In this document: positions 1 through 64,000 of the stretch, piece by piece
How positions within the stretch are numbered: the stretch's first letter is position 1
Layout: every line of letters starts with the position of its first letter
Assembly (NCBI GenBank): GCA_947494145.1
Contig: CANLTZ010000011.1
Span: forward strand, 62,001-126,000
Length of the DNA: 64,000 bases
Origin: an uncultured Jannaschia sp.
GTDB taxonomy: Bacteria; Pseudomonadota; Alphaproteobacteria; Rhodobacterales; Rhodobacteraceae
Direction: 5' to 3'
The notes under the pieces: generated by a model
The model's database searches: none
What the model was told of the DNA's origin: nothing
What the model saw: only the letters and a program-made list of their open reading frames with translations
Translations under genes and position numbers: made by a program

Positions 1-1187
1 ACATGCTGCGTCGCCCCGACGCAACCGAGCTCGCGAAGTTCGTGCCGGAGTTCACGATTATCAACTGTCCCAGCTTCAAGGCCGATCCCGCGCGGCACGG
101 CTGCCGGTCGGACGTGGTGATCGCACTCAACCTGGATGCCAAGGAAATCCTGATCGCGGGCACCGAATATGCGGGCGAGAACAAGAAATCCGTTTTCACA
201 CTTCTCAACTACATCCTGCCATCGAAGGGCGTGATGGCCATGCATTGCTCGGCCAACCACGCCTTGGGCAAGCCCACCGACGCCGCCGTTTTCTTCGGGT
301 TGTCGGGCACCGGCAAGACCACCCTTTCGGCGGCGCCAGATCGCACGCTAATCGGTGACGACGAACACGGCTGGTCGGAACGCGGCATCTTCAATTTCGA
401 GGGCGGCTGCTACGCCAAAACCATCAATCTCAGCCGGGAAGCCGAGCCCGAAATCTACGACACCACATCGAAATTCGGCACCGTGATCGAAAACATGGTG
501 TTCGACCCCGAGACGCTGGAACTAGACTTCGAAGACGACAGTATCACCGCAAACATGCGGGCGGCTTACCCGCTGGATTACATATCCAACGCGTCGGTCA
601 CGGCCCTGGGCGGGCATCCAAAGAACGTGGTCATGCTAACCTGCGACGCGTTCGGCGTGCTGCCCCCCATCGCGCGGCTGACCCCGGCCCAGGCGATGTA
701 TCACTTCCTGTCGGGCTTCACGTCGAAGGTGGCAGGCACCGAACGCGGCGTCACAGAGCCGGAGCCCACATTTTCTACCTGTTTCGGCGCACCCTTCATG
801 CCCCGCCGCCCCGAAATCTATGGCAACCTGCTGCGTGATAAGATCGCCAAGTATGGCTCCGATTGCTGGTTGGTGAACACCGGCTGGACGGGGGGCGCCT
901 ATGGCACGGGGTCGCGCATGCCCATAAAGGCCACGCGCAACCTATTGACCGCCGCACTGACGGGCACCTTGGCCAAGGGTGAATTCCGCCGCGACCCGAA
1001 TTTCGGCTTCGACGTGCCCGTGGCGTGCGAAGGTGTGCCCGACGTCCTGCTGGACCCGCGGCGCACATGGGCGGACAAAGACGCCTATGACACGCAGGCC
1101 AAAAAGCTGGTGGACATGTTTGCGGCGAACTTCCAGAAATACCTCGACAATATTGACGAGGATGTAAGGGCATGCGCCATCGGCTAA
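1..1187 (+). CDS. pckA: Phosphoenolpyruvate carboxykinase (ATP), 5'-truncated by window edge
   Basis: Decarboxylates and phosphorylates oxaloacetate to phosphoenolpyruvate using ATP, the entry step of gluconeogenesis in the cytoplasm. About 394 C-terminal residues are visible of the roughly 530 usual for the family; the reading frame is open to base 1, so the true start lies outside the window. Visible signatures are the nucleotide-binding loop GLSGTGKTT, the following acidic metal-binding stretch LIGDDEHGW, and the conserved C-terminal NTGWTGG. The stop overlaps the start of the next gene by 16 bases, which suggests co-transcription. Identity is secure; only the N-terminus is missing. Confidence 0.97.
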
Positions 1188-1690
1188 CCTATCTGACACT
1201 TGCCCTCGGCCTCATGGCCGGGGCGGCGCAGGCGCAAGTCAGGTTGGTGGAGGCTGGCATCATCTGCCCGCGGGAAGCCGAAGGCCCGGTGGTCGATGCA
1301 CCCGGCACCGAAGCGGGCTTCATCCGCACCATCCAAGACCCGGTGACGTTCGACCTGTTCGACCGCACCGTTCCCACCATGGACAATATCAGCTTCGGGT
1401 TTCGAACCGCATTGAAACCCGGCACGCCGACGCAAACCGTGACCGTCGTGGTCACGCACCCGCCCATGGGCCCCCGCGGCGTGGAACGGCAGGCCTGGGA
1501 AGACGTGATCGTCACCGGAACCGAAAGCCTGAACTTGTTCACCTTTGAATTCGACTACGAAAAGGTGCTCGGCACTTGGACATTCTCCATCGAGGTGGAT
1601 GGCGTGCCAGCCGTCTCCGTCCCGTTCGAGGTGACGGAAAATGACGGCCGCGGCCGAGTCGAACAGGCTTGTTTCCAGTTCTTGTCCTGA
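1172..1690 (+). CDS. Secreted DUF3859-family protein
   Basis: A 172-residue protein with a clear Sec signal peptide ([21 protein letters not shown], cleavage near residue 21). The mature part is predicted beta-rich and ends with a conserved-looking cysteine near the C-terminus (EQACFQFLS), which could pair with the cysteine at IICPRE. It resembles the DUF3859 family, which has no known function. It overlaps the 3' end of pckA by 16 bases and probably relies on translational coupling. It is most likely periplasmic. The family assignment is from memory of the sequence type and is only moderately certain. Confidence 0.75.
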
Positions 1691-1696
1691 CGGCCT

Positions 1697-2455
1697 TCAG
1701 CCCGTCAGCCCCTTTCGGATCAGATTGACCCCGGCGATCACCAGCACGACCAGCGTGGCCTTCTTGAACAGCGCTTGATCCATCTTGTCCTGCAGGCGGA
1801 AGCCGACAGCCATCCCCGCCAGAGCCGCGGGCAACAAGGCGGCGGAAAACCAGATCGTCTCCCCATTCAGGATGCCCGACCGCAGATGGGCGATCACCAA
1901 CACCACGGACCCGGTGCCGTAGATGACGCCCTGAACCACCATTTGCCGCGCCTTCGGCGTGTCGATGGCAATCAGGTACAGAACGGTTGTCGGCCCCCAC
2001 GTGCCCGCCAAGCCGCCCAGCACACCAGAAATCGCCCCGATGCCCCATTCGGCGGGCACACGGCGCGATGGCGGGATGGAAAGGCGCAAGCCCGAGAGTT
2101 GCAGCAGCGACAAACCCACCACGGGGATACCCAGGATCAAGTAAAAAACCTGCGTCGGAATGGCCGTCACGAATTGCGCGGTCACGAAAATCGCCAGCAT
2201 CACGATCAGAACGTAGCGCCAATGCAGCGCCACGGCCTCCTTCGCTTGTACCCAGCCTTGCCGCACGACCTGCAACCCGTTGGTGGCCAAGACCGAAACC
2301 AGGATGCCGGCGAGCGATAGGCGGGGGTCCAGAAAGCTCGACAGCCCCGAGATCATCACAAGTGGGAGTGCGAAGCCCACCGTCCCCTTCACGAGCCCCG
2401 CCAAAAGCGCGATGATCAGGGCAAGGGCCCATTGGCCAGGGGAAAGGAGGTCCAT
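1697..2455 (-). CDS. TauE/SafE-family membrane permease
   Basis: A 252-residue polytopic inner-membrane protein with about eight hydrophobic segments and the two-fold internal layout of the TauE/SafE family: a glycine-rich first helix (AGLVKGTVGFALPL) and a second-half counterpart (SGVLGGLAGTWGPTTVLYL). Members export sulfite, sulfoacetate or related organosulfur anions, but many are uncharacterised and nothing adjacent here fixes the substrate. It converges on the DUF3859 gene and is divergent from the acyl-CoA dehydrogenase gene, with a 186-base region between them holding both promoters. Confidence 0.85.
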   Translation of the reverse strand: MDLLSPGQWALALIIALLAGLVKGTVGFALPLVMISGLSSFLDPRLSLAGILVSVLATNGLQVVRQGWVQAKEAVALHWRYVLIVMLAIFVTAQFVTAIPTQVFYLILGIPVVGLSLLQLSGLRLSIPPSRRVPAEWGIGAISGVLGGLAGTWGPTTVLYLIAIDTPKARQMVVQGVIYGTGSVVLVIAHLRSGILNGETIWFSAALLPAALAGMAVGFRLQDKMDQALFKKATLVVLVIAGVNLIRKGLTG

Positions 2456-2641
2456 GTTGCCTCCCTAAAGTGTTTTGCCCGGAAGCTGAATCAGGTTTTG
2501 GTGTGGGCGCGTCCATGGCTGACGGGGCTGTTCTGCGACCAAGATCGGCTTGCGCGAAAGTTATTTTATTTTCTTGTCGCGCCCCGTTCTTAGAATTAAG
2601 TTACGCTGCGAATGCGAAGAGAATCTAAGTTAGGACACCCG

Positions 2642-4342
2642 ATGCCCCATGATGGACAGACCATGCCGCGCGACACGGGCCCAGAGCAAACCATTGTTTT
2701 AGAAAACCTCCTGACCCTGACGGGCCAGGCCGTCGACGCGCTCGACGGCGTTCTCGCAATTGCGAAAGACAGCGTCGCGGCCCGTGTCATGGTAGATGGT
2801 CGCGCCGATGCCGCGCGGCTGGAAGCAGAACAGACGGCGACCCATGGGCTGGCCTGGCTCGCCACCTACGCCCAAGCCCTGCGCCAGATGCAGGGCTGGG
2901 CCACGCGCCTGGACGACCAGGGCATCTTTGGAGAGATGGAGGCGCTGATCCACCAGATCGCCTTCGGCGAATATCTCTGGCAGGTCTATGGCGGTCTTCC
3001 CATGAGCCAGGGGGAAATCCTGCGGCTGCAAGACCTTGGCGTGGACCAAGACGACCAGCGTGGTTTAATGGTGCCCGCCGTCATGACGCTATGCAACGCC
3101 GGTAACAGCCAGGCCGCCCGCACGCGCCTGGTCGCGCTGATGCGCGATGGCACGGCCAATGCAACCTTCGGGGCCAGCGGCCTTGACGAAGAATTGGAGA
3201 TGATCCGCGATCAGTTCCGCCGCTGGTCGAACGACCGCGTCGCGCCCCATGCCCATGAATGGCACCTCAAGGATGAACTCATCCCCATGGAGGTCATCGA
3301 CGAGATGGCGGAGATGGGCGTTTTCGGCCTGACCATCCCGGAAGAATTCGGCGGCTTGGGCCTGCCCAAAGCGGCCATGTGCGTGGTGTCGGAAGAATTG
3401 TCGCGCGGCTATATTGGCGTCGGCTCCCTCGGGACCCGATCCGAGATCGCGGCGGAGTTGATCCTGTGTGGCGGCACCGATGAGCAGAAGGCCAAGTGGC
3501 TGCCCAAGCTCGCCTCGGGCGAAACGCTGCCCACCGCCGTCTTCACCGAACCCAATACCGGCTCTGACCTGGGCTCCCTTCGCACCAAGGCCGTGCGCAA
3601 CGAAGCTGGGGATTGGGTGGTCAACGGCAACAAGACCTGGATCACCCATGCCGCCCGCACCCATGTCATGACCGTTCTGGCCCGCACGGTCCCGGACACG
3701 AACGATTACAAGGGCCTGTCGATGTTCCTGGCGGAAAAGACGCCGGGCACGGACGAAAACCCCTGGCAGGATCCCGGCATCTCCGGCGGCGAGATCGAGG
3801 TGTTGGGCTACCGCGGCATGAAGGAATACACGGTCAATTTCGACGATTTCAAAGTGAAGGGCGACAACCTTCTGGGCGGCGCCGAGGGCCAAGGGTTCAA
3901 GCAGCTCATGCAGACCTTCGAAAGCGCGCGCATCCAGACGGCCGCCCGCGCCATCGGCGTGGCCCAGGCCGCGTTGGACGAAGGTTTGAAATACGCCGAG
4001 GAGCGCAAGCAATTCGGCAAGGCCCTGGTCGAATTTCCCCGCGTCGCCAACAAGCTGGCCATGATGGCGGTGGAAATCATGGTGACCCGCCAGCTCACCT
4101 ATTTCAGTGCCGCCGAGAAAGACCAAGATCGCCGCTGCGATGTGGAAGCGGGCATGGCCAAGCTTCTGGGTGCGCGCACGGCCTGGGCCGCGGCCGATAA
4201 CGGGTTGCAGATTCACGGTGGCAACGGCTTCGCGCTGGAATATCCGATCAGCCGCCTGCTCTGCGATGCGCGCATCCTCAACATCTTCGAAGGCGCCGCG
4301 GAAATCCAAGCCCAGGTCATCGCCCGCAGGCTTCTGGGCTGA
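2642..4342 (+). CDS. mcd: Acyl-CoA dehydrogenase, probable (2S)-methylsuccinyl-CoA dehydrogenase
   Basis: A 566-residue FAD enzyme. Residues from about 170 onward form a standard acyl-CoA dehydrogenase, including FTEPNTGSDLGS for flavin and substrate contacts, QIHGGNGF, and the C-terminal EGAAEIQAQVIARRLL. The first 160 residues are a helical extension absent from ordinary acyl-CoA dehydrogenases but characteristic of methylsuccinyl-CoA dehydrogenase, which oxidises (2S)-methylsuccinyl-CoA to mesaconyl-CoA in the ethylmalonyl-CoA pathway for acetyl-CoA assimilation. The ATG at 2642 is preferred because TAGGA precedes it at proper spacing; an in-frame ATG at 2612 lacks a ribosome site. The specific substrate is inferred from the N-terminal extension. 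Confidence 0.85.
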   Translation: MPHDGQTMPRDTGPEQTIVLENLLTLTGQAVDALDGVLAIAKDSVAARVMVDGRADAARLEAEQTATHGLAWLATYAQALRQMQGWATRLDDQGIFGEMEALIHQIAFGEYLWQVYGGLPMSQGEILRLQDLGVDQDDQRGLMVPAVMTLCNAGNSQAARTRLVALMRDGTANATFGASGLDEELEMIRDQFRRWSNDRVAPHAHEWHLKDELIPMEVIDEMAEMGVFGLTIPEEFGGLGLPKAAMCVVSEELSRGYIGVGSLGTRSEIAAELILCGGTDEQKAKWLPKLASGETLPTAVFTEPNTGSDLGSLRTKAVRNEAGDWVVNGNKTWITHAARTHVMTVLARTVPDTNDYKGLSMFLAEKTPGTDENPWQDPGISGGEIEVLGYRGMKEYTVNFDDFKVKGDNLLGGAEGQGFKQLMQTFESARIQTAARAIGVAQAALDEGLKYAEERKQFGKALVEFPRVANKLAMMAVEIMVTRQLTYFSAAEKDQDRRCDVEAGMAKLLGARTAWAAADNGLQIHGGNGFALEYPISRLLCDARILNIFEGAAEIQAQVIARRLLG

Positions 4343-4385
4343 CACCGCTTGCACGCCGCAGCGCGCGGCGGCTAAGGGGACGGCC

Positions 4386-4778
4386 ATGCGACGCGCTTGG
4401 CCCTTCCTGTTACTTCTGGCCGCCTGCCAAGGGGATGAGACCATTTCCGGCTATGTGGCACCGGGAACCATCTTCGCCTTGGAAGAACAAGCCGGGCAAG
4501 CGGTGACCTTTACCGCCACCATCACCTTCCCGGAACCCGGCCGCGTGACCGGCAGCGGCCCCTGCAACAGCTTCAACGCCGCGCAAAGCGTGCCCCTGCC
4601 CTGGATCGACATCGGCCCCATCGCCGCCACGCGACGGGCCTGCCCGGACCTTGCGGCGGAAGGCGCTTATTTTGCCGCGTTGGAGCAAGCGACGCTGGCG
4701 GAAGTGGCGGGCGACGTTCTGATTTTGTCAGACGAAGATGATGATTTTCTGGTCTTTCGCGCCCAGGGCTCAGACTGA
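4386..4778 (+). CDS. Small META-domain-like lipoprotein
   Basis: A 130-residue protein with a lipoprotein signal (RAWPFLLLLAAC, lipidated cysteine about residue 17). The mature part resembles the META/HslJ fold, with a TGSGPCNSFNA segment corresponding to the family's GCN-like core and a second cysteine in TRRACPD. The start at 4386 is chosen because the signal peptide begins there; an in-frame extension upstream would run inside the dehydrogenase gene in another frame. It lies 43 bases after mcd on the same strand and converges with recO. Function is unknown; the protein is probably anchored in the outer membrane facing the periplasm. Confidence 0.75.
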   Translation: MRRAWPFLLLLAACQGDETISGYVAPGTIFALEEQAGQAVTFTATITFPEPGRVTGSGPCNSFNAAQSVPLPWIDIGPIAATRRACPDLAAEGAYFAALEQATLAEVAGDVLILSDEDDDFLVFRAQGSD

Positions 4779-4830
4779 ACGTAGGACACTCTTCGGCTGA
4801 TCCGCCGTGGCCCCACATGATGAACCGTCC

Positions 4831-5553
4831 TTAGCCTTCGCGGCCCAACGCGGCCAGAAAACGGTCGCGGGCAGGTGGGACGGGCCTGTCCCCCAATGAC
4901 GCAGCCAAGCTTGTCTTCAGAAAATGGCCGGTGACGTTCAGCGCGGCCACCACACCCGGCAATGTGGCCGGCCCGCCCAGTAGGATATCGGGCAAGGGCA
5001 ACAAGCGGCTGGCCCAATCGCCCGCGCCTGCACGGCTGACCGCGCGGCCCGTGCGCGGGCTAACATAGGACAGGTCGTTGGCGTCGCCCCTCACCGCGCA
5101 ACGCGACAGGTCGAGGCGAAAGCCCACGACTTCCAGCAGCGCCACTTCCCAATGCACATAATCGTTGAGCCACCCTTCCCCGTCCGCGATGGCATCGCAA
5201 AGCGCCTCGGTCCGCGCTTGGAAGTCGGGCAGCGCCTCCCGTTCGGGAAGGGCGAAGGCACAAAGCGATGTCGTCGTGGTTAACGCTGCCAGACGCAGCG
5301 GATCCGCCAGGATCATTGCCGCGCGGGAGCGGCGAAGCTCCACCGCATAGCCGCCCATATGGCTTTCGAGCCGCGCGCGCCATGTCGCGTCAAGCTGGTT
5401 GCCCGGCTGCAAGGCAGGCGCCTTCTTGCGGGACGCGCCGCCATGGACAACGCCCAGATGGCGGCCATGTTCGCGAGTGAAAAGCTCTAGGATAACAGCG
5501 GTTTCGCCATGGGGCCGGGCGGCGAGCACGATGCCTTCATCGCGCCATTCCAT
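4831..5553 (-). CDS. recO: DNA repair protein RecO
   Basis: A 240-residue RecO. It promotes RecF-pathway recombinational repair by annealing SSB-coated DNA and loading RecA with RecR. The N-terminus MEWRDEGIVLAARPHGET is the typical OB-fold start, and the central part holds the helical region usual in the family. Its start codon overlaps the stop of the DUF1491 gene (TGATG). It is the last gene of the minus-strand lepB-rnc-era-DUF1491-recO run, the usual alphaproteobacterial arrangement. An open frame continues upstream of 5553, but it lies inside the neighbours in the wrong frame. Confidence 0.95.
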   Translation of the reverse strand: MEWRDEGIVLAARPHGETAVILELFTREHGRHLGVVHGGASRKKAPALQPGNQLDATWRARLESHMGGYAVELRRSRAAMILADPLRLAALTTTTSLCAFALPEREALPDFQARTEALCDAIADGEGWLNDYVHWEVALLEVVGFRLDLSRCAVRGDANDLSYVSPRTGRAVSRAGAGDWASRLLPLPDILLGGPATLPGVVAALNVTGHFLKTSLAASLGDRPVPPARDRFLAALGREG

Positions 5554-5882
5554 CACTCCAACCCGTCTTCGCCCAGAAGGTGGCGGCCCTGGCGGTCCTC
5601 CACCTCCAACACCCAAAGGTCGGGGTCGAAGCTGCGCTGTCGGGCAATGGCCACGTCGCAATCGCCTTCGGCCCCTTCGACAAGCGGCACCCAGGCGCGG
5701 TCGCCGGTCATCAGATCGAAGCTGCGCTGGAAGACCTGGGCCTGGCCGTCCAACGTGTTCAGCTTGACCATGACCGCCCCCGCCGTATCGTCGCCGTGAT
5801 GGGCCACGAAGCAAGGAATACCATGCAAATCCAATCGTTTGCGGTAGGCCGCCACCCAGAACGACGCGGTAAGCCGCGTCAT
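5553..5882 (-). CDS. DUF1491 family protein
   Basis: A 109-residue protein of the DUF1491 family, found in alphaproteobacteria and commonly placed between era and recO as here. The N-terminal TRLTASFWVAAYRKRLDLHG and the central AGAVMVKLNTLDGQAQVF are the recognisable parts. There is no signal peptide or membrane segment, so it is probably cytoplasmic. It overlaps era by four bases (ATGA) and recO by one base, so all three are almost certainly one transcript. Function is unknown. Confidence 0.85.
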   Translation of the reverse strand: MTRLTASFWVAAYRKRLDLHGIPCFVAHHGDDTAGAVMVKLNTLDGQAQVFQRSFDLMTGDRAWVPLVEGAEGDCDVAIARQRSFDPDLWVLEVEDRQGRHLLGEDGLE

Positions 5883-6796
5883 GTGGCGCCATCCTTGAAA
5901 TCGAGACCCATGGCGTCGAAGCGCTCCGCCTCCTCCAGCCAGCCCGGGCGCACCTTGACCTGCAAGAACAGGTGGACGCGGTGGCCCAGGAATTCCTCCA
6001 ATTCCTGCCTTGCGGCCTGGCCCACGGCTTTCGTCGTCTCGCCCTTCTTGCCCAGGACGATGCCCTTATGGCCGTCACGCTGCACATAGATGATCTGGTC
6101 GATCCGGGCAGAGCCGTCATCGCGGTTTTCCCATTGCTCCGTTTCGACGGTCAGCTGGTAAGGCAGTTCCTGATGCAGCCGCAGGGTCAGCTTTTCACGC
6201 GTGATCTCGGCGGCGATCATGCGCAATGGCAGATCAGCGATCTGATCTTCGGGGTAAAGCCATGGGCCTTCGGGCACGCGTCCAGCCAGGTCTGTCTTCA
6301 GGTCTTCCACCCCATGGCCCTTTTCGGCGGAAATCAGGTAGGTCGCGGCGAACCCATAGCGCTGGTTCATCTTTTCTGTCAGCGCCAGCAGCTTGGGCGC
6401 CTCGACCCGGTCGATCTTGTTGATCGCCAGAAGCACGGGCTGTCCGGGCGCGCGATCTTCAAGGGACGCCAAGATCGCCTCCACGCCTTCCGTGAGGCCG
6501 CGATGGGCCTCGATCAGAAGGACGATCACATCGGCATCGGACGCGCCCGACCAAGCCGCGGCCACCATGGCGCGGTCCAAGCGGCGGCGGGGCCGGAACA
6601 GACCGGGCGTGTCCACAAAGACGATCTGAGCGGCCCCGTGCATCGCCACGCCACGGATGCGCGCCCGCGTGGTCTGCACCTTGTGGGTCACGATGGAGAC
6701 CTTGGCGCCCACCATCCGGTTGAGCAGCGTGGACTTTCCGGCATTGGGCTCCCCGATCAGGGCAACGAAACCGGCGCGTGTGGGGGTATCTGTCAT
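5879..6796 (-). CDS. era: GTPase Era
   Basis: A 305-residue essential GTPase that binds the 3' end of 16S rRNA and assists 30S assembly. The G1 loop is GEPNAGKST (residues 15-23), G3 is DTPG, and G4 is NKID. The C-terminal KH RNA-binding domain includes IVLGKKGETTKAVGQAARQE. Length matches the family. It follows rnc after 53 bases and overlaps the DUF1491 start by four bases. Confidence 0.98.
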   Translation of the reverse strand: MTDTPTRAGFVALIGEPNAGKSTLLNRMVGAKVSIVTHKVQTTRARIRGVAMHGAAQIVFVDTPGLFRPRRRLDRAMVAAAWSGASDADVIVLLIEAHRGLTEGVEAILASLEDRAPGQPVLLAINKIDRVEAPKLLALTEKMNQRYGFAATYLISAEKGHGVEDLKTDLAGRVPEGPWLYPEDQIADLPLRMIAAEITREKLTLRLHQELPYQLTVETEQWENRDDGSARIDQIIYVQRDGHKGIVLGKKGETTKAVGQAARQELEEFLGHRVHLFLQVKVRPGWLEEAERFDAMGLDFKDGAT

Positions 6797-6849
6797 GGGC
6801 CTGACTTACGGGGTCATTGGGGAAATGGGAACGGCGGCGCAGGGCGCAG

Positions 6850-7536
6850 TCAGGCGCCTTGGCCAACTTCAGCCAGAAGCGCCTTGGCGGCGGCCTGTTC
6901 GGCGGCGCGCTTGGCGGTGGCCTGCCCTTCGGCGGTGCGACCGTCTTCCAACGCGGCGCGGATGCGGAATATGGGGGCATGGTCGGGGCCGGAGCGGCCC
7001 GCAACCTCGTAGCGGGGCGGCGCCATGCCGCGGGCCTGGGCCCATTCTTGCAAGGTGGTCTTGGCATCTCGGGCATCGGTTTCGACCCGTTCGATCCGGT
7101 CCGCCCAGAGCCGCAGGATCATGGTGCGCGCCGCATCCAGCCCGGCATCCAGATAGACGGCGGCGATCAACGCCTCCATCGCGTCGCCGAGCAATGCAAG
7201 CTTACGACGCCCGCCGGTCACCTGTTCGGATTTCCCCAATTTCAGCACGGCGCCCAGGTCGATGGATTGCGCCACCTCGGCGCAGGTTTCCTTGCGCACC
7301 AGCGCGTTGAACCGCGGCGCAAGCTGCCCCTCGGACGCGGTGCCGTCTTCGGACATGAGCGCTTCGGCCATCACGAGGCCCAGGACACGGTCGCCCAGGA
7401 ATTCCAAGCGCTGATTGTCGGGCCGGGTGGCGGAGGCAAGCGACGCATGGGTCATGGCCCGGATCAGCAGGTCGGGCTGGGCGAAATCGTGGCCGATGCG
7501 ATCCTGGAAGGCGGCAAGGTCGCGGGAAAGCTTCAT
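6850..7536 (-). CDS. rnc: Ribonuclease III
   Basis: A 228-residue double-strand-specific endoribonuclease that processes rRNA precursors and structured mRNAs. The signature [14 protein letters not shown] carries the catalytic Glu and Asp, a second acidic site is [15 protein letters not shown], and the C-terminal double-stranded RNA-binding domain ends with [14 protein letters not shown]. The start [10 protein letters not shown] at 7536 is chosen over the longer open frame (to 7590) because it matches the usual family N-terminus and avoids overlap with lepB. The gene lies 17 bases after lepB in the same operon. Confidence 0.97.
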
Positions 7537-7553
7537 GGGCGACCCGGCTGCCG

Positions 7554-8345
7554 TCACACGATTTTCTCGAAGAAGCGATCGCCGCGCCAAGTCCAGAAGA
7601 ACAACATGCGCGAGCCTGCGGAGGAAAAGATCACGCGGTCCGCGCGGCCGATAAGGTTTTCGTATGGCACGAAGCCCACGCCGCCCACCGCACGTGGCAC
7701 CCGACTGTCGCGGGAATTGTCGCGGTTGTCGCCCATGAAGAAGTACTCCCCTTCAGGGACGGTATAGACGGGCGTGTTATCGGTGCCGGAAGTCGTGCCG
7801 ATGTTGAGCACGGAATGGGGGCCATCCGTCCCGGGCAGGCTTTCGGCAAAGCGTTCCTTCACGCAATCGCCGCCCAGACCCACCGGATCGTTGGCGCAGC
7901 GCGGTGTCAGGCGTTGGGGCCCCTGGGGCAGCTTGTCTTCCACAAAGGGCTCGACCGGTTCGGTGGGCACTGGGTTGCCATTGAGCCACAGCACGCCGTC
8001 GCGCATCTGCACGGTGTCGCCGGGCACACCCACCAGGCGCTTGATGAAATCAGTGCCGTTCACTGGATGGCGGAAGACGATCACATCGCCGCGCTCAGGC
8101 TCAGATCCGAGCAGGCGCCCAGAGAAGGGACACATGGAAAACGGACAGGAATGGCGCGAATAGCCATAGGCCATCTTGTTGACGAAGAGGAAATCGCCGA
8201 TCAGCAGCGTATCCTTCATGGAACCCGAAGGGATCCAGAACGGCTGAAAGAAGAGCGTGCGGAAGATGCCCGCAATCACCAGCGCCCAGATGACGGTTTT
8301 CACCGTCTCGAAGAACCCTTCCTTCTTTTCTGTCTTGGCTGTCAT
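7554..8345 (-). CDS. lepB: Signal peptidase I
   Basis: A 263-residue inner-membrane serine/lysine protease that removes Sec and Tat signal peptides. One N-terminal transmembrane helix (about residues 16-34) precedes the catalytic motif PSGSM with Ser42. The general base is Lys102 in [11 protein letters not shown], and the conserved [11 protein letters not shown] is present. It sits in the lepB-rnc-era-recO operon. A cysteine-containing insert ([11 protein letters not shown]) and a second insert around residues 130-170 with two cysteines are common in this lineage. Confidence 0.97.
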
Positions 8346-8458
8346 CCTCTGCCCCTTCTGTCGTTGCCGGTCCCTGCCCCCCTACCCCGGTGCTGTCAAC
8401 CGCGCGGAATGCGGGGCGGCAGGAAACGACCCTTCATACCGCTTGTCGGCGGGCTCGA

Positions 8459-9017
8459 TTACTCCGTCTCACCCGCCTGTCGCAACACGACTTCGATCTG
8501 CACGTCGTCCCGCCCGCGGGCATAGTCCAAAGCAGATCGTTCCTCTTCATCTGCGGCATTGGGGTCCGCCCCGGGCGCGCGACAGGGCCGAGACCATGGA
8601 AAAGTTGTCGGCCTCCGACACATGCACCATCAACGGCGTGCGACCAAGGTCATCGCGGCTTTCTAGAGTGGCACCCGCCGCCAGAACGACGGTCAAAAAC
8701 GCGGGATCGATCAGTATGTGGAGCAGTGTGTGACCATCGTCCTTTCTTGCATTCACATCGGCGCCGTGGCGGATCAACAGGTCCAGGGCATCCTCGAAGT
8801 CGGTGTCGTCGAGGAGATGGATCGCTTAAGAGCCGAGCGCGTCGCGGGCAGTCGCCAGTTTCCGGTTTTGCTCAAGCGCCTCTGCCACGGCGGACGCTCC
8901 ACCGGTGGCAACGAGGTCGTGGAACCGCTGGATATCCGCGTCATCCGGTTTGGTATCGGCCAATGCGGACACGCTAAGGAAGAGACCTGCCAAGAGGGAG
9001 AGGATTGCGCGCATCAA
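8459..9017 (-). pseudogene. Ankyrin-repeat secreted protein, broken by a stop and a frameshift
   Basis: Reading from 9017 down gives a signal peptide (RAILSLLAGLFLSVSALA) and a helical repeat start ending ...ATARDALGS at an in-frame TAA (8826-8828). The same frame then continues as clear ankyrin repeats (IRHGADVNARKDDGHTLLHI, then DDLGRTPLM). Near 8565-8580 the repeat consensus moves to another frame (GADPNAADEEERSALDYA), which ends at TAA 8459-8461. A net gain of one base in a GC-rich run explains the shift. With both lesions repaired the product would be about 185 residues. The segment lies between acpS and lepB, where most relatives have no such gene. Sequencing error could account for one lesion but less easily for both. 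Confidence 0.8.
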
Positions 9018-9080
9018 TGATCCGTCTTTCGGAAGCCGAAGGGGCGCGCATCTGTGCGGCGGGTGGAATCGTGGCCCGCC

Positions 9081-9482
9081 TCAGCCAAAAGGCCGCGCCT
9101 CGATTAGGACCATGGCATGGGCCCAGGGGTGATCGTCGGTCAGGCTCACATGGATGATCGCTTCATGCCCATCGGGCGTCATCTTTTCCAGCCGTTCAGC
9201 GGCCCAGCCGGTGACGTGCATGACGGGCTGGCCGGTATGGAGGTTGGTGACCGACATGTCCTTCCAGGCGATGCCCATGCGCAGGCCGGTGCCCAGTGCT
9301 TTGGAGCACGCCTCTTTCGCGGCCCAACGCTTGGCGTAGGTGCCTGCCACGTCCTTGCGGTTTTCGGCCTTGCGCTGTTCGCGCTCGGTGAAAACGCGGT
9401 TGCGAAAGCGGTCGCCGAACCGGTCAAGCACGCCCGCGATCCGCTCGATATTGGCGAGGTCGGTGCCGATGCCCAAGATCAT
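9081..9482 (-). CDS. acpS: Holo-[acyl-carrier-protein] synthase
   Basis: A 133-residue enzyme that transfers 4'-phosphopantetheine from CoA to the acyl carrier protein. The N-terminus [15 protein letters not shown] carries the magnesium-binding Asp8, and [14 protein letters not shown] holds the catalytic and magnesium-binding Glu. The start at 9482 overlaps the stop of the upstream LysE gene by four bases (ATGA). A longer open frame upstream lies antisense-free but out of frame inside the LysE gene and is not used. It is part of the pdxJ-acpS-lepB block. Confidence 0.96.
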
Positions 9483-10093
9483 GAGCGCCGCGCCAGGGCA
9501 AAAGCGCCGTCGCGCATAAGCGCCAGACCCGCCAACGCGAAAAGGCCCGACGCCACGCCATCGATCCAGCGCCGCGCGCTTGCATATGCGCCGCGCATGA
9601 GCGGGCGCGAGAAGATCAGCCCATAGATCGCGTAGATCAGCACCGTCGCGACCATGGTCAGCGGCACCAACAGCCAGGCAAGGCCCGGCATGTCGGGCGG
9701 GGTGCCCACGGCAATGGTGGCCGTCCAAGCAAAAACCGCTTTGGGGTTAGATAAATTGAGGATCAGACCCGCGCGGAAGCCCGACGGGATCGCCAGTGTG
9801 CCGGATGCAGGCCGAATTGCCGCGCACCCCGCCCCCCAGGCCAGCCACAGGAGGTACGCGCCGCCCCCGACCTTGAAACCGATGAGGGCTGAGGGCGCGG
9901 CTGCCAGCACGGCGCCGAACCCAGCCGCCGCAAACAAACCCCAGACGCCAAGCGCCAGGGTGAGGCCCAGGTTGAGCCGCATAGCCGCCCCCATGCCACG
10001 CGCCATGGCGGTGGTCACCATAGCCAACACGGCGGGCCCAGGCGAAGCGCAGACGATTGCGAATGTCGCCAGACCGAACAGAAAGGTTTCCAT
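9479..10093 (-). CDS. LysE/RhtB-family amino acid exporter
   Basis: A 204-residue inner-membrane protein with about six hydrophobic helices. The family N-terminal signature [17 protein letters not shown] and the internal SNPKAVFAW are present. The family exports amino acids or their derivatives; the substrate here cannot be deduced. It lies between pdxJ (14 bases upstream) and acpS (four-base overlap), so it has been taken into the conserved housekeeping operon and is co-transcribed. Confidence 0.9.
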
Positions 10094-10106
10094 CCCGCGT
10101 CTAGCC

Positions 10107-10856
10107 TCAAACAGCCGCGGCGCGGGCCTGGTCCATCAGGCGCCGCATCTCGGAAATGGCGCCCGGCAGGCCACGAAACAGCGCCTCCCCCATGAGGAAA
10201 TGGCCGATATTGAGCTCCATCACCTGCGGCAGCGCCGCGATGGGCGCGACGGAGGTGTAGCTGAGCCCGTGGCCCGCATGGACTTCAAGGCCCAGATCGT
10301 GGGCTTGGGCGGCGGCGGCGGTCACGCGCTTCAATTCAGCGGCGGCATCATCGGCGCGCCCTTCATCCACGGCATCGCAATAGGGGCCCACATGCAACTC
10401 AACCACCTGGGCGCCGACGTGGGACGCAGCCTCGATCTGCGCCGGGTCTGCAGCCACGAAAAGCGAGATGCGCGCCCCTGCATCACGCAGGGGCGCGATG
10501 TAGTGAGCCAGGCGGGTCTGGTCGGCGGCGACTTCCAGCCCGCCCTCGGTCGTGCGTTCTTCGCGCCGTTCCGGCACTAGACAGACGGCATGGGGCTTCG
10601 TTTGCAGCGCAATGCGCGCCATTTCATCGGTGGCGGCCATCTCGAAGTTGAGCGGGATGGAAATGGCCTGGCGGATCGCTTCCATATCGGCATCACGAAT
10701 ATGGCGGCGATCTTCACGTAGATGGGCGGTGATGCCATCGGCCCCGGCCTCCTCGGCGGCCAAAGCCGCGCGCACCGGATCCGGCGTGGCGCCGCCGCGC
10801 GCGTTTCGCAGCGTGGCAACATGGTCGATGTTGATCCCCAGACGAAGCTTTTCCAT
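10107..10856 (-). CDS. pdxJ: Pyridoxine 5'-phosphate synthase
   Basis: A 249-residue TIM-barrel enzyme that condenses 1-deoxyxylulose 5-phosphate with 3-amino-2-oxopropyl phosphate to give pyridoxine 5'-phosphate. Diagnostic stretches are [30 protein letters not shown], and LEVHAGHGL. The ATG at 10856 is preferred over the one two codons upstream because the ribosome site GGAGG lies six bases before it. It precedes the LysE gene and acpS, an arrangement that links vitamin B6 and lipid cofactor genes in this group. Confidence 0.97.
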
Positions 10857-10868
10857 GTCCATCCTCCC

Positions 10869-11549
10869 TCAATGACCGCCATCGGCAGCACGGCGCGCAT
10901 CCGCAGCTTTCTTTTCAGCCGCACGCGCAGCCGCCTTGCGCCGGATTTCGTCCAGCTTCTTCTTGATCGCCCCACGTCGGCGCCGTTGATACGCCTCGAT
11001 CAGCGGCAGCGAAATCGTATAGGCGGCGATGCCTGTGAAAATGCCGGGAATGATGCCCCCGATCAGCCAGGGAAAGAAGACGTCATGCCAGAAGACAAAG
11101 GTCGCGTGCCAATCCACAGTCTGACCGGTGATCGCGTACCAGGAGTTCCAGAATAGGTCTTGGCCCGCACCGGCGAATTTGTCGAAGATGTTTTCATCCA
11201 TCGTGGCGGCGGGTTGGGTGCCGAGAATCCAATGACCAAGGTTCAGGGACACGACCCCGATGGGCACATAGGTCAGCGGGTTGCCGAAGAACGTGCCCAG
11301 AAGCGCAGCCATGATGTTGCCGCGCAAGACGAATGCCACCACAGCCGCGACGATGAAGTGCAACCCATAGAACGGCGTGAAGGTGGTGAAGACGCCCGCC
11401 ATGATGCCGCGGCTGATCTTGCGCGGCGTGTCGGGCAGGCGCCTGAGACGGTGCTTGACATAGACGGCGGCGCGCGCCCAACCGCCACGGGGCCAGATGG
11501 CCTGCCAGATGGCGCGGCCGATGGGCAGCCTGTCTCTGCGTTTGAACAT
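10869..11549 (-). CDS. DUF2062 domain membrane protein
   Basis: A 226-residue protein. The DUF2062 core runs from about residue 25 to 180, with hydrophobic segments around GLHFIVAAVVAFVLRGN, GTFFGNPLTYVPIGVVSL and the C-terminal FPWLIGGIIPGIFTGIAAY. The last 40 residues are highly charged (RRRRGAIKKKLDEIRRK, then alanine-rich) and probably lie in the cytoplasm. It is placed between rsh and pdxJ with short gaps (15 and 12 bases), as in many Rhodobacteraceae. Function is unknown. Confidence 0.88.
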   Translation of the reverse strand: MFKRRDRLPIGRAIWQAIWPRGGWARAAVYVKHRLRRLPDTPRKISRGIMAGVFTTFTPFYGLHFIVAAVVAFVLRGNIMAALLGTFFGNPLTYVPIGVVSLNLGHWILGTQPAATMDENIFDKFAGAGQDLFWNSWYAITGQTVDWHATFVFWHDVFFPWLIGGIIPGIFTGIAAYTISLPLIEAYQRRRRGAIKKKLDEIRRKAAARAAEKKAADARRAADGGH

Positions 11550-11564
11550 TTGAGCCTCCGTCCG

Positions 11565-13712
11565 TCAGACAGGCTCAGGGCGGAGCGACGGCTCCGGCGC
11601 GGTGGGCGCGCGGTTGCGCTTGATCTGGGCGACATCATTATCGCTTTCGGTGGCCATGATCAGCGCGTGCAGATGTTCGCGGTCTCGGACATCCACGTCG
11701 ATGAGTAGGCGGAAAAAGTCGGGCTTGCGGTCGACGAAGCGCAGGTCAGAGATATTGGCGTTTTGCTCCGCAATCAGCGTGCAGATCCGGCCCAGCACGC
11801 CGGGCGCGTTCGATATCGCCATATCCAAGGTCACCGCATTGCGCGCCGCGTGGTGGCCCGGGGCCCATTGCAGGTCGATCCAGCGTTCGGTCTGATCCTC
11901 GAACTCGGCCATGCGAGGGCAATCGATGGCGTGAATGGTCACGCCCCGGCCCTTGTTGGTGATGCCCACGATCCGTTCGCCGGGAATGGGCTGGCAGCAG
12001 GGCGCGCGGTCGTAATGGGCCTTGGGGTCGAGCCCGACAATGGCGCGGTTTTCCGGCACATTGGCCGCGATTTCTTCTTTGGCGAGCTCAGGATAGAGGG
12101 TCGAGACGACGGTGCGCGCACTCAGTTGCGACGCACCGATAGCAGCCAGCAAGTCTTCATCATCGTCGCGGCCCAGGGCCTGAGCCGCAGTAGTCAGCGC
12201 CTTGTCGGTAGCGCGTTTGCCCACTTGCGCAAAGGCCGCGCGGGCCAGTTCTCGGCCCAACCGAACATGGCCGCTGCGCCGCTCGGCCTTGAGCGCGCGG
12301 CGGATGGCAGACTTGGCGCGCCCCGTGGTGGCGATGTCGATCCAGGTGGCCTGGGGGGTCTGGGCTTCGGCGGTGACGACTTCCACAGATTGGCCATTGC
12401 GCAGCCGTGTCCAGAGGGGCACGCGCATCCCATCCACCTTCGCGGCCACGGTCCGGTGACCGATGCGCGTATGGATGGCATAGGCGAAATCGATGGGCGT
12501 GGCCCCTTTGGGCAGGCTGACCACATCGCCCTTGGGCGTGAAGCAGAAGACCTGGTCAGAATACATTTCCAGCTTCACGGCTTCCATGAATTCCGCATGG
12601 TCGGAGGCTTCTTCGAACCGTTCGGTCATCTGTTGCAACCAGGCGGCGGGGTCCACGGCAAAGGGGTTTTCGGCCCTGACCCCATCGCGGTAAGACCAAT
12701 GCGCGGCGACACCGCGTTCAGCCACTTCGTGCATGGCGCGGGTGCGGATCTGCACTTCCACCCGCTTGCCGTCGCGCCCGGATACGGTGGTATGGATAGA
12801 CCGATATCCGTTGGATTTCGGCTGGCTGACATAATCCTTGAACCGTCCGGGCACAGCGCGCCAACGACGGTGGATCACGCCCAGGGCGGCGTAGATCTCA
12901 TGCTCCTCATCGACGATGATGCGGAAGCCATAAATGTCGGACAGGCGGCTGAACCCGATCTCCTTCTGTTCCATCTTGCGCCAGATCGAAAAGGGCCGCT
13001 TAGCCCGCCCCTTGACGCTTGCCACGATGTCGGCGCGCGCAAGCTCCGCCACGATATCATCGGTGATGCGGCGGATGATATCGCCCGATTCCTTCTGAAG
13101 CGTTACGAAACGCCGCATGATCGAGTTGCGCGCATCGGGGTTGAGCACGGCGAAGCACAGATCCTCCAACTCCTCCCGCATCCATTGCATCCCCATGCGA
13201 CCGGCCAATGGCGCATAGATTTCCATGGTTTCATGGGCTTTCTGCGCCTGTTTGTGGGCCGCCATGTGGCGAATGGTACGCATATTGTGCAGCCGGTCGG
13301 TCAGCTTGACCAAGATCACGCGCATGTCCTTCGACATGGCCATGAAGAGCTTGCGGAAGTTTTCAGCCTGCTTCGTCTCGGACGAGGTCAGTTCCAGATT
13401 TGTCAGCTTGGTGACACCGTCCACCAGTTCGGCGATTTCCGTGCCGAAGCGCTTTTCGACCTCCGCGTAAGACGCGCGGGTGTCTTCAATCGTGTCGTGC
13501 AAAAGGGCTGTGATAATCGTGGCGTCGTCCAGCCGCTGTTCGGTCAGCAAGCTGGCCACTTCCACGGGATGCGTGAAATAGGCCTCGCCGGAACGGCGAT
13601 ACTGGCCTTCATGCATCTCTTGGCCGTAGGCATAGGCCGCCCGGATCCGGTCGGCATCCGTCTTGGGATTGTAGGCGCGCACCTGCGCGATCAGGTCTTC
13701 AACCTCGATCAT
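11565..13712 (-). CDS. rsh: Bifunctional (p)ppGpp synthetase/hydrolase (Rsh)
   Basis: A 715-residue long RelA/SpoT homologue controlling the stringent response. Domains in order: HD hydrolase with HDTIEDT (His72-Asp73, intact, so hydrolysis is expected), synthetase with GRAKRPFSIWRKM and DIYGFRIIVDEE plus YVSQPKSNGYRSIHTT, TGS (about 390-450, VFCFTPKGDVVSLPKGATPI), a conserved Cys region (YDRAPCCQPIPGE), and a C-terminal ACT domain. As usual in alphaproteobacteria it is probably the only long Rsh. It follows rpoZ by 19 bases. Confidence 0.97.
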   Translation of the reverse strand: MIEVEDLIAQVRAYNPKTDADRIRAAYAYGQEMHEGQYRRSGEAYFTHPVEVASLLTEQRLDDATIITALLHDTIEDTRASYAEVEKRFGTEIAELVDGVTKLTNLELTSSETKQAENFRKLFMAMSKDMRVILVKLTDRLHNMRTIRHMAAHKQAQKAHETMEIYAPLAGRMGMQWMREELEDLCFAVLNPDARNSIMRRFVTLQKESGDIIRRITDDIVAELARADIVASVKGRAKRPFSIWRKMEQKEIGFSRLSDIYGFRIIVDEEHEIYAALGVIHRRWRAVPGRFKDYVSQPKSNGYRSIHTTVSGRDGKRVEVQIRTRAMHEVAERGVAAHWSYRDGVRAENPFAVDPAAWLQQMTERFEEASDHAEFMEAVKLEMYSDQVFCFTPKGDVVSLPKGATPIDFAYAIHTRIGHRTVAAKVDGMRVPLWTRLRNGQSVEVVTAEAQTPQATWIDIATTGRAKSAIRRALKAERRSGHVRLGRELARAAFAQVGKRATDKALTTAAQALGRDDDEDLLAAIGASQLSARTVVSTLYPELAKEEIAANVPENRAIVGLDPKAHYDRAPCCQPIPGERIVGITNKGRGVTIHAIDCPRMAEFEDQTERWIDLQWAPGHHAARNAVTLDMAISNAPGVLGRICTLIAEQNANISDLRFVDRKPDFFRLLIDVDVRDREHLHALIMATESDNDVAQIKRNRAPTAPEPSLRPEPV

Positions 13713-13731
13713 CGGCGGCGCGCATCCCTCG

Positions 13732-14085
13732 TTATTGCTGGCCCTGCGCCTCCATCAGCGCGCGCAGCAGTTTCTCTTCGGACATGTCGTCCTGCGCAGG
13801 CGCGTCCTTTTCGACGCCCATCAGAAGGGCCATCCGGTCTTCTTCGGGCTCGTCGACTTCGATCTGGGTCTGGTTCGACTCGATCAAACGCTCCTTCAGG
13901 TCGTCAGCCTGCTGGGTTTCTTCCGCGATCTCACGAAGGGCCACGACGGGGTTCTTGTCGTTGTCGCGATCTACGGTCAGCGGGCTGCCGGTGGCGATTT
14001 CCCGGGCACGGTGAGCGGCGAGCATCACAAGCTCAAACCGGTTGGGGACCTTGTCGACGCAATCTTCGACTGTAACGCGGGCCAT
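13732..14085 (-). CDS. rpoZ: RNA polymerase omega subunit
   Basis: A 117-residue omega subunit that supports assembly of beta-prime into RNA polymerase and, in many bacteria, (p)ppGpp binding. The N-terminus [20 protein letters not shown] and the helix [14 protein letters not shown] are characteristic. The C-terminus is an acidic tail. It is immediately upstream of rsh, the usual order, placing a (p)ppGpp target and the enzyme that makes the signal in one transcript. Confidence 0.97.
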
Positions 14086-14133
14086 CGGCGCACCTCAGCA
14101 TAGGGGGCAAGAGAGCGCTAGATACGACTGTCG

Positions 14134-14709
14134 TCAGCCGTTTACAACCCCGATCCGACGCACCTGTGCCCGGGTCTCGGCGGACAATGCGTCCCGCATG
14201 TTCCGCGCCGTCCGACCGGTCAGCGGGTGGCGCCAATCGGGTGCCACATCACAAAGCGGGACAAGCACGAATCCCCTGTCTTGCAGCCTGGGATGGGGCA
14301 AGATGAGCTGGTCGGGCGCCTCTGACTTCTGCTGGTCGGGCGGCAGCGACATCCAGGCGCGCTGTGACGTTGCGTCAGGCCGGACAAGCCTGCCAGATCC
14401 CAGAAGGTCGAGGTCGAGAACCCGGGGCGCCCATCTTTCGATGCGTACCCGCCCCGCCCGCCGCTCGACGGAATGGAGCCGCGCCAGCAGTTTCTCTGGC
14501 GCGATATCAGAGGCTAACCGTAAGACTGAATTGACAAAATCTGGACCAGAGCCCTGCGGCCAAGCCGGCGTTCGATAGAGGAATGACAGACGCAGCGAAG
14601 GCCCGCCGATGCTTCTTGCCGCCCGGGCAACGATCCGCGCGTTCGCGTTCATGGAACCTGCGGAATTGGCTCCGAGCGCAATCAGATGTATCCTCAATGC
14701 ACTATCCAC
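14134..14709 (-). CDS. folK: 6-hydroxymethyl-7,8-dihydropterin pyrophosphokinase
   Basis: A 191-residue folate-synthesis enzyme that transfers pyrophosphate from ATP to 6-hydroxymethyl-dihydropterin. The LIALGANSAG start, the FLYRTPAW loop, and RIERWAPRVLDLDLL with its paired magnesium-binding aspartates, followed by LPHPRLQDRGFVLVPL, are all present. It is probably the first gene of the minus-strand block that continues with rpoZ (48 bases) and rsh. It is divergent from the NYN-domain gene. Confidence 0.95.
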   Translation of the reverse strand: MDSALRIHLIALGANSAGSMNANARIVARAARSIGGPSLRLSFLYRTPAWPQGSGPDFVNSVLRLASDIAPEKLLARLHSVERRAGRVRIERWAPRVLDLDLLGSGRLVRPDATSQRAWMSLPPDQQKSEAPDQLILPHPRLQDRGFVLVPLCDVAPDWRHPLTGRTARNMRDALSAETRAQVRRIGVVNG

Positions 14710-14814
14710 ATATTGCGTGGTCCAAAAATGGCTTTATTTGTTAACGTCACCGGGACTTATCCGCCGCCAATTTGATCACTCACAGGCAGGGTTTTTCCCT
14801 GAGAGGACAAGAAC

Positions 14815-15375
14815 ATGTTTTACCGAGACGAGCGCTTGGCGCTCTTCATCGACGGCTCGAACCTTTACGCCGCCGCCAAAGCGCTTTCGTTTGACATCGA
14901 CTATAAGCTCTTGAGACAGGAATTCGTCAGGCGAGGCAAGATGTTGCGGGCGTTCTACTACACGGCCCTTCTCGAGTCTGAGGAATACTCTCCTATCCGG
15001 CCTTTGGTGGATTGGCTGCACTATAATGGGTTCACCATGGTGACGAAGCCCGCGAAAGAGTTCACCGATAGCCAGGGCCGCCGCAAGGTCAAAGGCAATA
15101 TGGATATCGAGCTGACCGTCGATGCCCTGGAGACGGCAGAACACGTGGATCACATCGTGCTCTTTTCCGGCGATGGCGATTTCCGACCTCTCGTCGAAGC
15201 GCTCCAGCGCAAGGGCGTGCGGGTCTCAGTCTGTTCCACAATTCGCAGCCAGCCGCCGATGATCGCAGATGAGTTGCGCCGCCAGGCCGACAATTTCATT
15301 GAACTTGATGAGTTGCGCGATGTGATCGGACGGCCCCCACGCGATATGCCGGAACGCGCCGCGGCGGCGGGCTAA
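14815..15375 (+). CDS. NYN (PIN-like) domain protein
   Basis: A 186-residue LabA/NYN-type protein. The N-terminal LALFIDGSNLYAA provides the first acidic metal-binding residue. KGNMDIELTVDALE and HIVLFSGDGDFRPLVEAL provide the remaining acidic residues of the PIN-like nuclease site, and VRVSVCSTIRSQPP follows. Such proteins are presumed magnesium-dependent RNases. It stands alone, divergent from folK across a 105-base promoter region, and converges with the TRIC-like gene. Confidence 0.9.
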   Translation: MFYRDERLALFIDGSNLYAAAKALSFDIDYKLLRQEFVRRGKMLRAFYYTALLESEEYSPIRPLVDWLHYNGFTMVTKPAKEFTDSQGRRKVKGNMDIELTVDALETAEHVDHIVLFSGDGDFRPLVEALQRKGVRVSVCSTIRSQPPMIADELRRQADNFIELDELRDVIGRPPRDMPERAAAAG

Positions 15376-15432
15376 CGGACACTTCAAGAGTTGTAGGTTG
15401 GTCTGGCCAGGTATTGGCCAAGCTGCGACGCT

Positions 15433-16056
15433 TCAGGCCTTTGGCGGCCGTGGTCGGAAGGACGGCATTCGCCAGCCAAACCGGATCGACCCTGCGCGCA
15501 GCGCGAAGGTAAGCCCGGCACAAGCAGCAATCGGAACCAGCGGGGAAGCCGTCAAGTCGCGGGACATAACGGCGGCCCCCGCCCCCGCCAACGCGGCGGT
15601 CACATAAAGCTCCCCCTGCTTAAGCACCAGCGGCACCTCGTTGCAGACAACGTCGCGCATCAGGCCCCCCATGCAGCCGGTGACCACCCCCATCACCACC
15701 TGCACCCAGACCCCCTGCCCCATACCATGGGCGACGCCGACCCCCGCCGCCACGGCCACCGAAAGCGCGACGGCATCAAGCCAGACAATCCAGGTCAGGC
15801 GCGATGCGAGCAGATGATGGGTGAAGAAGACGGCCACAGCCGCCCCGGCGGCCAAGGCCACAGGGGCTGGATCTGCGATCCAGAAAACGGGATCACGTCC
15901 CAGAAGCAAATCGCGCATCGTGCCGCCACCCACCGCCGTCAGGCATGCGACGAAGATGAACCCCACGGGGTCAAGCTGTGCGCGCGCCGCTACCAGCGCG
16001 CCCGTGATCGCAAAGACCAGAACGGCGGCCAGGTCCAGAAGCACGACCGGTGTCAC
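15433..16056 (-). CDS. TRIC/UPF0126-family membrane channel
   Basis: A 207-residue membrane protein with about seven hydrophobic helices and two related halves: the first with AITGALVAARAQLDPVGFI and GGGTMRDLLLGRDP, the second with MGVVTGCMGGLMRDVVCNEVP. The repeated GG..RD motif is the hallmark of prokaryotic trimeric intracellular cation channel homologues. Bacterial members conduct monovalent cations in vitro, but the physiological role is unclear. Its start overlaps the Nudix stop by four bases. Confidence 0.88.
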   Translation of the reverse strand: MTPVVLLDLAAVLVFAITGALVAARAQLDPVGFIFVACLTAVGGGTMRDLLLGRDPVFWIADPAPVALAAGAAVAVFFTHHLLASRLTWIVWLDAVALSVAVAAGVGVAHGMGQGVWVQVVMGVVTGCMGGLMRDVVCNEVPLVLKQGELYVTAALAGAGAAVMSRDLTASPLVPIAACAGLTFALRAGSIRFGWRMPSFRPRPPKA

Positions 16057-16421
16057 GCGGCGACCCGTTGCGGGATATCTGCAAAAGGGCAGACGAAGGC
16101 CGATCGCTCTGAAAGGTCCTGCCAGAAGAACGCGAAGCGGTGCCCCCCGTCGTCAGCGCAATCGTGTGTCCAACTCTCAGGTAATCGTCCAGTCTGCAGG
16201 TCGATCAGATGCCGATGGGCCTGCTCGAATGGCAAAACGGTCAGCGGCGTCGGAGTGTTGGCCGCAATGCCCGCCTCTTCGCGTAACTCCCGCAGGGCCG
16301 CGTCGCGTGGGTCTTCCCCGGGCTCAATGCCGCCCTTGACCAGTCGTAGACCCGCCAAAGGATGGCGGAACGCCAAGACGCGGCTGCCTTGACGGACAAT
16401 GGGACAGGCGACCTGCCTCAT
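16053..16421 (-). CDS. Nudix hydrolase
   Basis: A 122-residue pyrophosphohydrolase. The complete Nudix box is [20 protein letters not shown] followed by AGI, with the metal-binding glutamates intact. The substrate cannot be read from the sequence; the short length fits a minimal housecleaning enzyme. It overlaps rnhA upstream and the TRIC-like gene downstream by four bases each, so all three share a transcript. Confidence 0.92.
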
Positions 16422-16879
16422 CCTTTGGCCGGCTTGAACGGCGCCATGCCAGCACGGGCCAGTTCATCCGCGCGCTCATTTTCCGGGTGGCCAGCATGGC
16501 CCTTGACCCATTCCCAGGTCACATCGTGGCGCGCAGCCGCGTCATCGAGCCTGCGCCAAAGGTCTTCGTTCTTGACGGGTTTGCGGGTCGATGTCCTCCA
16601 GCCGTTCCGCTTCCAACCATGCAACCAAGCCGTGATGCCCCCTTTGACATAGGCGGAATCAGTGACGACGGTCAGGGTGGAGGGCCGCGCCAGCGCCTCC
16701 AACGCGAAAATGGCCGCCATCAACTCCATCCGGTTGTTGGTGGTCTCGGCCTCGCCACCCTTAAGCTCACGCTCTTTGACGACGGCCTCACCTTCGCGCG
16801 CAATCAGCAGCGCGCCCCAGCCGCCGGGGCCAGGATTCCCCGAACAGGCCCCGTCGGTATAGGCGAACAGCTCAGGCAT
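16418..16879 (-). CDS. rnhA: Ribonuclease HI
   Basis: A 153-residue enzyme that cuts RNA in RNA-DNA hybrids. The four catalytic acids are visible in [38 protein letters not shown] and ENERADELA. The start [10 protein letters not shown] at 16879 overlaps the upstream methyltransferase stop by eight bases; the longer open frame is shadow sequence from that gene. A basic handle region ([18 protein letters not shown]) for hybrid binding is present. Confidence 0.96.
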
Positions 16880-17471
16880 CGGGCTTACGGCTTCGATAGA
16901 CGATATAGTCGGCGAGTTGGCCGTCCAGGCCTCGGCTTCGACCATGCCGCAGGCCGATCCGTGTCAGCCCGGCGGCTTGAGTCAGATTGTCCAGATCCTC
17001 GACCTCCAGATAGACATAGCGCCGCCCCAGCTTGTCACGGGCGCTGCCCTGGCCGCGTTTGAGCGCCACATGCAGAATACCGCCCGGCACCAATGTCCCC
17101 GCAGCGCTTGTGATCAAGCCCGGCAACGCCCCTCCATCGGCATGGAGAAGCGAGAAATTGGCCCAGATGCCGCGATAGCGCCTGGACGTGTCCAAAGCGT
17201 CGAAAGGTTCGCAGCGGGCGGCGACACCCTTCGCTTCGCACAGCGCAACCATGGCGGGGGTGGCATCTGTGGCTTCCACCTCGATGCCCGCGGCCATCAT
17301 CGCCGCCGCGTCGTGGCCCGGCCCCGCACCCCAATCGAGGACCGGCGCGTCGCCTTCCGGCAGTGCGCCAAGGAAGGCTGCGCGATCCGGGGCCGTCTCA
17401 TCATCCAACGTCAGGTCGTTGTAGTCCTGCGCCGCGCGCCCATAGGCGAGAATGGTTTCTTCGTCCGTCAC
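16872..17471 (-). CDS. Class I SAM-dependent methyltransferase
   Basis: A 199-residue cytoplasmic methyltransferase. The SAM-binding motif I is [12 protein letters not shown], followed by the acidic end of strand 2 ([19 protein letters not shown]) and motif IV-like [14 protein letters not shown]. The target molecule is unknown. The start is a GTG at 17471 overlapping the TGA of the DUF3429 gene (GTGA), which is typical coupling. It leads into rnhA with an eight-base overlap. Confidence 0.88.
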
Positions 17472-17923
17472 AGCGCCACCGGCGCCAGGCAGAGCAGGAC
17501 GCCGCCCGTCAGGATCAACCGCAATTTCATCCACCAAGGCGGCGCCAAGCCCTGGTTCCAGAACAACCAGTCCAGCGCCAGAAGCCCGACAAAACCCGCC
17601 ATCAGCGAAGTTGCCGCCGCCTGTTCGCCTCCGCCCGTGGTGAAGAACGCCCAAAGCGCGGGCAGCACCGACAGCGCATAGCCGGTCGTGGCCACTTGGC
17701 CCTTGGCCTTGGTGGCAAAGCCCCACAGCACACCCGACATGAAGCTGAGGATCACGGCGCCATAGAACAGACCCACGTAGGGCCCAATGAAGCGCGGGCC
17801 AACCCAGGCCACGGTCTGGAGCGCCAGTGACGGCACCCATATGGTGACCAAACCCCACGCGAAGGGAAGCAGGCCAGCAAGGCCCAGCACCAGGGCGGAC
17901 CGGGGGATTGGTGCGTCGAACAT
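17468..17923 (-). CDS. DUF3429 membrane protein
   Basis: A 151-residue protein with four or five transmembrane helices (PRSALVLGLAGLLPFAWGL, VGLFYGAVILSFMSGVLWGF, TTGYALSVLPALWAFFTTGG, and two C-terminal helices). It fits DUF3429, an uncharacterised inner-membrane family. The start MFDAPIPRS at 17923 is preferred to the open frame reaching 17995, since the N-terminus then begins just before the first helix. It is coupled to the methyltransferase by a four-base overlap. Confidence 0.82.
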   Translation of the reverse strand: MFDAPIPRSALVLGLAGLLPFAWGLVTIWVPSLALQTVAWVGPRFIGPYVGLFYGAVILSFMSGVLWGFATKAKGQVATTGYALSVLPALWAFFTTGGGEQAAATSLMAGFVGLLALDWLFWNQGLAPPWWMKLRLILTGGVLLCLAPVAL

Positions 17924-18009
17924 GGGACCTGAAGTGCCATGGGCGCGCGGCACGGGAAACCAGATTTTTCCCAGACCCAGTTGAGCGACATGCACCGGGG
18001 CCGCCTAGT

Positions 18010-18627
18010 CTACGCGCGCTCCAACGCCAAGCGGCCCGCAAGCGCCGCAAAGACCGCAGCGAAGGACCGATTGAGCCAGGCCATGGCCCGCCGGGACGCC
18101 AGGACGCGGGCGCGCACCATGCCCGCGAACAGCCCGTAGATCGCGAAGACAACAAAGGTCATGGCCATGAAGACGGCGCCAAGCTGGGCCATTTCAACCG
18201 TGGCGCGGGTGGCATCGCCGGACAGGAAGGGCGGCAGCAAGGCCAGGAAGAAGATCGACAACTTCGGGTTCAAGATGTTGATAAGTGCCCCGCGGACAGC
18301 GACGCGCATCAGCGGCTCGGGCGTGGCGTCTGCCGGTTTCACGGCCAGCGCGCCCGATTGGCGCAGCGCGCCCCAGGCCATCCAAAGCAGATACGCGACG
18401 CCCGCGAATTTCACGATATTGAAGAGAAGCGCGCTGGCATGAAGGACGGCGGCAAGCCCAAGGGTGGCAGCCGTCAAGTGCGGCACAATCCCGAAGGTGC
18501 AACCCGCCGCAGCTGCCACGGCGGCCAGTTTGCCGCGACCCAGCCCCATGGCCAATGTGTAGACCACGCCCGTCCCGGGCGCGATGACCACCACCAAGGC
18601 GGTGATCAGGAATTGGATGGTGATCAT
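18010..18627 (-). CDS. LysE/RhtB-family exporter
   Basis: A 205-residue inner-membrane transporter, second of its family in the window. The N-terminal LITALVVVIAPGTGVVYTLAMG and NILNPKLSIFFLALLPPFLS are family signatures; there are about six hydrophobic helices. It is only distantly similar to the exporter at 9479-10093, so it is not a recent duplicate. The substrate is unknown. A short peptide gene lies 69 bases upstream on the same strand. Confidence 0.9.
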   Translation of the reverse strand: MITIQFLITALVVVIAPGTGVVYTLAMGLGRGKLAAVAAAAGCTFGIVPHLTAATLGLAAVLHASALLFNIVKFAGVAYLLWMAWGALRQSGALAVKPADATPEPLMRVAVRGALINILNPKLSIFFLALLPPFLSGDATRATVEMAQLGAVFMAMTFVVFAIYGLFAGMVRARVLASRRAMAWLNRSFAAVFAALAGRLALERA

Positions 18628-18696
18628 GGTGGCCCCGAACTGTCAGGCCACCATCCTTGTCTGGGGGTGCGGGGCCTGTCCAGCCCCGCTTTTGCG

Positions 18697-18822
18697 TCAC
18701 ATCATCTGGACGGCAGGGGCGTCCGGCACCAAGGCTGTGGCGCTGGTGGCCGCCGGAATGAAACTTGTCCCGATCAGAACGATGGCAAGAAGCAGGACGG
18801 GGACGCTGGCAGTGTAGGTCAT
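18697..18822 (-). CDS. 41-residue hydrophobic peptide
   Basis: A short open frame starting at ATG 18822 with a good ribosome site (AAAGGA, eight bases before). The product begins MTYTASVPVLLLAIVLIGTS, a single hydrophobic segment resembling a signal peptide or membrane anchor, and ends in a short Ala/Pro-rich tail closing at VQMM. Either a cleaved export signal or a small membrane protein is possible. It is on the same strand as the Lys/Phe-rich peptide genes but is separated from them by a strong terminator. No family is recognised; coding status rests on the ribosome site and the signal-like composition. Confidence 0.5.
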   Translation of the reverse strand: MTYTASVPVLLLAIVLIGTSFIPAATSATALVPDAPAVQMM

Positions 18823-18991
18823 GGTGAATTCCTTTGTCTTGTCAGGCGCGCTGGCCTCTATGCCTTTAATATATAGATATTTTTCCCAGGTTCACTGCAC
18901 AGGTGATCACGAAGAGCGCAGCGTTCGTGACGTGAACGTCACCTTCAAGGGCGCCGGCAACTCGACGACACCCGCACGGGTCGCACCACGC

Positions 18992-19029
18992 AAAAAACAG
19001 CCCCGCACGATGCATCGCGCGAGGCCGTT
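18992..19029 (-). terminator. Rho-independent terminator after the micropeptide genes
   Basis: On the minus strand a 17-base-pair stem with only G-U irregularities (arms around AACGGCCTCGCGCGATG and its partner) is followed directly by six T residues. It lies 28 bases beyond the stop of the last Lys/Phe-rich peptide gene and should end that transcript before the 41-residue peptide gene. Confidence 0.88.
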
Positions 19030-19056
19030 TTATGTGTCGCTGAAGCGAAGGCGAAC

Positions 19057-19269
19057 TCAGTAGCCGTAGAAGAACTTCTTCTTTTTGAACTTCTTGCCGC
19101 CAAACTTCTTGAACTTGAACTTCTTGAACTTGGCCAGCTCCTGATCCTGCACCGTCTCGAAGGCGGGGGCGTCGAAGTCGACCGCGGCCAGGGCAGGCTG
19201 CACGGCACCGACAGTGGACAGGGCGACGGCCAGGGCGATGGCGGGGGTGGTGATGGTACGGAGTTTCAT
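19057..19269 (-). CDS. Secreted Lys/Phe-rich micropeptide, copy 1
   Basis: A 70-residue preprotein with a Sec signal peptide (MKLRTITTPAIALAVALSTV followed by GAVQPALAA, cleavage near residue 29). An acidic segment DFDAPAFETVQDQELA comes next, then a highly basic, aromatic C-terminus beginning KFKKFKFKKFGG and ending KKKKFFYGY. The mature region is nearly all Lys and Phe with a Gly-Gly break. The ribosome site AAAGGA is properly spaced. The copy lies last in the minus-strand array, just before the terminator. No known family is recognised. An acidic pro-segment ahead of a cationic amphipathic tail resembles processed antimicrobial or surface-binding peptides, but this is inference. Confidence 0.85.
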   Translation of the reverse strand: MKLRTITTPAIALAVALSTVGAVQPALAAVDFDAPAFETVQDQELAKFKKFKFKKFGGKKFKKKKFFYGY

Positions 19270-19355
19270 ATCGATAATCCTTTCGGGGTCGGCGATCGCG
19301 GCGGCGGGCGCGACCTTGCCGAGATAAGGGGAAAAGCGGTGATCGTCGGCTGCGA

Positions 19356-19559
19356 TCAGTAGAAGAACTTCTTCTTGAACTTCTTGCCGCCGAATTTCTT
19401 GAACTTGAACTTCTTGAACTTGGCCAGTTCCTGATCCTGCACCGTCTCGAAGGCGGGGGCGTCGAAGTCCGTCGCGGCAAGCCCAGGCTGGGCCGAGGCG
19501 GCGGCAGTCAGGGCAACGGCGATGGCAAGGGCGGGGGCGGTCAGAAAACGGAGTTTCAT
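19356..19559 (-). CDS. Secreted Lys/Phe-rich micropeptide, copy 2
   Basis: A 67-residue paralogue. The signal peptide differs (MKLRFLTAPALAIAVALTAA), but the mature part from DFDAPAFETVQDQELA through KFKKFKFKKFGG is the same, ending KKFKKKFFY with one Lys fewer and no terminal Gly-Tyr. The start at 19559 is chosen because AAAGGA lies eight bases upstream; an ATG two codons earlier is too close to the site. Conservation of the mature part while the signal diverges indicates that the mature peptide is under selection. Confidence 0.85.
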   Translation of the reverse strand: MKLRFLTAPALAIAVALTAAASAQPGLAATDFDAPAFETVQDQELAKFKKFKFKKFGGKKFKKKFFY

Positions 19560-19583
19560 GGTCATGGTCCTTTCGGGTCGGCT

Positions 19584-19606
19584 CCGCAAGCGAAGGGCGC
19601 TTGCGG
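19584..19606 (-). promoter_or_regulatory. Stem-loop in the leader of micropeptide copy 2
   Basis: A perfect nine-base-pair stem (CCGCAAGCG pairing with CGCTTGCGG) with a five-base loop lies between copy 3 and copy 2, ending about 12 bases before the ribosome site of copy 2. No T-run follows on either strand, so it is not a classical terminator. It may stabilise or process the polycistronic mRNA. Confidence 0.55.
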
Positions 19607-19639
19607 GCCGTGAAAATTGTCTTGGAAGGTCAGCAGGGC

Positions 19640-19852
19640 TTAGTAGCCGTAGAAGAACTTCTTCTTCTTGAACTTCTTGCCGCCAAACTTCTTGAACTTG
19701 AACTTCTTGAACTTGGCCAGCTCCTGATCCTGCACCGTCTCGAAGGCGGGGGCGTCGAAGTCGACCGCGGCCAGGGCAGGCTGCACGGCACCGACAGTGG
19801 ACAGGGCAACGGCCAGGGCGATGGCGGGGGTGGTGAGGGTGCGGAGTTTCAT
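19640..19852 (-). CDS. Secreted Lys/Phe-rich micropeptide, copy 3
   Basis: A 70-residue preprotein identical to copy 1 except Leu for Ile at residue 6. The order is signal peptide, acidic DFDAPAFETVQDQELA segment, then the Lys/Phe tail ending FFYGY. It is the promoter-proximal copy of the array, with AAGGA nine bases before the ATG at 19852; an in-frame upstream extension to 19942 has no ribosome site and is rejected. Its leader contains a short stem-loop. It is probably expressed together with copies 2 and 1 and exported by Sec to the periplasm or beyond. Confidence 0.87.
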   Translation of the reverse strand: MKLRTLTTPAIALAVALSTVGAVQPALAAVDFDAPAFETVQDQELAKFKKFKFKKFGGKKFKKKKFFYGY

Positions 19853-20155
19853 CTTGGTCTTCCTTTTTTGTCTGAAGCGCTGTTCGCTTCTGTCCCGATT
19901 AGAGATGGACCATGGCGTCTGGATTTGCATCAAACGTTGCATCCCGTCTCCGTCACTGGGTGTGAGAAAATCGGATGTGACGTGGCGTCGGGAACGGCCG
20001 CCTTTGCCCCCGGATCAGCCTCAAAAATACCATATACAGCAACGTGTTAAGCTGCACTCGCAAATTGTTACAGACCGCTCACGCACCTCCTCAAGAAAGG
20101 CGTGAGATCCGTGCTTTTCGGGGTGTTTTCGGGGCCATTGCGGCCCCCGCTCGCA
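19853..20155. other. 303-base intergenic region upstream of the micropeptide array
   Basis: This region contains no convincing gene. It must hold the promoter of the micropeptide array and the end of the ispH transcript. The stretch around 20020-20070 is AT-richer than its surroundings and is the most plausible promoter site, but no well-spaced -35/-10 pair can be named with confidence. A small hairpin (GGGGCC/GGCCCC at 20131-20147) lies just after the ispH stop without a T-run, and a CTCACGC/GCGTGAG inverted repeat spans 20078-20106. Confidence 0.5.
19874..19890 (-). promoter_or_regulatory. Stem-loop in the leader of micropeptide copy 3
   Basis: A six-base-pair stem (GAAGCG with CGCTTC) and five-base loop, 22 bases upstream of the copy 3 start. 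It shares the AAGCG/CGCTT stem core with the stem-loop before copy 2, which suggests a common leader element rather than chance. Confidence 0.4.
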
Positions 20156-21106
20156 TCAAGCGTGAACGCGTAGGATGCGGGGAACCTTGAATTCGACGTT
20201 TTCCTCGGCCGTGACCACGGGTGAAATGGTCACCTCGTAGCGGTCGCGGAACGCATCGATCACTTCCTGGATGAGAACTTCGGGCGCACTGGCCCCCGCC
20301 GTCACCCCGAGCGACCGGATGCCATCAATGGCGCGCCAGTCGATATCGGTCGCCCGCTGCACGAGTTGGGCATAGTCGCAGCCAGCCCGCGCCCCCACTT
20401 CCACCAAGCGGCGCGAATTCGACGAATTGGGCGCGCCAACCACCAGAATGGCATCGCAAAGCGGCGCCATGGCCTTCACGGCCTCCTGCCGGTTGGTGGT
20501 GGCGTAGCAAATATCTTCCTTGTGGGGGCCGACGATGTTGGGAAAGCGCGCTTTCAAGGCGGCCACCATGTCGGCTGTATCGTCCACCGACAGGGTCGTC
20601 TGGGTGATGAAGGCCAGCCGGTTCGGGTCGCGGGGCGCCACATTGGCCACGTCGTCCACATCTTCCACCAACAACACTTCACCTTCGGGCAATTGGCCCA
20701 TTGTGCCCACGGTCTCCGGATGGCCGGCATGGCCGATCATGATCATCTGCAACCCGGCCTCATGGTGGCGGGCCGCTTCGATATGGACCTTGCTCACCAG
20801 CGGGCAGGTTGCATCCACGAAGGTCATGTTGCGCGCCTCTGCGGCGGCAGGCACGGATTTGGGCACGCCATGGGCGCTGAAAATCACTGGGCGGTCGGGC
20901 GGGCATTCGTCCAGTTCTTCCACGAAGACGGCGCCTTGGTCGCGCAGGCCATCCACCACGTGGCGGTTATGGACGATCTCATGGCGCACATAGACCGGGG
21001 CGCCCCATTTCTCGATGGCCATCTCGACGATCTTGATGGCGCGGTCCACGCCTGCACAAAAGCCCCGGGGCTCAGCCAGATGAATCGTCAGTGGCGGCTT
21101 GGTCAT
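20156..21106 (-). CDS. ispH: 4-hydroxy-3-methylbut-2-enyl diphosphate reductase
   Basis: A 316-residue iron-sulfur enzyme for the last step of the non-mevalonate isoprenoid pathway, producing IPP and DMAPP. The three cluster-binding cysteines are Cys17 ([10 protein letters not shown]), Cys101 ([12 protein letters not shown]) and Cys200 ([11 protein letters not shown]), and NSSNSRRL is conserved near the C-terminus. The ATG at 21106 is preferred to a GTG two codons upstream. It is transcribed toward the micropeptide array with 303 bases between. Confidence 0.97.
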
Positions 21107-21182
21107 ATCCACATTCCCCGTCTCGCGCCCCAGACCTAGGCGGCGGCGTTTGCGCCGTAAAGGGCATGCGACACCGCGCCCG

Positions 21183-21419
21183 TCACTTGCGCCAATGGGT
21201 CGGCACGATGATCAAGGCCCCGACAGAGGCCAGGATCGCATTCATCCCCGCCGACCGAAAGCCCAGGTTGAACATCAGCGTGACGAAATAGAACAGGAAG
21301 GCGCCACCCACGCAGATGATGATGCTAGGGATGATGCCGTTATGGGTGAAGCCGATCCGCTCGGACGCGTAGCCCACGATGCCCGCAATGACGACCGTTC
21401 CGATAAGGGTGGGAAACAT
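21183..21419 (-). CDS. Small GlsB/YeaQ-like membrane protein
   Basis: A 78-residue very hydrophobic protein with three predicted helices ([58 protein letters not shown]). The glycine-rich arrangement resembles the GlsB/YeaQ/YmgE membrane family, but the match is loose. Its start at 21419 is four bases after the fmt stop, so it ends the def-fmt operon. Function is unknown. Confidence 0.7.
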
Positions 21420-21423
21420 GGGG

Positions 21424-22338
21424 CTACTCCTGCAGAAAGTCGCCGGGCGACAGCCGGGCACCGTTTCGGAAATCGGCCCCGCTTTGGGGCGGCTTGCCCG
21501 CGGGCTGGACCGACAGCAACTCCACGGCGCCCACGCCTGTGGCCAGAACAAGGCCGGGACGATCCAGAATAGTGCCAGGCGCGCCGTCGCCGTCAACGGC
21601 CCGGGCGCGCAGCAGCTTAAGCCGCTGCCCGCCTCGTTCGATCCAGGCGCCCGGGAAGGGCGAAAGCCCGTTGATATGGCGCACCAGTGTCTCCGCGGGC
21701 CAGGCCAGATCGACCTCCGCCTCGGACTTGTCGATCTTGGCGGCATAGCTGACGCCGTCATCGGGCTGCGCCACGGGTGACAGCGTCTCGATCTGTTGCA
21801 AACCGCGTACCGCCAGTCGCGCGCCCATCTCGGACAGGCGGTCATGCAAGTTCCCCGCCGTATCGGTGGGCGCGATATCGGTGCCTTCGCGCAGCAGAAC
21901 GGGCCCGGTATCGAGCCCGGCTTCCATCTGCATCAGACAGACGCCCGTGCGCGCGTCGCCGGCCATGATCGCGCGCTGAATGGGCGCCGCCCCCCGCCAG
22001 CGCGGCAGAAGCGAAGCATGGATGTTGAGGCACCCCAGGCGCGGCGCGTCCAATACCACCTGCGGCAGGATCAAACCGTAAGCCACCACAACCGCCACAT
22101 CGGCGCCCAGGGCGGCGAAGGCTGTGCGGTCGTCTTCGCCTTTCAGGTTGACGGGCGTGCGCACCTCAAGCCCCAGCGCCTCCGCCTTGGCATGGACGGG
22201 GCTAGGCTGCACCTGCTTACCGCGCCCTGCGGGCCGCGGCGGCTGCGAATAGACCGCGGCAATCTCGTGCCCCGCATCATGGAGCGCCGTCAGAACCGGC
22301 ACCGAAAATTCGGGCGTCCCCATGAAGATCACCCGCAT
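21424..22338 (-). CDS. fmt: Methionyl-tRNA formyltransferase
   Basis: A 304-residue enzyme that formylates initiator Met-tRNA using 10-formyl-tetrahydrofolate. The N-terminal [16 protein letters not shown], the catalytic loop [20 protein letters not shown] and the SLLPRWRG signature are present, with the C-terminal tRNA-binding domain from about residue 205. It overlaps the upstream deformylase-like gene by ten bases. Its operon partners remove the same formyl group after translation starts. Confidence 0.97.
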
Positions 22339-22808
22339 TTCTGTGCCTTCCTCAGCAGCATGTCCCGCTTCACCTTCGACAAGCGGTCGAAATACATGCG
22401 CCCGTCCAGATGGTCGATCTGGTGCTGCACGCTGGTCGCTTCCAGCATGACGAAATCGCGCTCGACCCGGTCGCCCGCCACATCCAGATAGCCCACCGTC
22501 ACCGCACGCGGTCGCTTCAGCCGCGCCGAGACACCGGGCAAATTGGGGGAGCCTTCGTCATGGGCCCGAAGCTCCACACTGGCATGGAGGATTTCGGGAT
22601 TGGCCAGCCTGATGGCCCCCTGCCCCGCATCCACCACGGCAAGCCTGCGCATGATACCGATCTGCGGCGCGGCCAGGCCCACCCCCGGCATGGCATACAT
22701 GGCTTGCAACATCTGCTCCCAAATGGCGCGCACCTCGTCATCGACCGCCTCGACGGGGTCGGCCTTTGTGCGCAGCCGCGGGTCGGGCCAGCGCAGAAAG
22801 GCCGTCAC
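22329..22808 (-). CDS. Peptide deformylase-like protein lacking catalytic residues
   Basis: A 159-residue homologue of peptide deformylase. Motif 1 is intact ([10 protein letters not shown]). The metal-binding cysteine of motif 2 (EGCLS) is replaced in DEGSPNLPG, and the catalytic Glu of motif 3 (HExxH) is Gln in HQIDHLDG. Without the cysteine ligand and the catalytic acid it should not deformylate normally. It is third of three tandem paralogues, directly before fmt, with short overlaps on both sides, so it is maintained and co-expressed. It may regulate or bind formyl-peptides; that is inference. Confidence 0.88.
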
Positions 22809-23251
22809 GACGCAGCCGCATGGTCGAGGATCAGGACACCGTCCAAGTGATCCATTTCATGCTGGATGCAAGCGGCGGCAAACCCATCGAACACCTCGCT
22901 GCGCCGCGCCCCGCCAGGCCCGTCGAAGGTCAGCGTCACCCTGCGCGCCCGCGCCACGCGCCGCGGCACGTCGGGGATGGACAGGCAGCCTTCCTCGTTC
23001 ACCTGCGCGCCGTCCCGCGCCACGATCTCCGGGTTCACGAAGACCCTCGGGTCCGGCAGCCCCTCCTTCCAGGTGGCATCCATGACGAAAAGCCGCTCGG
23101 TCACGCCCACTTGCGGCGCGGCCAACCCCCGGCCCGGCGCGGCATACATCGTGTCCAACATGTCCCGCGCCAGCCCCGCGACGTCGCCTCGCACGGGTGT
23201 GCAGGCCGCGCGCAGAACGGGATCGGGGTGCAGCAAAATCGGTAGGGTCAC
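22805..23251 (-). CDS. def: Peptide deformylase, second paralogue
   Basis: A 148-residue deformylase with all three metal/catalytic motifs intact: GRGLAAPQVG, EEGCLSIP and QHEMDHLDG. It removes N-formyl groups from new proteins. The GTG at 23251 is chosen because AAGGTGG precedes it and the product then begins like its paralogue (TLPILLHPDP); the longer frame to 23302 would overlap the upstream gene by 20 bases. It overlaps the following deformylase-like gene by four bases. Shorter than the first paralogue, it lacks the C-terminal basic helix. Confidence 0.9.
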   Translation of the reverse strand: MTLPILLHPDPVLRAACTPVRGDVAGLARDMLDTMYAAPGRGLAAPQVGVTERLFVMDATWKEGLPDPRVFVNPEIVARDGAQVNEEGCLSIPDVPRRVARARRVTLTFDGPGGARRSEVFDGFAAACIQHEMDHLDGVLILDHAAAS

Positions 23252-23282
23252 AGTGCCACCTTGGGACAGCCAGGCCAGCCCC

Positions 23283-23801
23283 TCATCCCCGGGCCATCTC
23301 ACGCTTGAGCTTCTGCATCTTGCGGGTGATCAACTGACGCTTGAGCGGCTTCAGGTAGTCGATGAAAAGCTTGCCTTCCAAATGGTCGATCTCATGCTGC
23401 ACGCATGTCGCCCAGAGTCCGCCCATATCTTCCTGCTGTTCGCGCCCATCGCGGTCGATCCAGCGCACCGTCACCTCGGCCGGACGGGTAACATCGGCGA
23501 ATTGTTCGGGGATGGACAGGCAACCTTCCTCGTAGACGTTCAACTCGTCGGAGGCCGCCAGGATCTCGGGGTTAAACATCGCCAGGGGCCGCGGCGGCTG
23601 CGCGTCGTCCTTCACACAATCGAGCACGATCAGCCGGTCCAACACACCGACCTGTGGCGCGGCCAGCCCGATGCCCGGCGCGTCATACATCGTCTCAAGC
23701 ATATCGTCGGCCAGCACGCGCAAATCATCGGACAGGTCCGCCACGGGGGCGGCCACCTTCTTGAGGCGCGGGTCGGGGTGGATGAGGATGGGCCGTTTCA
23801 T
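23283..23801 (-). CDS. def: Peptide deformylase, main copy
   Basis: A 172-residue metal-dependent deformylase with motifs GIGLAAPQVG, EEGCLSIPEQ and QHEIDHLEG complete, and the long basic C-terminal helix LKRQLITRKMQKLKREMARG that in other bacteria contacts the ribosome. The start MKRPILIHPDPRL at 23801 is standard. It is the first gene of a def-def-(def-like)-fmt operon on the minus strand and is likely the essential housekeeping enzyme. Confidence 0.96.
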   Translation of the reverse strand: MKRPILIHPDPRLKKVAAPVADLSDDLRVLADDMLETMYDAPGIGLAAPQVGVLDRLIVLDCVKDDAQPPRPLAMFNPEILAASDELNVYEEGCLSIPEQFADVTRPAEVTVRWIDRDGREQQEDMGGLWATCVQHEIDHLEGKLFIDYLKPLKRQLITRKMQKLKREMARG

Positions 23802-23980
23802 CGCGCCCGATCTAAGCGCACGGGCCCAGGCGCGCAACCATCCCGCGCGGTCCCGCGCGGGGCATCACATCTCATCCTTCGGTCGGCGCAGACGCAGCCG
23901 TCGCGCCGCGCAGCCACGCTTGCGCGTTGTTCATGGGCGCAGTGGCCCAAGCTGGTCCCGCCGCCGCGCGCGGTCTTTCA

Positions 23981-24442
23981 TCACCAGTAATGCGCCATGA
24001 TCTCCGCGACCCAAGCGGGCTCACGCACATCGTCACGTGGGTCAAACCCTTCCATGTGGGGTTTGATATCCAAGACGGGCGTGCCGTCCATGGCATCAAG
24101 ACCGCGCAGACCGACGCGGTGGCCCTCGGCCCAGACCAGCTCGCATGTGGTCACGCCGATGCGGTTCGGGCGCGGTGACCCCCGCTGCGCAAGCACGCCG
24201 ACCTTTGGCCAATCCGTCCTGCCCCTGGGATGGCGCGCGCCTCGCACGACCGCGTCTGGGGCGAGCCTGTCAAAGACGAACACAACCACCACGTGGGAGA
24301 ATTCCGTCAGCCCGAACGTCGCATCGGCCTCGACCTGCGCGGGGTCCAAGACGATTTCCGCCTCCACTCGCCCCCAGTCGTCGTCGTTGCGGCTGGATCG
24401 ACCGCCGCGAACGTGACCGATCGGCTTCATCATGATCGCCAT
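23981..24442 (-). CDS. trmO: TrmO/TsaA-type tRNA methyltransferase
   Basis: A 153-residue protein of the TrmO (TsaA, YaeB) beta-barrel methyltransferase family, whose characterised members N6-methylate threonylcarbamoyl-adenosine 37 in tRNA. Family features are the KPIGHVRG start, the FGLTEFSHVVVVFVFDR segment, HPRG, and SPRPNRIGVTTCEL. The ATG at 24442 has GAAGG at good spacing; an in-frame ATG lies six codons upstream. It is divergent from patB across about 160 bases. Confidence 0.85.
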   Translation of the reverse strand: MAIMMKPIGHVRGGRSSRNDDDWGRVEAEIVLDPAQVEADATFGLTEFSHVVVVFVFDRLAPDAVVRGARHPRGRTDWPKVGVLAQRGSPRPNRIGVTTCELVWAEGHRVGLRGLDAMDGTPVLDIKPHMEGFDPRDDVREPAWVAEIMAHYW

Positions 24443-24605
24443 CCCGCACCCTTCCGCCATGTTTGCATCCGCCCAACTCTACAACGTCGCGCAACCCTGC
24501 GACACGTCGTCAGCGGTGAACCCAAACCAACTCTTTCCAAAACTGCCCCCGTTGCGCCCCAGCCCGCGCGGTGCAACACCAGACCCACCCAGTCAGGAGG
24601 CCCCG

Positions 24606-25790
24606 ATGACCGCAGATCCCCGTTTCGACCAGATCATCGACCGCCGTGGCAGCCACTGCATCAAATGGGACATGATGGAGTCCATCTATGGTGTACCCGG
24701 TCAAGACGGTCTGGCCATGTGGGTCGCCGACATGGATTTCCGCCCGCCCCAATGCGTGCTCGACATCGTGGCCAAACAACTCGACCACGGGATCGTTGGC
24801 TATTTCGGCAATGACGGTCCCTACCGCGATGCCATCCGCTGGTGGATGCGGGAACGCCATGGCTGGTCGGTCGACGCGGACGCGATCTTTACGGTCCATG
24901 GCCTAGTGAACGGCACGGCCATGTGCGTCGATACCTGGTCGCAGCCGGGCGATGGCGTCGTCCTCTTCACGCCCGTCTACCACGCCTTTGCCAAGGTCAT
25001 CCGCGCCAACGATCGCCGCGTGGTGGAATGTGAAATGACCTATGACGGCACCCGCTACACCCCAGATTTCGACGCCTGGGACAGCGTGATCGAGCGGGAG
25101 GGTGCGAAGATGATGATCCTCTGCTCGCCCCACAACCCAAATGGCCGCGTCTGGACCCGGGCCGAGCTGGAAGGCTTCGCCGCGCTAGCCAAACGCCACG
25201 ACCTCATCCTGGTGTCGGATGAAATCCACCACGATCTGGTTTATCCCGGCCACAGCCATACCCCCATGGCGGCTATTGACGGGGTCGAGGATCGGCTGGT
25301 GATGATGACGGCTACGACCAAGACCTTCAACATCGCAGGCAGCCATTCCGGCAACGTGATCGTCCATCATGAGAAGCTACGCGCTCAGTTTGCCGCACGC
25401 ATGGCGGCCCTGGGAATGTCGCCCAATTCCTTTGGGCTCTTCATGGCCACGGCCGCCTATTCGCCGGAAGGTGCCGCCTGGGTCGATGATCTGATGGTCT
25501 ATCTCGACGGCAATCGCCGCCTCTTCGATGAAGGCATCGACGCGATCCCCGGGCTGAAATCCGTCCCGCTAGAGGCAACATATCTGTCCTGGGTCGATTT
25601 CTCCGGCACCGGCATGGACCGCGAAGACTTCACCCGCCGCGTGGAACAGGACGCCAAGATCGCTGCCAATCACGGCCCCACCTTTGGCCTGGGCGGCGCC
25701 GCCTTCCTGCGCTTCAACATCGCCACCCCCCGCGCCAACGTGGTCGAAGCGGTGGCGCGCATGCAGGCAGCCTTCGGTGACCTTCAATAA
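24606..25790 (+). CDS. patB: MalY/PatB-family PLP-dependent C-S lyase
   Basis: A 394-residue fold-type I aminotransferase-like enzyme of the MalY/PatB group, which cleaves cystathionine or related cysteine conjugates to give a thiol, pyruvate and ammonia. N-terminal WVADMDFRPP, the cofactor-binding SPHNPNGRVWTRAEL and SDEIHHDLVYPG, and the PLP lysine Lys239 in TATTKTFNIAGSH are visible. The start at 24606 follows a near-perfect AGGAGG; the 58-residue in-frame extension upstream is rejected. It stands alone. Confidence 0.93.
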   Translation: MTADPRFDQIIDRRGSHCIKWDMMESIYGVPGQDGLAMWVADMDFRPPQCVLDIVAKQLDHGIVGYFGNDGPYRDAIRWWMRERHGWSVDADAIFTVHGLVNGTAMCVDTWSQPGDGVVLFTPVYHAFAKVIRANDRRVVECEMTYDGTRYTPDFDAWDSVIEREGAKMMILCSPHNPNGRVWTRAELEGFAALAKRHDLILVSDEIHHDLVYPGHSHTPMAAIDGVEDRLVMMTATTKTFNIAGSHSGNVIVHHEKLRAQFAARMAALGMSPNSFGLFMATAAYSPEGAAWVDDLMVYLDGNRRLFDEGIDAIPGLKSVPLEATYLSWVDFSGTGMDREDFTRRVEQDAKIAANHGPTFGLGGAAFLRFNIATPRANVVEAVARMQAAFGDLQ

Positions 25791-25806
25791 TCTGAAAAGG
25801 CCCGCC

Positions 25807-25829
25807 CCTTCATCCTGGCAAAAATACTC
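25807..25829 (+). repeat. Short dispersed post-gene motif, copy 1
   Basis: The stretch containing TTCATCCTGGCAAAAATACTC, 17 bases after the patB stop, closely matches one at 53848-53869 after the P450 remnant (TTCTTCCTGGTAAAAATATCC). Similar motifs following stop codons are, from memory, common in Rhodobacteraceae genomes; the role is unknown. Confidence 0.4.
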
Positions 25830-25939
25830 AAGCAACGGTGGTCCTACGTAGCGTCGTTGGGGGAAGCGCGATAACGACGAGGGCTTGCCCCTCATAACAC
25901 GTGGCAAACGCAGGACAGTCGGTTCGCCGTTTTGGAGGA

Positions 25940-26016
25940 TGGTACCAGCGCCCCGGCTCGAACGGGGGACCTCCTGATCCACAATCAGGCGCTCTAACCA
26001 ACTGAGCTACGCCGGC
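25940..26016 (-). tRNA. tRNA-His (GTG)
   Basis: A 77-base cloverleaf with acceptor stem GCCGGCG/CGCTGGT, D arm GCTCAGTTGGTTAGAGC, anticodon stem CCTGA/TCAGG with loop TTGTGGA (anticodon GTG), T arm CCCCGTTCGAGCCGGGG, and encoded CCA. The discriminator base is A and the base before position 1 is T, so neither G-1 nor the usual C73 is encoded. This is the known derived form of tRNA-His in a branch of alphaproteobacteria. Confidence 0.97.
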
Positions 26017-26067
26017 ACTCTGGGCGGCTTTACCCCTGCCGGGCCCCGCGCGCAAGGCCCCGCGGAG

Positions 26068-26550
26068 TCAGAGCGGCAACTCCCAATTCTGCTCAAGCGT
26101 GGGCTGGCCGAAGGCGACAACCGGCGTCTCATCGAGCAGGTGAAAGCCGTTGCGCGCATAAAGCCGTCCCGCCGCGCGATGGCTTTCATGGGTCCAAAGC
26201 ACGACGCGTTTTGCACCAAGGCGGCGCGCATGGGCGATCAGCGTGTCCAGCAGAAATTGGGCCAGCCCCGTGCCCCGCGCGGCGGGCTCCACCAGGAACA
26301 TCCGCAGCTTCGCATCGCCGGGTTCGGGCAAGGTGGCGAACACGCAGCCGAGGCGCGTGCCAGCATCATCCACGGCAATCCACGCGCGCTCCCCGTCTTT
26401 GCGGTTGGAAACGAAATCCGACAGGATACCCAGCACCAGCGCCTCGAAGCGGATGTCATAACCCTCATCGCGCCAGTAAAGCTCGCCGTGCCGCATCGCG
26501 ACCCATCCGGCATCGCCCGGTTCCAGATCGCGCAGAGTGATTCCGTCCAT
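26068..26550 (-). CDS. GNAT-family N-acetyltransferase
   Basis: A 160-residue acetyltransferase. The acetyl-CoA-binding motif is MFLVEPAARGTGLAQFLLDT, followed by VVLWTHESHRAAGRLYARNG, the typical second half with an aromatic next to the catalytic region. The start MDGITLRDLEPGD at 26550 fits the family N-terminus; the long frame upstream is shadow. Its substrate is unknown. It lies just after the tRNA-His gene, read in the same direction and upstream of it in that direction. Confidence 0.9.
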   Translation of the reverse strand: MDGITLRDLEPGDAGWVAMRHGELYWRDEGYDIRFEALVLGILSDFVSNRKDGERAWIAVDDAGTRLGCVFATLPEPGDAKLRMFLVEPAARGTGLAQFLLDTLIAHARRLGAKRVVLWTHESHRAAGRLYARNGFHLLDETPVVAFGQPTLEQNWELPL

Positions 26551-26704
26551 GGCGTGAGATTTGCCACGGCGCTCGGCCCTGTCCAGCATGTTTCGGTCCC
26601 GTCCCGTTCGCGGTCGCAGGCGTACTGCAACACTCCTGCAATGCGGCGCGGCAGGTCCGAGATTTCCATTGTCGCCTTTCCAACAACCGCGATACTCCCC
26701 ACCC

Positions 26705-26893
26705 ATGGGTATCAATGACGAATCCGACACCGAAGCGAACCTCCAGATCGGGCCAACCGAAATCGGGATGGTGCGCTTGTTCGTGGAAAGCCACGGCGCC
26801 GAGATCGCCATGGATTTCGAGCCCGATGAGGCCTTGGAAATCGCAGAAGAAATTCGGGCGGCCGCCGCCGTGGCGGAAAAGGCACGCGGCTAA
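26705..26893 (+). CDS. Small DUF6324-like acidic protein
   Basis: A 62-residue acidic cytoplasmic protein beginning MGINDESDTEANLQIGPTEI and ending in an alanine-rich helix (EALEIAEEIRAAAAVAEKA). It resembles DUF6324, a small family of roseobacters. It is divergent from the acetyltransferase gene. Function is unknown. Coding status is supported by the family resemblance and lack of competing frames. Confidence 0.7.
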   Translation: MGINDESDTEANLQIGPTEIGMVRLFVESHGAEIAMDFEPDEALEIAEEIRAAAAVAEKARG

Positions 26894-26907
26894 GCGCTGT
26901 CTGAAAC

Positions 26908-26942
26908 AAGCCGGTCCATCGACAGGCCGCGGCTCGGCGATC
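26908..26942 (+). repeat. Dispersed 35-bp repeat, copy 1
   Basis: The 35 bases starting AAGCCGGTCCATCGAC recur at 57451-57485 with two mismatches. Both copies lie 15-50 bases after the stop of a short plus-strand gene, in otherwise empty intergenic DNA. No inverted terminal repeats or coding capacity are evident. Confidence 0.75.
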
Positions 26943-27169
26943 CACGCAATCTGCTAGGCCTATTCATGGCTGCAACATCCGCAATCCGCCGCAGCGACGC
27001 ACTACCATTACGCAAATCGCCGGACCGATGGGCGCTCGCCAATGGGGTGCCACTGGTTCGAGATCTGTTGGCGACGCAATGGACCAGCGCCCTGCGGGCT
27101 TGGTTCCGGCCCTGGGCGAAGCGAGACCTTTCGAACAAGACGAACCCGTTAAAATCATTGACCGGCTCC

Positions 27170-27634
27170 CTAAATCCCAACTGACAGCATCGGATCCCGC
27201 GCCCATTGCAGCCGCTGCGCCGCGCAGCGCCCAAATTTCAGCGTCAGCTTGCGCCGCCGCGCCGATGCCAATGGCGCGGCATCTGGCATGCGGATCACCT
27301 CGGCCCCGAATGCGTCCGCGATGATCAAACCCGTCTCAGGCGGCAGGATGTCGGTGGGAAAATCCGCATCCACAGCCCAGAAATAACGGTCACCGAATTC
27401 CAGATATCCCTGCCACTTATGATCGGACGCGAAATCCGCCCGGCTCGACTTGCATTCCACCACCCAGAACTCACCCTTGGGGCCAAGCGCCATCACGTCG
27501 ATGCGCAGCCCCCGATCGGGTGAAAACTCCTCCAGACACATGAAATCATGGTCGCGCAGATGGCGGCACACACCCCGCGCCAGAAGCTGCCCCGGTTGGG
27601 TCGGTGATGTGAGGGGCTGTTCTGCTATGGCCAT
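27170..27634 (-). CDS. mmcB: MmcB-family DNA repair protein
   Basis: A 154-residue protein of the MmcB family, linked in Caulobacter to DNA-damage repair and regulated mutagenesis. It has a restriction-endonuclease-like core: a conserved Asp in GLRIDVMALGPKGEFWVVE, then ECKSSRADFASDHKWQGY with an E-x-K pair, followed by FWAVDADFP and GLIIADAFGAEVIR. The start MAIAEQPLTS at 27634 is more likely than the upstream start at 27682. It stands alone; the upstream 295 bases contain a dyad. Confidence 0.85.
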   Translation of the reverse strand: MAIAEQPLTSPTQPGQLLARGVCRHLRDHDFMCLEEFSPDRGLRIDVMALGPKGEFWVVECKSSRADFASDHKWQGYLEFGDRYFWAVDADFPTDILPPETGLIIADAFGAEVIRMPDAAPLASARRRKLTLKFGRCAAQRLQWARDPMLSVGI

Positions 27635-27929
27635 GGGGCGAACGTGAACGAAAGGTGAATAAAAGTCTAGCACGACCTGCAACCCAGACCGCCCGCGCCA
27701 CGCCGCCTTGTCCGCGCCCCCGCCCGCGCCTAGATGTGCCTAGACGGTGCTTCTGCGCTTCGCGTCACAACGGCAAAATTCCGGTGGCCTTAAGCAATTC
27801 CGAGGGAGCTGGCTCTGACATGATCGTGGTCATGTTACCTGGCGCCCACCTGTATATACAGGTCCTCGGGAATGATTGCCCGACGGATGCCGCGGTTCAC
27901 CGTCACCTTTTCGCACGCCATCCGGCCCG
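27635..27929. other. 295-base intergenic region upstream of mmcB
   Basis: No credible gene is seen. It should contain the mmcB promoter. The only clear structure is a 6+6 inverted repeat, ACATGA-TCGTGG-TCATGT, at 27818-27835, which could be an operator but lies nearly 190 bases from the mmcB start. I find no LexA-type GTTC or GAAC direct repeat close to the start. Confidence 0.45.
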
Positions 27930-29093
27930 TCAGGCCAGCAGCCCAGGGTCATCGCCCATGTCCAGATCGGGGAAGACGATACGCTCCAATGCGCGCCGCT
28001 CCACCCCGAAAAGGCCATGCATCGCCCAGGCGCAATAGGCGCGAATATCGCGGGTCGGCATCAGGTCGCGCCGGTCGATCAACGCCGCTTCTTGCAAGCC
28101 CGGCCAATCGCCCCAGACATGGGCCCGGTTCAGCGCGCCACCCGCCAGAATGACCGTCCCGCCGGTGCCGTGATCCGTCCCGCGCGTGCCGTTCTGGAAC
28201 ACGGTGCGCCCGAACTCGGTCACAGCCATGACCAGCGTCCGGTCCCAATCCGGGCCCAAACCGTCACACAGCCGCAGCACGCCATTGGACAACTGTCCCA
28301 AAGCGCGGCTCAGCATGCGCGGCTGGTTGCGGTGGCTGTCCCATCCCATCAGCGATAGCGCGGCGATGCGCGCATCGGCCCGAAGCTGCGCCGCCGTGAA
28401 GTCGAAAAGCGCATCGGTGCGCCGCACCCCCGGCTGCCGCCCTTCGACATCGGCCAATTCCATGGCCCGCGTCGCCGCATCCCGGAACAGCGGGTCGTCA
28501 TGATAGACATGCATCAAAAGCTCCGCCGTGGCGCCCGACATGTCGAGCCGCGCCTCAGGGGACCAGCTGGCATGGTCCGCCTGCCCCCGCAGGATCAGCA
28601 TCTCATCGCGTCCCACAGCGAAGGCGGTACGTCCATGGGCAGCGGGCATCACGCCAAGCAACCGGTTGAGCCAACCATCCCGCCTGCTGGCCGTGGGCAC
28701 CACGCCCGCCGTGCCCGCTTCCAACACGTCCTGCCCGTCGAAATGACTGCGCCGCCCGCGATAGGGTGTGCTGACCGCTTGGACGAAGCCCAATTGCCCC
28801 TGCCGCCAAAGCTGCGCCAGGGGTTCCAGCGCCGGGTGCATGGCATGGAACCCCGTGAGGTCCAGCGCCCCCGCATCGGGCCCGATCTCAAAATCGGGCC
28901 GCAGGCGCGCCAGGTCGGGGTCACCGTAAGGCTGCAACGCATCGAGCCCATCCATGGCGCCCCGCAGGATGACCACCACGAGCCGGTGATCCGATGGCAG
29001 GGCCGCGAAGGTCATGGGCGTCACCAGCGGCATGGCCGCTGCCGAACATCCCATCAGGCGAAGCAGTCCGCGGCGCGTCAGATCCGGGGCCAT
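27930..29093 (-). CDS. DUF1501 family secreted protein (Tat signal)
   Basis: A 387-residue protein with a twin-arginine signal (TRRGLLRLMGCSAAAMPLV). The mature part matches DUF1501, a sulfatase/alkaline-phosphatase-like fold: VVVILRGAMDGLDALQPYGD, TEFGRTVFQNGTRGTDHGTGG and a conserved HFDGQDVLE are seen. It is almost always encoded next to a DUF1800 protein, as here (four bases apart). The pair is thought to act in the cell envelope, but no substrate is known. Confidence 0.92.
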   Translation of the reverse strand: MAPDLTRRGLLRLMGCSAAAMPLVTPMTFAALPSDHRLVVVILRGAMDGLDALQPYGDPDLARLRPDFEIGPDAGALDLTGFHAMHPALEPLAQLWRQGQLGFVQAVSTPYRGRRSHFDGQDVLEAGTAGVVPTASRRDGWLNRLLGVMPAAHGRTAFAVGRDEMLILRGQADHASWSPEARLDMSGATAELLMHVYHDDPLFRDAATRAMELADVEGRQPGVRRTDALFDFTAAQLRADARIAALSLMGWDSHRNQPRMLSRALGQLSNGVLRLCDGLGPDWDRTLVMAVTEFGRTVFQNGTRGTDHGTGGTVILAGGALNRAHVWGDWPGLQEAALIDRRDLMPTRDIRAYCAWAMHGLFGVERRALERIVFPDLDMGDDPGLLA

Positions 29094-29097
29094 GGCG

Positions 29098-30444
29098 TCA
29101 CCTCCTCTGAAATTCCGGGGTGGCCAGGATCAGTCCGATCCCGGCGGCGCGATCTTCGGCGGCATCGGCGGCAAATAGCGTGCGCGGGCTGGCCAGCGGC
29201 CCCAAAGCCACCTCGACAAAATCCCTCGGGTCCGGCTGCGGGTCGAGCCACGCGCCAAAACCCATTGACCAATCCAGACGCGCAGCCAGGCCCTGGGGCG
29301 TGATCCAGGCCTCTGGGTCTTCGGGCCAGCCATCGGGGCCAGAAGGGCGCAACCAAATCTGACCCATATCGGCCAGGGGCTTTGTCAGCCGATCGCGGAT
29401 CAGCTTGCGCCGTTCCTCTGGCAAGTCCAAAGCCGCGCCCCCGGCCCGCAGTGCCGCTGCCACAAACTCCAAGGGCCTGCGCACTTTATGCAAATCCGCC
29501 GCCCAGGCCGCGGGGTGGTCCAGCATGGCGGCATAGACCGGGCGCAGCGCCCCGTCATTGGCCAGCCAGGCGGCAGACATGGTCGCGACCATATCCTCGG
29601 GCGGCTCGGACGTGACGAAATGCACCGCCAGCTTGCGGCAAATATGCCGCGCGGTCGCCGGATGCACCGATAGGTCGCGCAAAGCTTGCAAGATGGCATC
29701 GCGGTCCGGTTCATCGCCGCCATAGCTGCGGCCCAGCACCACTTCGGCCCCCGGCTCCACGATCTGGCGACGGAAGCGCGGGGCGCCCTCCTTCTCGATA
29801 CTCAACCCGGTCAGCAGCTCGGCCAATTGCCCCACATCGCCCTGGTTATAGGGGCCGCCTACGCCCAAAGTGTGAAGCTCCAGAAGCTCCCGCGCCAGGT
29901 TTTCGTTCAGGCCGCCACCATTGCGCCCGCGGGGTGAATTCGGGCCCATAGAGCGCGTCTGATCGAGATAGACCAGCATCGCCGGATGGGTCACGGCAGC
30001 GATCAGCAAGTCGGCGAAGTGCCCCGTGATATGGGGCCGGATCGCGTCTTCGTGGTAGCCCGCGACGGTGTGGTAAAGGTAGCCCCGCCCATCAGCCACG
30101 GTGAAATGGTCCGCCCAAAACCAGTGGAGCCGTTCGCGAAAGCCATCTTCGGTGCGTGCCGCGCGCGCCAACGTCTGGCGCAAGCTGTCATGATAGGCAT
30201 TGGTCTGGGCGCGGCGGATCTCGCGGAAAGCCTCATCCTTGGTGGGGTCATCGTCGCGCGCGCGCCGAAGACGGCCAAACTCCCGGGCCGTGGCCAGCCG
30301 CGACACCCAACCTTCCAACGGATAGGCCTGCGCTGCCGCGTCTTCGCCGTCCAGCCCGGCCATCACCGCAGCTGCATCCGCTGGCGGAGCGATATCGGGG
30401 GACAGTCCGGTGCCGAACCGGATCGCGGCAAGCGTTGGCGTCAT
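29098..30444 (-). CDS. DUF1800 family protein
   Basis: A 448-residue mostly helical protein. Family features are the N-terminal AAIRFGTGLSPD, LHWFWADHFTV, GLNENLARELLELHTLGVGG and HICRKLAVHFVTSEPP. No clear signal peptide is seen, although its DUF1501 partner has a Tat signal, so the two may be exported together or this one may be retained at the membrane. It is first in a two-gene operon and divergent from the methyltransferase gene (155 bases). Confidence 0.92.
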   Translation of the reverse strand: MTPTLAAIRFGTGLSPDIAPPADAAAVMAGLDGEDAAAQAYPLEGWVSRLATAREFGRLRRARDDDPTKDEAFREIRRAQTNAYHDSLRQTLARAARTEDGFRERLHWFWADHFTVADGRGYLYHTVAGYHEDAIRPHITGHFADLLIAAVTHPAMLVYLDQTRSMGPNSPRGRNGGGLNENLARELLELHTLGVGGPYNQGDVGQLAELLTGLSIEKEGAPRFRRQIVEPGAEVVLGRSYGGDEPDRDAILQALRDLSVHPATARHICRKLAVHFVTSEPPEDMVATMSAAWLANDGALRPVYAAMLDHPAAWAADLHKVRRPLEFVAAALRAGGAALDLPEERRKLIRDRLTKPLADMGQIWLRPSGPDGWPEDPEAWITPQGLAARLDWSMGFGAWLDPQPDPRDFVEVALGPLASPRTLFAADAAEDRAAGIGLILATPEFQRR

Positions 30445-30599
30445 GTCTGCAAGATAAGGTCTCAGATCGGCGCTTCCCAGATGCCCATTCCAGATCGGCT
30501 GACCGGTGCCGCCTTAACCGATCCGCCACACTTTCGGTTCACGCTCCGTTCCAGGCAGGAATCGGGTGACATGGGGGCTCAGATCGCTAGGTGTTGGCT

Positions 30600-31226
30600 A
30601 TGACGTCGGATGCATCGCAAGACCTGAGCCGTTTTCTGGGCCGTGACCGTTTCGGCTGCGTGCTGGCCGACCCGCCCTGGCGGTTCACCAACCGCACCGG
30701 CAAGATCGCGCCTGAACATAAACGGCTTGCCCGCTATCCCACGATGACGCTTGACGAAATCTGCGCGCTGCCCGTGGCCGACCATCTGGAAGATCGCGCC
30801 CATTGTTACATGTGGGTGCCCAACGCGCTGCTGCCCGACGGGCTGCGAGTGCTTTCGGCTTGGGGGTTTGAGTACAAATCGAACATCGTCTGGCACAAAA
30901 TTCGCAAAGATGGCGGCTCAGATGGGCGAGGTGTCGGGTTTTACTTCCGAAACGTCACCGAAATCCTGCTGTTCGGCACGCGGGGTAAGAATGTCCGGAC
31001 CGAGGCGGCTGGCCGCCGCCAAGTCAACATGATCCAAACCCGCAAGCGCGAGCATAGCCGCAAGCCGGATGAACAATACGAGATCATCGAGGCGTGCTCC
31101 TGGGGCCCGTATCTGGAGATGTTCGGACGCGGTGTCCGCGACGGCTGGACGGTCTGGGGCAACCAGGCCGATGCCGATTGGAAGCCGGACTGGAAGACCT
31201 ACGCCTATAATTCGGCGGCGGAGTAA
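30600..31226 (+). CDS. MT-A70-family adenine DNA methyltransferase
   Basis: A 208-residue MT-A70-type N6-adenine methyltransferase. The catalytic motif is ADPPW (residues 23-27), with MWVPNALLPDGLRVLSAWGF, IVWHKIRK and LFGTRG following, and EACSWGPYLEMFGR near the end for SAM binding. The ATG at 30600 is preferred over the GTG three codons earlier. It converges on a BglII/BstYI-like endonuclease gene, and the two form a likely type II restriction-modification pair in which this enzyme protects the host sites. Confidence 0.9.
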   Translation: MTSDASQDLSRFLGRDRFGCVLADPPWRFTNRTGKIAPEHKRLARYPTMTLDEICALPVADHLEDRAHCYMWVPNALLPDGLRVLSAWGFEYKSNIVWHKIRKDGGSDGRGVGFYFRNVTEILLFGTRGKNVRTEAAGRRQVNMIQTRKREHSRKPDEQYEIIEACSWGPYLEMFGRGVRDGWTVWGNQADADWKPDWKTYAYNSAAE

Positions 31227-31240
31227 CCGCGAGGCGGCGC

Positions 31241-31263
31241 ATTTTCCTTAACTTAAGGAAAAT
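31241..31263. terminator. Palindrome 1 between converging restriction-modification genes
   Basis: An 11-bp perfect inverted repeat, ATTTTCCTTAA and TTAAGGAAAAT around one central base, 14 bases past the methyltransferase stop. Its A/T-rich outer arms would provide a T-run in either direction, so it may act as a bidirectional terminator. It shares the CCTTA...TTAAGG core with palindrome 2. Confidence 0.6.
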
Positions 31264-31264
31264 G

Positions 31265-31291
31265 AAGAAATCCTTACATTAAGGATTTCTT
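31265..31291. terminator. Palindrome 2, overlapping the endonuclease stop
   Basis: A 12-bp perfect inverted repeat, AAGAAATCCTTA and TAAGGATTTCTT around CAT. The endonuclease stop codon (31279-31281) lies inside it, so the last codons of the gene are part of the stem. It may terminate both genes or bind a regulator. Confidence 0.6.
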
Positions 31292-32058
31292 TCCCCGAAC
31301 AGATCCGGCGCACCCGAAAGGGCCACGCGGTCGACCACCGCCGACAACGGCAACCCGACCAACAACAGCGGGCACGGATTACCCACGCCACGCGCCACGC
31401 GCGCTTCAAGCTTTTCCCAATGAGTCGTCGCCTGGCCGTATTTGTCGGCGACAAAACTGCGCGCGAAGGCCCGGGGGAAATCGGCGCCATGACCCATGGC
31501 CTCGTCGATCATACGCTTCTGCCGCGCGGTGCGTTCTTTCATGCCCCAGACTTCCAACTCGCCCGCATCCCCGATGCGTTCCTTGCGCAGCACCCCTTCC
31601 ACCAAATCCGGCATTGCCGTCTGTAGGGCCGCGCCACGGGTGACGATGATGCCCAGTGAAATGGCGGATTGCGCATGCAAGCGTTGGAAATTCTCCAAGT
31701 CGCGGTCGAAGAACGGGTCCTTGTTGTTCCACTCGATCTCCAAAGCCAGCGTGCCCTTGGGGCTGCGCTTCACATGGTCCACTTCGTGGCTAATGGCGTC
31801 GCGCTCTGCCCCATCCACAATTGTGCGGGTGACGAATTCATGCTTGGGCCAGCCATCGGCGTAAAGCGCGTCGCGCAGCCGCATGGTCGACGCCGCCTGC
31901 CCGCCGCCGGAGCCGATGATCTCCTCCGCCGTCAGCCGGAAGGCCAACAGCGCGTCCAGCAGCCCCTCGACGACGTTGGGGAAATCGAAAGCCAGGATCG
32001 CTTCGGCATGGTTGCGCGCATCAATATCGAACCCAGCCTCGCGCAGGACATCGAACAT
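31279..32058 (-). CDS. BglII/BstYI-family type II restriction endonuclease
   Basis: A 259-residue protein resembling the BglII/BstYI endonucleases, which cut at AGATCT or RGATCY. The core ALEIEWNNKDPFFDRDLENF followed by SLGIIVTRG is typical, and an acidic triad consistent with the family's D...E-x-Q/E site is Asp94 (HEVDHVK), Glu107 and Glu109. Its start directly abuts the DUF1993 stop, placing it third in an aspS-DUF1993-nuclease operon. A likely cognate MT-A70 methyltransferase converges from the other side. Specificity is inferred from family only. Confidence 0.82.
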   Translation of the reverse strand: MFDVLREAGFDIDARNHAEAILAFDFPNVVEGLLDALLAFRLTAEEIIGSGGGQAASTMRLRDALYADGWPKHEFVTRTIVDGAERDAISHEVDHVKRSPKGTLALEIEWNNKDPFFDRDLENFQRLHAQSAISLGIIVTRGAALQTAMPDLVEGVLRKERIGDAGELEVWGMKERTARQKRMIDEAMGHGADFPRAFARSFVADKYGQATTHWEKLEARVARGVGNPCPLLLVGLPLSAVVDRVALSGAPDLFGERNP

Positions 32059-32544
32059 TCAGAGCCCTCCGGGTCCATGGCCATAAGCATGCAGGCCATC
32101 GAAATCGGCCTTGCCGACGCCCACATTACCGGCGCGCAAAACCCCATAGGCCATGGACAGATGGAACCACATATTGGGCAGCGCGAACTGCAGCAGATAA
32201 TCCCCGGCCGTCTGGTCCAGCCGCGCCTCGCCCGCGATATGGGTGACGCGGGGCAGCACCGGGCCGTCTACGGCCTCAACATCCAGACGGATACCAGCCA
32301 ACAACGCCCCGACCGAGACCGCATCGGGCGCCCAATCCAAAGCAGGCGCCGGGGCCGCATCCACCAAACCAACCGTCGCCCGCCGCGCGAAAGAGCCTGC
32401 GATGGCGATCTGGTCGGCGAATGGCAGCATATCCGCTGCCAGCCGCGCCTCCATCAAATCCGCCTTATCCCCCAAGGCAAGCAGATGCTCCGCCCGGTCC
32501 AAACCCTGGCGCGCCGCAGATTTTGCGAGCGCCAGAAGGGTCAT
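32059..32544 (-). CDS. DUF1993-family protein
   Basis: A 161-residue helical protein that fits DUF1993, related to DinB-like four-helix bundles, with the [17 protein letters not shown] segment and a C-terminal [20 protein letters not shown] carrying a His that could bind metal. It overlaps aspS by four bases (ATGA) and abuts the restriction endonuclease with no gap. Function is unknown. Confidence 0.8.
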
Positions 32545-34511
32545 TCCTGCGGCATCTTCCGAAGCCCCAGCTCGGCCAGTTGCCCGGGCATGGGCTCACT
32601 GGGCGCATCCAGCATCAGATCTTCGGCGCGCTGGTTCATGGGGAAGAGGATGACTTCGCGGATATTGGCCTCATCCGCCAGCAACATGACGATGCGGTCG
32701 ATCCCGGCGGCGCAGCCCCCATGGGGTGGCGCGCCGTATTGGAAGGCGCGCACCATGCCGCCGAAGCGCTTGCGCACCTCTTCTTCCCCGTAGCCCGCGA
32801 TTTCGAAGGCTTTGAACATGATCTCAGGCTTGTGGTTCCGGATCGCGCCCGAGACCAGTTCGTAGCCGTTGCAAGCCAGGTCGTATTGGAAGCCCAGCAC
32901 GTCCAGCGGATCGCCGTCCAGCGCCGCCATCCCGCCTTGGGGCATGGAGAACGGGTTATGGCTGAAGTCGATCTTCCCTTCGTCGTCTTTTTCGTACATC
33001 GGGAAGTCGACGATCCAGGCGAAGGCAAAGCGGTCGGTGTCGGTCAGGCCCAATTCATCGCCAATGACGGTGCGGGCCCGGCCCGCGACCGCTTCGAAAT
33101 CCGACGGTTTACCGCCCAGGAAGAAGGCGGCGTCGCCGACATCCAGGCCCAGTTGCTGGCGGATGGCTTCGGTGCGCTCGGGGCCGATGTTTTTGGCCAG
33201 GGGGCCTGCGGCTTCAGGTTGCCCTAAGCCAGGGAAAAATGTGATTATCTTTCGCTCCGCTTCATCGCGATCAAAAGCGTCGCCCGTCCCAATCAAACCA
33301 GCAATTTGCTTGATGACGGGTAAGTCGTCCGCGGCGTGCTCTTCAAGAGACTCCATTTCGGTCTCGTTGACTTCGTCGGCCTTTGCCCAACTCCAAAGCG
33401 CTTCACCAACTGGGTTTGGCGTGTTGCGCTTGCGCCAAAAAATATACCCCATCCCCGGCAGGCCCTGTTCCTGCGCGAACTTGTTCATCCGGTCGCAGAA
33501 CTTGCGCGACCCGCCCTTGGGCGCGGGGATGGCGCGGATTTCGGTGCCGTCTTTCTCCAGCAGGTTCGCGAAGATGGCGAAGCCCGAGCCGCGGAAATGG
33601 TCGGACACGTTCTGCATCTCGATGGGGTTGCGCAGGTCGGGCTTATCGGTGCCGTATTTCAGCGCGGCCTCGGCATAGGAGATCTGAGGCCACTCCGCAT
33701 CGACCTTCCGCCCGCGGCCGAATTCTTCGAAGATGCCCGAGACCACCGGCTGGATCGTGTCGAACACATCCTGCTGCGTGACGAACGACATCTCCAAATC
33801 GAGTTGGTAGAAGTCCGTGGGCGAGCGGTCGGCGCGCGGGTCTTCGTCGCGGAAGCACGGCGCGATCTGGAAATACTTGTCGAAGCCGGACACCATGAGC
33901 AGCTGTTTGAATTGCTGCGGCGCTTGCGGCAGCGCGTAGACCTTGCCGGGATGCAGGCGCGAGGGCACGATGAAATCGCGCGCGCCTTCGGGGGACGACG
34001 CGGTGATGATCGGGGTCTGGTATTCCTTGAACCCGATATCCCACATCCGCCGCCGCATGGAGGCGACGACGTCCGAGCGCAGCTTCATGTTCTGCTGCAT
34101 CGCCTCGCGCCGCAGATCGAGGAAACGGTATTTGAGCCGCGTTTCTTCGGGATATTCCTGGTCGCCGAACACCATCAGGGGCAATTCGTCGGCGGCGCCC
34201 AGCACTTCCATGTCGCGGATGAAAACCTCGATCTCACCCGTGGGGATCTTGGGGTTCACCAGCCCTTCGTCGCGTGCCTTCACGTTGCCGTCGATGCGGA
34301 TGCACCATTCGCTGCGCACCTTCTCGACTTCGTGGAACACCGGGCTGTCGGGATCGCACAGCACCTGGGTCATCCCGTAATGGTCGCGCAGGTCGATGAA
34401 CAGCACGCCGCCATGGTCGCGGATGCGGTGCACCCAGCCGGCCAGGCGAACGGTATCGCCCACGTTTTCCCGCGTGAGGTCGGCGCAACGATGGGTGCGG
34501 AAGGCGTGCAT
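32541..34511 (-). CDS. aspS: Aspartyl-tRNA synthetase with internal insertion
   Basis: A 656-residue class II synthetase. It has an N-terminal anticodon-binding OB fold ([20 protein letters not shown]), motif 2 ([14 protein letters not shown]), the GAD insertion domain and motif 3 ([14 protein letters not shown]). The usual length is about 590. The excess is one segment at about residues 360-430 (DNA about 33215-33435), between FWRKRN and [16 protein letters not shown], inside the GAD-like domain, with visibly lower GC content. The reading frame is uninterrupted. The enzyme may also charge tRNA-Asn if no asparaginyl synthetase exists, but that cannot be seen here. Confidence 0.96.
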
Positions 34512-34965
34512 TGGGGCGGTCTCCGGGGGCTTGTTCGCGGGTCGGCCCGATCAACACGCCAGCGCCGGGGCTGTCAACCTAATCCGGCTCCGGGAACGCG
34601 CGACGGGCCATCGATTTTGGCGAGATACGGCCTTTTGCAATCGAGGCTATCAAGGTCGCCAGTATGGCGCTGGCAGGGGCGCGCACTTCCCCTGGGCGAG
34701 TCTGCCTATGTGCTGCGCCGCCGGGCTTTGCCCCCCGGGGCTTGCTGATGTCGCATGTGCCGGTTGGGAAAAATGGCCCGGGTTTTGGCTGATGGGTCCG
34801 GCAACGTGGCGCGCGCAATCCGTTTGCAACCCAATATGCGCGGCTCTGGACCTACAGTCTCAATCGGTCGGCATCGGGACATTGCCTGGGCGCGGTTGGG
34901 CCCTTGCGCCCCCCGGCGCGGCCCCTTAGACCGCCGACAATTTGCCAGCCATAGGGGGACCGGCC
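34512..34965. other. 454-base intergenic region between aspS and carB
   Basis: The region lies between divergent aspS and carB and must carry both promoters. The open frames crossing it have no ribosome sites or recognisable products. GC-rich stem-forming stretches occur around 34673-34694 (CAGGGG/CCCCTG) and 34720-34740 (CCGGG.../CCCGG), which could be leader structures or a small RNA, but nothing matches a known RNA. The carB ribosome site GGGGGA is at 34954-34959. Confidence 0.5.
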
Positions 34966-38286
<3,321 letters not shown>

Positions 38287-38339
38287 ACCGGGGCGCTTCC
38301 CCCTTTCGCCAAGGCGGCAAGCTGTGCCAGCCTTGGCCT

Positions 38340-39839
38340 ATGACGCCCCCGACGGCAGACCAACCTGACGCAACGGCGCTTGCAGCCTTCCACGCAGGCG
38401 GCGGGTTCCTCTTTCCCTTCCGCCGCGGCTACGACGACCTGGGCACGCTGTTGGAACATCTGCCCAAAGATGCCTGGCGCCGGGATGAGGCCGTCCTGGG
38501 CGGGCTGGTCCTGTACCTCGTCAAACAGGGCCAAGCCCAACGCGCCAAATCCTATCTGACCGCCGCGAAACTGGATTTCGAAAAGACCGATCAGTTCCAG
38601 ATCATGGAGCTTTTGCTGGCCCTGCATCTTGGCGAGCCGGTCAGCGAACAGAAGCTGCGCCAATGGCGCCGCCTTGAACGTTCGCTCCCGATTTCCGAAC
38701 CACTGCTGCTGGGTCTCTACTTCAATGCGATGATGGCGATGTTCGTGCGCCTGGGCCGCATCTCCGATGCGCGCATCGCGGGGCAGCAGGCGATATCGTG
38801 CTACCGCGAAGACGGGCATGTCTATCTTGAGCACTTCATCTACATCCATCTGGCCGATCTGGATGTGATCGAAGGCCGCCTGCACCGGGCCCAGCACAAC
38901 CTAACCGCGGCAGAGCGGTGCCTGACCCAATCCGGCACGCATTACGGCAACGAAGACGCGGTGATTTCCGTTATCCGCCTGGCCATCGACTACGAACGGG
39001 GGGACTTGGCCCGCGTCCGCATCCGCGCCACCGACCTGCGCAACAGCTTGCTCATCGGCGACAGCTGGTCAGAGCTGTTCTTCCAACTGGCCCGGATCGC
39101 GGTGCTGAGCGCCTATTTCCTGGAAGGGCGCGAAGCGGCGGCCGAAGAATTGGCAAGCTTCCAGGCCGACTATACCCGCCGCCATGTGGGCGAACCCCGC
39201 GCGATGGAGGCACTGCAAGCGCTGGTCTGGCATCTGGAATGGCATCCCGGCGCGGCGGAGCGCACGTTGGAACATCTGCGCGAATGGCCCATGCAAAGCG
39301 CCATCGGCACGATGCTCGCCACCGAGCTTGAGCGCACCATGGGCTTATCCACCGCCCCCCTGCCCAAGACGCCGCGCGCCGCCATCGTCGGCGCGTTGCA
39401 AGACGCCCGAACTGCGCGGGGACCCAAGCGGCGCGCGGCGTTGGAAAGGGCCTTGCGCCTGGCCTTCGACGAAGGCCAGATCGCGCCGTTCCTGGAACAT
39501 CGCGACGTGCTGATGGGCCTGAATGCCACGCTGTCGCGCAGTGACCGGCTGCACATCCAGGGCCGGCTTAGCCGCATGACCAACCGCGTTCTGCGCCTCG
39601 TCTCCGATAGCTACGTGGTACCCGCGCCGCTGCGCGACGCGGGCTTCAACCGCCGCCAATACCGCGTGGCGGTAGCGTTATTATCGGGCGCGACAAATAA
39701 GCAGATCGCGCGTCAGTTGGGCACAAGCGAGGCCACGGTGAAATATCACCTCACCTCGCTCTACCGATTGACGGGGGTAAGGCGAAGATCCGAATTTATT
39801 GATTTTATGTATGAAAAAGACACTTTCTTGAATTCCTAG
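38340..39839 (+). CDS. LuxR-type (MalT-like) transcriptional regulator
   Basis: A 499-residue regulator. The C-terminal 65 residues are a LuxR helix-turn-helix (VAVALLSGATNKQIARQLGT then EATVKYHLTSLYRLTG). The rest is a helical solenoid resembling the TPR-like part of MalT-type activators, without the usual N-terminal nucleotide-binding domain; no P-loop is seen. It precedes the ABC importer/hydantoinase genes by 85 bases on the same strand and is the likely local regulator, responding to an unknown ligand bound by the solenoid. Confidence 0.85.
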   Translation: MTPPTADQPDATALAAFHAGGGFLFPFRRGYDDLGTLLEHLPKDAWRRDEAVLGGLVLYLVKQGQAQRAKSYLTAAKLDFEKTDQFQIMELLLALHLGEPVSEQKLRQWRRLERSLPISEPLLLGLYFNAMMAMFVRLGRISDARIAGQQAISCYREDGHVYLEHFIYIHLADLDVIEGRLHRAQHNLTAAERCLTQSGTHYGNEDAVISVIRLAIDYERGDLARVRIRATDLRNSLLIGDSWSELFFQLARIAVLSAYFLEGREAAAEELASFQADYTRRHVGEPRAMEALQALVWHLEWHPGAAERTLEHLREWPMQSAIGTMLATELERTMGLSTAPLPKTPRAAIVGALQDARTARGPKRRAALERALRLAFDEGQIAPFLEHRDVLMGLNATLSRSDRLHIQGRLSRMTNRVLRLVSDSYVVPAPLRDAGFNRRQYRVAVALLSGATNKQIARQLGTSEATVKYHLTSLYRLTGVRRRSEFIDFMYEKDTFLNS

Positions 39840-39924
39840 CCTCTTTTTCCGCATCTTCGACCTTTTTTGAGTCACGCAGCACGCGCGACTTCGTTCAGCA
39901 TCCCCAATGGGGGCAAATGCTGGA

Positions 39925-40947
39925 ATGTTCTCGTATCTTCTCAGGCGTGCGATCACACTGCTGCTGGTTCTGTTGGGACTGGCCATCCTGATCTTTGTGA
40001 TCGCGCGCATCGTGCCGGGCGACCCGGCCCGCATCGCCCTGGGCCCGCTTGCGACGGCGGACCAAGTGACCGAACTGCGCGCTGAGATGGGGCTCGATGC
40101 AGCCTTCCCGGTACAGCTTTGGACCTATCTGACCGGGCTTGCCCAGGGGGATCTGGGCAAATCGCTTCTGACCTCGCGCCCGGTGATGGACGACATTCGT
40201 GCGGCCCTGCCCGCCACGTTCGAACTGGTCCTGTTCACGGTTGTCCTGCAAATCGTCGTCTCGATTCCGCTGGGGGTCATGGCGGCCGTCTACCGCAACA
40301 CCTGGGTCGATAACGTGCTGCGCGTGGTCTCACTGATCGGGGTCGTCACGCCGGGCTTTGTTCTGGCCATCTTGCTGCAACTGGTCGCCGCCCATTACCT
40401 GGGCTTCTTTCCCGTCACCGGGCGGCTGGATGGCAGCATCGACTTTTCGGCTGACATAACGGGGCTTTTGGTGGTGGACGGGGTTCTGGCGGGCCGCTTC
40501 GATGTCGTGCTCGACGCGGCGCGCCACCTGTTCCTGCCGTCCATCGCACTGGCCGCCGCCGGCATTGGCCAGGTCATGCGCATCACCCGCACCGCCATGA
40601 TCGAAGTCGCGGGCCGCGACTTCATCGAGGCCAGCCGCGCCTACGGCATCCCCGAACGGGTCGTCACCTTCCGCTACATGCTGCGCGTGGCAAGCGTGGC
40701 GCCGCTGACCATTCTGGGCCTCGAATTCGCGTCCCTGATCGGAAATGCCTTCATCGTCGAATTCGTCTTTTCGTGGCCCGGTATAGCCAGTTACGGGGTG
40801 CGCACGATCCTGCAAAAGGACCTCAACGCGGTGATCGGCGTCGTGCTGGTCTCGGGCCTGTTCTTCGTGGTGGCGAACCTGACCATCGACCTGCTGTTGG
40901 GCCTTCTGGACCCGCGGCATCGCATCCGGGCGGCGCGGGACAGATGA
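39925..40947 (+). CDS. Dipeptide-type ABC transporter permease (DppB-like)
   Basis: A 340-residue inner-membrane permease. The N-terminal FSYLLRRAITLLLVLLGLAI and IARIVPGDPARIALG, with a large periplasmic loop, are typical of DppB/OppB. The EAA loop contacting the ATPase is DFIEASRAYGIPERVVTFRY. The ATG at 39925 is preferred over one at 39907 because it starts at the usual family N-terminus; both lack a strong ribosome site. It overlaps the next permease by four bases (ATGA). Confidence 0.93.
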   Translation: MFSYLLRRAITLLLVLLGLAILIFVIARIVPGDPARIALGPLATADQVTELRAEMGLDAAFPVQLWTYLTGLAQGDLGKSLLTSRPVMDDIRAALPATFELVLFTVVLQIVVSIPLGVMAAVYRNTWVDNVLRVVSLIGVVTPGFVLAILLQLVAAHYLGFFPVTGRLDGSIDFSADITGLLVVDGVLAGRFDVVLDAARHLFLPSIALAAAGIGQVMRITRTAMIEVAGRDFIEASRAYGIPERVVTFRYMLRVASVAPLTILGLEFASLIGNAFIVEFVFSWPGIASYGVRTILQKDLNAVIGVVLVSGLFFVVANLTIDLLLGLLDPRHRIRAARDR

Positions 40948-41828
40948 GCGCGCTTCTCAATGACCCCGATGCCCCGAACCGTGGGCTCACCTCGGGCCAG
41001 ATGGCCTTCTATCGGTTTCGCCGCAATCCCTTGGCGATCATCGGCGCGATCATCGTCATCAGCGTCATCCTGGCCGCCATCTTCGCACCCTGGCTGGCGC
41101 CCTCGCCCGAAAGCGCAGGGTCCTTCGTCGACTTTCGAAATCGCCACGCCCCGCCCAGTTGGGACCATCCGATGGGCACCGACAATGTGGGCCGCGACGT
41201 GCTGAGCCGGGTGATTTATGGCTACCGCGTCTCCTTGGGGCTAGTGCTGGGCGTGCTGGGCTTCGCGGTGCCCTTCGGCGTCGTGCTGGGCCTGGCTGCG
41301 GGCTATTTCGGCGGCTGGACCGAGACGCTCATCATGCGCTTCACCGATATCATGCTGGCCCTGCCGCCGCTGGCCATGGCGCTGGCGATCACCGCGGTCC
41401 TGTCGCCCAACCTGATCAATGCGATGATCGCCATCACCCTGCTTTGGTGGACTTGGCACACCCGGCTCATCTACCGGATCGTCAAGGCTCAGATGAACGA
41501 AGATTATGTCGAGGCCGCCCGCGTCGCGGGGGCCAGCGACGTCCATATCCTGTTTCGCGAATTGCTGCCCAACTGCGTCTCGGCCGTGGCGGTCAAGATC
41601 TCGCTCGATGCGGGTTTTGTCATCCTGTTTGGCGCGGCGCTGTCCTTTTTGGGCCTGGGCGTCCAACCCCCGACCCCCGATCTGGGGACCATGGTGGCCA
41701 CTGGCTCCGAATACATGCCGGAAATGTGGTGGCAGGCGGTCATGCCTGGCCTTGCCATCCTCTACGCCATCCTGGGCTTCAACCTTCTGGGCGACGGGCT
41801 GCGCGACATGCTGGACGTGGAGCTTTGA
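40944..41828 (+). CDS. Dipeptide-type ABC transporter permease (DppC-like)
   Basis: A 294-residue second permease. It has the DppC-type N-terminal region (FRRNPLAIIGAIIVISVILA), the HPMGTDNVGRDVLSRVIYG motif and an EAA loop (EDYVEAARVAGASDVHILFR). It couples to the preceding permease through ATGA overlap and to the ATPase gene through TTGA overlap, so the three are made together and in fixed order. Confidence 0.94.
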   Translation: MSALLNDPDAPNRGLTSGQMAFYRFRRNPLAIIGAIIVISVILAAIFAPWLAPSPESAGSFVDFRNRHAPPSWDHPMGTDNVGRDVLSRVIYGYRVSLGLVLGVLGFAVPFGVVLGLAAGYFGGWTETLIMRFTDIMLALPPLAMALAITAVLSPNLINAMIAITLLWWTWHTRLIYRIVKAQMNEDYVEAARVAGASDVHILFRELLPNCVSAVAVKISLDAGFVILFGAALSFLGLGVQPPTPDLGTMVATGSEYMPEMWWQAVMPGLAILYAILGFNLLGDGLRDMLDVEL

Positions 41829-43522
41829 GCCGCCTTCTGGACATCCAAGACCTGTGTATCGGGTTCAGCGCATACGGCCAGCACCGGCGCGTGCTGCACC
41901 ACGTCAACATGCATGTCGAGGAGGGGGAGCGGGTGTCGCTGATCGGGCAATCGGGCTCCGGCAAGACGGTGACGATGCGCACCATCATCGGCACATTGCC
42001 GATGCCCCCGGGAAAGGTGGAACAGGGCAGTATCCACTATGCCGGTCAATCGCTTCTGGATCTCGCCCGCGCCGAGCGCAACGCCCTGAAGGGCACGGGC
42101 ATTTCCATCGTCTTGCAGGACCCCATGCTGTCCTTCAATCCGGTTCTGACCATCGGTCGGCAGATGGACGACATCATCCGCTATGCCGATATCCGCAGCG
42201 GCCGCCGCCGCCCGAAGGCCGAGCGGCGGGCCCAGATGGTCGAAACCCTGCGCAAGGTGCAGCTCAAGGATAGCGGCCGCGTCCTAGACAGCTATCCAGT
42301 GATGCTGTCAGGCGGGATGCGGCAGCGCGTGCTGATCGGCATGGCCCTTCTCAACAAGCCTCGTCTGCTGATCGCGGATGAACCGGGCACGGCACTGGAC
42401 GTGACCACACAGGCCGAAATCCTGGCCCTGCTCAACACACTCGTGGCGAAAGAAGGATTGTCGCTGCTGCTGATCACCCACAATCTTGGCGTCGTGCGCG
42501 AAATGGCCGACCGTGTCTATGTGATGGAGCGGGGGCATATCGTCGAAAGCGGCCCGCGGGATGACATCTTCGACGCGCCCGATCACCCCTATACCCGCAG
42601 ACTGATGGCCGCGGTCCCACCGCTCTATGGTCACAAGGTCAAGACCGTCACCCACACAGGCCCCGGCGACATGGTCGCCGTCGAAGGGGTTTCGAAAGAC
42701 TTCCTGACCCGCGGCGGCTGGCTCAACCGGGTCACGGGGCAGTTCCGCGCCGTCCGCGATGTCACGCTCAACGTCGCGCGGGGGGACGTGTTCGGCGTGG
42801 CGGGCGAAAGCGGTTCCGGCAAAACGACGCTGGCCAAGATGATCCTAGGGCTCACATCCCCCAGCGCGGGGGAAATCCGTCTGGATGGTCGCCCGGTTTC
42901 CGACTTCGCCGGCACGCGCGATTTCCGCAAGCTCATCCAGATCGTCTACCAAAACCCCGGCTCATCGCTGAACCGGCGCCGCACCGTGGCCGACCAACTG
43001 GCCGTGCCGCTGAAATTCACTGGCCAGGACCGCGCCGCCATCACCCGCCGGATCGGCGAATTACTCACGCTTGTGGACCTGCCCCAAGCCTATGCGTCCA
43101 TGTATCCCCATGAGCTTTCGGGCGGCCAGAAGCAGCGCGTCGCCATCGCCCGGGCGCTGTCGGTCAATCCGCGCATCCTGGTGTTGGACGAACCCACATC
43201 GGCGCTGGATGTGCTCGTGCAGTCGACGGTGATCGACCTGTTGAACCGCCTGCGCGACGAATTCGACCTCACTTACATCTTCATCAGCCACGACCTGAGC
43301 CTGATGCGCAATTTCTGCAATCGCGTGGCCGTCATGTTGCGCGGCGAAGTGGTCGAAACCGGCCCGGTGGCCGATATCTTCGACGCGCCGCGCCACCCCT
43401 ATACCCGCGCGCTTTTGTCCGCGATCCCGGTGATCTCGCCCGAGGAAGACGCCCGCAAACCCCCTGTCACCGAAGCAGAGCGGGCCAAAGTGCTCGCCAC
43501 ATCGACCGAATTGGAGGATTAG
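41825..43522 (+). CDS. Dual-domain ABC transporter ATPase (DppD-DppF fusion)
   Basis: A 565-residue protein with two complete ATPase domains. Domain 1 has Walker A GQSGSGKT, signature LSGGMRQRV and Walker B LLIADEPGTALD. Domain 2 (from about residue 280) has GESGSGKTT, LSGGQKQRV and LVLDEPTSALD. Both end with the peptide-transporter C-terminal motif (HPYTRRLMAAVP, HPYTRALLSAIP). The start is TTG 41825, overlapping the previous stop; this is the only start consistent with the domain. It powers the importer together with the two permeases and the binding protein at 47269-48834. Confidence 0.94.
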   Translation: MSRLLDIQDLCIGFSAYGQHRRVLHHVNMHVEEGERVSLIGQSGSGKTVTMRTIIGTLPMPPGKVEQGSIHYAGQSLLDLARAERNALKGTGISIVLQDPMLSFNPVLTIGRQMDDIIRYADIRSGRRRPKAERRAQMVETLRKVQLKDSGRVLDSYPVMLSGGMRQRVLIGMALLNKPRLLIADEPGTALDVTTQAEILALLNTLVAKEGLSLLLITHNLGVVREMADRVYVMERGHIVESGPRDDIFDAPDHPYTRRLMAAVPPLYGHKVKTVTHTGPGDMVAVEGVSKDFLTRGGWLNRVTGQFRAVRDVTLNVARGDVFGVAGESGSGKTTLAKMILGLTSPSAGEIRLDGRPVSDFAGTRDFRKLIQIVYQNPGSSLNRRRTVADQLAVPLKFTGQDRAAITRRIGELLTLVDLPQAYASMYPHELSGGQKQRVAIARALSVNPRILVLDEPTSALDVLVQSTVIDLLNRLRDEFDLTYIFISHDLSLMRNFCNRVAVMLRGEVVETGPVADIFDAPRHPYTRALLSAIPVISPEEDARKPPVTEAERAKVLATSTELED

Positions 43523-43524
43523 CC

Positions 43525-45069
43525 ATGTTCCGCATAGGCGTAGATGTTGGCGGCACGAATACCGATGCCGTCGTCATGCAGGGTGACGCTATCCTGTCGG
43601 GCGTCAAATCCCCGACCACCGAAGATGTCATGGGCGGTGTCGTCGACGCGGTGGAACGGGCCCTGTCGGACGCCGCCATCACCGCCGATGCCGTGACCGC
43701 CGTGATGATCGGCACCACCCATTTTACCAACGCCGTGGTCGAACGGCGGCATCTGGCGCGCACCGCCGCGCTGCGTCTGTGCCTTCCCGCCGCGCAATGC
43801 CTGCCGCCGATGGTGGACTGGCCGGATGACATCAAGGGGGCCGTGGGCGGCCAATTCTGGATGGCCAAGGGCGGCAATGAATTCGACGGGCGCGCGATTT
43901 CCAGTCTGGACATGGCTGAACTCGATGGCATCGCCGCCGAGATCGGCGCCGCCGGCATCACGTCCGTGGCGATCACCTCCGTCTTCTCGCCCGTCAGCGA
44001 CGAGATGGAGCGCACGGCCATGGCCCGCTTGGCCGAACGCCTGCCCGGCGTGGATTTCACCCTGTCGAGCGAGATCGGGCGCCTCGGCATTCTGGAACGT
44101 GAGAACGCCGCCATCATGAACGCGTCGCTGCGGGCCCTGTCGGAACGCACGGTGGATGCCTTCGGACGCGCGCTGCACAAGGTCGGCCTGACCTGCCCCT
44201 ACTACATCACGCAGAACGACGGCACGCTGATGAGCCGTGAATTCGTGCAATCCTACCCCGTCCTGACCTTCGCGTCGGGCCCCACCAATTCCATGCGCGG
44301 CGCAGCCTTTTTGTCCGGCAAGTCCGATGCCATCGTCGTCGATGTCGGCGGCACCACCACCGATGTCGGCGCCTTGGTCAAAGGCTTCCCCCGGCCCGCC
44401 AGCACCACCGTGGATGTGGGCGGCGTGCGCACCAATTTCCGCATGCCTGACGTCTTTGCCATCGGCCTGGGCGGCGGCACCATTGTGCAAGGCGATGGCG
44501 AGACGTTGAAAGTGGGGCCCCAATCGGTGGGCTACCGCCTGACGACCGAGGCGCTGGTCTTCGGCGGCGCCACCCTCACCGCCTCCGATGTGGCCGTGGG
44601 CCTGGGCCTTGCCGATTTCGGTGACAAGGGCGCCATTGCCGGGCTCAACCCGGCGCATCTGACAGCCGTCAAAGCCCGCATTGATGAGATGCTGACCAAC
44701 GCCGTGGAGCGGATGCGCGTCTCGCCCGACCCGATCCCCGTCTTGGCCGTGGGCGGCGGCTCCATCCTGGTGCCCGACCATGTGGGCGGCCTGCCGGTCA
44801 TCCGGCCCGACCATTTCTCGGTCGCCAATGCGGTGGGCGCGGCCATCGGTCAGATCTCGGGCGAGGTGGACCGTATCTTTTCGCTCGAAAGCAAAAGCCG
44901 CGAAGACGCTCTGTCAGAGGCCCGGCAGGAGGCGACGGACAAGGCCATCGCCGCCGGGGCCAAGCCCGACAGCATCGAATTGCTGGACCAGGAAGACGTG
45001 CCCCTGGCCTATCTGCCCGGCAATGCCACCCGCATCCGCTTGAAAGTCGTGGGTGAAATGAATGGCTGA
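43525..45069 (+). CDS. Hydantoinase/oxoprolinase A-family protein
   Basis: A 514-residue HyuA-type protein with an actin-like ATPase fold. Signatures are RIGVDVGGTNTDAVV, SGPTNSMRGAAFLS, IVVDVGGTTTDVGALVKGFP and the C-terminal LAVGGGSILVPDH. Family enzymes open hydantoin-type or 5-oxoproline rings using ATP. No HyuB partner is encoded; two DUF917 proteins follow instead, the first overlapping by eight bases. It is two bases after the ATPase gene, so transport and ring opening are co-expressed. Substrate is unknown. Confidence 0.9.
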   Translation: MFRIGVDVGGTNTDAVVMQGDAILSGVKSPTTEDVMGGVVDAVERALSDAAITADAVTAVMIGTTHFTNAVVERRHLARTAALRLCLPAAQCLPPMVDWPDDIKGAVGGQFWMAKGGNEFDGRAISSLDMAELDGIAAEIGAAGITSVAITSVFSPVSDEMERTAMARLAERLPGVDFTLSSEIGRLGILERENAAIMNASLRALSERTVDAFGRALHKVGLTCPYYITQNDGTLMSREFVQSYPVLTFASGPTNSMRGAAFLSGKSDAIVVDVGGTTTDVGALVKGFPRPASTTVDVGGVRTNFRMPDVFAIGLGGGTIVQGDGETLKVGPQSVGYRLTTEALVFGGATLTASDVAVGLGLADFGDKGAIAGLNPAHLTAVKARIDEMLTNAVERMRVSPDPIPVLAVGGGSILVPDHVGGLPVIRPDHFSVANAVGAAIGQISGEVDRIFSLESKSREDALSEARQEATDKAIAAGAKPDSIELLDQEDVPLAYLPGNATRIRLKVVGEMNG

Positions 45070-46153
45070 TGTCTTGCGCGAAGTGACCGATGCCGATCTG
45101 GACGCCATCGAAATCGGCGCCGCCATCCTGGGCACCGGCGGCGGCGGCAATCCCTATATCGGCAAGCTGCGCTGCCGCGAACAGCTCAAGCTGGGCCGCA
45201 AGATCCCCGTCATCCCCTTGGCGGAGCTACCCGATGACGCGCTGGTCGTGTCGCTAGGCGGCATCGGCGCGCCGGTCGTTGGTGTCGAAAAGATCGAGGA
45301 AGGGGAAGAATGCCTTCGCGCGCTGCGGGCTCTTGAACAGGAGTTGGACGTCAAAGTGGACGCCCTCATCTCGGCCGAAATCGGCGGCGCCAATTCCATG
45401 GAACCCATGTTGACCGCCGCGCAAGCGGGCCTGCCCGTGGTCGATGGCGACGGCATGGGCCGGGCTTTCCCGGAAATGCAGATGTGTACCTGGTCCATCT
45501 ATGGCCACCGCGAAGCCCCCGGCGCCATGGCCGATGAAAAGGGCAACATCGTCGTTATTCGCGCCACGCCCGACGATGTCTGGCTGGAACGCATCGCCCG
45601 CCACGTCGTGGTCGCCATGGGCGCCGCCGCGGGCCTGGCCACGCAGCCCATGCGCGGCGATTTCGTCAAGCGCGCGGCAGTGCCCGGCACCATCACCCAA
45701 GCGCGCGACCTGGGCCGCGCGGTGCTGGACGCGCAGGCCCGCAACGCCGACCCCGTGCAGACCGTCATCGACCAGGAACGCGGGCGGCTCTTGATGACCG
45801 CCAAGATCGTCGATCTTGAACGCCACCTGAAGGGGGGGTTCGCCGTGGGTCACCTGTCGCTCGACGGGTTCGGCGACTTCACGGGCGACACGGGCCGCAT
45901 CGACCTACAAAACGAGTTTCTCATCTTCCGGCGCAATGGCGGAGTGGAGGTTTGCACGCCGGACCTGATCGTCGTGCTCGACAGCGATACGGGCCTGCCC
46001 ATCACCACCGAGATGCTGCGCTACGGCCAACGGATCGCGGTGCTGGGCCTGCCCGCCCACCCGCTGATGCGCGCGCCCCAGGCGCTGGCCGTCGTGGGCC
46101 CCGCCGCCTTCGGCTACCCCGATATCACCTTCACCCCGCTGGAGGATGCCTGA
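45062..46153 (+). CDS. DUF917-family protein, first paralogue
   Basis: A 363-residue protein of DUF917, a family later linked, to my recollection, to S-methyl-thiohydantoin desulfurase. Conserved stretches are GAAILGTGGGGNPYIGK, SLGGIGAPVVGVEK, LPVVDGDGMGRAFPEMQM, AMADEKGNIVVI, and the C-terminal PDLIVVLDSDTGLPITTE. It overlaps the hydantoinase gene by eight bases and the second paralogue by one. DUF917 proteins regularly neighbour HyuA-type proteins, which supports a joint catalytic pathway. Confidence 0.88.
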   Translation: MADVLREVTDADLDAIEIGAAILGTGGGGNPYIGKLRCREQLKLGRKIPVIPLAELPDDALVVSLGGIGAPVVGVEKIEEGEECLRALRALEQELDVKVDALISAEIGGANSMEPMLTAAQAGLPVVDGDGMGRAFPEMQMCTWSIYGHREAPGAMADEKGNIVVIRATPDDVWLERIARHVVVAMGAAAGLATQPMRGDFVKRAAVPGTITQARDLGRAVLDAQARNADPVQTVIDQERGRLLMTAKIVDLERHLKGGFAVGHLSLDGFGDFTGDTGRIDLQNEFLIFRRNGGVEVCTPDLIVVLDSDTGLPITTEMLRYGQRIAVLGLPAHPLMRAPQALAVVGPAAFGYPDITFTPLEDA

Positions 46154-47250
46154 TGGACAAGATCACCCAAATCACCCGCGCCGACATGGTGGACGCGGCC
46201 CTTGGCGGCGCGTTTCTGGGCACCGGCGGCGGCGGCGATCCCTATATCGGGCGGCTCATGGCCGAACAGGCCATCGACGCCAGCGGCCCGGTGCCCGTCA
46301 TCGACGTTGACAGCCTGGACGACGATGCCCTGATCGTGCCCGTCGCCATGATGGGCGCACCGACGGTGATGCTGGAAAAACTACCCCGCGGGGACGAAGC
46401 CATCGGCACGTTGCGGTCCCTTGAAGCCGTACTGGGGCGCAAGGCCGATGCGGTCTTCTGCATCGAGGCAGGCGGCCTCAACTCCACCATCCCGATCGCC
46501 GTGGCCGCCACGGCGGGCCTGCCCATCGTGGATGGCGACGGCATGGGGCGCGCCTTCCCCGAATTGCAGATGGTGTCGATGACCATGTTCGACGTCCATG
46601 CCTGCCCCATGGCCATGGCCGACGAAAAGGGCAACGCGCTGGTGCTCAATGCCGTCGACAACCTGTCGACCGAGAAATTCGCCCGCGCCATCACCGTCGA
46701 AATGGGGGGCGCGGGGCTCATCGCGCTTTATCCGATGTCGGGCGCCCAGGCGAAACGCGCCATCCTGCGCGGCTCCCTTTCGCTTATCGTCAGCATCGGG
46801 CGCATCATCCGACGCGAACAGGCCGCCAACCGTAACCCGGCGGAACGGCTTGCCGCCGATTTGGGCGGGATGCGCCTGTTCGAAGGCCGCGTCACCGATG
46901 TGGACCGCCGGACCGAAGGCGGCTTCGCCCGCGGGCGCGCCACTTTCGAAGGGCTGGACAGCTACCAGGGCCAGACCTTCACGCTGCAATTCCAGAATGA
47001 GTTTCTGATGGCCGAGACCGAGGATGGCACAGCGCGCGCCATGACCCCCGACCTGATCTGCCTGCTCGATCTGGAAACCGGAGAACCGATCACCACCGAG
47101 CAGATGGCCTATGGCTATCGGGTGATCATCTTCGGCCTGCCCTGCGACCCGAAATGGCGGTCCAACCATGGCCTGCAACTCGTGGGGCCCGGCTACTTTG
47201 GCTATGCTACTGAATACCAACCCATTGAAGATCTGAACAAATCAGACTGA
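46153..47250 (+). CDS. DUF917-family protein, second paralogue
   Basis: A 365-residue paralogue of the preceding protein with matching motifs: GAFLGTGGGGDPYIGRL, MMGAPTVMLEKLP, LPIVDGDGMGRAFPELQM, MADEKGNALVL and PDLICLLDLETGEPITTE. The two are clearly diverged (perhaps a third to half identical by eye), so this is an old duplication kept in tandem, probably as a heteromer or for two substrates. The ATG at 46153 overlaps the previous stop (TGATG). Confidence 0.88.
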   Translation: MDKITQITRADMVDAALGGAFLGTGGGGDPYIGRLMAEQAIDASGPVPVIDVDSLDDDALIVPVAMMGAPTVMLEKLPRGDEAIGTLRSLEAVLGRKADAVFCIEAGGLNSTIPIAVAATAGLPIVDGDGMGRAFPELQMVSMTMFDVHACPMAMADEKGNALVLNAVDNLSTEKFARAITVEMGGAGLIALYPMSGAQAKRAILRGSLSLIVSIGRIIRREQAANRNPAERLAADLGGMRLFEGRVTDVDRRTEGGFARGRATFEGLDSYQGQTFTLQFQNEFLMAETEDGTARAMTPDLICLLDLETGEPITTEQMAYGYRVIIFGLPCDPKWRSNHGLQLVGPGYFGYATEYQPIEDLNKSD

Positions 47251-47268
47251 TAGCAAGGAGGATGAAAG

Positions 47269-48834
47269 ATGAAACTCTTCAAGACAACCACCGCCAGTCT
47301 TGCGCTGGCAACCGCGCTTTCAACGGGCACGGCCCTCGCCGACAACGTCGTCACCGTGAACGCGGTGCAGATCTTCGGCACGATCGATCCCGCCAAGATC
47401 AACGACTATACGGAGTATATGGCGGGCGTGAACCTCTATGAGGCGCTCACCACGTTGGACGGCACGGGCGCGATCCAGCCCCTGCTGGCCGAAAGCTGGA
47501 CTGCCTCGGAAGACGGCCTGACCTGGACCTTCACCCTCAAGGAAGGCGCCACCTTCCAAGACGGCACGCCCATTGAGGCCAAGGACGTGGTCTGGTCGGT
47601 GAACCGGCTGCTGTCGATCAACGAAGGCCCCGCCTATCTGTTCGAAGGCATTCTGGAAGAAGGCTCCGTCACGGAAGTGGACAGCCGCACTGTGCAGTTC
47701 ATCCTGTCCCAGACCTATGCCCCCTTCCTGACCACCACGCCCATCCTTTTCGTCGTCAATTCCGACCTGGCCATGGAAAACGCCACCGATGACGACCCCT
47801 GGGCGCAGGATTTCATCGCCAACACGTCCATCGGGGCGGGCGCCTTCATGCTCGATAGTTGGGAACGTGGCGCTGGCATGACCATCAAGGCCTATGACGG
47901 CTACCATCTGGGTTGGGGCGAAGACAGCATCGACGAAGTGCGCTTCATCGTCACCAACGAAGAAGCCACGGTGAAGGCGCTGGCCGCCTCGGGTGAGCTT
48001 TCGATGTCGTCGGACGGACAGGCGCAGGAAACCTATGACAGTATCGGCGCTTTGGAGAATTATCGCATCGTGGAATACCCCACGGCGACGAACTTCTACT
48101 TTAAGCTCAACAACAGCCGCCCACCCACCGATGATGTCAACATCCGCAAGGCCATCGCCTATGCGACGGATTACGACACGATCCGCGACATCATCCTACC
48201 GGGGGAGCCGCTGACCGGGCCCATGCCGCCGATCTTCGCCGATGCCTATCCCGACGATGTGGAGCCGCCGGTCTTCGACCTGGCCCGCGCGCAGGAATAC
48301 GTGAATGCGTCGCAATACGCGGGCCAGGGGCCCATCGATATCGAGATGATGTATGTCGCGGGCCTCGCCTTTGAGGAAGAAATCGGCCTGCTGATGAAAT
48401 CCATCCTCGACAGCATCGGCTTCAACCTGATCCTCAAGCCCGAACCCTGGAACCGCATGACCGAACTGGCGGGCGACGTGACCACCACGCCCGCCATCAA
48501 TCAGGTCTTCTACGGCGCCACCTATCCGTCGCCCGACACCTATTTCTTCACCCAGTACCACAGCCGGGCGGCGGGCACCTGGGCGTCGATGGAATGGGTG
48601 CAGGACCCGGACGTGGATGCGATGATCGACGCCGCCCGCTCCACCACCGACGTGGCCGCGCAGAATGCGATCTATCAGGATTTGCAGCGCAAGCTGGTGG
48701 AAGACCAAGTGGGCGTCTTCCTTCTGACCCAGCGCAGCCAGCAAGCGTTCCACGAATGCCTGCAAGGCTTCACCTGGGTGCCGATGCAAAGCTTCGAGTT
48801 CAACTTCCACACGATGAAGTGGGTCTGCGACTGA
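47269..48834 (+). CDS. Peptide-type ABC substrate-binding protein (DppA family)
   Basis: A 521-residue periplasmic binding protein with a Sec signal peptide (MKLFKTTTASLALATALSTG then TALA, cleavage near residue 24). Family features are LYEALTTLDGTGAIQPLLAE, SWTASEDGLTWTFTLKEGAT, DGTPIEAKDVVWS and the C-terminal domain. The ribosome site AAGGAGG is excellent, which fits the high expression usual for binding proteins. It is the last gene of the operon, before a strong terminator. The ligand is unknown; neighbours suggest a hydantoin-like or small peptide-derived compound. Confidence 0.94.
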   Translation: MKLFKTTTASLALATALSTGTALADNVVTVNAVQIFGTIDPAKINDYTEYMAGVNLYEALTTLDGTGAIQPLLAESWTASEDGLTWTFTLKEGATFQDGTPIEAKDVVWSVNRLLSINEGPAYLFEGILEEGSVTEVDSRTVQFILSQTYAPFLTTTPILFVVNSDLAMENATDDDPWAQDFIANTSIGAGAFMLDSWERGAGMTIKAYDGYHLGWGEDSIDEVRFIVTNEEATVKALAASGELSMSSDGQAQETYDSIGALENYRIVEYPTATNFYFKLNNSRPPTDDVNIRKAIAYATDYDTIRDIILPGEPLTGPMPPIFADAYPDDVEPPVFDLARAQEYVNASQYAGQGPIDIEMMYVAGLAFEEEIGLLMKSILDSIGFNLILKPEPWNRMTELAGDVTTTPAINQVFYGATYPSPDTYFFTQYHSRAAGTWASMEWVQDPDVDAMIDAARSTTDVAAQNAIYQDLQRKLVEDQVGVFLLTQRSQQAFHECLQGFTWVPMQSFEFNFHTMKWVCD

Positions 48835-48877
48835 AGCGGCTTTCACGTGGCCTGAGCCGGGTCGGTCGATAGCCCGT

Positions 48878-48908
48878 CCGACGCCCCGCCCTGCGGGGCG
48901 TCGGTTTT
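48878..48908 (+). terminator. Strong Rho-independent terminator of the ABC/hydantoinase operon
   Basis: A 12-base-pair perfect stem (CCGACGCCCCGC with GCGGGGCGTCGG), three-base loop, followed by TTTT, 43 bases after the binding-protein stop. It closes the operon that starts near 39.9 kb. Confidence 0.93.
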
Positions 48909-48930
48909 GACCGGACCCGCAGACGCCAAG

Positions 48931-50016
48931 TTACAGGGGGATCCATTTGTAGGGCACGCCTTCAAGCTTGGAAAATGTCTCAACCCCATGCCGTCGAATC
49001 CGGTCGAGCCTGTCCTCCGGCAACGTCCCCTCAACCGTCACGGTGATGTCGAAGTAATCTTCGTCAAACCGGACGATCACACCATCCACGGCAATTCGAT
49101 ACCGTCTAAAGCTATCCTCCGGCTGTTCCACAATCTCGTGCGGAACGGGCAGCTGGTAGCGCGCATCGTACAAAGCGGCATCCACGATCAGGCCACGCGC
49201 CGCGAATTCGGAACGGTAGCGTTCGGCAAAGGTGCTTGGGCGGGATGACCCATTGGCACGCGCAACCTCGGAAATCGCCCAAAGGTCGTTTGGGCTGCCA
49301 TCCTCGCGCATGAGCATCCAGCGGGTGAAGGCCTTCGTCTCCAATGCTGTCCAGGTCTTGGCGCGAAGGTCCAGCTTCCAGGTCGTCAGGTTCTCGACAA
49401 ATCTGAGTTCCTCGGAATGCATAACCTCGCCACCGCACAAGACGATGCCCTCGCCCCCATCGTCCAACGTGGCAAGGTGGTCGAACAGCCAGGATGGCGG
49501 CGTGCCCGATATTCTTTCGTGGTGGATAGACAAATCCTTCAGGTCCAGGCGGTAGACATCTGTTCTGCCCCTGCAGCGATCATCGGGATAGCGCAAGCCG
49601 CCGACGATCCAGATCGTGTCATCGACCAATGTCGCCGTGTGGAAATCCGTCGGCGGGAAAACGTCCCTGGGATAGCCGTAGATCTCCGTCAACCCATCGG
49701 GCCGACGCACGATCACATCGTTGTAGATATAGAAGTCAGGATCATAGTGATCCTCATGTTCGCCACCGATCAGGACATGTGACCCGTCGGGCAAAGGCGT
49801 GTCGGTTTGGCCCATTCGGGTGTTGCACCAGGCCGGTGACATCTTTTCGTCAACACCGATCGCGCGATGTGCGCGGTACGGCGTGGCCCCCGTCTCAACC
49901 AGCCAGGTCCAGACATCGTTCGTCTGACATTCCGGGTTCGCATTACCACGGCGCGGCACGCACCAATCCTTGAATTGCGCGCGCACGGACTCGGGGGCCA
50001 CTAACTTCTTCTTCAT
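48931..50016 (-). CDS. Kelch-like beta-propeller protein
   Basis: A 361-residue protein with Kelch-like repeats: GSHVLIGGEHEDHYDPDFYI then YNDVIV, TIWIVGGLRYPDDRCRGRTD then VYRLDL, and GIVLCGGEVMHSEELRFVEN then LTTWKLDL, each with the glycine pair and aromatic spacing of the motif. No signal peptide is seen. The start MKKKLVAPESV at 50016 is the best choice. The final 80 residues are not propeller-like. It converges with the ABC operon and is not obviously linked to it. Function is unknown; the propeller suggests a binding role. Confidence 0.72.
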   Translation of the reverse strand: MKKKLVAPESVRAQFKDWCVPRRGNANPECQTNDVWTWLVETGATPYRAHRAIGVDEKMSPAWCNTRMGQTDTPLPDGSHVLIGGEHEDHYDPDFYIYNDVIVRRPDGLTEIYGYPRDVFPPTDFHTATLVDDTIWIVGGLRYPDDRCRGRTDVYRLDLKDLSIHHERISGTPPSWLFDHLATLDDGGEGIVLCGGEVMHSEELRFVENLTTWKLDLRAKTWTALETKAFTRWMLMREDGSPNDLWAISEVARANGSSRPSTFAERYRSEFAARGLIVDAALYDARYQLPVPHEIVEQPEDSFRRYRIAVDGVIVRFDEDYFDITVTVEGTLPEDRLDRIRRHGVETFSKLEGVPYKWIPL

Positions 50017-50230
50017 GGGAAATTGCCGGTCTGTCCGGCGATGGTTTCGAAACGAAAGCCCAGGCGGGCTATGACACCGCGCGCCAGATCTCAAGCGCCC
50101 CGATCACCCGCCCCAGGTGACGCATCGCGGCCACACCGGCGCCGCGCAGGCGCATCCCCGCCTGCTGCCCAAATCCCGCCACAAATCGGCCCTAGGCTCG
50201 CAACAAAGCAAGAAACGCCGGGCAGTCGTC

Positions 50231-50686
50231 ATGAACCAGGACACGATCCAGCTGCGTCCCATCGTGGATGCGGACCGCGATATCTGGGGCACCCTCTGGA
50301 CAGGATATCTTACCTACTATGAGACCGAATTGCCGCAGGCCGTCTACGACACGGCCTTCGCGCGGCTTCTGTCCGATGATCCGACCACGTTCCAGGGCCT
50401 GATCGCCTGGCAGGGCGACACCGCCCTTGGTCTCGTCCATTGGGTCTTTCATCCCCATATGTGGCGGCCAGAAGGCGTCTGCTATTTGCAGGACCTCTTC
50501 ACCGCGCCCGAGGCGCGGGGCAAAGGCGTGGGCCGCTGCCTGATCGAAGCAGTCTATGCCGCTGCCGATGCGCGCGGGGTTCCGCGCGTCTACTGGCTGA
50601 CGCAGGAATTCAACTACCGCGGCCGCATGCTTTATGATCGCGTCGGCACCAAGACCCCCTTCATCCGCTACGACCGACCACTCTGA
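50231..50686 (+). CDS. GNAT-family N-acetyltransferase
   Basis: A 151-residue acetyltransferase. The acetyl-CoA loop is LFTAPEARGKGVGRCLIEAV, and the C-terminal WLTQEFNYRGRMLYDRVG completes the fold. The start MNQDTIQLRPIVDADR at 50231 fits the family; an in-frame start at 50117 adds a basic, non-conserved extension. It stops directly before the DUF2927 gene. Confidence 0.9.
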   Translation: MNQDTIQLRPIVDADRDIWGTLWTGYLTYYETELPQAVYDTAFARLLSDDPTTFQGLIAWQGDTALGLVHWVFHPHMWRPEGVCYLQDLFTAPEARGKGVGRCLIEAVYAAADARGVPRVYWLTQEFNYRGRMLYDRVGTKTPFIRYDRPL

Positions 50687-52054
50687 ATGTTGCGCCCCTT
50701 CCTGATCCTGGCCGCCACGGCCCTGGCCGCTTGCACGCCCACCGGCGCCGCGGGCCCCGAAGCCACGCGCGCCACCGTCGCCTCCGTCACCGAGGCCCTT
50801 CCCCCCGCGCGCCGCTTTAGCGGGCGCCCCCAACTCGACACGCCGGTTCAGCCCAATGGGCAACTGGCGCGCGACTTCATGGCGCTGACCTTCCAACTTG
50901 AAACCGGCCGCGCCCTGCCCGTCTTCACGCGCTTCGAAGGCCCCATCACCGTGGCAGTCGAAGGCGATGCCCCCGCCAGCCTAGAGGCCGACCTCGACGA
51001 TCTGCTGGACCGCCTTCGCAAAGAGGCGCGGATCGACATCGCCCGCGCGGCCCCCGACGAAATGGGCTCCATCACCATCACAGCCCTGCCACGCCGCCAG
51101 TTGCAAAGCGCCGTGCCCGGCGCAGCCTGCTTCGTGGTGCCCCGGGTCTCGGGCTGGCGCGACTATCTGGCGCGGCGCTTCGGCTCCGACACCGATTGGG
51201 CAACGCTCGATACGCGAAGCCGCGCCAGCGTCTTCCTACCCGCCGATGTCAGCCCCCAGGAAATCCGCGATTGCCTGCACGAAGAAATCGCCCAGGCGCT
51301 TGGCCCACTCAACGACCTCTACCGGCTGCCGGATTCTGTCTTCAACGACGACAACACCCATGTGGTGCTGACCGATTACGACATGCTGATCTTGCGCGCC
51401 TATTACGATGACAGCCTGAAATCCGGCATGGGCCAGGAACAGGTGGCCGAACGCCTTCCGGCCATCATGGCCCGCATCAATCCGCGGGGGCGCCGCGCTG
51501 ACAAGACCGCCACCCAGGAATCCGACGACCGCTGGACCGAGTCGCTCAAGGGCGCGCTGTCGCCCGCAGGCTCACCGCGCGCGCGGCTGACCCATGCGCG
51601 CAATGCCGTCACACTGGCCAAAGCCGCGGGTTGGCAGGATGAACGCCTGGCCTTTTCGCAACTGGCCTTGGGCCGCGCGGCGCTGGCCTCTGACGGGACC
51701 ACCGCCATCGCGTCGTTTCTGGAAGCATCGGCCAGCTACGGCAAACTGGGCCGCAACGGCATCCACTCTGCCCATGTGGCGCTTCAACTGGCCGCCATCG
51801 CGCTGACCTCGGGCCGCCCCGATGCCGCCCTGCGCCATCTGGACGCAGCCATCCCCGCCGCAGATGGCGCGCAGAACGCCTCGCTTCTGGCCACGCTGCT
51901 CTTGATGCGCGCGGAAGCCGCTGAATTGCAGGGCGCCCGGTCCGAGGCCGCGCGCATCCGCCGCGAAGGCCTGGCCTGGGGCCGCTATGCCTGGGGCGAC
52001 CGCCGCCTGATCGAACGCGCCGCCGAGGTTGCGAGCTTGCGTCCGGGCGCGTAA
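50687..52054 (+). CDS. DUF2927-family lipoprotein
   Basis: A 455-residue lipoprotein (MLRPFLILAATALAAC, lipidated Cys16). The central DUF2927 region contains the conserved RASVFLPADVSPQEIRDCLH then EEIAQALGPLNDLYRLPDSV, an HEExxQxLG motif suggestive of metal binding. The C-terminal third is a helical repeat region (SAHVALQLAAIALTSGRPDA) resembling TPRs. Its start follows the acetyltransferase stop with no gap (TGAATG). The family is roseobacter-typical and of unknown function. Confidence 0.87.
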   Translation: MLRPFLILAATALAACTPTGAAGPEATRATVASVTEALPPARRFSGRPQLDTPVQPNGQLARDFMALTFQLETGRALPVFTRFEGPITVAVEGDAPASLEADLDDLLDRLRKEARIDIARAAPDEMGSITITALPRRQLQSAVPGAACFVVPRVSGWRDYLARRFGSDTDWATLDTRSRASVFLPADVSPQEIRDCLHEEIAQALGPLNDLYRLPDSVFNDDNTHVVLTDYDMLILRAYYDDSLKSGMGQEQVAERLPAIMARINPRGRRADKTATQESDDRWTESLKGALSPAGSPRARLTHARNAVTLAKAAGWQDERLAFSQLALGRAALASDGTTAIASFLEASASYGKLGRNGIHSAHVALQLAAIALTSGRPDAALRHLDAAIPAADGAQNASLLATLLLMRAEAAELQGARSEAARIRREGLAWGRYAWGDRRLIERAAEVASLRPGA

Positions 52055-52064
52055 GTCGCACCCC

Positions 52065-52226
52065 ATGTTGCCGCTCATCACCGCATTGCTTGGCGCCGTT
52101 GCAGGCGCCGTCACCGCCCGACGCAAGAAGGGCTCCGGCTTTGACATGGCGCAATGGGCCGCGGTCTGGGCGATCATCGGGGGGCTCTTGGGCCTGTTCG
52201 CCTCGATCCTGCTGACCCGGACTTGA
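52065..52226 (+). CDS. 53-residue membrane peptide
   Basis: A short open frame beginning MLPLITALLGAVAGAVTARR. The product has two hydrophobic segments (PLITALLGAVAGAVTA and WAAVWAIIGGLLGLFASILL) around a basic loop (RRKKGSG). It lies 10 bases after the DUF2927 gene and 10 bases before the VWA gene, all on one strand, which supports it being a real operon member. It would be a small two-helix inner-membrane protein. Function is unknown. Confidence 0.6.
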   Translation: MLPLITALLGAVAGAVTARRKKGSGFDMAQWAAVWAIIGGLLGLFASILLTRT

Positions 52227-52236
52227 GGGCGCGCGC

Positions 52237-53421
52237 ATGTTCCTGCGCTTCTTTGAAACCCTGCGCGCCGCCGGCGTCCCCGTCAGCCTGCGCGAACATC
52301 TCACCTTCCTGGAAGCCATGTCCGCCGACCTCGTCATCTATGACGTGGAAGGTTTCTACCATCTGGCCCGCGCCGCTTTGGTCAAGGATGAACGCCATAT
52401 CGACCGCTTCGACCGCGCCTTTGCGGCGACCTTCGAAGGTCTCGAAAACATCTCGGTCGCCGATGTCTTGCGCGCCGTGGACCTGCCCGAAGACTGGCTG
52501 GAAAAGCGCGCCGAAAAGCACCTGACCGACGAAGAACGCGCCGAAATCGAGGCATTGGGCGGCTTCGACAAGCTGATGGAGACGCTGCGCGAGCGTCTGA
52601 AGGAACAGCAGGGCCGCCACCAGGGCGGCTCCAAATGGATCGGCACCGCCGGGACGTCGCCCTTCGGCGCCTATGGCTACAACCCCGAAGGCGTGCGCAT
52701 CGGCCAGGATGGCAGTCGCCACCAGCGCGCCGTCAAGGTCTGGGACAAGCGCGAATTCCGCAATCTGGACGACAGCGTCGAATTGGGCACCCGCAACATC
52801 AAAGTGGCGCTCAAACGTCTGCGCAACTGGGCCCGCGACGGCGCGGCGGATGAGTTGGACCTGGACGGCACGATCCGGTCCACGGCGAAACATGGCTATC
52901 TGGATGTTCAGACCCGGCCCGAACGGCGCAATGCCGTGAAGGTGCTGCTGTTTCTGGATGTCGGCGGCTCCATGGATCCTTATATCAAGGTCCTGGAAGA
53001 ACTCTTTTCCGCCGCCCGCGCCGAATTCCGCACCATGGAGCATTTCTACTTCCACAATTGCCTTTACGAAGGCGTCTGGAAGGACAATCGCCGCCGCTGG
53101 AACGAGGTCACGCCCACCATGGATGTCCTCAACACCTACGGCCCCGATTACCGCTGCATCTTCGTGGGCGATGCGTCCATGTCGCCCTACGAAATCGCCT
53201 ATCCGGGCGGCGCCAATGAGCATTGGAACGACGAAGCGGGCCAAGTCTGGCTGGAACGGGCCCGCGCGCAATGGGCCTCCAACCTCTGGATCAACCCGCT
53301 GCCCCGGAGTCATTGGGATTACACCCAATCCGTCCGCATGATTCGCGAGATCTTCGAAGATCGGATGGTGCCAATGACGTTGGAGGGCCTGTCGGCGGGC
53401 ATGCGCCTTCTGACGCGCTGA
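52237..53421 (+). CDS. VWA-domain protein (CoxE-like)
   Basis: A 394-residue protein. The N-terminal half is helical with a basic, charged middle. The C-terminal half has a von Willebrand A domain with metal-ion-dependent adhesion site DVGGSMD (about residue 243), where the consensus is DxSxS: the second position is Gly rather than Ser, with Ser and Asp following, so metal binding may be altered. CoxE-like VWA proteins usually partner MoxR-type AAA ATPases, but none is visible in the window. No signal peptide is present. Confidence 0.88.
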   Translation: MFLRFFETLRAAGVPVSLREHLTFLEAMSADLVIYDVEGFYHLARAALVKDERHIDRFDRAFAATFEGLENISVADVLRAVDLPEDWLEKRAEKHLTDEERAEIEALGGFDKLMETLRERLKEQQGRHQGGSKWIGTAGTSPFGAYGYNPEGVRIGQDGSRHQRAVKVWDKREFRNLDDSVELGTRNIKVALKRLRNWARDGAADELDLDGTIRSTAKHGYLDVQTRPERRNAVKVLLFLDVGGSMDPYIKVLEELFSAARAEFRTMEHFYFHNCLYEGVWKDNRRRWNEVTPTMDVLNTYGPDYRCIFVGDASMSPYEIAYPGGANEHWNDEAGQVWLERARAQWASNLWINPLPRSHWDYTQSVRMIREIFEDRMVPMTLEGLSAGMRLLTR

Positions 53422-53610
53422 TACTGCCGCGCTGGCACGGCACCACGCAGCCTGGCGCTTGAGGGGCGACCGTCACACGCCTACATTCGGACGACCAAAA
53501 TCCGTATAATATATTGATTTTATTTATTTTCATGAAAGTCTTTCTGAGACAGTCCCGCCCAACTTCACAACCAAAGCCTAGTCTCATCCCCCCTGCGCCA
53601 TGCTTTCCCC

Positions 53611-53841
53611 ATGACCCTCGCCCCTGTCTTCGACATCACCCGCGATACGTCGCGCCACATCGCCTTCGGTGCGGGCCCCCATTTCTGCGCGGGCGCCGCC
53701 GCCTCCCGCGCGCTGGTGGCAGAGGTCGCCCTGCCCCTTCTCTCCGACCGCTTCCCAGGCCTTACCCTCAACGGCCCCGTGCGCTTCCATGGCTGGGCCT
53801 TCCGCGGCCCCCTTTCGGTCCCGGTCCACTGGGGCACCTGA
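53611..53841 (+). pseudogene. Cytochrome P450 C-terminal remnant
   Basis: The 76-residue open frame is the C-terminus of a cytochrome P450. It contains the heme-binding loop HIAFGAGPHFCAGAAASR with the cysteine that ligates heme, preceded by PVFDITRDTSR and followed by ALPLLSDRFPGLTLNG. A P450 needs about 400 residues, and the upstream 190 bases, AT-rich around 53500-53550, contain no further P450 sequence in any frame. It is therefore a truncated leftover, probably without function. Confidence 0.75.
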
Positions 53842-53847
53842 CCCTGG

Positions 53848-53869
53848 CTTCTTCCTGGTAAAAATATCC
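53848..53869 (+). repeat. Short dispersed post-gene motif, copy 2
   Basis: The stretch containing TTCTTCCTGGTAAAAATATCC, just after the P450 remnant, matches the motif at 25807-25829 with a few substitutions. Its role is unknown. Confidence 0.4.
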
Positions 53870-53974
53870 ACGGCACCAACGCCGCCACGGGCGCGACGCA
53901 GGCCACCCCAGGCACCACGCGCGCCAAAGGACCGCAGGGCTGGGACATGTCGAAATCCGCCCCATATAAAGCCC

Positions 53975-54679
53975 ATGATCAAACTGCCTGCCCTCCTTCT
54001 GGCCATCGGCTATGGCCTGATGCTCTGGCTCTTTTCCGCCTGGCGGCTCAAGCGTCAGATGGATGCGACCTCCACCCCTTTGGCCGACCCCACGCTGGAA
54101 CGGGTCTTTGGCCGGATGGCCGATGTCTTGGAAGTCGACCGCATCCGCGTCAACGTCCACGAGGTGGAACCCGTCAATGGCCTCGCCGCTCCCGATGGCC
54201 GTATTTTTCTGACCCGCGGGTTCCTCAACAAGTACAAGGCGGGCGAGGTGACCGCCGAAGAACTGGCCAGCGTCGTCGCCCATGAATTGGGCCATGTGTC
54301 CCTGGGCCATGCGCGGCGACGATTGATCGATTTCTCGGGCCAGAATGCCATCCGCGTCGTGCTGGCAGGCGTGCTGGGCCGCCTTGTGCCCGGCATCGGC
54401 GTCTGGGTGGCCAATGCAATCTCATCCATGGTGGCGGCGCGCCTGTCGCGTCAGGACGAATACGAGGCCGACGCCTATGCCAGCGCCCTGTTGGTGAAAT
54501 CCGGCATCGGGTTGGAGCCGCAGAAGTCGCTGTTCCGCAAGCTCGGCAAGTTGACCGGCATGGGGGGCGTCGGCGCGCCTGCCTGGCTCATGAGTCACCC
54601 GAAATCCGAAGACCGCATCGCCGCCATCGAAGCGTTGGAGGCCCGCTGGTCTCAGCCCCGGCTCGACCCGCCCCGATAA
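53975..54679 (+). CDS. M48-family zinc metallopeptidase
   Basis: A 234-residue peptidase. An N-terminal membrane anchor (LPALLLAIGYGLMLWLFSAW) is followed by the catalytic HELGH (residues 103-107), a downstream DEYEADAYA with the third zinc ligand, and HPKSEDRIAAIEAL at the C-terminus. It is Ste24/HtpX/LoiP-like and probably works in membrane or envelope protein quality control. The start MIKLPALL at 53975 fits the anchor; longer frames upstream are shadows. Confidence 0.9.
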   Translation: MIKLPALLLAIGYGLMLWLFSAWRLKRQMDATSTPLADPTLERVFGRMADVLEVDRIRVNVHEVEPVNGLAAPDGRIFLTRGFLNKYKAGEVTAEELASVVAHELGHVSLGHARRRLIDFSGQNAIRVVLAGVLGRLVPGIGVWVANAISSMVAARLSRQDEYEADAYASALLVKSGIGLEPQKSLFRKLGKLTGMGGVGAPAWLMSHPKSEDRIAAIEALEARWSQPRLDPPR

Positions 54680-54760
54680 TGGCAAAGGGCGGGATGGCGC
54701 CAAGGAAATATCCGATGCCGCCGCCAGACAGGGATCACGCCAAACGGGCGTCCGTGCAAA

Positions 54761-54778
54761 TGTTTCGCACGCGAAACA
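54761..54778. promoter_or_regulatory. Inverted repeat TGTTTCG-N4-CGAAACA
   Basis: An 18-base perfect dyad in the 198-base region before the PfkB kinase gene, about 100 bases upstream of its start and beside an AT-rich stretch (TTTATTAACAATAGGTTAAG). It could be an operator. It resembles the ParB site parS but has two extra central bases. Confidence 0.45.
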
Positions 54779-54877
54779 ATTTATTAACAATAGGTTAAGA
54801 ACCCGCCGCGGCTCCACGCGCCCAAAACCGCCCGCCCCCAACTGGACCCTGCCCCGCCCGTCGTGCATCACCGCGCC

Positions 54878-55741
54878 ATGAAACCCGATCTTCTCTGCAT
54901 CGGCTCGGTCCTGTGGGACATCATCGGCCGCGCGCCCGTTCATATGGAGCGCGGCGCCGATGTGGGCGGCCGGATCGAGCGTAACCCAGGCGGTGTCGCG
55001 CTCAACATCGCCATGGCTGCCAAGGCCTATGGCATGACGCCTGCCCTTCTGTCCGTCGTGGGCCGCGATGCGGAGGGGGAGGAACTGGTGGGCCTGCTCA
55101 CACGGCGGGGTCTGGTGACAGACACGCTCTACCGCTCCGACGACCTGCCAACCGATGTTTATATGGCCGTGGAAGGCGCCAATGGCCTGATCGCCGCCAT
55201 CGCCGACGCCCATTCGCTGGAGGAAGTGGGCGACAAGGTTCTGACACCCCTATGGGATATGGCTTGGTCCGGGCCCATCGCGCTGGATGGCAACCTGACG
55301 GCGGATCTGCTGGCGCGCATCGCAGCCGATGCCCGGCTGGCCCGCGCCGATCTGCGCGTGGCCCCCGCCTCGCCCGGCAAGGCGGACCGCCTGGCCCCGT
55401 TCCTGAGCCACGGCAGCACGACGCTTTACGTCAACTTGGAAGAAGCAGCGACCCTGCTGCTTGACCGCCCCAAGGACGCCGCCGAGGCCGCCGCCGCCCT
55501 GCGGCAAAAGGGCCTGCACCGTGCGCTGGTCACCGATGGCGGGCGCCTGGCGGCGTCGGCCAGCCCCGATGGGATCATAACCGGTACGCCGCCCGACGTG
55601 CTTGTCACGCGCGTGACCGGCGCGGGCGACACCTTCATGGCCGCCCATATCGCCGCAGAAACGGGCGGCGCCGACGAAGCCGCCGCCCTTGCGCGCGCTT
55701 TGCAGGCGGCGGCGACCTATGTGTCCTCCGACAGCTATTGA
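54878..55741 (+). CDS. PfkB-family sugar/nucleoside kinase
   Basis: A 287-residue ribokinase-fold kinase. The N-terminal LLCIGSVLWDIIGRAP and GGRIERNPGGVALNIAMA bind the sugar, and VTRVTGAGDTFMAAHI holds the catalytic Asp and anion hole. The shape is close to pseudouridine kinases, but no psuG neighbour is seen, so the substrate remains open. The start MKPDLLCIGS at 54878 is preferred to one five codons upstream. Confidence 0.88.
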   Translation: MKPDLLCIGSVLWDIIGRAPVHMERGADVGGRIERNPGGVALNIAMAAKAYGMTPALLSVVGRDAEGEELVGLLTRRGLVTDTLYRSDDLPTDVYMAVEGANGLIAAIADAHSLEEVGDKVLTPLWDMAWSGPIALDGNLTADLLARIAADARLARADLRVAPASPGKADRLAPFLSHGSTTLYVNLEEAATLLLDRPKDAAEAAAALRQKGLHRALVTDGGRLAASASPDGIITGTPPDVLVTRVTGAGDTFMAAHIAAETGGADEAAALARALQAAATYVSSDSY

Positions 55742-55806
55742 TTGCCTTGTTCACGCCCACAGACCCGCCTATGTCCAGGGTGTGAGCGCCATGACCGACC
55801 ATTACA

Positions 55807-56514
55807 ATGCATCTGGGTGACGACCTGCCCCCAAGACCGGCGAAGCCAGGCATCCTGGCGCGGATCAGGAACAACTTCCTGACCGGGTTGATCGTGATCG
55901 CCCCGATCGGCCTGACCTTCTGGCTGATTTGGTCTGTGATCGGCTGGTTCGACGGTTGGGTCTTGCCCTTCATCCCGCTGAGCTACCGGCCCGATATGTG
56001 GCTGTTGCAGCGCTTCGGGCTGGACCTGGATATCCGCGGCATCGGCGTGGGCATCTTCCTGATCTTCACGCTTCTGGTGGGTTGGATGGCCAAGGGTCTG
56101 ATTGGCCGGTCCATCCTGCGTTGGGCGGAAAACCTCGTGCAGACCATGCCGGTCGTCCGTTCGGTCTATGGCGGGCTCAAGCAGATCGCGGAAACCATTC
56201 TGGCCCAGGACAATTCCAGCTTTGAGCGGGCCTGTCTGGTGGAATATCCGCGCCGGGGCATCTGGGCCATCGCCTTCGTGTCGACCAGCGCCAAGGGGGA
56301 AATCCGGGCGCGCGCCGACCAGGCCATGCTGTCGGTCTTTCTGCCGACCACACCCAACCCCACATCGGGCTTTCTGCTGTTTTTGCCGGAAGAAGACGTC
56401 ATCTTGCTGGACATGAGCGTCGAGGATGCCGCCAAGCTCGTCATCTCAGCGGGCCTCGTCTATCCGGGCGAACGCCCGGAGGAAGCCCGCGAAGGTGCGG
56501 TGGCAGTCAGCTAA
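55807..56514 (+). CDS. DUF502 membrane protein
   Basis: A 235-residue protein with two transmembrane helices: NNFLTGLIVIAPIGLTFWLI then WSVIGW, and IRGIGVGIFLIFTLLVGWMA. A conserved cytoplasmic part follows (VQTMPVVRSVYGGLKQIAET). DUF502 proteins are widespread and of unknown function. It is 65 bases after the kinase gene and may be co-transcribed with it. Confidence 0.9.
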   Translation: MHLGDDLPPRPAKPGILARIRNNFLTGLIVIAPIGLTFWLIWSVIGWFDGWVLPFIPLSYRPDMWLLQRFGLDLDIRGIGVGIFLIFTLLVGWMAKGLIGRSILRWAENLVQTMPVVRSVYGGLKQIAETILAQDNSSFERACLVEYPRRGIWAIAFVSTSAKGEIRARADQAMLSVFLPTTPNPTSGFLLFLPEEDVILLDMSVEDAAKLVISAGLVYPGERPEEAREGAVAVS

Positions 56515-56538
56515 CCAACGACACCGGCCCGAGACGGC

Positions 56539-56799
56539 TTACGCCTTGGGTGTATCGCGGTATTCCCCGTCGTGGATATGGTCCAGCCGGGCCTGCAAAT
56601 CGTCGGGCAGCGTTTCGGGCCGGACCATGACTTTGCCGTCATGGGCCGAGGCGATCTGCTCTGGTCCGATGACGATATCGCCGTAGCCTTCGAAATAGAC
56701 GATCAGGGTATCGGGCCGCACTTCGCGCACGGCGCCGATGCCGGTTTCGCCGTCGCGGATGAACACCTCATCTTCGATACGGATGGTGGAGAGCGGCAT
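56539..56799 (-). CDS. 86-residue conserved hypothetical protein
   Basis: A small acidic protein beginning MPLSTIRIEDEVFIRDGETG, with beta-rich character around VREVRPDTLIVYFEGYGDIV and a polar helix at the end. The fold looks like an SH3- or PRC-barrel-like domain, but no family is firmly recognised. A ribosome site GAGGAT lies just upstream of the start. It converges with DUF502. Confidence 0.7.
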   Translation of the reverse strand: MPLSTIRIEDEVFIRDGETGIGAVREVRPDTLIVYFEGYGDIVIGPEQIASAHDGKVMVRPETLPDDLQARLDHIHDGEYRDTPKA

Positions 56800-56917
56800 G
56801 GGATCCTCCTCAGCTCACATGGCCCATGGTCGCATTTTCGCAGCCTTCGGCAAAGCGGGCATTGACCAGGCAGCGGGGCGGCTCACCTTTTGGTCTGTGC
56901 GTTTGAGAGGTTTGCCC

Positions 56918-57400
56918 ATGCGCTGCGTCCTTCTTGGTGCCGCATTCCTGCTGGCCGCGCCCGCCCAGGCGGAGCTTCTGGCCCGCTTCACCGATGCGGC
57001 CCCCGCCGACCGCCTGACGTTGAGCCATGCGGGCGGCTGCCCCTTGCAAGACACGGTGGTCACCATCGAACTGGCCCCGGCGGGTTTGATCTTGGATGTC
57101 ACCGGCAGCGGCGCGGGCGTGGCCGTGTTCCAACCGCTGGTCGTGGAACGCGGGGCCGACCGGTTGGCCGCGGCCCCGGACCCACGCGACGGCGACACGT
57201 CCCTGCGGCTGAGCGTGGCGCGGTTGGCGGCAGGGGACGAAATCGCGATGACGCTGGATCTGGACGAGGCGGCCTCTGCCACGCCGACCCGCGTCTCGGG
57301 TGCGGAAATGGCGGGGGCTGTGCTGCGCATTGGGGATGGCGAGGCGGTGTTCGACACGAATGGCGAGGCGCGGTTGGCTTTGGTGGATTGTATCTCCTGA
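56918..57400 (+). CDS. Secreted hypothetical protein
   Basis: A 160-residue protein with a Sec signal peptide (MRCVLLGAAFLLAAPAQA, cleavage near residue 18). The mature part is predicted all-beta (DTVVTIELAPAGLILDVTGS and AVFQPLVVERGADRLAAAPD) with cysteines near residues 41 and 158 that may form a disulfide. The frame is also open upstream but without a start that fits the signal. No known family is recognised. It ends about 50 bases before the second copy of the 35-bp repeat. Confidence 0.7.
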   Translation: MRCVLLGAAFLLAAPAQAELLARFTDAAPADRLTLSHAGGCPLQDTVVTIELAPAGLILDVTGSGAGVAVFQPLVVERGADRLAAAPDPRDGDTSLRLSVARLAAGDEIAMTLDLDEAASATPTRVSGAEMAGAVLRIGDGEAVFDTNGEARLALVDCIS

Positions 57401-57450
57401 GGCTGCGGGGACACGGCGAATGGGACGGCGCGACCCTGCGCGGCGGGGGA

Positions 57451-57485
57451 AAGCCGGTCCATCGACGGGCCGCGGTTCGGCGATC
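57451..57485 (+). repeat. Dispersed 35-bp repeat, copy 2
   Basis: This matches 26908-26942 at 33 of 35 positions (starts AAGCCGGTCCATCGAC). It lies in the 190-base gap between the secreted hypothetical gene and murD. No coding function is seen. Confidence 0.75.
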
Positions 57486-57590
57486 TGACGGCTCTGCCAG
57501 GGCGCTTTATCGCGCGAAATCCGCAATCGCCCTGAACTGCGCGCCACGATCAGCCAGATCGCCAGGCTGGTCGCGCGTGCCGCACCAGAC

Positions 57591-58973
57591 CTATGCCAAA
57601 GCGGCCACCTGGGCCGCGAAGTCCTCGCCCCGGCGCTCGAAGCTGTCATATTGGTCGAAGCTGGCCGCCGCGGGCGCCAGCAGCACGGTGTCACCCGGCT
57701 CCGCCTCGGCGGCGGCGCGGGCGACGGCGCTGGCCATGTCCGTGCAGACCTCGGTGGCGATGCCCTGCCCCAAGGCCACGGCAAAGGCCGCCGCTTCGCG
57801 CCCGATCACATAGGCCTTGGCGATGTGCGCGTAATGGGGATGCAGCGCCTCGAAGCTGCCTTCCTTCTGCAATCCGCCGACGATCCAACGGATGCGCGGA
57901 AAGGCGGCCAGGGCCTGGGCGGCGGCATCCACATTGGTGGCCTTGCTGTCATTGACGAAGGTCACGCCGCCGCGGGTCGCCACCACTTGGGAGCGGTGGG
58001 GCAAACCGGGATAAGATCGCAGGCCTGCCTCGATCTCCCGCGGGGCGAGGCCCAGGGCGCGGGCGGCGGCCCAGGCGCAGCAGGCATTCTGGTGGTTGTG
58101 ACGGCCCGGCAAGCCAGGGATGTCGCGCAAATCGACGCTGGCCACCTGGCGACCCTTGCGCATCTCGGCCAGCCAGCCCTTTCGCGCGGTCACCTGCCAG
58201 CCCGGCGTGGCCAGCTTGGCGGTGGAGACGCGGATGATCCGATCATCACCCACGGCGTCCTGAAGCTGGGTCGCCAGGAAGCGGCCTTCGTTTTCATCCA
58301 CGCCGATCACCGCGCGGTCCGGCCCCCCTTCCGCAAAGAGCCGCCGCTTGGCCGCGAAATAGCCGCCGAAGCCGCCATGGCGGTCCAGATGGTCGGGCGA
58401 GAGGTTCGTGAAGACCGCCACATCCGGGGTGAGGGAACGGGCGAGTTCGGTCTGGTAGCTGGAAAGTTCCAACACGATGACATCATCGGGACCAGGACGG
58501 TCCAAGTCGAGCACGCCGCGCCCGATATTGCCTGCCAGATGGGCCTGCCGCCCCGCCTGGTCGAGTACGTGGTGCAAAAGCGCGGAGGTGGTGGATTTCC
58601 CATTGGAGCCGGTGATGGCGACGACACGGGGGGCCGCACCTTCCCAGCCGAGGGACCGGAAGAAGAGCCCGATATCGTTGTCTACCGCGACGCCAGCTTC
58701 CCAGGCCGCCGCGATGGCCGGGTGCGGCTGCGGGTAAAGATGGGGGATGCCGGGGCTGGTGATGAGCGCGGCCACCCCGTCCAGCGCGCCGGGCTTGGCC
58801 AGATCGCGCGTCTCAAACCCTTCGGCCGCAGCCGCGTCGCGGCCCTGGGCGCCGTCGTCCCATGCAATGACCTCCGCACCGCCCGCCCGTAACGCCCGTG
58901 CTGCGGTCAGCCCCGTGCGACCAAGGCCCAACACGGCGACAGTCGTCCCGTCGTATCCGCGCACGGGGATCAT
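57591..58973 (-). CDS. murD: UDP-N-acetylmuramoylalanine-D-glutamate ligase
   Basis: A 460-residue cytoplasmic ligase adding D-glutamate to UDP-MurNAc-L-Ala in peptidoglycan synthesis. The N-terminal [17 protein letters not shown], the ATP loop [24 protein letters not shown], and [20 protein letters not shown] then SKATN are present. The start MIPVRGYDG at 58973 overlaps the upstream gene by four bases. It belongs to the dcw-type wall cluster with mraY and murF, from which it is separated here by five other genes. Confidence 0.97.
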
Positions 58974-59386
58974 TTTGTAGCCGCCTTCGGGTCCAGTTCC
59001 AATATTTGAGAGAAACCTCCTTCGGCCAAAATCCACACTACCGAAACCGGCATTCCAACGGTAGCGCCGAATGCGATAAGCGTCACTGCAATGACAAACG
59101 GACCCCGTAGAAGCAAAAACGGAGGGTTCAAATGCACGGTCATAGTGCGTGCCGCGTCGAAATAGGCTTTGACGCTTGCCATAGAAAACAGGCCTGTGAG
59201 CAAGCCAAAGAACATCATCCCGGCAATGCCCGACGCGCCAGACAAGAGGTTAGGCGCGGGCGCCCTCGTGAGAGCCCATGAGGTTGCGGCGAGTACAGCC
59301 AACCCGCTCACCAACAAAGATAATCGCGCGGCATGTTCCCAAGTCTTTAGCGCATACGCCTCTTCCAAATCCTGACGATCTGTCAT
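58970..59386 (-). CDS. Hypothetical membrane protein upstream of murD
   Basis: A 138-residue protein with about four hydrophobic helices ([59 protein letters not shown]). It overlaps murD by four bases and the next upstream gene by four bases, so the three are one unit. No family is recognised. The sequence is less GC-rich at third codon positions than murD, suggesting a different history. Confidence 0.7.
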
Positions 59387-59598
59387 GACTGGTCTGCTGC
59401 TCCGATATCCCACCCGAACCGGCGGAGTTCCTGCCAGCCGTCGCCCAAGGGCGGCTTGGCCTCACCCATTGTCGCAGCACGGTAGCCCTGGGCCACGGGC
59501 CAGCCCAGGATCACGAGCCCAAACAGCAGGGCCAGCGCACCGAGCCGGGCGGCTTTGACCGAAAGGGCCAGGGGGTTTTGCGGCTGTCTATTTGCCAT
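59383..59598 (-). CDS. 71-residue hypothetical membrane protein
   Basis: A small protein with one helix (ALSVKAARLGALALLFGLVI then LGWPVAQGYR) and a hydrophilic C-terminus (EAKPPLGDGWQELRRFGWDI). The start MANRQPQN at 59598 is chosen; the longer frame runs through a palindrome. It overlaps the next gene by four bases. It may form a complex with the membrane protein that follows it. No family is recognised. Confidence 0.6.
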   Translation of the reverse strand: MANRQPQNPLALSVKAARLGALALLFGLVILGWPVAQGYRAATMGEAKPPLGDGWQELRRFGWDIGAADQS

Positions 59599-59657
59599 GG
59601 CCGCAAATGACCCGTTTTCCGCGGCAGAGGCAATGCGATGGTGGCTGGGCTGGAGGC

Positions 59658-59677
59658 GATTATTCGTACGAATAATC
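59658..59677. repeat. Perfect 20-bp palindrome, copy 1
   Basis: GATTATTCGTACGAATAATC, a perfect palindrome, occurs here between two divergent genes and again, identically, at 60664-60683. The pair brackets a single plus-strand gene. Possible operator or insertion-boundary element. Confidence 0.85.
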
Positions 59678-59783
59678 ATGGCGCCTGTGGCTCTGACAGG
59701 CCTTTCTGCGAGGGCCTTGATCTTTTCCGAAAGTGCGCAATGTCTGCACTGGGGCGGGCAGAGATGACAGAAAGGCCTATGGA

Positions 59784-60653
59784 GTGAAAGTGTTCGGTAT
59801 CGCCGTCCTTTGCGGCATTGTCGGCTGGTGGGTCTATGCGACAGCGCAGCAAGACCCGTTTGTGGTGCCGGTGCAGCGCTATGGCGATTACGGAGAATGG
59901 GAGCCAGACCGCGAACTGACCTTTCGGTTTGAGGATTGGCGAGGCCAGGACAGGGTTACGGGTCGTTACGCCGTATTCAGCTTCCCAATCGGCCACACCC
60001 AACGTTTGTCGTCCGGCACTCCCGACGAAGGAAGTACAGGCGGCACGGATCTTCAACATCGCATGGCGTTCGGCGCGGACGGAACGGTCGAAATCCTGCC
60101 CCAGGCGACCGAGGAGGCCGACTGGAACTATGGGTCTATTGCTCCTCCGTTCTACGAGACGAGCATAAGCCCATTCTCGTACACCGGAGGGCTGATCCGC
60201 CAAAGCATGGTAGAAGCAAAGCAACGCGACAAACCGTTCCCAGGCTATGAGTTGAACCAGTTTAGTCAGGCGGACGCGAGCGAATTGCATTACATCGGCG
60301 AGCATTGTGGCTTCGACATGTTCGAGTCGGTTGCCTACCGCGAATGGCATGACAGGCCTCGACCCTTCGACCTCGACAGGGCTCCTCCGCCCGACGTGGC
60401 GCCGCCCTTCGACCGGGCAAGGGTGTTTGGTTGGCCGAGTGCCGACGGCGTTACTTACGACTTCGGCGTCATTTGCGAGGACAGGAGCGCCTGCGTCGTT
60501 GGCGTCCGCCAACGTCCTTGGCTGAACGTCAGCTTCCAATTCAGGCGCCCCTGGCTCTGCGACATTCCAAAGGTCGTCCCGGCGCATCTCGACTGGCTGG
60601 AAAGCCGGATCGTCGAGGAAGAAACCGAAATTCTAAACCCTGACTATCGGTAA
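59784..60653 (+). CDS. Hypothetical membrane-anchored protein between palindromes
   Basis: A 289-residue protein starting at GTG 59784 (AAAGG eight bases before), with one N-terminal membrane helix (KVFGIAVLCGIVGWWVYATA) and a large hydrophilic, aromatic-rich part probably outside the membrane. Four cysteines occur in the second half (EHCGFD, VICED, SACVV, WLCD), perhaps as two disulfides. No family is recognised. It runs opposite to the surrounding cell-wall genes, has lower GC than they do, and is bracketed exactly by two 20-bp palindromes, which suggests insertion. Confidence 0.72.
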   Translation: MKVFGIAVLCGIVGWWVYATAQQDPFVVPVQRYGDYGEWEPDRELTFRFEDWRGQDRVTGRYAVFSFPIGHTQRLSSGTPDEGSTGGTDLQHRMAFGADGTVEILPQATEEADWNYGSIAPPFYETSISPFSYTGGLIRQSMVEAKQRDKPFPGYELNQFSQADASELHYIGEHCGFDMFESVAYREWHDRPRPFDLDRAPPPDVAPPFDRARVFGWPSADGVTYDFGVICEDRSACVVGVRQRPWLNVSFQFRRPWLCDIPKVVPAHLDWLESRIVEEETEILNPDYR

Positions 60654-60663
60654 GCGGAGGCGC

Positions 60664-60683
60664 GATTATTCGTACGAATAATC
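60664..60683. repeat. Perfect 20-bp palindrome, copy 2
   Basis: Identical to copy 1 at 59658-59677. It lies 10 bases after the stop of the plus-strand gene and 6 bases from the end of the converging SDR gene. There is no T-run after it, so it is not an ordinary terminator. Confidence 0.85.
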
Positions 60684-60689
60684 GGGCCG

Positions 60690-61322
60690 CTACCATTCGA
60701 TGGGCCGGCGGTCGCGGAAGAAGCCGCCCGTGGGGCCGTTGTCTGGCAGCGTGGCTAGCCAGATGGCGGTGTCGGCCCCGTCTTCGGGCGTGCGGGTGGC
60801 GCCCGGGCCGCCCATGCGGGTGCGCACCCAGCCGGGGCACATGGCGTTCACTTTGACACCGCGCGGGCCTTGGCTTGCGGCCCGGACCGTCAGCGCGTTG
60901 AGCGCGGCTTTGCCAACGGCATAGGCGCCGCCTCCGCCCAAGCCTTCCGCGAAGCTGCCCCAGCCGGAGGACACGTTCACCACCCGCCCCGCCTGCCCCA
61001 TGCCGGGCAGAAGCGCCCGCATCAGACGGAAAGGTGCGCGGACCATGACCGCCATGGTGACGTCGAAATGCGCGAGGTCGTCCCACAGGCCTTCATCCCA
61101 CAAGACGCCTGCATTGTTCACCAGGACATCCACGTGTCCCACTTGCGCCAGCGCGGCATCCATGGACGTGTCGTCCTGGAGGTCCATGGTGACGGTCGCG
61201 CAGCCGTCGGGCCCGGTGCCGTCACGGCTGGCGACAATCACATCCAGCCCCCGGTCGCGCAGGCCTTCGGCGATGGCTTGACCGATGCCGCGATTGCCGC
61301 CGGTGACGAGGGCTCGGGTCAT
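60690..61322 (-). CDS. Short-chain dehydrogenase/reductase
   Basis: A 210-residue NAD(P)-binding oxidoreductase. The cofactor loop is [17 protein letters not shown], then VDVLVNNAG, catalytic Ser in [10 protein letters not shown], and YAVGK with catalytic Tyr and Lys. Asp or basic cofactor determinants are ambiguous (VIVASRDG suggests NADPH). Substrate is unknown. It lies between the ACT gene and the palindrome-bracketed gene, inside the wall cluster, on the same strand as mraY. Confidence 0.92.
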
Positions 61323-61368
61323 GGTGTGTCCTTTCTTGAGCGGTCGCCCCTGCTTGCGAACGATGTTT

Positions 61369-61740
61369 TCACCCGGCGGCCAGGGCGTGCAGCAGGTCGA
61401 GCGCGCGGGCCGCGTGGCGGGCGGGGACGAAGGCGTGGTCGTGGTGGTGTCCGGCCACCATGTTGCAGGCGATGCCCGCCTCGGCCAAAGCGGTGGCGAC
61501 AGCGGCCGTCAGACCCACCCCTTCCAAAGACGAATGGACGCGCAGCGTGATGCGGCGCATGGGGGGCGCATCGGCGGGGGCGTCGTCGGCCGGGATTATG
61601 GCCGACAGGCCTTCGTCTTCGCGGATGGTCGCCAGAATCCGTGCGCCTTCTGGCGGGTCGGTGACGAAGGCCCAGTCGCCCGGCGTCAATTCCGGGTCCA
61701 TACCCGTGACCATGGCGGCCCCGTCGCTCACCCGGGTCAC
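61369..61740 (-). CDS. ACT-domain protein
   Basis: A 123-residue protein with two ACT-like halves: [20 protein letters not shown] and [20 protein letters not shown] then [20 protein letters not shown], ending in the typical HAFVP. Such proteins bind amino acids or other small ligands. The GTG at 61740 overlaps the mraY stop (GTGA), so it is coupled to mraY. A regulatory role near peptidoglycan synthesis is possible but not shown. Confidence 0.8.
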
Positions 61741-62819
61741 CGGACTTTCAGCGTGGCCAGCCCGATCAGCGCCAGGATCAGCGCGATGATCCAGAAGCGG
61801 ATCACCACTTGGGGCTCGGCCCAGCCCTTCTTTTCGAAATGGTGGTGGATCGGCGCCATCAGGAAGACGCGCTTTCCGGTGCGCTTGAAGTAGAGGACCT
61901 GGACGATCACCGACAAAGCCTCGGCCACGAAGACGCCGCCGATGATGGCCCAGACCAATTCGTGCTTGGTGATGACGGCTACGGTGCCGAGCGCCCCGCC
62001 CAGGGCAAGCGAACCGGTATCGCCCATGAAAACGGCGGCTGGCGGTGCGTTGTACCAAAGAAAGCCCAAGCCCCCACCGATGAGACCCGCGGCGAAGATC
62101 AAAAGCTCGCCGGTGCCGGGCACGTAGTGGACGCCCAGATATTCGGTGAAATCGGTGCGGCCCACCGCGTAGGCGATGACGCCCAGCGTGCCCGCCGCGA
62201 TCATCACCGGCATGATGGCCAACCCGTCCAGCCCGTCCGTCAGATTCACCGCATTGGCCGAGCCCACGATGACGATCATCACGAAGGGGATGTAGATCAG
62301 CCCCATATTGATCAGCACATCGGCGAAAACCGGAACGGCAAGCTGGCCCTGCAACGCCTCCGGATGGGTATAGAGTGCGACCAGACCGGCCGCCGCCGCG
62401 ATGACGAAGCCCAGCCCCAGGCGCACGCGGGCGGGCACGCCCTTGGTATTGCCCGCGCTGACCTTGGCGTAATCGTCGATGAAGCCGATGGCCCCGAAGC
62501 TGATCGTCACCGCCAGCACCAGCCAGACATAGGGGTTGTCGAGCCGCCCGAAGAGCAGCGTCGCCACCGTCACCGCGCCCAGGATCAGCACGCCGCCCAT
62601 TGTGGGGGTGCCTGCCTTGGCGAAATGCGTCTCGGGGCCGTCATCGCGGATGGGCTGGCCCTTGCCCTGGCGGCGGCGCAGCAGGTTGATCAGCGGCGGC
62701 CCGAAGATGAACCCGAAGATGAGCGCCGTAAGGAAGGCCAGTCCCGCGCGCACGGTGATGTAGCGGAACAGGTTGAAGACGTCGCCGCCGTCGGAAAATG
62801 TGGTGAGCCAGTAGAACAT
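61737..62819 (-). CDS. mraY: Phospho-N-acetylmuramoyl-pentapeptide transferase
   Basis: A 360-residue polytopic inner-membrane enzyme that makes lipid I from UDP-MurNAc-pentapeptide and undecaprenyl phosphate. About ten helices are present. Signatures are [22 protein letters not shown] with catalytic aspartates, [26 protein letters not shown] and [11 protein letters not shown]. It follows murF by two bases and precedes the ACT gene with a four-base overlap. Confidence 0.98.
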
Positions 62820-62821
62820 TG

Positions 62822-64000
62822 TTACTCCTCAGCGGCATCCAGGGCGCGCAGGCCATCGACCAGCATGGACATCTTCATCGAAAGGGAGCCCTTGATCAGC
62901 ACGACCGCCCCAGGGGTCAGGCTGTCGCGGATCAGAGGCAGAAGGTCGGAAGCGGCCTCGACATGTTCGCCGCGTCGGTTGGGTGGCAGCGCTGTGTGAA
63001 GGTGGGCCATGAGGGGGCCCACGGTGTGGACGACGCGCAGATGCGCCATGGCCGGGTGCGCGGCCAAGGCGGCGTGCAGGTCGGGGCCGGTGGGGCCCAG
63101 TTCCTTCATGTCGCCCAGAATGGCGATGCGGGGCGCGGCGGCGCTGGCGGCCAGCAGATCAAGTGCTGCGCTCACGGAAGCGGGGTTGGCGTTATAGGCA
63201 TCGTCGATCAGGTCCAGCGGTGCCGCATCGGGATGCAGGTGGATGGCATGGCGGCGGCCCCGTCCATCGGGTGGAGACCAGTCGGAAAGGGATAGCGCGG
63301 CGCGGGCCACATCGGCGCCCACGGCATGGCAGGCGGCCAGGACGGCCAGGGCGTTGGTCGCGAAATGGGCGCCGGGCGTGCCGATGCGGAAGGTAAGCGG
63401 GCCAAGGGGCGTCTGCGCCGCGCAGGTGACGGCATCGGCGGAGGTGCTGTGATCCGTCAGCGTCCAATCGGCGCCGGGTTTGGCACCGAAGGACACATTG
63501 CCCTGTTCGGCCAGAATGGGCGCGGTGTCCACATCGGCGTTCCAGATGGCGGCGCCCCCCTCCTCCAACCCCTCGAAGATGGAGGCTTTTTCGCGCGCGA
63601 TGCCATCAATGCCGTCTTCGGGGAAGCCTTCCAGGTGGACGGGCGCCACGGTGGTGACCATGGCCACATGGGGTCGGGCCATCCGCGACAGCGGGGCGAT
63701 TTCGCCGGGATGGTTCATGCCGATTTCGACCACGGCATAATCGGCATCGGGCGGGATGGCGGCCAGGGTCAGCGGCACGCCCCAATGGTTGTTGTAGGAT
63801 TTGATGGCGGCATGGGTTCGGCCCTGCGCGGCCAGGCAATGGCGCAGCATTTCCTTGGTCGAAGTCTTGCCCACACTGCCGGTCACCGCGATGACGCGGG
63901 CCTGGCTGCGGGCGCGGGCGGCACGACCCAGGGCTTCAAGCGCGGTTTGAACGTCTTCCACCAGCAAAAGCGGCGCGTCTTCGCAGCCCTCGGGGAAGCG
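62822..64000 (-). CDS. murF: UDP-N-acetylmuramoyl-tripeptide D-alanyl-D-alanine ligase, truncated by window edge
   Basis: Adds D-Ala-D-Ala to the peptidoglycan precursor. The frame is open to the end of the window, giving about 392 C-terminal residues of some 460. The ATP loop is [15 protein letters not shown], followed by [47 protein letters not shown] and KGSLSMKMS. The start lies beyond the right edge, where murE would be expected. Confidence 0.97.

Follow-up and report, generated by a model that had tools for sequence, protein, structure and literature searches.

A tandem trio of secreted-looking, Lys/Phe-rich small proteins in an uncultured Jannaschia that may bind envelope polyanions

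Three tandem open reading frames on the minus strand, located between ispH and a LysE-family gene, form a real gene trio encoding small, secreted-looking proteins with an acidic segment and a compositionally unusual tail, mostly of Lys and Phe. They lie in the window (the whole stretch of 64,000 nucleotides analysed here, G000:C11:62001-126000), which is part of a draft genome of 4.91 Mb in 53 contigs, and within the searches made they represent an orphan and apparently taxonomically restricted family. We tentatively favour, with a probability of about 0.35, the view that this is a lineage-specific family in tandem, whose disordered polycation-aromatic peptides would be exported by Sec and bind polyanions of the envelope or matrix. 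The features concerned are the following:

19640-19852, minus strand: copy A, 70-aa preprotein MKLRTLTTPAIALAVALSTVGAVQPALAA-VDFDAPAFETVQDQELA-KFKKFKFKKFGGKKFKKKKFFYGY (from the list of open reading frames and the alignment)
19356-19559, minus strand: copy B, 67-aa preprotein with a diverged signal, lacking one Lys and the final Gly-Tyr
19057-19269, minus strand: copy C, 70-aa preprotein differing from A at 4/210 coding bases, with stop codon TGA, not TAA
19861-19864, minus strand: Shine-Dalgarno-like AGGA of A, read from the sequence
19568-19573, minus strand: Shine-Dalgarno-like AAAGGA of B, within the block GCCGACCC(C)GAAAGGA common to B and C
19278-19283, minus strand: Shine-Dalgarno-like AAAGGA of C, within the same block as in B
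19874-19890, minus strand: short hairpin in the leader of A; the whole 108-nt leader has z -2.26, with 3/200 shuffles as stable
19579-19610, minus strand: hairpin rich in GC, in the leader of B (A-B spacer), without a U-run, z -3.15, with 0/200 shuffles as stable
18992-19031, minus strand: near-palindromic intrinsic terminator, its stem 25 nt past the stop codon of C

The copies repeat with a period of 290-293 bp, and 52 of the 70 columns of their alignment are invariant. In all three a signal-like N-terminus precedes the acidic segment DFDAPAFETVQDQELA, the tail KFKKFKFKKFGGKKFKKK(K)FFY(GY) comes last, and an AGGA-type Shine-Dalgarno site can be read 8 nt 5' of each ATG. The N-terminus was read by eye as a candidate Sec signal from MKLR, a hydrophobic stretch and an ALA-A ending like an AxA-type site (ALAA in copy A), and the frames of 70, 67 and 70 aa agree with the three small secreted-looking preproteins of 67-70 aa reported in the preliminary description of this locus. 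The likeness among copies given there holds for A and C; B differs mostly in the signal, as had been said, and also in the missing Lys and Gly-Tyr. The edge of the array had been placed at 18697, which takes in a separate 41-aa ORF (18697-18822) beyond the terminator. A gene on the opposite strand (ORF 19601-20050, plus strand) was rejected, as start, Shine-Dalgarno site, signal and third-position changes fit the minus strand, in whose frame the changes in codons 31-64 fall at the third position in 3/3 cases between A and B and in 4/4 between B and C. No fourth copy was found in the same 4.91-Mb draft, where the search returned E-values of 1.9e-40, 3.4e-40 and 1.2e-29, and then 8.9.

That the array has its own terminator is borne out by folding: the stem comprises 17 uninterrupted base pairs, including three G-U pairs, with a six-U run at its end, and the 72-nt stretch containing it reaches -34.9 kcal/mol (z -4.53), a stability attained by none of 200 shuffles. 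A simple terminator scan gave two other sites and missed the stem after C, and the claim therefore rests on the fold. Leader stem-loops had also been proposed; that of B is strong and that of A weaker, whereas the leader of C folds in an ordinary way (126/200 shuffles as stable). A scan for a sigma-70-type promoter of the array found none, which counts against the polyanion-binding reading, and a single transcript is putative. Rfam gave no match over 17900-21300. An inverted repeat was noticed by eye at 18904-18945, in the stretch that separates the 41-aa ORF from the terminator; its RNA fold is matched in stability by 79/200 shuffles, and it would therefore be at most a DNA operator. Part of the B-leader hairpin (19596-19610) is exactly complementary over 15 bases to 18032-18046, near the 3' end of lysE, which may be chance.

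The codons of the array are host-like and well adapted, with AAG:AAA and TTC:TTT ratios of 33:5 and 25:3 over the three frames and a GC3 of 0.82-0.89 versus 0.76-0.84 in seven other genes of the window. Its GC content (0.57-0.59) is lower than in the segments on either side (0.61-0.70), which the AAG and TTC codons would lead one to expect, GC3 staying host-like, and neither GC nor GC3 gives a sign of recent foreign origin.

In codons 1-29, A and B differ by 11.5 synonymous changes in 26.8 sites and 12.5 nonsynonymous changes in 60.2 sites, versus 3 synonymous changes in about 17.6 sites and 0 nonsynonymous changes in about 84.4 sites in codons 31-64, a comparison that stands apart from codon 30, which reads Thr in B but Val in the other two copies and may be mature, and from the ends past codon 64, which differ by an indel; over codons 30-64 the counts are 3.8 and 2.2. 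With p values computed on counts rounded to integers, the nonsynonymous drop from signal to mature part (12.5/60 to 0/84) is strong, at p 1.4e-5, and that of synonymous changes lacks significance (p 0.11); inside codons 31-64 nonsynonymous changes (0/84) are depleted relative to synonymous ones (3/18, p 0.005); these counts are small, and the three copies exchange sequence and are not independent. Because of the 0 versus 3 changes in codons 31-64, the mature part looks translated and constrained. The earlier observation of a near-invariant mature part next to a diverged signal in B is thus recovered. Selection on the peptide, offered as its cause, fits these counts, but is not supported as the sole reason, since the copies also exchange sequence.

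Traces of this exchange are found in the flanks. A and C differ at codons 4, 6, 15 and 62 (98% identity), and their likeness is confined to the coding frame: the stops are TAA and TGA, and an ungapped comparison of the 60 upstream bases gives 35% identity. Local alignments of the 80-base upstream flanks are chance-like for A-B (251/500 shuffles as good) and A-C (153/500); B and C share there the 15-base block at the Shine-Dalgarno site (6/500). Downstream, shuffles did as well in 2/500 cases for A-B, 24/500 for A-C and 439/500 for B-C, the A-B match being the same block because what follows A is the leader of B, and what follows B that of C. Copy C is hence an A-like frame behind a B-like leader, and from this combination it follows that exchange between copies also acts. 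An old duplication followed by recombination between the frames would explain the mosaic, whereas a simple recent tandem duplication would not, and from the mosaic pattern alone we infer probable gene conversion among the copies.

From V30 onwards, the 41-mer of copy A has a pI of 9.9 and a net charge of about +7, divided into about -5 over the first 17 residues and about +12 over the last 24, and it contains nine Phe and two Tyr. The tail is cationic, as previously stated, but its supposed amphipathic character is contradicted by a helical hydrophobic moment (100 degrees) of 0.03 for the 24-residue tail, which 98.6% of shuffled tails reach or exceed, and by strand moments that are ordinary relative to shuffles. 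Phe residues are spaced near 2.7 residues; at 135 degrees, 1.3% of shuffles attain the moment of KFKKFKFKKF, which forms the first half of the tail, and 2.6% attain that of the whole tail, these being two of 20 segment-angle tests; the second half is ordinary (29%). An AlphaFold2 model has a mean pLDDT of 55.8 and a helix only at residues 7-20, in the signal, which is a weak test given an input alignment of three rows, and a low-confidence model cannot prove disorder. We treat the tail as a putatively disordered polycation with fairly regular Phe, not as an amphipathic helix. Calling the acidic part a pro-segment was a guess: we saw no site for cleavage, and the four scanned neighbours include no gene for processing.

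The best-supported steps of the polyanion-binding reading are translation, a Sec-type signal recognised by eye and the split charge. The signal would carry each peptide across the inner membrane, and the released 38-41-mer would be retained at envelope or matrix through its charge and through Phe/Tyr-Lys contacts with polyanions, which may be LPS, capsule, extracellular DNA or phospholipid headgroups. The acidic part might moderate self-toxicity or let molecules associate, three copies before one terminator would provide a higher dosage, and recombination between copies would help keep the mature part uniform. Polyanion binding is what one would expect of a disordered Lys/Phe chain located at a Gram-negative envelope. 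One study describes the synthetic peptide (KFF)3K as disordered in buffer and as giving no concentration-dependent liposome leakage (PMC7766051), and another reports that KFF constructs in Salmonella induce PhoP/Q, PmrA/B and cationic-peptide resistance genes (PMC8096218). The four neighbours scanned (LysE, LytB, DUF3429 and Fmt) include none for capsule, matrix or adhesion, which weighs against polyanion binding.

No convincing relatives emerged from the sets searched, in which the genomes of genus, family, order and class overlap. There was no relative at E 1e-3 in 393 other genomes of the family and, with the 41-mer as query, none at E 0.1 in 350 other genomes of the order. Copy A had no match among plasmids and phages at E 1, among viral contigs, or by sequence in the PDB; relatives with nothing but the tail in common may have been masked by low-complexity filters and composition correction. 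A profile of the three copies gave matches in 16 of 19 congeners at E 0.036 to 3.8 (limit 10), and the nine that were fetched as loci all lay in frames of 311-651 aa, none of this layout. A profile match in a viral contig was spurious, with 17 residues opposite a 719-aa ORF. Across the class the same profile matched in 4 of 384 other genomes (E 5e-4 to 0.01). Two of these matches, in frames of 210 and 224 aa that resemble peroxiredoxins, arise through signal-like stretches, and a third, in a 362-aa frame that resembles PpiC, was likewise matched via such a stretch. The sole class match with a similar layout, an ORF of 63 aa, combines a signal with a Lys-rich end and has no Pfam match; its pairwise likeness to A is weak and not significant (13/34, E 0.19), and the alignment ends before the tail, which makes it at most a possible homologue.

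Family libraries, read at the curated score or otherwise at E at most 1e-3, returned nothing above threshold in Pfam-A (DUF3481, E 0.054 and 0.09), NCBIfam (NF040517, E 0.03), PHROGs (PHROG 9426, E 0.3, copies A and B) or PADLOC-DB (PtuB, E 0.011 and 0.02, copies A and B), in line with the initial impression that no known family is involved. A Cognatazoarcus locus with 49% identity over residues 1-41 is a different gene, a 196-aa ORF that we take to be of HNH type; its preselection rested on shared exact 8-mers (ALAAVDFD, for example), its E-value refers to the candidates alone, and it is one hit among the matches listed of a genome-contig scan that is otherwise a weak negative. PtuB, an HNH protein, matches residues 14-46 weakly and overlaps the stretch matched by that locus, a coincidence that we treat as chance. 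The pattern WWS x9 occurs in 109 of 394 genomes, the window's own included; of 30 such loci fetched, a Lys/Phe/Tyr filter left two, in frames of 762 aa and of 39 aa, the latter without this layout. The pattern AARAARTTYAARAARTTY is absent from the window's own genome, so that its matches (8/394) are uninformative, and 0/9 of its loci passed the filter. Neither KFKKFKFKKF nor DFDAPAF appears in any paper of the searched literature, and a topical search of listings and abstract starts gave nothing on such a peptide among the matches listed.

The acidic segment (window 19715-19795) resembles an M16-peptidase-like stretch, FDAPAVERVRDQVLA, in a congener (L068, G012:C18:35001-35081; Pfam M16 E 4e-5), with 11 of 15 residues alike (profile E 0.036), 51 of 81 bases identical and the same codon at 8 of 14 shared residues; this may be chance or a distant origin of the segment.

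Among the observations named in advance as speaking against the family were a lack of homologues, which is what we found within the sets searched, and a dN/dS near 1, which we did not find. On account of the latter the family is read as real and taxonomically restricted.

The array is bordered by ispH (LytB, E 2e-93) on one side and, on the other, by the 41-aa ORF, after which come LysE (E 3e-31) and then a DUF3429 gene. ispH is present in all 19 other genomes searched in the genus, and a LysE relative follows it inside the fetched 1.5 kb in 12 of them (11 called by tblastn, with L009, L011 and L017 in overlapping or broken pieces, and L013 called from the ORF list). The ispH-LysE gap measures about 67 to 1070 bp in 11 congeners, by tblastn coordinates, versus 1528 bp here. 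The ORFs within it vary by species across the congener loci L008-L026 (118, 149 and 271 aa, for example), as at a site of variable cargo. The array was found in 0/19 congeners at E 1e-3, and this, together with the variable gap content, argues for species-level gain or retention at a variable site. The 41-aa ORF at 18697-18822 (minus strand, MTYTASVPVLLLAIVL...), upstream of LysE, is hydrophobic, separate from the array and not one of its copies. Similar stretches of 38-42 aa, mostly with MPYT-type starts, lie 3' of ispH in 5/19 congeners (L008, L012, L013, L019 and L021), in four of the five cases read from an ATG inside a longer frame. Searching blind regained 2/5 of these sites, weakly (E 0.017 and 0.22). 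The 41-aa ORF is possibly a conserved, unannotated micropeptide.

Behind polyanion binding, our order of preference places a membrane-active peptide, then a young gene, then a surface adhesive and finally a regulatory leader. An antimicrobial or competition peptide, whose acidic segment would mask the tail until proteolysis frees it to permeabilise the envelopes of rivals, is possible though doubtful: it accords with the charge split of about -5/+12, a Lys/Phe composition like that of the envelope-crossing synthetic (KFF)3K, copies in tandem and a narrow distribution suited to fast-changing competition genes, but not with a tail devoid of amphipathic helix or strand, nor with four scanned neighbours that include no immunity, peptide-export or processing gene, nor with Pfam, NCBIfam, PHROG and PADLOC families that all stay below threshold. 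Rather unlikely is a young gene, arisen de novo or recently acquired and without settled function, whose tail would have grown from AAG/TTC triplet runs. The tail DNA contains short internal repeats (6, 9 and 15 bases), which would suit such a gene, as would the lack of convincing relatives and the varying site content among congeners; the codons 31-64 that carry no nonsynonymous change while the signal drifts, the terminator, the Shine-Dalgarno sites and the host-like GC3 would not.

We also consider it unlikely that the trio are a hitherto undescribed class of lineage-restricted natural secreted polyampholytes, joining an acidic block to one of mostly Lys and Phe and homogenised by gene conversion, which would form or cross-link a surface polyanion coacervate. 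A self-assembling fibril or coacervate acting as a surface adhesive, with aromatic and Lys stickers, a Gly-Gly hinge and a C-terminal Tyr, seems improbable: opposite charges on one chain, the nine Phe and two Tyr, the Phe spacing and the 135-degree moment of the first half and whole tail would favour it, against which stand the ordinary second half and the lack of an adhesion gene among the four neighbours scanned. Least probable is a regulatory leader, in which slowing at Lys/Phe codons or arrest at ribosome or translocon would control the terminator, the 41-aa ORF and the LysE gene. The Lys/Phe-dense end of C does lie 25 nt ahead of a strong terminator-like stem, past which comes a LysE-type translocator gene, and the signal peptide is a trait of secretion monitors, which carry one; yet the 5' arm of the terminator pairs with upstream RNA at best at -15.5 kcal/mol (183/300 shuffles as good), so no antiterminator is seen, three copies would not be needed, LysE occurs without the array in at least 12/19 congeners and with it in 0/19, and lysine handling by LysE is here a guess.

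The trio, if expressed and exported, would provide a compact and testable case of making a strongly cationic aromatic peptide without self-harm, and a case of an orphan family held uniform by selection plus recombination. Cathelicidin- and defensin-type precursors combine a signal, an acidic pro-part and a cationic end, and the trio resembles them in this order of parts, but has no match in the scanned family libraries, no Cys and no known cleavage site, and is bacterial. Attenuator leaders of the pheL type are dense in one or two amino acids and precede a terminator; the trio has a similar density in few amino acids and a terminator next to it, but differs by its signal peptide, its length of 67-70 aa, its three copies and the lack of an antiterminator partner. 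SecM-type arrest peptides possess a signal peptide and a special C-terminal end, as the trio appears to, whereas here a terminator-like stem closes the array and the 41-aa ORF and LysE lie downstream, with no Sec component. Expressed and exported, the three peptides would be nature's equivalents of (KFF)3K and other designed Lys/Phe peptides. (KFF)3K is likewise cationic, contains only Lys and Phe and is reported to act at Gram-negative envelopes (PMC8096218, PMC7766051). (KFF)3K is a synthetic 10-mer with Phe pairs, whereas the trio consists of natural, secreted-looking 38-41-mers with more Lys than Phe and an acidic N-terminal part.
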